DNA of 32,269 nucleotides from Acidobacteriota bacterium. Lineage in GTDB: Bacteria; Acidobacteriota; Holophagae; Holophagales; Holophagaceae. Below, in pieces: positions 1 to 32,269 of this stretch (its first letter is position 1; every line of letters begins with the position of its first letter). The position numbers and the translations under genes were made by a program. The stretch spans positions 1 to 32,269 of the forward strand of contig BJFQ01000014.1 of the NCBI GenBank assembly GCA_014189895.1. Direction: 5' to 3'. Below the pieces are notes generated by a model, which saw only the letters and a program-made list of their open reading frames with translations, was not told where the DNA came from and ran no database searches.

Positions 1-615
1 CACGGCTATAAAACCACAGGAAGGCCCACTGACATTCCTTTAAATTTAGTCTTCATGGGCATGGGAGAACCCCTCCACAATCTAAACCATGTCATGAAAA
101 GCTTCCAGCTTTTAAGTCATCCCAAGGGGCTCGGTATTGCCGCCAAGCGCATTACGCTATCAACCTCTGGATTAGTTCCGGGTATTGATCGATTAGGTAC
201 CTTTCCCTCCCGACCAAAGCTTGCGATTTCTCTCAATGGTTCTCAGGATGATTACCGATCCAAGATAATGCCGGTCAATCGAGTTTGGAATCTATCCGCG
301 CTGAAAGAATCTATTCTAAGATTCCCTTTGGGTCCTCGAGAGTGGGTCACTCTTGAATACGTCTTACTCAAAGATGCAACCGATCGACCTTCGGACATGC
401 AAGGACTACTCCGTTTTGCCAAAGATATCCCATGTAAAATCAACCTAATCCCTTTCAATCCCCACGAAGGATCGGGGTTTGAAACTCCTAGTGATTCTCG
501 TATTTCTCAATGCTGTCAAATCCTTGCTAAAACGGGCTTGATTGTGAGTGTGCGCCGATCTCGGGGTCAAGACATTGCGGGAGCGTGTGGTCAACTTGTT
601 CGAGAAGAAGATTGA
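1..615 (+). CDS. rlmN: 23S rRNA/tRNA adenine-C2 methyltransferase RlmN, 3' part
   Basis: Radical-SAM enzyme that methylates C2 of A2503 in 23S rRNA and A37 in some tRNAs. The frame is open from base 1, so the 5' part, including the 4Fe-4S CxxxCxxC site, lies outside the window; 204 residues are visible. The stretch LVFMGMGEPLHN near the start is the family's SAM-binding GEP motif. NLIPFNPHEGSGF and the C-terminal RRSRGQDIAGACGQL are also typical; the Cys in GACGQL (codon 586-588) corresponds to the mono-methylated catalytic cysteine (Cys355 in E. coli). The stop is followed after 41 bases by trmD on the same strand, making a small RNA-modification/ribosome cluster with rplS. Identification is firm; only the left end is missing. 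Confidence 0.95.
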   Translation, partial: HGYKTTGRPTDIPLNLVFMGMGEPLHNLNHVMKSFQLLSHPKGLGIAAKRITLSTSGLVPGIDRLGTFPSRPKLAISLNGSQDDYRSKIMPVNRVWNLSALKESILRFPLGPREWVTLEYVLLKDATDRPSDMQGLLRFAKDIPCKINLIPFNPHEGSGFETPSDSRISQCCQILAKTGLIVSVRRSRGQDIAGACGQLVREED

Positions 616-656
616 ATTAGACAGATCCCAAGGGAGATGGTGAAATCATCTTTAAG

Positions 657-1448
657 ATGCGATTCGACTGTTTAACTCTGTTTCCGGAATTCTTTGAGCT
701 AGCCAAGACAGGACTCACTGGAAAAGCCTTTAGAGAATTGGGTCATACGCTCACTGTTCATTCTCTTAGGCAATTTTCAGATAAAATCCACGGGCACGTT
801 GACGACACTCCTTTTGGCGGAGGCCCAGGGATGGTTTTACGTCCCGAGATTCTTTTGAGGGCCCTGCGTTCGATTCCTAAATCTTCTTCCTCGCGAGTGA
901 TCCACTTCTCACCCAAGGGAACACCGCTCACACATGACAAAATTCAGAGCCTCTTGAAATATGATCATCTTATTTTAATTGCGTCACGCTATGAAGGGGT
1001 GGATGAGCGAGCCCTACGGCTAGGAGTGGACGAAGAAATTAGTTTGGGTGATTTTGTGGTCAGCGGAGGAGAATTGCCTGCCCTCGTATTGATCGACGCC
1101 CTAGTCCGGTGGTTGCCTGGCGTGCTCGGCAATGATTTGTCAGCTTATGAAGACAGTTTTGTGCAAGGGCTTTTGGATCATCCCCACTACACTCGGCCTG
1201 AAGTTTTTGAAGGTCACTCGGTCCCTGAAGTTTTAGTATCCGGTGACCATGAAAAGATTCGACGTTGGCGACTCGAGAAAGCGATGAGAGAAACTCAACT
1301 CAAGCGACCCGATTTATGGACTTCATACTTACGGGAACGAATCTGTACTCAAGATCTCCAAACCCAATGGCTGGCTTGGTGTATCGAACATCCCGAAACA
1401 GAAGGCACACCTATGCCGAAAGGCTGGAGTGGGTGGCCACTTGTTTAA
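657..1448 (+). CDS. trmD: tRNA (guanine-37-N1)-methyltransferase TrmD
   Basis: SPOUT-class (trefoil knot) enzyme that transfers methyl from SAM to N1 of G37 in tRNAs reading CNN codons, preventing +1 frameshifting. The 263 residues match the usual length. Visible signatures: DDTPFGGGPGMV (49-60), the SAM-knot segments YEGVDER (112-118) and EISLGDFVVSGGELPA (127-142), and GLLDHPHYTRPEVFEGHSVP (171-190), where D174 is the likely general base (Asp169 in E. coli). No strong Shine-Dalgarno sequence sits next to the ATG, but no other in-frame start is better. In many bacteria trmD lies with rpsP, rimM and rplS; here only rplS follows and rlmN precedes. Confidence 0.97.
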   Translation: MRFDCLTLFPEFFELAKTGLTGKAFRELGHTLTVHSLRQFSDKIHGHVDDTPFGGGPGMVLRPEILLRALRSIPKSSSSRVIHFSPKGTPLTHDKIQSLLKYDHLILIASRYEGVDERALRLGVDEEISLGDFVVSGGELPALVLIDALVRWLPGVLGNDLSAYEDSFVQGLLDHPHYTRPEVFEGHSVPEVLVSGDHEKIRRWRLEKAMRETQLKRPDLWTSYLRERICTQDLQTQWLAWCIEHPETEGTPMPKGWSGWPLV

Positions 1449-1481
1449 TCAGGGATTCTGCCTCTTTATAGCCTTTTTTAA

Positions 1482-1509
1482 TTGATAATCCTAGGCATTG
1501 AGGTAAACT
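1482..1509 (+). promoter_or_regulatory. candidate sigma-70-type promoter for rplS
   Basis: TTGATA (1482-1487) and TAAACT (1504-1509) are separated by 16 bases, a reasonable -35/-10 pair in the trmD-rplS gap. It lies about 65 bases upstream of the rplS start and would give rplS its own transcript with a short leader. Seen by eye only; not proven. Confidence 0.4.
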
Positions 1510-1517
1510 GAATGTTC

Positions 1518-1569
1518 GGTCATTTTGACCTTTATGAGTCACGTTCCCCTGAGAACCTCTGACCAGGAG
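1518..1569 (+). promoter_or_regulatory. structured leader and RBS of rplS
   Basis: The untranslated region before rplS holds two small inverted repeats: GGTCA-TTT-TGACC (1518-1530) and GTTC-CCCTGA-GAAC (about 1543-1556). A good ribosome-binding site, AGGAG (1565-1569), lies 5 bases before the ATG. Ribosomal-protein leaders often bind the protein itself for feedback, and an L19 leader is known in Bacillus. I cannot show that this is homologous; the function is inference. Confidence 0.3.
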
Positions 1570-1574
1570 CTTAA

Positions 1575-1940
1575 ATGAGTAATATTGTGAATAAAATTGA
1601 AAAGGTCCTCCTTAAAAAAGGGCTACCGGAGATTACTCCCGGCGATACCGTGAAGGTTTTCGTCAAAGTTAAAGAAGGCGAAAAAGAACGCGTTCAGCTC
1701 TTTCAGGGTGTTGTCATTAGCTTGAAGGGTGATGGTATGCGCACCATGTTTACCGTTCGTAAAATTTCGAGCGGTGTAGGTGTGGAACGTATTTTTCCTC
1801 TTCACTCCCCGAGCATTGATAAATTAGAAGTTCTTAGAAGTGGAAAAGTCCGCCGAGCTAAGCTCTATTTCTTGCGAGAGAAATTAGGCAAATCTGGTCG
1901 ACTTAAAGAGCGGCAAGACGAAGGTTCTAGCGCTGAATAG
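1575..1940 (+). CDS. rplS: 50S ribosomal protein L19
   Basis: Large-subunit protein at the 30S-50S interface. The 121 residues fit the family (about 115-130). Hallmarks are the PGDTVKVFVKVKEGEKERVQLFQGVVI segment early on, VRKISSGVGVERIFPLHSP in the middle, and the basic KVRRAKLYFLR segment near the C-terminus. An AGGAG ribosome-binding site 5 bases upstream fixes the ATG. The gene has its own candidate promoter and leader. It ends only 5 bases from the stop of the oppositely oriented ubiD-like gene, leaving no room for a conventional terminator between them. Confidence 0.97.
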   Translation: MSNIVNKIEKVLLKKGLPEITPGDTVKVFVKVKEGEKERVQLFQGVVISLKGDGMRTMFTVRKISSGVGVERIFPLHSPSIDKLEVLRSGKVRRAKLYFLREKLGKSGRLKERQDEGSSAE

Positions 1941-1945
1941 TTTCC

Positions 1946-3415
1946 TTAGAAACCGTAATCAGACCATTGTTGCTTAACGCGCTTTTCAATCTCCTCCGGA
2001 AAAGCTAGGTCCTTAGGCCACTCTCTTTTAAATTGGTCGTGGATGGAATTCTTTCGTGTGGCATCAATTCCAACTTTACTTCCGAAAGCAAACCGATCCG
2101 ATGAATGATCAAGAGCATCGAGGGGACCCTCAGAAAAGAGGAAATCCCGCTTGGGGTCCACGTTGCTCGTTACCCGAAATAGGACTTCACCTAAATCGCT
2201 AACATTAATATCGTCATCTACGACGACGACACATTTAGAGAACATGAGTTGGCCGGTTCCCCAAATAGCATTCATGACTTTTTGAGGATGACCTGGGAAT
2301 TCTTTTTTGAGGCTGACGATCACAAGGTTATGGAATGCGCCAAAAGGTGGAAGATGCATGTCCTTTATTTCGGGGTGGACCATTTGAATTAAGGGGAGAA
2401 AAATACGTTCGGTGGCGAGACCTAAATAAGCATCTTCCATGGGGGGGCGGCCAACAATGGTGGCAGGATAAATAGGGTTTCTTTTCATGGTAATGGCGGT
2501 GACATGAATGACCGGATACTGATCCGCCAAGCTATAGTAGCCTGTGTGATCGCCGAAGGGTCCTTCAGCCTCTTTTTCTCCTGGATTTACATAACCTTCA
2601 ATGACAATTTCTGAGTCAGCGGGGACTTCTAAATCCTGAGTAATACATTTCACCATTTCCACGCCTTCTCGGCGTAAGAAACCCGCAAACATCATCTCAC
2701 TCAGAAAGGGAGGAAGAGGGGCCGAGGCTGCAAAAAGCAAACTAGGGTCTCCCCCGAGAGTAACGGCGACCGGCATCTTCTCGTTTTGATCATAGCCGTG
2801 ACGATTACGAGCTCCATCGTGATGGAGTTGAGTATGAAAACCTAGTCGGTGCGAATCTTTCTTTTGAAGACGATACAGTCCCGTATTACGGTGGCCCGTC
2901 TGTTTATTTTTGGTATGGGACATTCCAAATGTAATGTAGGGCCCTCCATCCTCGGGCCACGTAGTCAGAATGGGCAGAAGATCTAAGGAGGCCTCATCTC
3001 CCCTGTAAACAACTTCCTGGCAGGCTCCTGCCGAAACGGTTCGCGGCATCCACTCTCCGACTTCGGCAAGCAACGGAAGCTTGGCAAGCTTATCGAAGAA
3101 AGAAGTTCCTTGCTTGGGCATCGCTTCTTGAATGAGATATTTAATACGATCTGCAATGGCGTCGAGCCCTCGAGATTCTTGGTCGACGCCTAGCGCCATC
3201 TGAATTCGATGGGCACTTCCATACATGTTCATCAGAACGGGAATAGTATGACCTTTGGGTTTTTCAAATAAAAGTGCAGACCCCCCATGGGGAGACTTCA
3301 TTATTTTTTCTGCGATGGCGCCCATCTCAAGATAGGGATCTACTTCCACTCGAATTCGGTGCAATTCTTTTTGGCCTTCGAGGCGGCTTATAAAATCTTT
3401 AAGGTCTTTACCCAT
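1946..3415 (-). CDS. UbiD-family (prenylated-FMN) decarboxylase
   Basis: 489-residue member of the UbiD family, which uses prenylated FMN to decarboxylate aromatic or alpha,beta-unsaturated acids. The best-known member removes the carboxylate of 4-hydroxy-3-polyprenylbenzoate in ubiquinone synthesis, and relatives act in the futalosine menaquinone route. The protein is collinear with the family along its length: an N-terminal DLKDFISRLE segment, the central GPYITFGMSHTKNKQTGHRN region followed by GLYRLQ, and EAEGPFGDHTGYY, which contains the conserved Glu of the Arg-Glu-Glu catalytic network. GRPPMEDAYLG and the C-terminal region are also family-like. No ubiX flavin prenyltransferase or other quinone gene lies in the window, so the substrate cannot be assigned. 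It is transcribed divergently from rplU. Confidence 0.85.
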   Translation of the reverse strand: MGKDLKDFISRLEGQKELHRIRVEVDPYLEMGAIAEKIMKSPHGGSALLFEKPKGHTIPVLMNMYGSAHRIQMALGVDQESRGLDAIADRIKYLIQEAMPKQGTSFFDKLAKLPLLAEVGEWMPRTVSAGACQEVVYRGDEASLDLLPILTTWPEDGGPYITFGMSHTKNKQTGHRNTGLYRLQKKDSHRLGFHTQLHHDGARNRHGYDQNEKMPVAVTLGGDPSLLFAASAPLPPFLSEMMFAGFLRREGVEMVKCITQDLEVPADSEIVIEGYVNPGEKEAEGPFGDHTGYYSLADQYPVIHVTAITMKRNPIYPATIVGRPPMEDAYLGLATERIFLPLIQMVHPEIKDMHLPPFGAFHNLVIVSLKKEFPGHPQKVMNAIWGTGQLMFSKCVVVVDDDINVSDLGEVLFRVTSNVDPKRDFLFSEGPLDALDHSSDRFAFGSKVGIDATRKNSIHDQFKREWPKDLAFPEEIEKRVKQQWSDYGF

Positions 3416-3461
3416 ACCCCCTATTTTCTCACTCCTCTAGGGTCATAAGAGGACTTTTTAC

Positions 3462-3564
3462 TTGTCATCGGGTCAAATTTCTGAGATTCTATTAGACCTG
3501 CTTGGTACGAGGCCCTAAGCGCTTCCCTCGGAATGCCGCCTCCACGCCGGTTCAATTCGTGAGG
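3462..3564 (+). promoter_or_regulatory. rplU upstream region with weak promoter candidate and leader
   Basis: The 155-base gap between the divergent ubiD-like gene and rplU holds TTGTCA (3462-3467), with ATTCTA or TATTAG about 18-22 bases later as a poor -10 candidate. Downstream, CGAGG and CCTCG can pair around 3518-3540, enclosing a self-complementary AAGCGCTT. GAGG (about 3561-3564) is the ribosome-binding site. An L21 leader is known in Bacillus; homology here is not shown. Confidence 0.3.
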
Positions 3565-3570
3565 TTGTCT

Positions 3571-3876
3571 ATGTTCGCAGTTATCAAAACTGGTGGAAAG
3601 CAATATCGAGTATCCGAAGGTGACATTCTTCGCCTTGAACTTCTAGAAACCAAGGGCGCGGTTGAATTTAACCAGGTCCTAATGGTCGGGGATGGCGCTA
3701 AAGTTCAAATCGGGACGCCTCTCGTCCAAGGAGCTAAAGTCATGGGCGAAGTCATTCGCGATGGCAAAGCTAAGAAGGTCGTAGTCTATAAAAAGAAAAG
3801 AACGACCACCTATCAGCGCACCAAGGGTCACCGTCAGAATTTTTCTGAAGTTCGTATTAAAAGTATCAAATCATAA
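3571..3876 (+). CDS. rplU: 50S ribosomal protein L21
   Basis: Large-subunit protein that binds 23S rRNA. The start at MFAVIKTGGKQYRVSEGD is the canonical L21 N-terminus and follows a GAGG ribosome-binding site by 6 bases. An in-frame start 23 codons earlier (3502) would add a tail the family does not have. The 101 residues match the usual 100-105. The C-terminal KRTTTYQRTKGHRQNFSEV motif (YRRxxGHRQ in most species) is the rRNA-binding signature. rpmA follows after 14 bases, the very common rplU-rpmA-obgE order. Confidence 0.97.
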   Translation: MFAVIKTGGKQYRVSEGDILRLELLETKGAVEFNQVLMVGDGAKVQIGTPLVQGAKVMGEVIRDGKAKKVVVYKKKRTTTYQRTKGHRQNFSEVRIKSIKS

Positions 3877-3890
3877 TCGAGGAGTAAGCC

Positions 3891-4151
3891 ATGGCTACCA
3901 AAAAAGGCGCCGGATCGACTAGAAATGGGAGAGATTCCCAATCGAAGCGGTTAGGCGTTAAAGAATTCGGAGGAGAACTTGTCCCTGCCGGTTCCATCAT
4001 TGTTCGTCAACGAGGCACCAAGTTTAAAGCGGGCATCAATGTGGGGATGGGAACAGACCACACCCTTTTTGCAAAAGTTGACGGTAAAGTACGTTTTCAG
4101 GATAAAGGACAGCATGGTCGCTTCGTCCATGTCGATCCTCAGGATTCCTAA
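3891..4151 (+). CDS. rpmA: 50S ribosomal protein L27
   Basis: Large-subunit protein whose flexible N-terminal tail reaches the peptidyl-transferase centre. The 86 residues start [20 protein letters not shown], close to the common [16 protein letters not shown] form, so the mature N-terminus is encoded directly, without the cleaved extension of Firmicutes and Fusobacteria. A strong GAGGAG ribosome-binding site (3879-3884) lies 6 bases before the ATG. The gene forms a two-gene unit with rplU that ends at a clear terminator just downstream. Confidence 0.97.
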
Positions 4152-4168
4152 TCTCGCTCCATACATTC

Positions 4169-4206
4169 AATGCGCAATCCCGTTAAGGCGATTGCGCATT
4201 TTTTTT
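4169..4206 (+). terminator. intrinsic terminator after rpmA
   Basis: A perfect 11-base inverted repeat (AATGCGCAATC at 4169-4179, GATTGCGCATT at 4190-4200) with a 10-base loop runs straight into eight T residues (4199-4206). It closes the rplU-rpmA transcript. It ends only 11 bases before the obgE start codon, so obgE depends on read-through or on a promoter inside rpmA. Confidence 0.9.
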
Positions 4207-4217
4207 GATTCTCCTCT

Positions 4218-5237
4218 ATGTTTCTAGATCAAATACAAATTGAGGTCACCGCAGGTCACGGGGGGCCCGGGGCTACTAGTTTTCGAAGAGAGAAGTTTGC
4301 TCCCCAAGGCGGTCCTGATGGGGGAGATGGAGGCGAAGGAGGTTCTGTCTTTATCCGAGGCAATCGAAATCTCAATACGCTAAATCATTATCGAAATGCA
4401 CGCAAATTCTCAGCCGAGTCTGGGCACAAAGGCGAGGGATCTATGCGTAGCGGTAAGGCGGGTGAAGATATCTATTTAGATATGCCTCTAGGTGTGGTCT
4501 TGGTGGATAAAATGACAGGCAATAAAGTAGGAGAAATTTTAAGTCATGGAGAGACTTTATGCGTGGCGATAGGAGGTCGAGGGGGCCAGGGTAATGCTCG
4601 CTTTCGATCGAGTACCAATCGCGCACCTCGCCATCATCAACCAGGCGAACCTGGACAAGAATTCACGCTCGATATTGAACTTAAAATGATTGCTGATGTG
4701 GGCTTGGTCGGATTTCCCAACGCGGGGAAAAGTACCCTAGTGAGTCTTGTCAGTGCCGCCAAGCCCAAGATAGCCGACTATCCCTTTACCACCCTAGAGC
4801 CTCAGTTAGGGGTTGTCGACATCAAGCGCTTTGGCTCGGAAGCTACTGACGGCTTTGTGATTGCCGATATTCCAGGGTTGATTGAAGGCGCAGCCCAAGG
4901 AGCTGGACTAGGAATCAAGTTCCTCCGTCATATCGAACGTACACGTATGCTTATTCATATAGTCGATCTAAGCGATATCACGCGTCGACCCGACTTGGCC
5001 ATTGAGATCATTGAAAAAGAGCTCGAGGCCTTCAGTCGTCCGCTTTCGCAAAAAAAGGTATGGCTTGTTGGCAATAAAATGGATGCAGCACAGGATGATT
5101 CCAACATAAAATACTTTCAGCAAGCTTGTGAGAAAAGAAAGCAGCCCCCACGTCTAGTCAGTTGCGCTACAGGAGAAGGTATTCGGGAATTAATGCTTGC
5201 GATTTTCAAAGACATTCATGAGACGGATGTGCCCTGA
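4218..5237 (+). CDS. obgE: GTPase Obg (CgtA)
   Basis: Essential GTPase linked to 50S assembly and the stringent response. The 339 residues comprise the glycine-rich Obg fold (about 1-158, with GGPDGGDGGEGGSV and GGRGGQGNARF) and a G domain: Walker A GFPNAGKST (about 165-173), the YPFTT switch I region, DIPGLIEGA (G3) and NKMD (G4). The C-terminal OCT domain of Gram-positive Obg is absent, as in many Gram-negatives. The ATG has no recognisable Shine-Dalgarno sequence; the upstream bases are the terminator's T tract and TTCTCCTC. The stop TGA shares one base with the nadD start, so the two are probably translationally coupled. Confidence 0.97.
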   Translation: MFLDQIQIEVTAGHGGPGATSFRREKFAPQGGPDGGDGGEGGSVFIRGNRNLNTLNHYRNARKFSAESGHKGEGSMRSGKAGEDIYLDMPLGVVLVDKMTGNKVGEILSHGETLCVAIGGRGGQGNARFRSSTNRAPRHHQPGEPGQEFTLDIELKMIADVGLVGFPNAGKSTLVSLVSAAKPKIADYPFTTLEPQLGVVDIKRFGSEATDGFVIADIPGLIEGAAQGAGLGIKFLRHIERTRMLIHIVDLSDITRRPDLAIEIIEKELEAFSRPLSQKKVWLVGNKMDAAQDDSNIKYFQQACEKRKQPPRLVSCATGEGIRELMLAIFKDIHETDVP

Positions 5238-5815
5238 TGAAATCGCAATGTGTCGGTATATTTGGCGGCAGCTTCAATCCTCCCCATTTAGGACACCGTC
5301 GCTTAGCCGAACTTGCCTTACAACATCTTGACCTTCATGAACTTCGCATCATTCCGACCTTTACATCGCCCCACAAGGAGTCTGATCTTGTTTCAGCGAC
5401 TCAGCGACTCAAAATGGTGGAGTTGAATTTCCATGATATCGATCCAAGGGTAAGCATTTCTAAAATAGAAATTGATCGTTCCGAGCCTAGTTACACCTTA
5501 GATACCCTAAGGCGTCTTCGCGAAGAAGAACCTCATAACTCTTGGGTGCTGATCCTCGGTTCGGATGCATTGGTGGGCTTCAAGCAGTGGCATCATTGGG
5601 AGTCTATTTTGGCTCTATGCCACTTAGCCGTTGCCTCTAGGCCCGATAGTACTCCCTATGGGAATATGTCGATTCCCCATCAAGTGCTTCCTAGTACTGA
5701 ACTCCGTTGGTCAAGCCAGACTATACGAAATGAACTCCGGGAAGGTCGCACGCCCCAGGGGCTAAAGCCTGAGGTATTGTCTTTCGTTCTCGATGAAGGG
5801 CTTTACGCCTCATGA
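5237..5815 (+). CDS. nadD: nicotinate-nucleotide adenylyltransferase
   Basis: Forms nicotinic acid adenine dinucleotide from nicotinate mononucleotide and ATP in NAD synthesis. The 192 residues begin with the nucleotidyltransferase motif GIFGGSFNPPHLGH (about 8-21). They also contain TSPHK, the LGSDAL/F-x-x-W-x-x-W segment, and WSSQTIRNELREGR, equivalent to the usual ISSTxIR ATP-binding motif. The gene overlaps obgE by 1 base and rsfS by 4 (ATGA). The obgE-nadD-rsfS order is conserved across many bacteria. Confidence 0.96.
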   Translation: MKSQCVGIFGGSFNPPHLGHRRLAELALQHLDLHELRIIPTFTSPHKESDLVSATQRLKMVELNFHDIDPRVSISKIEIDRSEPSYTLDTLRRLREEEPHNSWVLILGSDALVGFKQWHHWESILALCHLAVASRPDSTPYGNMSIPHQVLPSTELRWSSQTIRNELREGRTPQGLKPEVLSFVLDEGLYAS

Positions 5816-6195
5816 CTCAGTCGCTATTATCGCTGCCGATCAGACTTCGTGGGGCTATAGAAGCCGCACAATCTAAAAAGTCTTTCCGGATTAAAGTATT
5901 AAATCTTCAGCCCCTCCAAGGCTTTGCAGATTTCATGATCTTTTTAGGGGGCGGAAGTGATCGTCAGAATCGAGCCATCGCTGACGCTATTTCAGAGCAT
6001 TTTAAAGATCTCGGGGAATACCCCCTAGCAGTCGAAGGAATGGAAGAAGGAAATTGGGTTGCACTCGATTTTGGCGATTTAGTTTTCCACGTTATGAATG
6101 AAGAGATACGTCGATTTTATGCCTTAGAAAACCTGTGGAAAGATGCCCCGAAAATCGAAATTCCCGAAGAAGTTCCTCCGAACCCATTAAACTAA
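5812..6195 (+). CDS. rsfS: ribosomal silencing factor RsfS (YbeB/Iojap family)
   Basis: Binds L14 on the 50S subunit and blocks subunit joining, lowering translation when nutrients are scarce. The 127 residues carry the family core: FADFMIFLGGGSDRQNRAIADAI, EGMEEGNWVALDFGDLVFHVM and RRFYALENLWKDAP. Translation is coupled to nadD through an ATGA overlap. The next gene starts 32 bases after the stop. Confidence 0.95.
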   Translation: MTQSLLSLPIRLRGAIEAAQSKKSFRIKVLNLQPLQGFADFMIFLGGGSDRQNRAIADAISEHFKDLGEYPLAVEGMEEGNWVALDFGDLVFHVMNEEIRRFYALENLWKDAPKIEIPEEVPPNPLN

Positions 6196-6227
6196 TAGAA
6201 AGCAAAGAAATCTTAAGAGGCCGACTA

Positions 6228-7481
6228 ATGACCGATATTATTAATCCTTTTGAAGCAATGCAAAATCGCCTCAAGCAGGCTGCCGATATTTACAAACTTG
6301 AAGATAACCTTTTTAAGGTCTTCATGGCTCCGGCCCGAAGCATGATCGTGAGCCTCCCTGTCCAGATGGATAGTGGAAAATGGGAAGTTTTCACGGGTTA
6401 CCGTGTACACCACAACACAGCTCGAGGTCCCGCAAAAGGCGGCATTCGTTATGATCTTCACGTCAATTTGGATGAAGTGAAAGCTTTAGCTGCATGGATG
6501 ACCTGGAAATGTGCGGTAGTTGACGTCCCTTTTGGTGGAGGAAAGGGAGGTATCCTCTGTGATCCTCGAACAATGAGCCAAGGAGAATTGGAACGATTAA
6601 CACGACGATATGTTTCTGAGATTATGGATATCATCGGTCCCGACCGAGACGTTCCAGCCCCCGATGTAGGTACCAATCAACAAACAATGGCATGGATCAT
6701 GGATACTTATTCCATGCATGTTCGCCATGCGGAAAAAGGCATTGTCACAGGGAAGCCACTTAGCCTTGGAGGATCCAGGGGCCGCTTGGAAGCTACGGGA
6801 CGAGGCATTTTGATTGTGGCACGTGAAGCTATGAGAAAAATGAACCGGACCCTAGAGGGCTCAACAGCGGTCATCCAAGGATTTGGAAACGTCGGTTCTC
6901 AAACTGCCCGACTAATGTGCGAAGCCGGTATCCAAGTGATTGCCGTGAGCGATATCAATGGTGCGATCGTAAATAAAAAAGGTATCAACATACCCGCTTT
7001 ACTCAAATATATAGAGAGCAATAAGGGGAGTATTATTGGATTCAAAGAATGCGATCCAATTGATCCTCAGGAAATGCTTACGTTAGAAACGGATATTTTA
7101 GTTCCAGCAGCTATTGAAAACCAAATTACCGAGGCCAACGCATCGAAGATCAGAGCTAAGGTCATCGTCGAAGGTGCTAATGGACCTACCACGCCTGCAG
7201 CTGATATGATTTTGCAAGATAAAAATATCTTAGTCGTCCCAGATATTCTCGCTAATTCTGGCGGAGTCACTGTAAGCTACTTCGAATGGGTGCAAAATCG
7301 TCAAGGCTTCTATTGGCGCGAACGAGAAGTAAATGAGCGTTTGACGGAGTATATGGTTCACGCCTTTGAAAGCGTGACCGCGACGCAAGAGAAATATAAG
7401 ACTAATCCGCGTATTGCAGCCTATATCCTAGCCCTTGATCGAGTGACAGAAGCCATGCACTATCGAGGTTTCTACGCTTAA
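6228..7481 (+). CDS. Glu/Leu/Phe/Val-type glutamate dehydrogenase
   Basis: Hexameric dehydrogenase that interconverts glutamate and 2-oxoglutarate plus ammonia. The start at MTDIINPFEAMQNRL is chosen because AAGAGG lies 7 bases upstream. An in-frame ATG at 6135 would overlap rsfS and add an unrelated tail. The resulting 417 residues match bacterial NAD-type GDHs. Visible features are the substrate/catalytic segment around GPAKGGIRY, the catalytic lysine in VPFGGGKGG, VPAPDVGT, the Rossmann motif GFGNVGSQ, and VEGANGPTTP followed by DILANSGGVTVSYFEW. Glutamate dehydrogenase is more likely than a leucine or phenylalanine enzyme on motif appearance, but cofactor and substrate are inferred. It could supply or drain glutamate for the nearby arginine operon. 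Confidence 0.9.
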   Translation: MTDIINPFEAMQNRLKQAADIYKLEDNLFKVFMAPARSMIVSLPVQMDSGKWEVFTGYRVHHNTARGPAKGGIRYDLHVNLDEVKALAAWMTWKCAVVDVPFGGGKGGILCDPRTMSQGELERLTRRYVSEIMDIIGPDRDVPAPDVGTNQQTMAWIMDTYSMHVRHAEKGIVTGKPLSLGGSRGRLEATGRGILIVAREAMRKMNRTLEGSTAVIQGFGNVGSQTARLMCEAGIQVIAVSDINGAIVNKKGINIPALLKYIESNKGSIIGFKECDPIDPQEMLTLETDILVPAAIENQITEANASKIRAKVIVEGANGPTTPAADMILQDKNILVVPDILANSGGVTVSYFEWVQNRQGFYWREREVNERLTEYMVHAFESVTATQEKYKTNPRIAAYILALDRVTEAMHYRGFYA

Positions 7482-7510
7482 ATCTCGATTTCCTGAAGTT
7501 CGGAATCTCT

Positions 7511-8695
7511 ATGAAATTTAAGGTGAAGTATGCGACCCGTTCAGGAGATACCCTCCAGCGAGTCGTCGAGGCTTCCGCGCCTAAGGAAATCGAAGCTCTG
7601 TTCAAAGCAGAGGGATTTTTTGTTCTTAGTGTTGAGAAAGAAGAAAGCGGTCGACGCGTTAAGGAAATCAAAATAGAGTCGCTGATTCTGTTTAATCAAG
7701 AATTACTAGCGCTCCTGAAGGCAGGGATACCACTTCTCCAATCTCTAGAACTTCTCAAAGATCATGGTCAAGATCCTAATCTAAGGGATTCTCTACAAAA
7801 CGTGATTAAGGACATCAAGGAAGGGTCTTCTTTCTCAGAAGCGATTGCGCATCAGGGTGGATATCCTCCGGTCTACCAAAGCAATGTTGTCGCAGGAGAA
7901 AAGAGCGGATCGCTTCCAAGGGTCCTCGATCGGTGGCTCCGCTTTCAGAAGTTCGCCCAAAGCAGTAAGCGTAAAATCCTCGAGGCTCTCTTTTATCCTT
8001 CTTTCCTAGTCATCGTACTATTTCTAGCCATCGGTGTGATCCTGAATGTTGTCCTGCCTCGATTTGCCGATTTCTATTCAGGTGGTGATATCGAACTCCC
8101 TTGGATGACCCAAGCCCTTCTATCATTAGCTAGCTTTTTGCAATCCACCTTCTCGCTTCAGATCTTTCTTCTCTTGGCATTGGTAGCATTAGTACGTTGG
8201 CTTTGGGTAACTCCTGCCGGTCAAGCGCAAGGAGAGAAAATACTCCTTAGGATTCCCAAACTTGGAAGTTTGTATCGGATGTATCATTCTTCTGTTTTTT
8301 GTCGCACTTTAGGGGTTTTACTATCCGGTGGCTTGCCCGTAGTGCAATCACTTGAGATTGTTTCGCAGACTTGCCCGAGTCCCAAATTACAAAAGCGCCT
8401 TACGGTAATAACTGAAGCAGTTCGATCCGGGGCTCCGTTACATCAATCTATTTCCTCGAGCGACGTTGTCGATCCCCTTGCCTCAGAAATGATTCGAGTG
8501 GGCGAAAGCAGTTCGGCTCTTCCTGAAATGCTAGATCACGTTGCTGATTTTTTTGATCAAGAAATCGAAAAAGCTACCGTAGCCGTGACCAATCTCATTG
8601 GACCCGTATTGATTGTTTTTATGGGAGTTGTTGTTTTAGGACTCCTCTTGGCGGTCTATGTCCCTCTCTTTAATGCGAGTAATGTTATTCGCTAG
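7511..8695 (+). CDS. type II secretion / type IV pilus inner-membrane protein, GspF/PilC family
   Basis: Polytopic inner-membrane platform protein of type IV pili or type II secretion, which contacts the assembly ATPase. The 394 residues show the two-repeat T2SSF layout. The first copy (about 55-200) contains FNQELLALLKAGIPLLQSLELL and VAGEKSGSLPRVLDR, followed by a membrane segment (EALFYPSFLVIVLFLAIGVIL). The second (about 255-390) contains FCRTLGVLLSGGLPVVQSLEIV and MIRVGESSSALPEMLDHVADFF, followed by the last membrane segment. No other pilus or secretion genes are nearby, so it is an orphan in this window. Its TAG stop shares the palindrome CTAG (8692-8695) with the opposing gene. Confidence 0.9.
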   Translation: MKFKVKYATRSGDTLQRVVEASAPKEIEALFKAEGFFVLSVEKEESGRRVKEIKIESLILFNQELLALLKAGIPLLQSLELLKDHGQDPNLRDSLQNVIKDIKEGSSFSEAIAHQGGYPPVYQSNVVAGEKSGSLPRVLDRWLRFQKFAQSSKRKILEALFYPSFLVIVLFLAIGVILNVVLPRFADFYSGGDIELPWMTQALLSLASFLQSTFSLQIFLLLALVALVRWLWVTPAGQAQGEKILLRIPKLGSLYRMYHSSVFCRTLGVLLSGGLPVVQSLEIVSQTCPSPKLQKRLTVITEAVRSGAPLHQSISSSDVVDPLASEMIRVGESSSALPEMLDHVADFFDQEIEKATVAVTNLIGPVLIVFMGVVVLGLLLAVYVPLFNASNVIR

Positions 8696-9408
8696 TTTAT
8701 TTTAGGGATGAATAAAGCCAAGAGAGCCAGTAATAGAGGGGCCCCGAGGGCGATCGCAGAAGTGGTGCTGTTGAAGATATCCATCGATACAAAGAGGATG
8801 GGTAATGCTGGCAGTAGCAGAGACAAAAGGTGGACCGTATCGGCCTTGAGCCCGATTTGTTCCCCAAAATCAACCAAAAATCCCCCCCGTAATGATAGTT
8901 CAGCTAATAAAAGAACGAGAAAAATTGATAGCCCTGAATGCTTCACCACTCGTGCCAGGATGGTATACCAAAGTAGATACTGAATCCCAATAAGAAAGCA
9001 GACTCCGTTAGTAATTAGCAATTCATAGAGATCATCGGTTGGAAAAAATCGAAGGGCAAAAATAAATAAAGGAAGAAGAAGTAATTGGGTATAAAACAGA
9101 CCCTCTTTAAGGCTGATCCAAAGGCCTTTAAAAAATCCTATGTAGCGCTGTAATAATTTATGGGCTTGCGTATGGTCATCCATGATAGTTATGCCAACAA
9201 ATAGATACAGGATGGGATTGGCCCATTTGATAAACCCCATCATAAAAGTGAAAGCTAGGGCATTCACCCCTTCGGAACCTAAAGGGAGCGTGCTGGATAG
9301 GATGGTCAAACTGGTACCGTCCTTTGAAACAGAAATACCCATCCCCACCAGGAGAGATAGCAAGACGGTGAGACTCGCCCAAGTTATTTTGATATGTTTC
9401 GAAGTCAT
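8692..9408 (-). CDS. multi-pass membrane protein of unknown function, downstream of argR
   Basis: I do not recognise the family. The 238-residue protein is almost entirely hydrophobic, with about 6-7 membrane segments, for example near ITWASLTVLLSLLVGMGISV, the WANPILYLFVGITIM segment, LFYTQLLLLPLFIFALRFF, SIFLVLLLAELSL and the C-terminal LLLALLALFIP. The start is set at the ATG at 9408, preceded on this strand by GAGG about 6 bases upstream; a GTG two codons earlier would lie inside that ribosome-binding site. It begins 21 bases after the argR stop on the same strand, so the two are probably co-transcribed and may share arginine-linked control. A transport or membrane-regulatory role is only a guess. 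Its stop overlaps that of the pilC-like gene. Confidence 0.75.
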   Translation of the reverse strand: MTSKHIKITWASLTVLLSLLVGMGISVSKDGTSLTILSSTLPLGSEGVNALAFTFMMGFIKWANPILYLFVGITIMDDHTQAHKLLQRYIGFFKGLWISLKEGLFYTQLLLLPLFIFALRFFPTDDLYELLITNGVCFLIGIQYLLWYTILARVVKHSGLSIFLVLLLAELSLRGGFLVDFGEQIGLKADTVHLLSLLLPALPILFVSMDIFNSTTSAIALGAPLLLALLALFIPKIN

Positions 9409-9429
9409 GTCCACCTCAAGTCAGACTAT

Positions 9430-9843
9430 TTAGTCCCTAAGTTTAAGAAGAGTCTTGATCTCTTTAACCGCCCTTTGAAACAGGTGGGGGCTTGCAATAG
9501 CAATCATCACAGTATCTTCCCCTGCTACGGTTCCGGCAATCAGATCTTTAGAGATCTGCTGATCTACCACATAGGCGAGTGCAGCAGCAAATCCTGCAGA
9601 CGTGCGAAGAATGAGGAGATTGGGGGGAGCAGTGATAATGGAAGCAGAGGGAAGACTCTCTCCAGATTGGTTAACAACCCGATATGCTCCCTGTTGTTTT
9701 TCTATGGATAAAGCTTTCAGGCGTCTTGATAAAGTCGATTGTGTTAAGTGAATCCCGCGTGCAGCCAAAAGTCTCTCGAGCTGGCTCTGACTGGTCACAT
9801 CTTGACCTGAAATAACACTGAGAATCTTCTGGTCTGGCGTCAT
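9430..9843 (-). CDS. argR: arginine repressor ArgR
   Basis: Hexameric arginine-responsive DNA-binding repressor. With the ATG at 9843 it has 137 residues, aligning at its N-terminus with B. subtilis AhrC. An upstream in-frame TTG (9876) would add 11 residues without a better ribosome-binding site. The N-terminal winged helix contains TSQSQLERLLAARGIHLTQSTLSRRLKAL, with the recognition helix TQSTLSRRL. The C-terminal oligomerisation/arginine domain contains GTVAGEDTVMIA, matching the GTIAGDDT / GTICGDDT motif whose Asp residues bind arginine. It is divergent from the argD operon across a 100-base region carrying ARG-box-like repeats, so autoregulation is likely. Confidence 0.93.
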   Translation of the reverse strand: MTPDQKILSVISGQDVTSQSQLERLLAARGIHLTQSTLSRRLKALSIEKQQGAYRVVNQSGESLPSASIITAPPNLLILRTSAGFAAALAYVVDQQISKDLIAGTVAGEDTVMIAIASPHLFQRAVKEIKTLLKLRD

Positions 9844-9886
9844 GTGAAGGGCCCAAAAAAGATCTTGGATTAACAAGATGGTTTGC

Positions 9887-9900
9887 GTATACTTGTATAC
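9887..9900. repeat. GTATAC palindrome pair in the argR-argD control region
   Basis: GTATAC occurs twice, separated by TT (9887-9892 and 9895-9900); each copy is itself palindromic. It sits directly beside the ARG-box array and contains TATACT elements on the plus strand that could serve as a -10 hexamer. Whether it is promoter or operator cannot be told from sequence. Confidence 0.45.
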
Positions 9901-9937
9901 TATTCAAAATTATGCAATATTATGCATTTTTATGCAA
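9901..9937. promoter_or_regulatory. tandem ARG-box-like operator between argR and argD
   Basis: TATGCA occurs at 9911, 9921 and 9931, preceded by a degenerate copy TATTCA at 9901, so four half-sites are spaced exactly 10 bases (one helical turn) apart. The last pair forms TGCAT-TTTT-ATGCA (9923-9936), the geometry of the classical ARG box TGAAT-N4-ATTCA with C in place of A; TGCAA-TATT-ATGCA (9913-9926) overlaps it. ArgR hexamers bind tandem ARG boxes and several species use TGCAT-type half-sites. The array ends 7 bases before the argD start, so bound ArgR would cover the promoter or start region. Its assignment to ArgR is inference from position and shape. Confidence 0.7.
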
Positions 9938-9943
9938 GGGCCT

Positions 9944-11074
9944 ATGATACCTTCTTTATTTCCCACCTACCCCCCCTACCCCCTTGTCATGGTGAGAGGT
10001 GAGGGTGACACGATTTTTGATGATCAAGGCCAACCTTGGATCGATCTTTACGGAGGCCACTGTGTTTGTTCAACAGGCCACAGTCATCCCAAGGTTGTAG
10101 AAGCCATCCATAATCAGTCGAAGCAATTAATTTTTTACTCGACCGCGGGTGAACTCACGATACGTCGAGAAGCTTCGAATAGCCTCATAGCATTTTCAGG
10201 AATGGATACTGTCTTTTTTTGTAACTCAGGTGCTGAGGCCAACGAAAATGCGCTTAAACTTTCGTTCCAAATCACGGGACGAAAAGCCTTTGGAAGTTTT
10301 CAGGGAGGTTGGCATGGACGAACCTTTTTGGCCCTGGCAGTCACTGATGATCCCAAAATTACTGAGGCTTTTGAGTCTATTTTCCCCGAACATCATCAAT
10401 TTCCTTTTGGGGATGTTCAGGCACTAGAGTCTATTGATTTTTCAAATTTAGCCTGTGTGATTGTAGAACCTATCCAGAGTATGTCGGGCATTCGTACGGC
10501 ACCTTCTGAATGGTTTTCAGCGTTACGCGCAAAGTGTACGAAAGCTGGTTGTTTCTTAATCTTTGATGAAATACAAACGGGTGTAGGGCGTATGGGTCAA
10601 CCTTTTGCAAGTCACTATTTCAAGGTTCGACCGGATTTCATCACAAGCGCAAAAGGGCTTGCGTCCGGCGTGCCCATTGGAGCCCTCATGATGACAGAAG
10701 TAGTAGCTCAGCATGTCAAATCCCATATGCTTGGAAGTACTTTTGGGGGAGGTCCCATCGCTTGCGCTGCTCTAATCGCAACCTTAGACATCATTCAGAA
10801 TGAACACCTTATGGAGCATGCAACTCAAATGCATTCGTATTTAGCGAGCGCACTGAAAAACACTATGATCGATGAGGTTAAAGGCGCCGGTCTACTTTTG
10901 GGCCTCAAATCACACAAAGCTTCCGATCTCAAAGCGTATCTGTTATCTCAAAGAGTTCTTGTCGGAGGTTCTTCGGATCCAACTGTACTGCGTCTTATGC
11001 CACCTCTTAACGTCCGAAAAAGCTCATTGGAATCTCTCGTAGAACATATCCGAGCCTTTGGGGGTAAGTCATGA
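9944..11074 (+). CDS. argD: acylornithine aminotransferase (ArgD)
   Basis: PLP-dependent class III aminotransferase that makes N-acylornithine from N-acylglutamate semialdehyde and glutamate. The start MIPSLFPTYPPYPL follows AAGGG (9936-9940); further-upstream in-frame starts would place coding sequence inside the operator repeats. The 376 residues contain NSGAEANENALKL (94-106), GGWHGRT, IVEPIQ, the pyridine-nitrogen Asp in FDEIQTGVGR (D208) and the Schiff-base lysine in FITSAKGLASGVPIGA (K237). Since argF' downstream looks like the succinylornithine type, the acyl group handled here may be succinyl; ArgD enzymes accept both. It is the first gene of the operon and overlaps argF' by 4 bases. 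Confidence 0.93.
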   Translation: MIPSLFPTYPPYPLVMVRGEGDTIFDDQGQPWIDLYGGHCVCSTGHSHPKVVEAIHNQSKQLIFYSTAGELTIRREASNSLIAFSGMDTVFFCNSGAEANENALKLSFQITGRKAFGSFQGGWHGRTFLALAVTDDPKITEAFESIFPEHHQFPFGDVQALESIDFSNLACVIVEPIQSMSGIRTAPSEWFSALRAKCTKAGCFLIFDEIQTGVGRMGQPFASHYFKVRPDFITSAKGLASGVPIGALMMTEVVAQHVKSHMLGSTFGGGPIACAALIATLDIIQNEHLMEHATQMHSYLASALKNTMIDEVKGAGLLLGLKSHKASDLKAYLLSQRVLVGGSSDPTVLRLMPPLNVRKSSLESLVEHIRAFGGKS

Positions 11075-12054
11075 GACATTTCACGCACCTGAAAGACCTT
11101 ACACCAGAAGAGATCCAATCCGTGCTTAATCAAGCCAAGGTTTGGAAGGTGTATGCACCTGATGATATTTTTTTAAATAAGATTTTAGCGATGGTCTTTT
11201 TTAATCCTTCGTTGCGCACTCGCTTAAGTTTTGAGGCAGCAATGTTGCGTCATGGGGGTCATGCAATTGCACTCGAGGTTGGATCAGGCTCTTGGAATCT
11301 AGAAACTGAATCAGGGGCGACCATGAACGGTAACAAACCCGAACATGTTCGGGAAGCCGTCCCGGTGATAAGTCGATTAGCGGATATGATCGGAGTTCGA
11401 TCGTTCTCCTCGGGGGTATCCACTGACGAGGATGATCACGATTCTGTCATTCACGCTTTCAAGTCACTCAGCGGTGTCCCTGTCATCAGCATGGAAAGTG
11501 CTCGCGAACATCCTTGTCAGGGATTAGCGGACATGCTGACGATACAAGAGCACCTTGGAGTACCTAGACCTAGAGTCACTCTGGCTTGGGCTCCTCATAT
11601 CAAACCACTCCCCAAAGCGGTCCCCAATTCTTTTCTTCTTTCTTCTGCAGCGATGGGCTATGACATAACCGTAGCGCATCCCCAGGGTTACGAATTGGCA
11701 TCTTCAGTAATTCAAGAAGCGCAGCGCATGTCTCAGCAGACCGGAGGCCGTATTAACTTTAGTCATGATCTTGAGTCAGCCGTTAAAGACACACAGGTTA
11801 TATATGCCAAGGCTTGGGGGCCTTCATCTCCATTGGCACCTCCGCCGGATTCACTCACATCTTGGATGACTCACGAACGACATCTAAAATTAGCTGATCC
11901 CAAAGCGATTTTTATCCACTGCCTGCCGGTGAGAAGAAATGTGGAGGTTCATGACTCCATTTTAGATAGTCCTCAGTGCAAGGTTATTGATGAGGCCGAG
12001 AACCGATTCCATATACAACGTGCTCTGATTCATTTTCTTTTATCCCATTCTTAA
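11071..12054 (+). CDS. argF': N-acylornithine carbamoyltransferase, predicted N-succinylornithine type (ArgF')
   Basis: Transfers the carbamoyl group to the delta-amino of an N-acylated ornithine, giving N-acylcitrulline. The 327 residues carry the carbamoyl-phosphate motif FFNPSLRTR (43-51), HPCQ (147-150) and HCLPVRRN (283-290). They match the acylornithine branch rather than ordinary OTCase: WNLETESGATMNGNKPEHV, WAPHIKPLPKAVPNS and DEAENR. In the published Xanthomonas (acetyl) and Bacteroides fragilis (succinyl) enzymes, Glu92 versus Pro90 sets substrate choice. Here the residue is Pro90 in KPEH, and after HCLPVRRN the carboxylated lysine of the Xanthomonas enzyme is replaced (NVEV). I therefore predict the succinyl substrate. 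The gene overlaps argD by 4 bases; argB starts 11 bases after the stop. Confidence 0.88.
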   Translation: MRHFTHLKDLTPEEIQSVLNQAKVWKVYAPDDIFLNKILAMVFFNPSLRTRLSFEAAMLRHGGHAIALEVGSGSWNLETESGATMNGNKPEHVREAVPVISRLADMIGVRSFSSGVSTDEDDHDSVIHAFKSLSGVPVISMESAREHPCQGLADMLTIQEHLGVPRPRVTLAWAPHIKPLPKAVPNSFLLSSAAMGYDITVAHPQGYELASSVIQEAQRMSQQTGGRINFSHDLESAVKDTQVIYAKAWGPSSPLAPPPDSLTSWMTHERHLKLADPKAIFIHCLPVRRNVEVHDSILDSPQCKVIDEAENRFHIQRALIHFLLSHS

Positions 12055-12065
12055 AGGCTATATTC

Positions 12066-12980
12066 ATGTTTGAAAAAAACCCTTACCAATTATTAAAGTT
12101 CTCGGCAGCTTACGGACGTCAGTTTCGTCATAAGATTTTTGTCATCAAACTAAGCGGTGACACTTTAACAGACCCCAAAACGCGACGGGCGCTATGTGAA
12201 CAGATTGCATTGCTTTGGAGTTTTTCTATCCGTATCATCCTTGTCCATGGAGGTGGAATTGAGTTGGATCAAGAATGTCAGCGCCGCAATATCCCTATCC
12301 ATAAAGTTGCCGGTCGTCGTATTACGAGCGCAGAAGTCCTCCAAACAGCTTTTAAGGTCTTCACGGAACAGGTACAGCCCTTAGTATTGGGAGATCTCAA
12401 ATCATTGGGCGTCACAGCCGTGGGACTCACCGGATTAGATGCACAGATGATCGAGGCGCATCAACGACCACCCATCTCAATCAAAGCCGACGGTGATGCC
12501 GAGGAAAAAATGGTTGATTTTGGATGGGTCGGAGATATCGTTCGGGTGAATCCAGAAATTCTTTTCGATCTTTTAGACCAAGACAAAATTCCCGTCATCG
12601 CTCCGATTACAGGTAATCGCCACGGCGACATGTTCAATACCAATGCGGATACCATCGCATCCGAAATTGCTTGTGCCGTCCAAGCGGAGAAACTCTTCTT
12701 TCTTCTCTCTGTCCCCGGCTTACTTCGAGACGTGCACAGTCGCTCTTCTTTGATTTCTCAAATTGCTTTCCACGAATTAGATGCACTCGAGGCAGAGGGT
12801 GTTATCTCTGGAGGGATGCGCCCCAAGATGCAAGCAATCAAACGCGCTCTAGGCTCAGGCGTCAAGGCAGCTCACTTAGTTTCAGGAATACTACCTGATG
12901 CCTTATTAATCGAGGTTTTCACTAATGAAGGAAGCGGAACGATGATGCTAGCTCCGACCAAACAAGGAGTTTCATCATGA
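12066..12980 (+). CDS. argB: N-acylglutamate kinase (ArgB)
   Basis: Amino-acid-kinase-family enzyme that phosphorylates the gamma-carboxylate of N-acetyl- or N-succinylglutamate. The 304 residues contain the phosphate-binding lysine in FVIKLSG (K28), HGGG (61-64), the acylglutamate-binding GRRIT (83-87), FNTNADTIASE, and GGMRPKM with the ATP lysine. GRRIT and NTNADT resemble Bacteroidetes ArgB, consistent with a succinyl pathway. The extra N-terminal helix (YQLLKFSAAYGRQFRHK) recalls that of arginine-feedback-inhibited ArgB enzymes, so allosteric inhibition is plausible but unproven. It overlaps the argE-like gene by 4 bases. Confidence 0.93.
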   Translation: MFEKNPYQLLKFSAAYGRQFRHKIFVIKLSGDTLTDPKTRRALCEQIALLWSFSIRIILVHGGGIELDQECQRRNIPIHKVAGRRITSAEVLQTAFKVFTEQVQPLVLGDLKSLGVTAVGLTGLDAQMIEAHQRPPISIKADGDAEEKMVDFGWVGDIVRVNPEILFDLLDQDKIPVIAPITGNRHGDMFNTNADTIASEIACAVQAEKLFFLLSVPGLLRDVHSRSSLISQIAFHELDALEAEGVISGGMRPKMQAIKRALGSGVKAAHLVSGILPDALLIEVFTNEGSGTMMLAPTKQGVSS

Positions 12981-14053
12981 ATCTCCATCCTGAGATTTCC
13001 GCTGCTGAATTCCTGAAGGCGATTGTTGCGATCCGCAGTATTTCGGGAGAAGAGAAAATCCTGGCTGACGTTTTGGAATCCTTTTTAAAAGAACAAGGTT
13101 TCATCCCACAGCGCGTAGGTAATAATATTTGGTTTACTTTGGGATCCGACTCGGGACCCACACTCTTGCTCAATTCGCATATCGATACGGTTCCCCCAAA
13201 CGCAAGTTGGGTTTCAGACCCCTTCAAGCCGGAGTGGAAAGAATCTCGATTAACAGGGCTGGGGGCCAACGATGCCAAAGGCGCCGTTACGGCCATTATC
13301 TTTGCGGCTTTGCGTCTCAAGAAAGAAGGTTTTGAAGCAGGGAGAGTTTTAGTTGCCTTATCATGCGAGGAAGAAATAGGGGGGCAAGGACTGGGAACGA
13401 TCTTGTCCCAGCTGGGTCCTTTGGATGCAGCTATCGTTGGTGAACCCACCGGCCTTCGTGTCGTATCCTCGCAGCGTGGGCTCTTGATTCTCAAATGCAC
13501 AGCGCGAGGTATTAGTGGGCATGTCGCTAATGCTCAAATGCTAGGTACTGAAAATGCAATTACCAAAGCGTCTAGAGATATTTTGAAACTCGAGCATTTA
13601 GACCTCCCTTCACACCCTGTCTTAGGGGCTATGAAAGCGCATGTGACCCAAATTCAAGGTGGACTGAAGCGTAACCAAATTCCAGATCACTGTGAATTCT
13701 ATATAGATATTAGAACAAACCCAGGATCCGACCATACAGCACTCACACAATTAATCCAAAGTCACCTTGAAAGTGAAGTTATGGTTCATTCTGATCGATA
13801 TTTTCCCAAATGGACTGATCCGCAGCACCCTATCGTAGGGGCTGCCTTGAAGGCGGCCAAAAAAGAGGCTCCCACCAGCTCAGCTACGACTTCAGATTGG
13901 GCTTTTTTAAAGAATATTCCTGCCGTCAAGGTGGGGCCGGGCGATACCTTTAGAAGCCATCGACCTGATGAATACCTTTTGTTGAGCGAACTCGAAGAAG
14001 GGATCCGTTTCTATCAGGACAGTACGATTCATTTCTTTCAGCAGGCACCCTGA
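12977..14053 (+). CDS. argE: M20-family N-acyl amino acid deacylase (ArgE/DapE-like), probable acylcitrulline deacylase
   Basis: Metallo-amidohydrolase of 358 residues. Metal and catalytic residues are visible: H68-I-D70, D99 in GANDAKGA, E131/E132 in SCEEEIGGQG, E156 in GEPTG and H328 near the C-terminus (FRSHRPDEY). GISGHVANA belongs to the dimerisation domain. Sequence alone does not separate ArgE, DapE and relatives. Its place between argB and argH, after an acylornithine carbamoyltransferase, argues that it removes the acyl group from N-acyl-(probably succinyl-)citrulline to release citrulline for ArgG. It overlaps argB by 4 bases and argH by 1. Confidence 0.85.
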   Translation: MNLHPEISAAEFLKAIVAIRSISGEEKILADVLESFLKEQGFIPQRVGNNIWFTLGSDSGPTLLLNSHIDTVPPNASWVSDPFKPEWKESRLTGLGANDAKGAVTAIIFAALRLKKEGFEAGRVLVALSCEEEIGGQGLGTILSQLGPLDAAIVGEPTGLRVVSSQRGLLILKCTARGISGHVANAQMLGTENAITKASRDILKLEHLDLPSHPVLGAMKAHVTQIQGGLKRNQIPDHCEFYIDIRTNPGSDHTALTQLIQSHLESEVMVHSDRYFPKWTDPQHPIVGAALKAAKKEAPTSSATTSDWAFLKNIPAVKVGPGDTFRSHRPDEYLLLSELEEGIRFYQDSTIHFFQQAP

Positions 14054-15408
14054 TGACATTCCAGCCCTTGTGGTCCAAGAAGGGCCTTCTGACCAGCGAA
14101 AAGATATCAAATTTCACCGTTGGAGAAGATCCGCTGACCGATCCCAATTTTTTATCGTTTGATTGCTGGGGGACGATTGCGCATGTTCGGCAACTTCATC
14201 ACCTTGGATATCTAACCGAACAAGAATTAAATGCTATTTTGAAATCCCTAGAGGAGATCCTCAAACAATCAGCTATACATATCCCCGATCTTAAAGGCTA
14301 TGAAGATGGGCATTCCTACCTTGAGCACCAATTGACAGAGAGACTAGGAGAAGCGGGCAAAAAGATACATTTGGGACGATCGCGTAATGATCAGATTTTA
14401 TTGGCTGAACGATTATGGATGCGTTACGAACTTCTCGAACTTCATCAAGATATTCTGGTGTTATGCCAGCAATTATCCTCCATGTCAGGTAGATATACAT
14501 CTACGCTTATGCCGGGTTATACCCATCAAAGAAAGGCGATGCCAACTACCTTTGGTTTTTGGGTAGCTTCATACGCAGAAAGTTTCACAGAACTGCTGTC
14601 CGCCGGGAAAGATCTTTACCGCCAACTCAATCGTTCGCCGCTGGGAGCAGCGGCAGGTTTTGGAAGTCCAATCCCCCTCCATCGCTCTTTGGTAGCAGAG
14701 TTATTGGGTTTCGATGAGGTACAACGGAATGCCTTGAATGTTATGTCGAGCCGCGGTCGTTGCCAACTAGATTTTTTACATTGGATCAACCAGATTACAA
14801 ATGTTTTTGAAAAACTCTTTATTGATTTGTCAGTTTTCTCCCAAGAAGAATATCAATTTGTTTCACTTCCGGATTCTTTCACGACGGGCAGCAGTATCAT
14901 GCCGCAAAAAAGGAATCCGGATGTTTTAGAATTAGCTCGGGGGCGCTGCCGAGAGATTCGAGGTCTACGAACAACCCTAGAGAATATTTCGACCGGTCTT
15001 CCATCGAGCTATCATCGCGACAGTCAGTTGCAGAAGTTTTATTTGGTTCGTTCCTATCAGTTGACGCAAGGAATTGCCCAGCTCGCTCCTGAGCTCATGA
15101 ATAATCTAAAAATTCATGAAGCTCGAATGAAAAGTGCTTGCACCTCGGAGCTTTTTGCAACACATGAGGCCTACCAATTAGTTCAAAAAGGTTTGCCATT
15201 CAGGGAAGCCTATCGGCGTATTGGTGAGCAGATTCTCGACGGGAACTTCAAGGCGCAACCCGCCGAATCGTACCTCCAGCATCTTCATAAGGACTTTAGT
15301 CAAGAAGGTCTTCTGCGCGATCAACAGTTGGACGTCTTGCATGCCTGGGCCGACGACACTCGGCTACATCTCGAAACTCTCTTCACCAAACTATTGGAGC
15401 GCGTATGA
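14053..15408 (+). CDS. argH: argininosuccinate lyase
   Basis: Last step of arginine synthesis: splits argininosuccinate into arginine and fumarate. The 451 residues of this fumarase/aspartase-superfamily enzyme contain HLGRSRNDQ, GYTHQRKAMP (usually GYTHLQ-AQP), SPLGAAAGFGSPI, and the signature loop GSSIMPQKRNPD (about 279-290) with the catalytic serine. Changes in the less critical positions of the GYTH segment fit a divergent, Bacteroidetes-like ArgH. The start codon shares one base with the argE-like stop, and argG begins inside the ATGA at its end. Confidence 0.95.
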   Translation: MTFQPLWSKKGLLTSEKISNFTVGEDPLTDPNFLSFDCWGTIAHVRQLHHLGYLTEQELNAILKSLEEILKQSAIHIPDLKGYEDGHSYLEHQLTERLGEAGKKIHLGRSRNDQILLAERLWMRYELLELHQDILVLCQQLSSMSGRYTSTLMPGYTHQRKAMPTTFGFWVASYAESFTELLSAGKDLYRQLNRSPLGAAAGFGSPIPLHRSLVAELLGFDEVQRNALNVMSSRGRCQLDFLHWINQITNVFEKLFIDLSVFSQEEYQFVSLPDSFTTGSSIMPQKRNPDVLELARGRCREIRGLRTTLENISTGLPSSYHRDSQLQKFYLVRSYQLTQGIAQLAPELMNNLKIHEARMKSACTSELFATHEAYQLVQKGLPFREAYRRIGEQILDGNFKAQPAESYLQHLHKDFSQEGLLRDQQLDVLHAWADDTRLHLETLFTKLLERV

Positions 15409-16616
15409 GTTCACCTAAAGTACTGTTGGCATTCTCAGGTGGATTAGACACCACTTTTTGCTTAGTGTATCTCAAGGAGCAAGGTTATGAAGTTCATACC
15501 GCAACGGTGGACACTGGAGGATTCTCTTCTGAAGAAATTAAGCGCATCCAAGATTTGTCTCATTCTCTGGGTGCCAGTTCTCACACGCTAATCAACGGAA
15601 AACAAGACCTTTTCGAGCATTACTTAAAGTTTCTTATTTACGGCAATGTGCTTCGTGGCCAAGTCTATCCACTCTCTGTTTCTGCTGAACGTGTATGTCA
15701 AGCTCGCTGTCTCATCACCCTTGCTAAAAAACTTGAAGTGGGGGCTCTCGCCCATGGATCAACAGGATCGGGTAACGATCAAGTTCGGTTTGATGTAGCA
15801 TTCAGGACCCTGTATCCAGAAGCAAAAATTCTGACTCCCATTAGAGATCTTTCCCTCACTCGGGAAGAGGAAGTCTCCTACTTAGCTGAACGCAAGATCC
15901 ATGTTCCAACTAAGACAGGGTTTTATTCAATCAATGAGGGTATGTGGGGAACCAGTATCGGAGGGAAAGAAACGTTGTCGTCATGGGATTTTCTTCCCGA
16001 AAGCGCTTTTCCCAAGGGTTCTATTTCAAGACAACAAGCCACGCAGGAACTTCATCTTACTTTTGAAAAAGGGATACCCACTCGAGTCAATGACCAAGCC
16101 ATGGATCCCGTTGATTTGATAGAAACTTTAAATGTTCTAGGATCTTCTTTGGGACTAGGTCGTGGGACACATCTGGGAGAAACAATTTTAGGGATAAAGG
16201 GTCGTATCAGTTTTGAAGCACCGGCAGCTCATCTTCTTATCGCGGCACATCGTGAACTTGAAAAACTCGTCCTGAGTGGAAAACAACTTTTCTGGAAGGA
16301 GACTTTGGGGAATCTCTATGGCTCCTTACTCCATGAGGGACATTTTTTAGACCCTCTCAGCCGCGATCTGGAGGCCTTTTTAAGTCATAGCCAAGAACGG
16401 GTCAGCGGTGAAGTTCGATTGAGAATTGAGCCGCTAACTTTTATGGTTTTAGGTTGTCAGTCGCCCTTTTCACTTATGAACTCTAAGCTTGCAAAATATG
16501 GCGAAAGCAACGCTCTTTGGTCGAACATAGATGCTTTAGGATTTACCAAGATCTTTGGGATTTCTCAACAACTACACCATCATGCAGACCCCAAAAATAA
16601 ACAGGGGTCTGCATGA
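15405..16616 (+). CDS. argG: argininosuccinate synthase
   Basis: ATP-dependent condensation of citrulline with aspartate to argininosuccinate. The 403 residues start with the PP-loop FSGGLDTTFC (10-19) of N-type ATP pyrophosphatases. HGSTGSGNDQVRFD in the middle is the citrulline/aspartate-binding stretch, and GMWGTSIGGKE resembles the usual NLWGRSIEGG-type segment. It is of the somewhat shortened, divergent form seen in Bacteroidetes-like arginine clusters. It overlaps argH and the following P-loop gene by 4 bases each. Confidence 0.93.
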   Translation: MSSPKVLLAFSGGLDTTFCLVYLKEQGYEVHTATVDTGGFSSEEIKRIQDLSHSLGASSHTLINGKQDLFEHYLKFLIYGNVLRGQVYPLSVSAERVCQARCLITLAKKLEVGALAHGSTGSGNDQVRFDVAFRTLYPEAKILTPIRDLSLTREEEVSYLAERKIHVPTKTGFYSINEGMWGTSIGGKETLSSWDFLPESAFPKGSISRQQATQELHLTFEKGIPTRVNDQAMDPVDLIETLNVLGSSLGLGRGTHLGETILGIKGRISFEAPAAHLLIAAHRELEKLVLSGKQLFWKETLGNLYGSLLHEGHFLDPLSRDLEAFLSHSQERVSGEVRLRIEPLTFMVLGCQSPFSLMNSKLAKYGESNALWSNIDALGFTKIFGISQQLHHHADPKNKQGSA

Positions 16617-17665
16617 GAATTCACGTCGATAAGATTGGCTCAGTCACGCGCAATTTGCAGCTTGGTCGCTCCCTCACTCTTTCGGATCAGTTCTTAGTAG
16701 AGCCTGGTTCTGTCGTAGCCTGTCGAGTTCATGGAGAGAAATCAACCTACAATCAACTCGAAGATCCTTATGGTCGGCTCATAACCCTTCATCAAAGCGA
16801 TCTCGTTGTGGGCGCTTTGGGCCATCGCAACGCACTCCATGGATATGAAGGTGTGATGCCAACCCAGCTGAAGGTGGGTGACACCCTACATATGTTGAAT
16901 ATGGGGGGCGTGATGGGGCTCTGCCAATCACACAACCCGGATGTGGGGGCACCTTTCCGGCTCGAAGTACTGGGGCAAGTGATGCTATTTCCTGAATTTC
17001 AATCTCGCATAGGCCAACCGGCGCACATTTCGATGGGTGCGCTCCAGCGGCGGGATTCATCCGTGCATTGTCCCGTGGTTTATATCGCAGGAACCTGTAT
17101 GAATGCCGGAAAGACCGCAGCTTGCTGTGCCATTATTAAAAATTTTTCTCAACGAGGCCTCAAAATAGGGGGTGTTAAACTCACGGGAGTTTCTCTGCAG
17201 CGAGATATTTTGAGCATGCGCGACTACGGGGCATCTGAGATTTTAGATTTTACCGATGCCGGCATTGTGTGCACTTCAAAAGAAACGGCGGCTTCAACCG
17301 CTAAGACCTTATTAACAGCGATGTCCGAGATGGAAGTCGATCTCATCGTAGCCGAAACGGGTGATGGCATTTTGGGAGAATACGGTGTTCAATCTATCCT
17401 GAGCGATCCTGATCTTAATCAATTAAGTACGGCCTTTATTCTTTGCGCTAATGATCCCGTGGGAGCCTTGGGGGGCGTGGAAACGCTACAAAAGCAATTT
17501 GGTATTAAGGTCAATATCATAGCGGGTCCCGTAACGGATAATCGGGTTGGAGAGCGATTCATAGAGTCCCTAGGGCTACCGGCTCGCAATGCGCGGAGCA
17601 ATCCTAAAGCGCTCGGCGATCTTACCTTTGATATTTGTTATCCCACCGCTAGGGTGGCTTCATGA
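16613..17665 (+). CDS. BioD/DUF1611-like P-loop protein of unknown function inside the arginine operon
   Basis: Family not recognised with certainty. The 350 residues fall into two parts. Residues 1-150 look beta-rich, with VVGALGHRNALHGYEGVMP, DTLHMLNMGGVMGLC and LEVLGQVM. Residues 154-345 form a P-loop domain with GTCMNAGKT (160-168), the same G-T-x5-GKT spacing as dethiobiotin synthetase (GTDTEVGKT) and close to the GTDCSVGK of DUF1611 proteins. RGLKIGGVKLTG, a Walker-B-like DLIVAETGDG (243-252) and AFILCAND follow as in those folds. DUF1611 includes DgcN, a glutamate N-acetyltransferase. As the operon lacks a glutamate acylating enzyme, this protein may supply it. Alternatives are an ATP-dependent ligase or a regulator. 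It overlaps argG and argC by 4 bases each, tying it to arginine synthesis. Confidence 0.8.
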   Translation: MRIHVDKIGSVTRNLQLGRSLTLSDQFLVEPGSVVACRVHGEKSTYNQLEDPYGRLITLHQSDLVVGALGHRNALHGYEGVMPTQLKVGDTLHMLNMGGVMGLCQSHNPDVGAPFRLEVLGQVMLFPEFQSRIGQPAHISMGALQRRDSSVHCPVVYIAGTCMNAGKTAACCAIIKNFSQRGLKIGGVKLTGVSLQRDILSMRDYGASEILDFTDAGIVCTSKETAASTAKTLLTAMSEMEVDLIVAETGDGILGEYGVQSILSDPDLNQLSTAFILCANDPVGALGGVETLQKQFGIKVNIIAGPVTDNRVGERFIESLGLPARNARSNPKALGDLTFDICYPTARVAS

Positions 17666-18651
17666 AAGCCATCATTCTTGGGGCTTCGGGTTACGGTGGG
17701 GGTGAACTCTTTCGTTGGCTCACTCAACACCCCAGCATTGAATCTACCGAAGGTACGTCCCGTGCCAATGCGGGAAAACTAGTATCATCGGTTCATCCAA
17801 ACCTCTTAGGGCTTGTCGATCAAGTGTTTTCAGAAGAGATTGATTGGACTCAATACGTTCATGAAAAAGAATTAGTGATCTTTGCAAGCATGCCTCATGG
17901 AGAATTCAAAAATCAGTACCCTACCTTGGAAGATGAGTGGAAAAGACTAGGGTTATCTGAGCGTATTTTTTTAATCGATTTATCACATGACTTCAGGATT
18001 GATCCGAGTTTCACGTATGGGCTTTCAGAAATTAATGCGGGACACATTAAAGGTTCTCGTCGTATTTCAAATCCTGGCTGCTTTGCTACCGCTCTCCAAT
18101 TAGGGATGCTGCCGCTAGCACCTTATCGCCCTGAACATATTTTCGTGAGCGCTGTGACGGGATCCAGTGGCTCTGGATCTTCAGTAAGTTCCACAACACA
18201 CCACCCCACGCGATCGAACGATTTTAGGGCTTACAAAATGCTTTCACATCAACACGAAGAAGAAGTTCTCCACAGTTGTGCTGAAAAAGGTTGGAGGCCT
18301 ACTTTGTCATTTGTCCCCCAATCCTCTTCATTGGTGCGAGGCATTTTTGCTACCATCCAGCTCACTCAAAACAAATCCATGAGAGGCTTGGACCTCCCAG
18401 GGATCTTTAAGGATTTTTATAGGGATAAATTCTTCATACGATGGACGGAAGGAACGCCCCGTATTCTCAGCACTGTGGGGTCTAATTTTGCGGACCTCCA
18501 CGTCATCACCCAAAACGATAAGGTACTGATTATGGTGGCTCTTGATAATCTAGGGAAAGGCATGGCTTCCCAAGCTATTCAGAACATGAATCTTGCCTTG
18601 GGGTTACCCGAGTGGACGGGTCTTCGCCAAGCTGGGCCCTACCCTCTTTAA
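17662..18651 (+). CDS. argC: N-acyl-gamma-glutamyl-phosphate reductase (ArgC)
   Basis: NADPH-dependent reductase that turns N-acylglutamyl-5-phosphate into the semialdehyde. The 329 residues begin with the Rossmann motif ILGASGYGGGE (5-15). NPGCFATA holds the catalytic Cys140, and SHQHEEE (195-201) holds the catalytic-base histidine. VTGSSGSGSSVSSTTHHP and FVPQSSSLVRGIFAT also fit the family. It is the last gene of the tightly overlapping arginine run, 4 bases into the P-loop gene; the next gene begins 20 bases later. Confidence 0.95.
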   Translation: MKAIILGASGYGGGELFRWLTQHPSIESTEGTSRANAGKLVSSVHPNLLGLVDQVFSEEIDWTQYVHEKELVIFASMPHGEFKNQYPTLEDEWKRLGLSERIFLIDLSHDFRIDPSFTYGLSEINAGHIKGSRRISNPGCFATALQLGMLPLAPYRPEHIFVSAVTGSSGSGSSVSSTTHHPTRSNDFRAYKMLSHQHEEEVLHSCAEKGWRPTLSFVPQSSSLVRGIFATIQLTQNKSMRGLDLPGIFKDFYRDKFFIRWTEGTPRILSTVGSNFADLHVITQNDKVLIMVALDNLGKGMASQAIQNMNLALGLPEWTGLRQAGPYPL

Positions 18652-18671
18652 TTATTTTATTTGGAGACATC

Positions 18672-20039
18672 ATGGACGCACAGTTATTAACGCGACAAGC
18701 TCTTAAGGCTTTTGCAGAATCTCAAAGAACTACTTTTGAAAAAGAGCTGAAGACCTTGGTAGAAATCCCTAGCATTAGTGCAGACCCCACAAAAGCTCAA
18801 GATATTCAGCGATGCGCTAAGGCCGCCAAGAGCCTATTTGAGCGCTATGGAGGCCATGCTGAAATCTTAGATACCCCTGGAAATCCTCTAATCCATGGAT
18901 GGTTCAGTCAAGACTTTGATAAAACCATAACGGTATATAACCATATGGACGTGCAACCTGCGAATGAGCCTGAATGGACCGCCGAGCCCTTTGAATTTAC
19001 GATCCAAGGAGATACCTACCGGGGTCGAGGAAGTACGGATGATAAAGGCCCCGCTTTGAGTGCTTTTTTTGGAGCCGTCGCAGCCCATCAAGCCGGTGTT
19101 CCCATTAATATGCATTTCTTATGGGAGCTTGAAGAAGAAATTGGTTCACCTAATTTTGAAGAAGGCCTGAAGAAGCACAAGGATAAATTAAGAACTGACG
19201 CCATCGTGGTGAGTGATACCGTTTGGATTACCCGAGGTAAGCCCAGCACGCCTGCTGGTTTGCGTGGTCTGAAAGGATTTCGTCTGACCCTAGAAACAGC
19301 TGATCATGACCTTCACAGTGGAGTAGTGGGAGGGGCAGCTCGTAACCCTCTGAGTGAACTAATCACCCTAGTAGGGCAAATGGTCGATGGAAACACGGGG
19401 CGCATTTTGATCCCAGATTTTTATGATGAGGTTATACCTCCCTCCGCTGAGGAATTAGAAGGATGGCGAGTGAGTGGGTTTACGACTGAAACATTTATGA
19501 AAGACCATCAGCTCAAAGGTGTTCGAACCCAAGATCCAGTTGAAATTCTGACTCGTGTTTGGGGAATGCCCACCATGGAAGTACATGGAGTAGTTGGAGG
19601 CTATACGGGTCCTGGCATCAAGAGCGCCGTGGCTCCTAGAGCAGAAATCAAACTCTCCTGCCGCCTGGTCCCAGCCATGAACGAAGCCTCCACTATGGCC
19701 AGAATTAAATCTTTTGTAAAATCGAAAAATCCTGACGTTATCATCCACGAGGAACACGGACTAGCGCCCTTCAAAGGACACGTCACAGGTCCTTACGCAC
19801 AAGCGATTCGCGAAGCTTATCAATTTGCTTTTGGGGAGACCTGTGTCTTTACGCGAGAGGGTGGAAGTATTGGCGCCGTAAAAACCATGGAAGATATTCT
19901 CGGCTCAGAAGTCTATTTTCTCGGACTCTCTTTGCCCAGCCACGGCTACCATGCCCCCAATGAAAATTATGATTGGGAGCAAGCGGGCGGAGGTATGGCT
20001 GCCTTTGCGCACTACTTCGAAACCGTTTCTAAAATGTAG
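18672..20039 (+). CDS. M20-family dipeptidase/carboxypeptidase (CNDP-like)
   Basis: 455-residue zinc peptidase of the carnosine-dipeptidase-like branch of M20. The start MDAQLLTRQALKAF follows GGAGA (18663-18667) by 4 bases; an upstream in-frame start would overlap argC. Metal and catalytic residues: H91-M-D93, D124 in GSTDDKGP, E154/E155 in WELEEEIGS, D182 in VVSDT, and a C-terminal His in SLPSHGYHAPNE. TADHDLHSGVVGGAARNP marks the dimerisation lid. Its place 20 bases after argC suggests read-through from the arginine operon. Amino acid salvage from peptides is likely; a role in deacylating succinylated intermediates is possible, but this subfamily usually cleaves dipeptides. Confidence 0.85.
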   Translation: MDAQLLTRQALKAFAESQRTTFEKELKTLVEIPSISADPTKAQDIQRCAKAAKSLFERYGGHAEILDTPGNPLIHGWFSQDFDKTITVYNHMDVQPANEPEWTAEPFEFTIQGDTYRGRGSTDDKGPALSAFFGAVAAHQAGVPINMHFLWELEEEIGSPNFEEGLKKHKDKLRTDAIVVSDTVWITRGKPSTPAGLRGLKGFRLTLETADHDLHSGVVGGAARNPLSELITLVGQMVDGNTGRILIPDFYDEVIPPSAEELEGWRVSGFTTETFMKDHQLKGVRTQDPVEILTRVWGMPTMEVHGVVGGYTGPGIKSAVAPRAEIKLSCRLVPAMNEASTMARIKSFVKSKNPDVIIHEEHGLAPFKGHVTGPYAQAIREAYQFAFGETCVFTREGGSIGAVKTMEDILGSEVYFLGLSLPSHGYHAPNENYDWEQAGGGMAAFAHYFETVSKM

Positions 20040-20059
20040 ATCCTGATAAAGGCTGAAGC

Positions 20060-21994
20060 GTGTCTGATCTCGAGAGCCTATCCTCAGAATCGCGTCATTT
20101 TCATCCTCCTGAGGCCTTTAAGCATGCCTCAAATCTTCAAGGCCAATCACACGCCCTCCTTCTTGAACAATTTAAAGGAAATCGATTAGAAACGTGGGGG
20201 CGCCTTGCTCGAGAAGAACTCATTTGGGATACGTCTTTTCAAACGGTTTACAGTGGGACTTTTGAACATCCTCGTTGGTTCGAGGATGGTTATCTCAATG
20301 CATCCGTCCAGTGTTTAGATCGATGGATTGGTACCCCAACGGCCCACAAAACCGCTCTACTCTTCGAAGGAGAGCCGGGCGACGAGAAAAGCCTGACCTA
20401 CCAAGACCTTTTTACGCAAGTTACCCAAATGACAGCCGCTCTTCGTGGCTTAGGCATTCAAAGGGGAGACCGGGTTGCTATTTATCTACCCCTGATCCCC
20501 GAGATGGTCATTGCTGTTTTAGCTTGTGCACGTGTGGGTGCGACACATTCTGTGGTCTTCGCAGGATTTTCTGCTGAATCGCTCTCGAGCCGAATCAATG
20601 ACGCAGGCGCACGTCTTCTCATTACGGCGGATGGCGGATGGCGCAAAGGAGAGGCACTTCCCCTGAAAAATATCTCAGATCAAGCTGTAGCACAATCGCC
20701 AACGATCGAGAAAGTTTTAGTCGTTCGACGAACTGGACAAGCAGTCACTATGGATTCCCAGCGGGATCTTTGGTGGTCGGATCTCTTAAATAATGCAGAT
20801 GTTTCTAGGGGCTATCCGGAAAGTGTCTGCGCAGAGCATCCTCTATTTTTACTCTACACATCAGGATCAACCGGAAAACCTAAGGGGATACAACATGGGA
20901 CAGCCGGTTATCTTTTATGGTCCAAGCTAACCACTCGGTGGGTTCTTGATTTAAAACCCGGAGATATCTATTGGTGCACGGCGGATGTCGGTTGGATTAC
21001 AGGCCACAGTTATGTTATCTATGGACCCCTTCAAGAAGGCGGAACTGTTTTTATCTATGAAGGCAATCCAGTTCACCCTAAGCCGGATCGTTTTTGGTCC
21101 CTGATCGAAAAATATCGGATCTCCATTTTTTATACTGCGCCAACGGCTATTAGGACCTTCATTCGGTTAGGTACAGAATACTTGAAGAAGCATGATCTTT
21201 CCTCGCTGAGGCTTTTGGGCTCCGTAGGCGAACCGATTAATCCTGAGGCTTGGCTTTGGTATCACCAACAAGTCGGAGGAGAGAGATGCCCTATTGTTGA
21301 CACTTGGTGGCAAACCGAAACAGGTGGCATGATGATTGCTCCGATACCCGGAGTTCATACAACGATTCCAGGAAGTGCAGTTCGGCCCCTACCCGGAATC
21401 GAGATTGATATTCAAGACCGAGAAGGGCGCTCGCAAGACTCTGGATTTCTAGTCATCACGTCGAGTTGGCCCTCTCAACTGAGAGGTATCTGGGGTGATC
21501 CCGAGCGGTATCAGAAAACATATCACGGCGAAATTAAGAGTGTTTATTTTTCAGGCGATGGTGCCCGTCGTGATAGCGAAGGCAATATTTGGTTAATGGG
21601 CCGAGTAGATGATGTCCTCAATGTATCGGGGCATCGCTTAGGAACAGCCGAAATCGAAAGTGCTCTTGTAGCCCATCCCTGTGTAGCGGAGGCAGCTGTC
21701 GTGGGACGACCCGATGAGATCAAAGGTGAAGGTATTGTTGCTTTCGTGACCCTCAAATCAGGGGTCACTGTTACCTCAGAAGATTTAAAAACTCACGTCA
21801 CGCGCGAAATTGGGGCTTTGGCTCGGCCGGACGAGATCCGGTTTGCTGAGGGACTTCCTAAAACACGGAGTGGAAAGATTATGCGTCGCTTGCTGAGAGA
21901 TTTAGCCCGAGGAGAAAACTCGAATCAAGACACAAGCACTCTTGAAGACCTTAAGGTCATTGAGAAGTTGCGAAATGATAGTACAGAGGAATAA
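20060..21994 (+). CDS. acs: acetyl-CoA synthetase (AMP-forming)
   Basis: Activates acetate to acetyl-CoA through acetyl-AMP. The 644 residues begin at a GTG (20060) preceded by AAAGG with 7 bases spacing. The N-terminal ACAS domain is followed by VGATHSVVFAGFSAESLSSRI, the adenylate loop YTSGSTGKPKG (about 266-276), DVGWITGHSY, VDTWWQTETGG and the hinge/A8 segment GRVDDVLNVSGHRLGTAEIE. The C-terminal PKTRSGKIMRRLLR carries K606, the lysine commonly acetylated by Pat-type enzymes. It follows the M20 gene by 20 bases and ends 2 bases before the stop of the opposing punA. Confidence 0.95.
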   Translation: MSDLESLSSESRHFHPPEAFKHASNLQGQSHALLLEQFKGNRLETWGRLAREELIWDTSFQTVYSGTFEHPRWFEDGYLNASVQCLDRWIGTPTAHKTALLFEGEPGDEKSLTYQDLFTQVTQMTAALRGLGIQRGDRVAIYLPLIPEMVIAVLACARVGATHSVVFAGFSAESLSSRINDAGARLLITADGGWRKGEALPLKNISDQAVAQSPTIEKVLVVRRTGQAVTMDSQRDLWWSDLLNNADVSRGYPESVCAEHPLFLLYTSGSTGKPKGIQHGTAGYLLWSKLTTRWVLDLKPGDIYWCTADVGWITGHSYVIYGPLQEGGTVFIYEGNPVHPKPDRFWSLIEKYRISIFYTAPTAIRTFIRLGTEYLKKHDLSSLRLLGSVGEPINPEAWLWYHQQVGGERCPIVDTWWQTETGGMMIAPIPGVHTTIPGSAVRPLPGIEIDIQDREGRSQDSGFLVITSSWPSQLRGIWGDPERYQKTYHGEIKSVYFSGDGARRDSEGNIWLMGRVDDVLNVSGHRLGTAEIESALVAHPCVAEAAVVGRPDEIKGEGIVAFVTLKSGVTVTSEDLKTHVTREIGALARPDEIRFAEGLPKTRSGKIMRRLLRDLARGENSNQDTSTLEDLKVIEKLRNDSTEE

Positions 21995-21996
21995 TC

Positions 21997-22809
21997 TTAA
22001 AGAACCAAGTCTTTTATAAATTGGCGAACGACATCCTCAAAATCCTTGGCCGACTTTTGTCCCGCCGCTAAAACTTCGTGATGATCTAGGGGAATGGGTA
22101 GCATCCCTGAACCCATATTACATAAACAACTTATACCTGCGACTTTCAAGCCGGCGTGACCTGCCGCAATGACTTCTGGAACTGTGCTCATACCAACCGC
22201 ATCAGCACCCATAGTCCTAAAAGCTCTTATTTCTGCAGGTGTTTCATAAGAGGGGCCCAATACTCCGATGTAAACACCTTCTTGAATTTTTTTTCCAACC
22301 TTTAACGCAGCAGATTGTATTTGTTTCCGCAATTCAGGGTCATAAACATTAGACATGTCTGGAAATCGTGGGCCCACTGAATTGTTAGGACCCATTAAAG
22401 GGTTCGTGCCAGTGAAGTTGATATGATCTTTGATGATCATCAATTCGCCAACTTGGTAAGTTGGATTAATCGCCCCCGCGGCATTGGTATGAAGCACCAT
22501 TTGGATGCCCAGTGAAGCATATAAATACATGGGGGCCGTAACAATTGACATCGGATGACCCTCGTAATAATGAAAACGACCCGATTGTAAAACTATTTTT
22601 TTACCTTCGAGTTCACAAAATATCATTTCACCGGTGTGGCCTTCAACGGTTTGCTCAGGAAATCCTGGAAGCTCACTGAACCTAATTAAAACTCCTTGCT
22701 GGGCTTCTATGCTCTTCATAAGCGAACCCAAACCTGAGCCTAATACGATTGCGGCCTGGGGTATGAAAGGTATTCGCTTCGAGAGGGCTTGTGAAGCTGC
22801 ATGTAGCAT
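21997..22809 (-). CDS. punA: purine nucleoside phosphorylase, trimeric type (PunA/PNP)
   Basis: Phosphorolyses inosine and guanosine to base and ribose-1-phosphate in purine salvage. The 270 residues carry the family motifs: GSGLG (24-28, phosphate), GRFHYYEGH (77-85), TNAAGAIN (108-115), MGPNNSVGPRFPDMSNVYD, and GPSYETPAEIRAFRTMGADAVGMSTVPE (185-212) with E189 and M207 at the base site. The usual TNxAAG asparagine loop reads CNMGSG (230-235). The start lies 5 bases after the lipoprotein stop, so it is probably expressed from the upstream minus-strand genes; no strong Shine-Dalgarno sequence is visible. Confidence 0.93.
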   Translation of the reverse strand: MLHAASQALSKRIPFIPQAAIVLGSGLGSLMKSIEAQQGVLIRFSELPGFPEQTVEGHTGEMIFCELEGKKIVLQSGRFHYYEGHPMSIVTAPMYLYASLGIQMVLHTNAAGAINPTYQVGELMIIKDHINFTGTNPLMGPNNSVGPRFPDMSNVYDPELRKQIQSAALKVGKKIQEGVYIGVLGPSYETPAEIRAFRTMGADAVGMSTVPEVIAAGHAGLKVAGISCLCNMGSGMLPIPLDHHEVLAAGQKSAKDFEDVVRQFIKDLVL

Positions 22810-22814
22810 GGAGA

Positions 22815-24755
22815 TTAATTAGTGGGAGTTAAAGTCACGGTCACGGTATGCGCCGAGAGTTTCGTCAGAGGACTATTGATGCGGAATAAAAAAGTATGTA
22901 TGACGGGACTAGCGGTATTACCCCTGAGAACAATACGGGTAGGGTTTGTAGTTCCAGGATAAGTGTATTTGTAACCTGCCGTTGGAATATCGAGGAAGAT
23001 CGATCCTCCAGGAAGGGTGATTGAGGGGTTCACCGTCAAGTAGTACGCAGTATCCACCGATAAGGTCATACGACCGAGGGCTATTTCACCCTCTGAGGCA
23101 TTAGGATAAGCGCCACTTAAAGTTTGAGCATCCACCATCGTAAAGGAGATCGAAGGTAAGGTCGTGGGAGACCCAAAAACATAACTAAGTGAACTGTAGT
23201 CTTGGACGAAACGAGTTACCGGAATGGTATTAACAACAGGACGAGGCCAAGTGATATTAAAGGAACCGAGAAGAGGCGTCAGGACACTATCTGTGAAGAT
23301 AGCTGCAAGGTCAACAGGATCGGTAGCACTTTTGACTTCTTGGAGACGGGATAATTGTCGATAGATATTTGGGCAGTCTTGAGAGAGAGAGTCAAACGAC
23401 GTAACGAAATATTTTAGCGTCTTAATCGAATCTAATTTAGCCCAGTCAGTAGGACTTCCCGGAGAAGTAATCGAATTCGCCTTGAGAAGAATTTCCCATC
23501 CGAGAGCAGTAATGACGGGAGCTGAGTAGGGACTTTTGTCGCTGGAAGAGAGTCCGCCAATATTTCGAATATCACGGACCGTGATGCCTCCTGAGAAGGT
23601 GTCTGAAAAATAAGGGGATGTGAGTGCAGAGGCTACCATCAGATCGGCCTGACCCTGTAGGTACGCCAACATGGGATGCAGATGGGTCAAGGTAAGTGTT
23701 TCTACTAGTGTCGGCATCACGGGTGAAATGCCCTTCATGAGATTGGTACCCCATGCCATGTAACTAAACATCATATTGCGAGCTGCTAAACCCATAATCA
23801 CTGATTCATCCCAAGCATCGTCATTGCTTGCCGACCCGCCGAGAGAGCCAAAGTAATGAAGGCGCCCAGTGCTAGCGTCGAAGGCGGAGTTGTTTCCAGT
23901 TGAAGCTGTTGGATAACCGCTTTGGTTATAGTCTACAAAACTTCCTCGGACCTCCCTACGTCCTGGAAGATAGTGTAAGTCTAAGACCTCAGATGAAATT
24001 GGAGAACTGTAGAGGTATTCCACTTTATAGATGGAATCTAAAATCGCTAAGATGCGACTTCCGGACCCTACGGTTTCTATCGTTGAACCGGAAAGTCCCG
24101 AAGCAATGCCTGTCGATGTATCTGAAGAGGTGTCCGACAAGATCCATTTATCTGACAGGCCCACTGCGAAATCGACCGTAGCCGTTTTAGCTGTTGGACT
24201 CGATGAGGGTAAGAGATTGGTGGGTGTTGCTGGGGTTCCATCAACAGCTTTTCGTAGGGTATAGCGTAGCCTCTTAGGAGCCGGAACTGTACTTTGTAGA
24301 CCATTAGGATCCGCAATGATATTGATAGGGTCCGCATTCCCCTTGTTGAACTCAGAAGTAAGTTGAACCATCAAGGGCTTTCCTTGAAGGAGATTGAAGG
24401 CGTATTTTCCTGAAGAATCTGTATAGGTATTCGAGACGAGTTTCCAGTAACTAAAGGGGGAACCTGTCGTGGGAGTTTCGGTTATGTATTGATAGGCTCG
24501 GACATTCACATTTCTAGCAGGTTGGGCCGTGAGGTTTTTTGTAGAGTCCGTTTCGAGTCCCGTGGGGACACCTGACGAATTTTTTACGAGCGGAATGCGG
24601 GTATAGGTCACCGTTCCACTGACGGCCGTTGTAGGTGGTGGCGTAGTTGAGTCTGAATCAGAGCTCGAGCCCCCTGAACAACTTACAAGAGCAAGCGCCG
24701 CGATGAGAAAGGATACGTAACTATAGTAATAAAATTTAGATTTCTTGTGAAACAT
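22815..24755 (-). CDS. large secreted lipoprotein of unknown function
   Basis: 646-residue protein of a family I do not recognise. The ATG at 24755 is preferred over a GTG two codons upstream because TAGGTG lies just before it. A signal peptide (FYYYSYVSFLIAALALVSC) ends in the lipobox LVSC, with lipidated Cys26 followed by Ser, and then a Ser/Thr/Pro linker. Residues of roughly 45-150 (VSGTVTYTRIPLV to DSSGKYAFNLLQGKPLMVQL) look like a carboxypeptidase-regulatory-like beta domain. The centre holds mainly helical text with MGLAARNMMFSYMAWG and THLHPMLAYLQGQADLM, and the last 130 residues again look like a beta-sandwich. No catalytic motif is obvious. It lies between the M23 endopeptidase and punA on the same strand. 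Confidence 0.8.
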   Translation of the reverse strand: MFHKKSKFYYYSYVSFLIAALALVSCSGGSSSDSDSTTPPPTTAVSGTVTYTRIPLVKNSSGVPTGLETDSTKNLTAQPARNVNVRAYQYITETPTTGSPFSYWKLVSNTYTDSSGKYAFNLLQGKPLMVQLTSEFNKGNADPINIIADPNGLQSTVPAPKRLRYTLRKAVDGTPATPTNLLPSSSPTAKTATVDFAVGLSDKWILSDTSSDTSTGIASGLSGSTIETVGSGSRILAILDSIYKVEYLYSSPISSEVLDLHYLPGRREVRGSFVDYNQSGYPTASTGNNSAFDASTGRLHYFGSLGGSASNDDAWDESVIMGLAARNMMFSYMAWGTNLMKGISPVMPTLVETLTLTHLHPMLAYLQGQADLMVASALTSPYFSDTFSGGITVRDIRNIGGLSSSDKSPYSAPVITALGWEILLKANSITSPGSPTDWAKLDSIKTLKYFVTSFDSLSQDCPNIYRQLSRLQEVKSATDPVDLAAIFTDSVLTPLLGSFNITWPRPVVNTIPVTRFVQDYSSLSYVFGSPTTLPSISFTMVDAQTLSGAYPNASEGEIALGRMTLSVDTAYYLTVNPSITLPGGSIFLDIPTAGYKYTYPGTTNPTRIVLRGNTASPVIHTFLFRINSPLTKLSAHTVTVTLTPTN

Positions 24756-24800
24756 ACACACCTAGAGAATAGAAGCGAAGACTTAGGCTAACACGTTGAT

Positions 24801-24818
24801 AGTATTCATTTTAATACT
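24801..24818. repeat. small inverted repeat upstream of the lipoprotein gene
   Basis: AGTATT-CATTTT-AATACT is a perfect 6-base inverted repeat in the 99 bases between the M23 and lipoprotein genes. It has no T-run on either side, so it is not a good terminator. An operator or RNA hairpin in the lipoprotein leader is possible; nothing else is recognisable in this gap. Confidence 0.35.
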
Positions 24819-24854
24819 GATTCCATAGTTCACGAGCATGATGCTGAGAAGGAA

Positions 24855-25799
24855 TTAAAAGTTGTTTTTTTTCGTGCTTCGGCCAATTTCAGCATTTCGT
24901 GCTTGTAGTTCACTGGGTATTTCTTCTTGGTCATTGAGGTATGACAGTGGATTATGGGGAACGCCCTCAGCGTGAAACTCGAAATGGAGGTGGGGTCCGG
25001 TCGCATTACCCGTCCGACCGACTTCAGCAATTTTTTGACCTCGAACGACTTCATCACCTCTCTGGACAAGGTTTCTTTTGTGATGGCCGTAAATCGTCTC
25101 AAATCCATTTCCATGATTAATCACGATGTAATTGCCAAGTTTACGGTCTCGGCCCACTCGTTCGACGGTCCCATCCATCGCTGCATAAACATTGGTTCCG
25201 GTGAGTGCGGTGAGATCAATACCTTGATGACTGCCTTGATAGCGAATCCTTTTTTTAATGCCGTTGGAAAGTTTCACCGTAGCGGAGCGGATACGTGGAC
25301 CCCACGCAGAACTAATCGTACGAGTTTCGACAGGCCAGAGAAGATCTACTGTATCTAAGGTTGCATTTTTTATTTTAGTAAACAAACGACGCGTGGAGGT
25401 CCATGAAGGATCTGAATCAGAATTGCTCGGAGCCACCCCCAACAGATTAATAGAAACTAATTGAGGGGAAACCTCGCTACTCGGCAGAGAGGGGAGGGAC
25501 TGTTTTGAGGGCAATAAAGAAAACTTATCTTTGGCGGTCTTCGAAGATTCTTGAGTACTTGATGGAATCTTAATTTTTTGACCTATTCGTAAGCGGCTCG
25601 CCTCTAATCCATTATTGAGATCAAGAATGGCTTGCCGACTCACGTTCAATCGACGAGCGATCCCGGTGAGAGTATCCCCCGAGCGAACTGTAACCTGGGC
25701 AGCAGGGGCTATCTTTCGGTCCTGTGGGGTTGAGCCTATTAACCCCAAATAGCCCAAACATAGGGCAGCCCTCAGAGTCTGAGTAAAGGAAAAAGGCAA
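24855..25799 (-). CDS. LysM-containing M23 (LytM-type) metalloendopeptidase
   Basis: Envelope protein expected to cut peptide cross-links of peptidoglycan or to activate amidases. The 314 residues begin at a TTG supported by GGAG 5 bases upstream. A hydrophobic N-terminus (about 8-22) suggests a signal peptide. LysM domain at 36-79 (VTVRSGDTLTGIARRLNVSR through IGQKIKIPSS), then a Ser/Pro-rich linker to about 135, then the M23 domain. Zinc and catalytic residues look intact: H191 and D195 in HQGID, H239/H240 in YGHH, H270 and H272 in GPHLHFE, so it should be active rather than an EnvC/NlpD-type degenerate activator. Signal peptide and lack of a lipobox suggest periplasmic location. Confidence 0.92.
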   Translation of the reverse strand: MPFSFTQTLRAALCLGYLGLIGSTPQDRKIAPAAQVTVRSGDTLTGIARRLNVSRQAILDLNNGLEASRLRIGQKIKIPSSTQESSKTAKDKFSLLPSKQSLPSLPSSEVSPQLVSINLLGVAPSNSDSDPSWTSTRRLFTKIKNATLDTVDLLWPVETRTISSAWGPRIRSATVKLSNGIKKRIRYQGSHQGIDLTALTGTNVYAAMDGTVERVGRDRKLGNYIVINHGNGFETIYGHHKRNLVQRGDEVVRGQKIAEVGRTGNATGPHLHFEFHAEGVPHNPLSYLNDQEEIPSELQARNAEIGRSTKKNNF

Positions 25800-25823
25800 G
25801 ATATCTCCGAAAACGTTCAGGCG

Positions 25824-25846
25824 AAGCGTAACAATGGCCTACGCTT
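25824..25846. repeat. 7-base inverted repeat in the moaC-M23 gap
   Basis: AAGCGTA (25824-25830) and TACGCTT (25840-25846) pair around a 9-base loop, in the leader of the M23 gene and just after moaC. No U-tract follows on the minus strand, so termination is doubtful; it could be a regulatory hairpin or an operator. The rest of this 74-base gap shows nothing recognisable. Confidence 0.35.
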
Positions 25847-25873
25847 AATTTTACTTGGTAATAGGGCAATCCC

Positions 25874-26392
25874 CTATATCAAATTTAGGGGGGGTTTCCA
25901 GGGGCAAATATCCCAAGAATTAGCGATAATTCCTGATTTTCCCCCTGACTTAAATAGTAACTGAATAGGTCCTAGTGTCATAGAATGGCTGACCGCTTTT
26001 AGCATGTCGTACAAGTTTAGTAGACCAATGGTCACTCCATTTAGTGCCTCCATTTCCACACCCGTCTTGCCATGAGCTTTCACAGTGACGCAAAGCCATG
26101 CACGAAGATATTCCTGGTCTAGATAATGATCGACTACGATGCTCTCAATGACTAATGAATGGCATAGGCTAATGTTGAGGGGTGTCGATTTGACTCCAGC
26201 GGTCGCCCCTAAATGAGCTATTTCCCAGGGATCTCCCTTTGCTGTTGAACCCTGTTGGAGCACTTCTAAGATATCTGGGGTCAATTGTAAAAAACCAGCA
26301 GCGATAGAGACACGAGAGGTTGGCTCTTTGTGGCTAACATCTACCATTTGAGGTCTACCTTCTTCGTTGAAGTGCGAGAGTTTAGGGGACAT
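25874..26392 (-). CDS. moaC: cyclic pyranopterin monophosphate synthase MoaC
   Basis: Second step of molybdenum cofactor synthesis: converts 3',8-cyclo-7,8-dihydro-GTP to cyclic pyranopterin monophosphate. The 172 residues contain MVDVSHKEPTSRVSIAAG, KGDPWEIAHLGATAGVKST, the LCHSL motif (LCHPL in most), VKAHGKTGVEMEAL, NLYDMLKAV with the Asp/Lys pair, and KSGGKSG. Hydrophobic changes around LCHSL and the lengthened C-terminal tail (WDICPWKPPLNLI) make it a slightly divergent member. No other moa gene is in the window. Its start overlaps the end of the HAD gene by 11 bases, so the two are probably co-translated. Confidence 0.9.
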   Translation of the reverse strand: MSPKLSHFNEEGRPQMVDVSHKEPTSRVSIAAGFLQLTPDILEVLQQGSTAKGDPWEIAHLGATAGVKSTPLNISLCHSLVIESIVVDHYLDQEYLRAWLCVTVKAHGKTGVEMEALNGVTIGLLNLYDMLKAVSHSMTLGPIQLLFKSGGKSGIIANSWDICPWKPPLNLI

Positions 26393-27035
26393 AGGCCCTC
26401 AATACATCACGGAGATCTTCAATAGAGTTGACAATGGCCAAGGGCCTCTCATGGTTTAACTGTTCACGTGTTTGAAAACCATACGTCACGGCAATAGAGG
26501 GAACCCCTGCTTGTTGGGCCATGAGTAGGTCATAGGTGGTATCGCCCACCATCACGATGTCAGTAGGAGCACATCCGAAGTGACGAGTGATCAGATTCAA
26601 GCTTTCTGGATTAGGTTTAGGAGCTTGAACATCATCGGGGGTTACATAAATATCAAAAAAAGATTCCCAGCCAAAACGTTTTAATTCTCGTTCTAGGGGG
26701 ACCCGTCGTTTTGAAGTCGCAAGACTCATGGGGATACCTCGCGCCTGAAGCTCTACTAATAAACTATGAGCGCCCTTAAAGGGATGAAGGAGATCTAGGT
26801 GTTCTGCATAGGGATAACTTCGATAGGCTTTAACTACATCCTCTACTTTTAGACCGAGGGGGGTGAAGGTTTTAATGATGCCTTCTTCAACGGGAAGTCC
26901 TACACATGCCAGCCAATCGATGGCCACTGTCTCAGGGAGTCCTAGCGCTTTTAGGGCATGCGACATACCTGCTCGAATTAGTGGGCGACTATCGGCCAGC
27001 GTTCCGTCAAAATCCCAAGCAATATATTTCATCAT
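26382..27035 (-). CDS. HAD-superfamily phosphatase (Gph/PpaX-like)
   Basis: 217-residue haloacid-dehalogenase-like hydrolase with a small cap domain after motif I. Motif I is WDFDGTLADS (D8 nucleophile, D10 acid/base), motif II the ATSK segment, motif III the lysine in APKPNPES, motif IV MVGDTTYD. This is the pattern of phosphoglycolate phosphatase, PpaX and related small-phosphoester phosphatases; the substrate cannot be told. The gene sits 8 bases behind the DAACS symporter and overlaps moaC by 11 bases. Confidence 0.9.
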   Translation of the reverse strand: MMKYIAWDFDGTLADSRPLIRAGMSHALKALGLPETVAIDWLACVGLPVEEGIIKTFTPLGLKVEDVVKAYRSYPYAEHLDLLHPFKGAHSLLVELQARGIPMSLATSKRRVPLERELKRFGWESFFDIYVTPDDVQAPKPNPESLNLITRHFGCAPTDIVMVGDTTYDLLMAQQAGVPSIAVTYGFQTREQLNHERPLAIVNSIEDLRDVLRAYVP

Positions 27036-27043
27036 CGACTGAT

Positions 27044-28375
27044 TTATGTGTTTTCGGATGTTTCAGGCTGACCCAAAACTCCTTCCCATTTTGCAATGAC
27101 CACGGTAGCTAATCCATTACCCATAACATTGATAGCCGTTCGTGCCATATCCATAATTTCATCTACCGCTAATAGCATCGCAATACCTGCTTCACCAGGG
27201 AGTTGAAAACTGGCGATCGTCGCTGCAATAATCACCAAGGTTGCACGAGGTACACCTGCAACACCCTTAGAAGTGAGCATGAAAGCAAAAACCATCATAA
27301 GTTGAGACGGCCAGGGCATGGCGGGGAAAGTTACGGGGTCGGCTGCATGGGCTGCCTGAGCGATCGTCAAACTTGCAAGAACAAGATAAAGGGTTGAGCC
27401 ATCAAGGTTGAAACTATACCCCGTTGGGATCACGAACGAGGCTACGCGTCTCGGAACACCAAATCGGATCATAGATTCCAACAATTTAGGAAGCGCGGAT
27501 TCAGAACTTGCTGTTGAAAAAGCGGTGATGACTGGATCACTAATGGCCTTCAAGAAAGAAAAGACTTTGACCTTACAGATCCACATGATGGGGAGAAAAA
27601 CCAAGGAAAATAAAATAAATAGCGCCAAATATAGACTTCCTACAAGGACGCTATACTGCTTCAATAAGTGGCCGACTGCCGGCCAGCCCCGAAGAAAGAT
27701 CCCTCCAACTTCGTGCCCAGCAGCCATATGACTCACGTTGTAAGCCATGGCTCCAAAGACACCCAAGGGGGTGAGTATCATCACCATATCGGTGTACTTG
27801 AACATAATTTGGGCCACCGAGTCGAAGAAGGCAGTTATTGGTTTACCTTTTTCTCCCACGCGCGTAAGCGCAATGCCAAATAGAACCGCAAAAATAACAA
27901 CCGGTAGAATGTCTCCTTCTACGGCATGTTTATAAAAATTAGATGGGAAAACGTGCAGTAAAATATCCCAACCACTTTTGGCTTGGCTCAACACAACTGC
28001 GGAATGGCCCGATAAATCAAGGGGGAGGTTCTTCCCCGGTTGAATCCAGTTAGCCACCCCTAGTCCAATGAATAAAGCAATGGTGGTCACAATTTCGAAA
28101 TATAAAAGCGCTTTCCCTCCCATGCGGCCTACAGCTTTGATATCTCCCGTCTGGGCAATACCAATAATAATGGTGCTTACCAACAAGGGAATAATGAGAC
28201 TTTTAATGAGACTGATGAATGCTTTAGAGAGAAATTTGAAAAATTGATAGGCCCAAGGATATTGATCAGAAGGAAAGAAGCCCCCAAGGATAATGCCTAA
28301 AAGAAGTCCTATGAAAATCAAGGACGTACTTTTGAGGTACCATGGGCGCCGAGCTGGGAAGAGCGATTTGTCCAT
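27044..28375 (-). CDS. dicarboxylate/amino acid:cation symporter (DAACS/GltP-DctA family)
   Basis: Secondary transporter of the DAACS family, which takes up glutamate, aspartate or C4-dicarboxylates with Na+ or H+. The 443 residues include several membrane helices and the family's re-entrant hairpin STASSESALP (usually SSSSAATLP) followed by FVIPTGYSFNLDGSTLY, the cation-binding region. TSKGVAGVPRAT and the helix-8 segment MDMARTAINVMGNGLATVV follow. In the last, the Asp and Asn positions contact substrate; an Arg two residues after Asp (DMARTAINV) is typical of acidic-substrate carriers. The substrate is not assignable between glutamate and dicarboxylates. First gene of a long minus-strand run. 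Confidence 0.93.
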   Translation of the reverse strand: MDKSLFPARRPWYLKSTSLIFIGLLLGIILGGFFPSDQYPWAYQFFKFLSKAFISLIKSLIIPLLVSTIIIGIAQTGDIKAVGRMGGKALLYFEIVTTIALFIGLGVANWIQPGKNLPLDLSGHSAVVLSQAKSGWDILLHVFPSNFYKHAVEGDILPVVIFAVLFGIALTRVGEKGKPITAFFDSVAQIMFKYTDMVMILTPLGVFGAMAYNVSHMAAGHEVGGIFLRGWPAVGHLLKQYSVLVGSLYLALFILFSLVFLPIMWICKVKVFSFLKAISDPVITAFSTASSESALPKLLESMIRFGVPRRVASFVIPTGYSFNLDGSTLYLVLASLTIAQAAHAADPVTFPAMPWPSQLMMVFAFMLTSKGVAGVPRATLVIIAATIASFQLPGEAGIAMLLAVDEIMDMARTAINVMGNGLATVVIAKWEGVLGQPETSENT

Positions 28376-28418
28376 ATCCTAAGTTTCGCACAAAGCGTTT
28401 TTCCGTCAGAATAGAATA

Positions 28419-28796
28419 ATGAAAAATATTCCAAAGATCGATGATCCAGGGGCATGGCGATGGGTTCTTGTTGCACTCCTCGCACTCGAAAGACTATCCT
28501 CTCACTATGGTTTTCCTTTGGACGACCCTTGGAGAACAGCCGATCCTTGGGAGTTCAAGTTTGCATTTTTATGGACTTGGTTTGGCCTACTTCCCCTAAT
28601 ATTCTTGCTGTTTAAGAAAAGGAGTGGGGGGTGGTTTTGCGGACTTTCAACAACCCTGCTTCTGATCCGCACTTGTATCCCTCTCGCGGGTGAATACCCT
28701 GCCACGGGGGCTGTTTGGGTCCTTTTTCCCATTGCCCTATCGATGACTTTCATCTTTTTGTATGATCAGTCTTTTTGGCATACGGATTCAAGATAA
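28419..28796 (+). CDS. small membrane protein of unknown function
   Basis: 125-residue protein with about three membrane segments: around WRWVLVALLALERL, FAFLWTWFGLLPLIFLLF, and GAVWVLFPIALSMTFIFLY. I do not recognise the family. It starts 43 bases from the divergently oriented symporter gene and is followed 31 bases later by the desaturase, so it may be in one transcript with it. No clear Shine-Dalgarno sequence is visible next to the ATG. Coding is likely from its length and uniform hydrophobic pattern; function unknown. Confidence 0.65.
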   Translation: MKNIPKIDDPGAWRWVLVALLALERLSSHYGFPLDDPWRTADPWEFKFAFLWTWFGLLPLIFLLFKKRSGGWFCGLSTTLLLIRTCIPLAGEYPATGAVWVLFPIALSMTFIFLYDQSFWHTDSR

Positions 28797-28827
28797 AATC
28801 AGATTTGTCCCCTAGATTAGAGAGCGC

Positions 28828-29970
28828 ATGAGTAAACCCTTGAATCCACTCAATACCTGGTTTCTCTTAGGAACTTTGGTTGCTTCTATCGTTTTAGTTC
28901 CTCTTCATCTTTATCTTAACGGCTTTGAGTGGTCTGAATGGATTGCGTGCTTCATCATGGTCTTTCTCATCGGTACTGCTATTAGTGCTGGCTATCATCG
29001 CCTGTTTGCGCATCGTGCTTATCGAGCATCAGCCCCTATACGCCTTCTATGGTTAGTCATGGGCGCTGCCAGTTTCGAGAATTCAGCCCTCAAATGGTCT
29101 TGCGATCATCGCATTCATCATCAATTTTCTGAGGACCCAGACAGGGACCCCTATCCCATTTCAAAAGGATTTTGGCATGCACATTGGTTGTGGGTCATGG
29201 AAAGTGCAAATAAACCCCTTGTTGGGGTTACCGATCTGGAAAAAGATTCTATGGTCATGTGGCAGCATCGTAATCATTTCCTCATTGGTGGCGCCTTTTC
29301 AACCCTTCCACTCTGGTACGGAATCGCAACAGGACATTTTTGGGGTTATTTGATCATTGGTGTTCTGCTCCGCATTGTGCTTACCCATCATACGACCTTT
29401 CTCATCAACTCAATGGCTCACTGGTATGGAACCAAGACCTACTCCAATCGAGAGAGCGCCAAAGATAATTTCTTGCTAGCTCCACTTACCTACGGAGAGG
29501 GTTTTCATAACTTTCACCATACGTGGCAATGGGATTATCGAAATGGAGCCCGCTGGTACCAATGGGATTCTACCAAATGGATTCTCAAAACTCTCAGTTG
29601 GACGAGCTTGGTCAATGGCCTAAGAACGGTTTCATTAGCTGAGATGCAAAAGGCAAAAGTACTTGCTCAGGAAGAACGATTGGCGGTCAAGCTCTCTCAT
29701 GCGAAGCCTGACCTAAGGCAGCCCCTTGAGGGTCGTCTTTCAAATGCGAAAGAACGACTGGTGGCTTGCTTGAGTGCAATGGAACAATGTCGACAGAAAT
29801 ATAAGGATGTTAAGGCCCAATATAAAAAGGACCCGCGCTCATTCGCCCAAATCAAAGTCGAATGGAGCCTCAAGGTTGCTGAGGAAAAGCGAGTTTTGCG
29901 AGATGCGTGGCGACAATGGCGCGAGGTTCAAAAACAGATTCAGATGAATCTCAGCCAGCCCATCGTTTAA
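28828..29970 (+). CDS. membrane acyl-CoA/acyl-lipid desaturase (delta-9 type) with C-terminal coiled-coil tail
   Basis: Membrane di-iron enzyme that introduces a double bond into a saturated fatty acyl chain. Three histidine boxes are intact: HRLFAH (57-62), HRIHH (94-98) and HNFHH (227-231), plus DPDRDPYP and GYHR typical of delta-9 acyl-CoA desaturases. Four membrane segments are apparent, with the family's EGFHNFHHTWQWDYRNG motif. The family core ends near residue 268; residues 270-380 are charged and helical, with a heptad-like pattern (AEMQKAKVLAQEERL through EEKRVLRDAWRQWREVQ), an unusual extension. The cofactor (ferredoxin or cytochrome b5) cannot be told, and no redox partner gene is adjacent. 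Confidence 0.9.
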   Translation: MSKPLNPLNTWFLLGTLVASIVLVPLHLYLNGFEWSEWIACFIMVFLIGTAISAGYHRLFAHRAYRASAPIRLLWLVMGAASFENSALKWSCDHRIHHQFSEDPDRDPYPISKGFWHAHWLWVMESANKPLVGVTDLEKDSMVMWQHRNHFLIGGAFSTLPLWYGIATGHFWGYLIIGVLLRIVLTHHTTFLINSMAHWYGTKTYSNRESAKDNFLLAPLTYGEGFHNFHHTWQWDYRNGARWYQWDSTKWILKTLSWTSLVNGLRTVSLAEMQKAKVLAQEERLAVKLSHAKPDLRQPLEGRLSNAKERLVACLSAMEQCRQKYKDVKAQYKKDPRSFAQIKVEWSLKVAEEKRVLRDAWRQWREVQKQIQMNLSQPIV

Positions 29971-29974
29971 AGCC

Positions 29975-29990
29975 TATCCTTTGTAGGATA
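29975..29990. repeat. hairpin between the desaturase and lpdA
   Basis: TATCCT-TTGT-AGGATA, a perfect 6-base inverted repeat, lies 5 bases after the desaturase stop. It is not followed by a U-run, so it might be a weak terminator or an mRNA-stability element. Confidence 0.4.
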
Positions 29991-30019
29991 ATTAGGAGAG
30001 CAAAGTCGAGGAGATCAGC

Positions 30020-31432
30020 ATGGCCCAATTTGATTTGATCGTAATTGGTTCAGGTCCAGGAGGGTATGTAGCCGCCATACGTGCAGCTCAGTTGGGCCTC
30101 CAAACAGCCCTCGTTGAAAAAGATACTGGACTGGGAGGAACGTGTTTATGGCGAGGTTGTATCCCGGCAAAGACCTGGCTTGAAAGTGCCCATCGATATG
30201 AGCAGATGGCTTCGCTAAGTGAATTTGGTATCGCCGGTGTGGATACGTCAAAAATGAAAGCTGATCTTAACGCCATCGTGGTTCGCAAGGATAAGATCGT
30301 CAATAAAAATGCTAAGGGTATCGAGTTTTTAATGAAGAAAAATAAAGTCACGGTTCTCAAGGGCTTCGGAAAATTAATGGGCTCTGGGAAAGTAGAAGTT
30401 AAAGGGGAGACCGCTGAGATTCATACCGCTAAAAGAATTATTCTCGCAACAGGGTCCGTACCGCGTGAACTTCCGGGTCTCGAAACAGACGGTAAACAAA
30501 TCCTCAATAGCGACCATGTCTTAGACCTCGCAAGCCTGCCATCTCACTTAGTGATTTTAGGGGGAGGAGCCATTGGGGTAGAGTTTGCATCGACTTTTGC
30601 TCGCCTCGGCTCTAAGGTAACCCTTGTTGAATTAGCAGATCGCTTGCTGCCTATTGAAGACGAAGCAATCGGAGCAGAATTATCCAAGATCTTTACTCGG
30701 TCCTATAAAATTGACTGCAAAGTTAAAACTAAGATTGCTTCTGTGGAAAAGAAAAAGGGGTCAGTGATTTGTCAACTCTTAGGTGAATGCAACGACCGTA
30801 TTGAGGCGAGTCATGTCTTAATCGCTGCAGGTCGATCCCCCGTCACATCCAAAGTAGGGCTTGAGTCGACTCGTGCAAAAACAGAAAAAGGCTATATTCA
30901 GGTCAATGAATTTATGATGACGGCTGAAGAGGGTCTCTACGCTATCGGGGATATCGTGAATACTCCTTGGTTGGCACATGTCGCGTCGGATGAAGGGATT
31001 GTGGCGGCGGAACATGCCGCCCGATCTTTAGGAAAATCCATTGAACCCCATCCAATCAATTACACTCGTGTGCCTAGTTGCACCTACTGTGACCCCGAGG
31101 TGAGCAGTATTGGGTTGACCGAGCAAAAAGCCAAGGATCAGGGCTATCAGGTCGCCGTGGGTCAATTTCCTTTTATGCCCATGGCCAAGGCTAACATTCT
31201 GGGGGAAGCTCACGGCTTTATTAAAATTGTTTCCGATGCTAAATATGGTGAAATTCTAGGCATCCATATCATTGGTCCCAAAGCTACTGAACTGATTGCA
31301 TCCTCTGTAGCACTTATGGGCGGCGAGTTCACTGTGCACACTTTAATGCATACAATGTATCCTCACCCGACGCTCAACGAAGTCTTTCCTGAGGCTGCGC
31401 GAGCCGTGCATAAGCAATCGATTAACATGTAG
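30020..31432 (+). CDS. lpdA: dihydrolipoyl dehydrogenase
   Basis: FAD-dependent disulfide oxidoreductase; the E3 subunit of 2-oxoacid dehydrogenase and glycine-cleavage complexes. The 470 residues have the FAD motif VIGSGPGGYVAA (8-19), the redox pair C42/C47 in GGTCLWRGCIPAK (usually GGTCLNVGCIPSK, so Trp replaces the common Asn), the NAD motif ILGGGAIGVEFAS, AIGDIV and the active-site pair H449/E454 in HPTLNE. A GAGGAG ribosome-binding site (30008-30013) lies 6 bases upstream. The E1 and E2 partners are not in the window. Homologous mercuric reductase is less likely, given the length and lack of an N-terminal HMA domain or C-terminal Cys pair. Confidence 0.93.
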   Translation: MAQFDLIVIGSGPGGYVAAIRAAQLGLQTALVEKDTGLGGTCLWRGCIPAKTWLESAHRYEQMASLSEFGIAGVDTSKMKADLNAIVVRKDKIVNKNAKGIEFLMKKNKVTVLKGFGKLMGSGKVEVKGETAEIHTAKRIILATGSVPRELPGLETDGKQILNSDHVLDLASLPSHLVILGGGAIGVEFASTFARLGSKVTLVELADRLLPIEDEAIGAELSKIFTRSYKIDCKVKTKIASVEKKKGSVICQLLGECNDRIEASHVLIAAGRSPVTSKVGLESTRAKTEKGYIQVNEFMMTAEEGLYAIGDIVNTPWLAHVASDEGIVAAEHAARSLGKSIEPHPINYTRVPSCTYCDPEVSSIGLTEQKAKDQGYQVAVGQFPFMPMAKANILGEAHGFIKIVSDAKYGEILGIHIIGPKATELIASSVALMGGEFTVHTLMHTMYPHPTLNEVFPEAARAVHKQSINM

Positions 31433-31445
31433 GAGTCTATTCACT

Positions 31446-31886
31446 ATGTTGCACTGGTCTCAGCCTTCGATCGTCTGCCAGCAATGGCTTCGCAATTATC
31501 AGAATGATCATCGTCATCCTACGAACCACCTGATTCATTGCTTTGGGATCCCACTGATCTTTATGTCTTTGATTGGTCTGCTGAATCTACTAAACATCAA
31601 TGGACATGGGCTTGGAAACTGGAGTTTGGTTCTTATCAGCGTTTTCTATCTTATACATGACACTAAAGCCTCCGTAATCGTTCTTCCATTAATGGTTGTT
31701 GCGGGCTGGTTCTCGAGTCAACTCGGATGGCTGAGTCTCGGAGTGATCTTTCTACTCTCATGGGTAATTCAAGTTATTGGACACCGTATTTACGATAAGA
31801 ATAATCCTTCAACTTTGAGGAGTCTAATATACCTTCTCATAGCGCCGCTGTACTTAGTAGGATTCAATCGGAAGCAGTCACTTTAA
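31446..31886 (+). CDS. Mpo1-like (YGL010w / DUF962) membrane protein
   Basis: 146-residue membrane protein of the Mpo1/DUF962 family. Its yeast founder is an Fe(II)-dependent dioxygenase that shortens 2-hydroxy fatty acids by one carbon. Conserved histidines are visible at H22 and H24 and in NHLIHCFG (H28, H31), then GIPLIF, and IGHRIYDKNNPS (H113) near the C-terminus, with four or so membrane segments. AGGAG (31432-31436) precedes the ATG. It lies 13 bases after lpdA. The bacterial function is unknown; a link with the nearby desaturase, also a membrane fatty acid oxygenase, is only suggestive. Its 3' end overlaps the opposing ppk fragment by 23 bases. Confidence 0.85.
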   Translation: MLHWSQPSIVCQQWLRNYQNDHRHPTNHLIHCFGIPLIFMSLIGLLNLLNINGHGLGNWSLVLISVFYLIHDTKASVIVLPLMVVAGWFSSQLGWLSLGVIFLLSWVIQVIGHRIYDKNNPSTLRSLIYLLIAPLYLVGFNRKQSL

Positions 31887-32148
31887 GATAAGATGCTTTG
31901 TTCTTGGAAGAGAGAAAGTCAAAGATTTCATTTTGTGAGCGCACTGCAAGAGATAGAGGAGGATGATAATATGCATTCTTGAGATGATAATCAAGGATTC
32001 TAGCTTTTTGATTATCATTCAACTGAATAAAGATAATTTCATAAATTTCTGCCTTAAGTTTTGGATCAAGTATCGGACATGCTACCTCAATGCGGTGATC
32101 CAAGTTACGAACCATCCAGTCAGCACTTGATATAAAGATCGAAATGTA
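31864..32148 (-). pseudogene. ppk: 3' end of polyphosphate kinase 1, apparently cut off
   Basis: The C-terminal 95 or so residues of PPK1, which polymerises ATP gamma-phosphate into polyphosphate. The text begins at IFISSADWMVRNLDHRIEVACPILDP, the conserved SADWMxRNLDxRxE segment, and continues through NDNQKARILD and RSQNEIFDFL to a stop at 31864. Upstream, homology ends near 32148: a TAA follows at 32155-32157 and further stops occur in this frame to 32269. The other two minus frames do not resemble PPK1 either. So the gene looks truncated or interrupted (insertion, rearrangement or assembly junction), and about 600 expected residues are missing from this side. It overlaps the Mpo1-like gene's end by 23 bases. 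Confidence 0.7.
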
Positions 32149-32241
32149 TAGGTTTTATTGGTTCTAGACTTTTTATTATTAGATGAGTGGTAGTCGACTC
32201 TTGCGATCTATAAGACTCTCTTCCATACTTAGGTTTTATTG
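32149..32241. repeat. repeated 12-mer at the ppk break
   Basis: TAGGTTTTATTG occurs at 32149-32160 and 32230-32241, 81 bases apart on the same strand. The first copy begins exactly where ppk homology stops, and AAACCTAT close to the window end (32261-32268) is the inverse of the ATAGGTTT at 32148. The DNA between is A+T-rich with no convincing frame. The pattern resembles the edge of a repeat or mobile segment; the window ends before it can be defined. Confidence 0.5.
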
Positions 32242-32269
32242 AGGCCTAACAGTGAAGTTTAAACCTATT

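Follow-up and report, generated by a model that had tools for sequence, protein, structure and literature searches.

A conserved P-loop protein of the arginine operon in Acidobacteriota, mutually exclusive with ArgJ, as a candidate N-acyl-L-glutamate synthase

The window, a stretch of 32,269 nt from an acidobacterial genome of 1.17 Mb (97.1 % complete) most closely related, among named organisms, to Holophagaceae and Geothrix, was annotated with Pfam and NCBIfam models. These identified an arginine operon with the order argD-argF'-argB-argE-argH-argG-X-argC and a divergent argR (Table 1), where X denotes a gene of 350 codons. An earlier note, made from the letters alone, had stated that the operon holds every later arginine step but no argA, argJ or GNAT gene, and the models agree. 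CarB is also present, as are all other arginine steps, which rules out carbamoyl-phosphate supply as the missing step and leaves glutamate acylation as the sole step unaccounted for. X overlaps both argG and argC by 4 bp (ATGA), so the coordinates confirm the length and the two overlaps previously described. It is not a chance ORF: Holophagaceae and the phylum at large conserve it together with its neighbours, and dN/dS between near relatives is approximately 0.04, indicative of strong purifying selection. Directly downstream of argC lies an M20 dipeptidase-like gene, which is kept in L002–L005, L007 and L008 (74–95 % identity) and is absent from that place in L078 and L079, which are more distant members of Holophagaceae.

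Table 1. Genes and motifs of the arginine locus, in window coordinates
Feature	Position	Strand	Remarks
argR, arginine repressor	9430..9876	-	Both ArgR Pfam domains above cut-off; TIGR01529 6e-21, below cut-off
argD, acyl-ornithine aminotransferase	9878..11074	+	TIGR00707 8e-101, below cut-off
argF', N-acyl-ornithine carbamoyltransferase	11071..12054	+	NF003384 above cut-off; Pro at acyl-specificity position
argB, N-acylglutamate kinase	12066..12980	+	TIGR00761 above cut-off; without fused GNAT domain (TIGR01890 match at positions 5-278 of 429 only)
argE/dapE-like M20 deacylase	12977..14053	+	Pfam, NCBIfam
argH, argininosuccinate lyase	14053..15408	+	TIGR00838 above cut-off
argG, argininosuccinate synthase	15405..16616	+	TIGR00032 above cut-off
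X	16613..17665	+	350 aa, P-loop (SIMIBI-type) protein; basis: conserved arg-operon gene, mutually exclusive with ArgJ
X, Walker A / P-loop GTCMNAGKT, residues 160-168	17090..17116	+	K167 and T168 invariant in both clades
X, DLIVAETGDG, residues 243-252, Walker-B-like	17339..17368	+	E248 invariant in both clades
argC, N-acyl-gamma-glutamyl-phosphate reductase	17662..18651	+	TIGR01850 above cut-off
M20 dipeptidase-like gene	18672..20039		Directly downstream of argC

An AlphaFold2 model of X, of low confidence (mean pLDDT 62), comprised an all-beta N-terminal part and a C-terminal SIMIBI-type P-loop domain, the latter resembling HypB and BioD when this low-confidence model was searched with Foldseek. 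The beta-rich N-terminal part reported earlier was thereby seen within the limits of that model, and both motifs were located in the sequence (Table 1). At the level of curated families, no Pfam or NCBIfam model was reached at its cut-off, and no GNAT model matched X. Scores were 24.8 bits for MobB PF03205 (cut-off 26.6; E 2e-5), 23.9 bits for MobB TIGR00176 (cut-off 76.2), 12.1 bits for BioD TIGR00347 (cut-off 83.3) and 16.6 bits for DUF1611_C (PF07755; cut-off 25), this last match covering only 38 residues at the P-loop. Among 34 members of the arg-linked clade defined below, 29 touched DUF1611_C (best 4e-4) and 26 touched MobB. Profile–profile comparison of this clade gave probabilities of 77 % for DUF1611 (an hhalign figure), 74 % for MobB and 69 % for BioD, with the BioD alignment spanning only the P-loop and the strand to about K189; the non-arg clade reached 96 % against DUF1611 with hhalign. 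A PDB sequence search with the protein (P0001) found no relative, a PDB search with profile A2 returned weak P-loop matches only, and scans of viral collections yielded no relatives.

Architecture also separates X from these families. True DUF1611 proteins of the same phylum (L092, L089) possess a DUF1611_N Rossmann domain and a full DUF1611_C, whereas X lacks DUF1611_N (PF17396), carries the beta-rich part instead and has the conserved motif ETGDG in contrast to EGQGS; what the two have in common is a distantly related P-loop domain and a similar length. BioD and MobB share with X the SIMIBI P-loop fold, as judged from the low-confidence model, and the P-loop spacing, but X has an extra N-terminal domain and its remaining sequence is not confidently alignable to theirs. 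Membership of DUF1611, MobB or BioD is thus ruled out by curated cut-offs and architecture, and we place X in the SIMIBI P-loop superfamily as a family without a name, outside DUF1611. The likeness to DUF1611 noted earlier holds at the P-loop region only and does not exceed the likeness to MobB or BioD, and the special closeness to DUF1611 and DgcN was not borne out. DgcN, a DUF1611 protein that reportedly has N-acetyltransferase activity, sets a precedent in that a P-loop protein there acts on glutamate at its amino group. It has the key role in a pathway that racemises D-glutamate (PMC12363236).

When 396 Acidobacteriota genomes were searched with a profile, 117 gave a match to X, weak and fragmentary matches included. 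Arg-clade X was present in 101 genomes (approximately one quarter), a count based on neighbourhood for loci that were read and on score for the rest. We read 40 representative loci, all outside the closest genomes, and found X adjoining argC within an arg cluster in 30, that is, in all 30 arg-clade loci. The other ten (L051, L062, L066–L073) have X away from arg genes and form a second group with approximately 25–32 % identity to the window protein, to which L009, from an alphaproteobacterium, also belongs. The arg-linked members comprise one clade (support 90/91), and their neighbourhood is conserved down to approximately 33 % identity, as argG-X-argC in the window family and typically as argR-(argG)-X-argC-argD-argF'-argB in distant families. 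The neighbourhood conservation on which the earlier proposal had been made to depend is therefore present. Both the arg and the non-arg clade invariantly carry the P-loop residues K167 and T168 as well as K189, D198, F213, E248 and R72, and D281 is nearly invariant; Y46, L75, G77, N96, C162, Y257 and N326 are specific to the arg clade and are candidates for substrate recognition.

Presence of X was then compared with that of ArgJ, to which it has no sequence similarity but with which it would share a pathway slot, the supply of N-acylglutamate. ArgJ (PF01960) was found in 144 of the 396 genomes, without overlap with arg-clade X. Restricting the comparison to the 265 genomes with argC (TIGR01850), 99 carried arg-clade X, 139 carried ArgJ, none carried both and 27 carried neither (Fisher p = 4e-48, a value that ignores relatedness of the genomes). 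No family contained both genes when family codes were compared by eye, and part of the mutual exclusion reflects clade structure. That ArgJ excludes X directs attention to acylation itself, because ArgJ supplies N-acetylglutamate. Simple lineage inheritance, whereby X sits in the arg clusters of families that happen to be without ArgJ and replaces nothing functionally, would be compatible with a presence that follows families, none of them with both genes, and with a single arg-linked clade. We nevertheless regard it as the least probable of the explanations considered, and barely credible, given that X has been kept beside argC despite changed gene order and extensive divergence, that purifying selection on it is strong, and that the X genomes tested are otherwise without an identified source of acylglutamate.

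We read 16 of the 27 clusters with neither gene. A LysX-type ATP-grasp gene is present in seven of these (four confirmed by TIGR02144), indicating LysW-type clusters in which acylglutamate is not needed. The remaining nine (L105–L112, L117; eight of family f22 plus G131) are acyl-type arg operons with the order argR-argC-argD-argF'-argB and without X, ArgJ or a recognised glutamate acylase; X was absent between argR and argC in these clusters, and a broader profile agreed. Altogether, about ten argC-positive genomes (nine f22 and G131, with nine clusters read) are of this acyl type without X and ArgJ, which implies either another source of acylglutamate there or that X is dispensable. No convincing synthase was found among the GNATs of X-less f22 genomes that might replace X; on visual inspection, the GNAT groups restricted to these genomes resembled aminoglycoside acetyltransferases or toxins (TacT), or were generic.

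Known routes through the start of arginine synthesis use GNAT-type enzymes or ArgJ, or by-pass this step through LysW. X has neither a GNAT domain nor sequence similarity to ArgA, S-NAGS, ArgO or NAGS-K, with which it would share the proposed reaction and pathway place. We searched for these alternatives in genomes carrying X. ArgA or NAGS-K fusions were absent from 35 X genomes, in which the ArgA model TIGR01890 matched the kinase part only (at most positions 2–290 of 429); in the window genome it matched ArgB only. The short NAGS model PRK07757 had no match above cut-off among 23 genomes, of which 14 carry X, and ArgJ was absent from the window genome and from every arg-clade X genome among the 396. 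The search for argA, argJ and GNAT-type synthases proposed beforehand thus ended with none passing a curated model in the X genomes tested.

These results bear on a second explanation, that X is a regulator or accessory of the arginine pathway (e.g. one that senses nucleotide or arginine and partners with ArgC, ArgG or ArgB) and that a GNAT elsewhere acylates glutamate. P-loop proteins are frequently regulators, some f22 arg operons manage without X, and the window genome encodes four GNATs by PF00583, one of which, L011, has a weak likeness to PRK07922 (1e-6, far below cut-off). None of the four approaches the cut-off of an N-acetylglutamate synthase model, however, and clear orthologs of L011, L010 and L013 were lacking from the X genomes G123 and G316; G123, a near-complete genome of family f32, also has four GNATs, and those common to the X genomes compared are RimI-type only. 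L011 is not near arg genes and was ruled out as a hidden synthase for want of a clear ortholog in G316 and G123. Moreover, exclusion by ArgJ (none of the 238 argC-positive genomes with either gene has both) would not be expected of a regulator, and an ArgR is already there. We therefore consider a regulatory role unlikely.

A 2024 paper points both ways. Holophagaceae other than Acidiparvus were reported to lack N-acetylglutamate synthase, whilst Acidiparvus (UBA12189), a freshwater genus described as the sole ultra-small lineage of Acidobacteriota, was counted with a complete arginine pathway under a lenient HMM rule (PMC11561045). Judging from its size and family, the window genome likely belongs to Acidiparvus. 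A pathway counted as complete indicates that the authors accepted some gene as the synthase, which counts against X.

A third explanation is that X is an ATP-dependent ligase acting on another intermediate, or making the acyl donor, with a further protein serving as acylglutamate synthase. Five residues that resemble those of the BioD Mg-ATP site (K167, T168, K189, D198, E248) are invariant in both clades, and relatives adjoin ATP-grasp ligases. All other intermediates have enzymes in the operon, however, CarB is present, and the ArgJ exclusion again singles out acylation itself; this explanation appears very unlikely.

Information on the acyl group came from the carbamoyltransferase. The window argF' scored above cut-off with the model for N-acetylornithine carbamoyltransferase, yet has Pro at the position of Glu92 (X. 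campestris numbering); its best PDB match, 3l04, likewise has Pro where wild-type-like entries have Glu. Across X clusters this position is occupied by P, A, S, V, T or I and never by the acetyl-type E. S, P, A or V at this position confers a succinyl preference (PMC7311316), whereas T and I fall outside the published rule and a succinyl reading there is an extrapolation. Judged by this residue, the window carbamoyltransferase is of succinyl type, which firms up the earlier suggestion of 'perhaps N-succinyl' glutamate. The succinyl-type residue was also considered as a marker of X but is not unique to X clusters; the X-less f22 clusters likewise have T, so the residue informs on the acyl group and not on X. 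A succinylated arginine pathway is also found in Bacteroidetes, where a BT3761-type enzyme is the probable N-succinylglutamate synthase (PMC7311316); that enzyme is a GNAT, in contrast to the P-loop protein described here.

Taken together, genome context suggests that X is probably an N-acyl-L-glutamate synthase, most plausibly N-succinyl-forming, that performs the committed first step of arginine synthesis. The earlier note had cast this protein as the missing N-acylglutamate-forming enzyme; the proposal gains from the ArgJ exclusion, the lack of a known synthase in the X genomes tested and the conserved arg context, whereas its structural analogy to DgcN holds only in part. We propose that the fold of X would be new for glutamate N-acylation and unrelated to GNAT (ArgA-type) and ArgJ synthases. 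Under this model, X would attach a protecting acyl group (succinyl being the likeliest) to the amino nitrogen of L-glutamate and so provide the substrate of ArgB; the group would then be carried through ArgB, ArgC, ArgD and the acyl-ornithine carbamoyltransferase before removal by the M20 deacylase. The P-loop (K167, T168), together with K189, D198 and E248, may hold the nucleotide part of the donor and activate the acyl group, these residues being reminiscent of the nucleotide and Mg ligands of BioD. The beta domain, R72 and Y46, L75, N96, Y257 and N326 may bind glutamate and the acyl carboxylate. As for the donor, we lean towards succinyl-CoA; succinate plus ATP via succinyl-phosphate, as in an ATP-dependent ligase, is a possibility of somewhat under even chance.

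According to a 2015 review, no enzyme had by then been identified for the succinylation of glutamate (PMC4490483). If X is a P-loop synthase, this gap would be closed in a major phylum of soil bacteria for approximately 100 of the 396 genomes sampled, false predictions of auxotrophy would be corrected, and amino-acid N-acylation would gain a new enzyme fold. A broader proposal, to which we give even odds, is that X represents an unrecognised class of glutamate N-acyltransferase or N-acyl-ligase, with a SIMIBI P-loop fold and a new beta domain, that starts arginine synthesis via N-succinylated intermediates in more than one third of the argC-bearing Acidobacteriota sampled, and that it is part of a wider family of amino-acid N-acylating P-loop proteins paired with M20/AstE-type deacylases.

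The genomic surroundings of the non-arg relatives touch on this last point. An M20 hydrolase gene overlaps the relative in L071, and that in L069 lies beside an AstE/AspA-like protein; that hydrolases of acyl amino acids recur beside the relatives agrees with a general amino-group acylation role for the family, though it is suggestive only. The L062 relative lies beside a YheCD ATP-grasp protein. Relatives beside an ABC exporter were found in L009, L066, L069, L073 and on Rhodobacterales plasmids. The relative followed by an exporter of approximately 500–615 aa forms a conserved pair (L100, L102, L104, L009, L066, L069, L073), accompanied in some cases by an alpha/beta hydrolase. NCBI names some of the relatives in these pairs DUF1611; in the one tested (L100), DUF1611_C was below cut-off. 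Lastly, a distant relative annotated as 'hypothetical protein' was present on the Priestia megaterium plasmid NZ_CP085446.1 (L101:2730-11418) in a phosphonate-type cluster that may direct the synthesis of a phosphonate peptide antibiotic and also encodes PEP mutase, a TPP enzyme of two subunits, a pair of ATP-grasp ligases, an OTC-like carbamoyltransferase and an M20 hydrolase.
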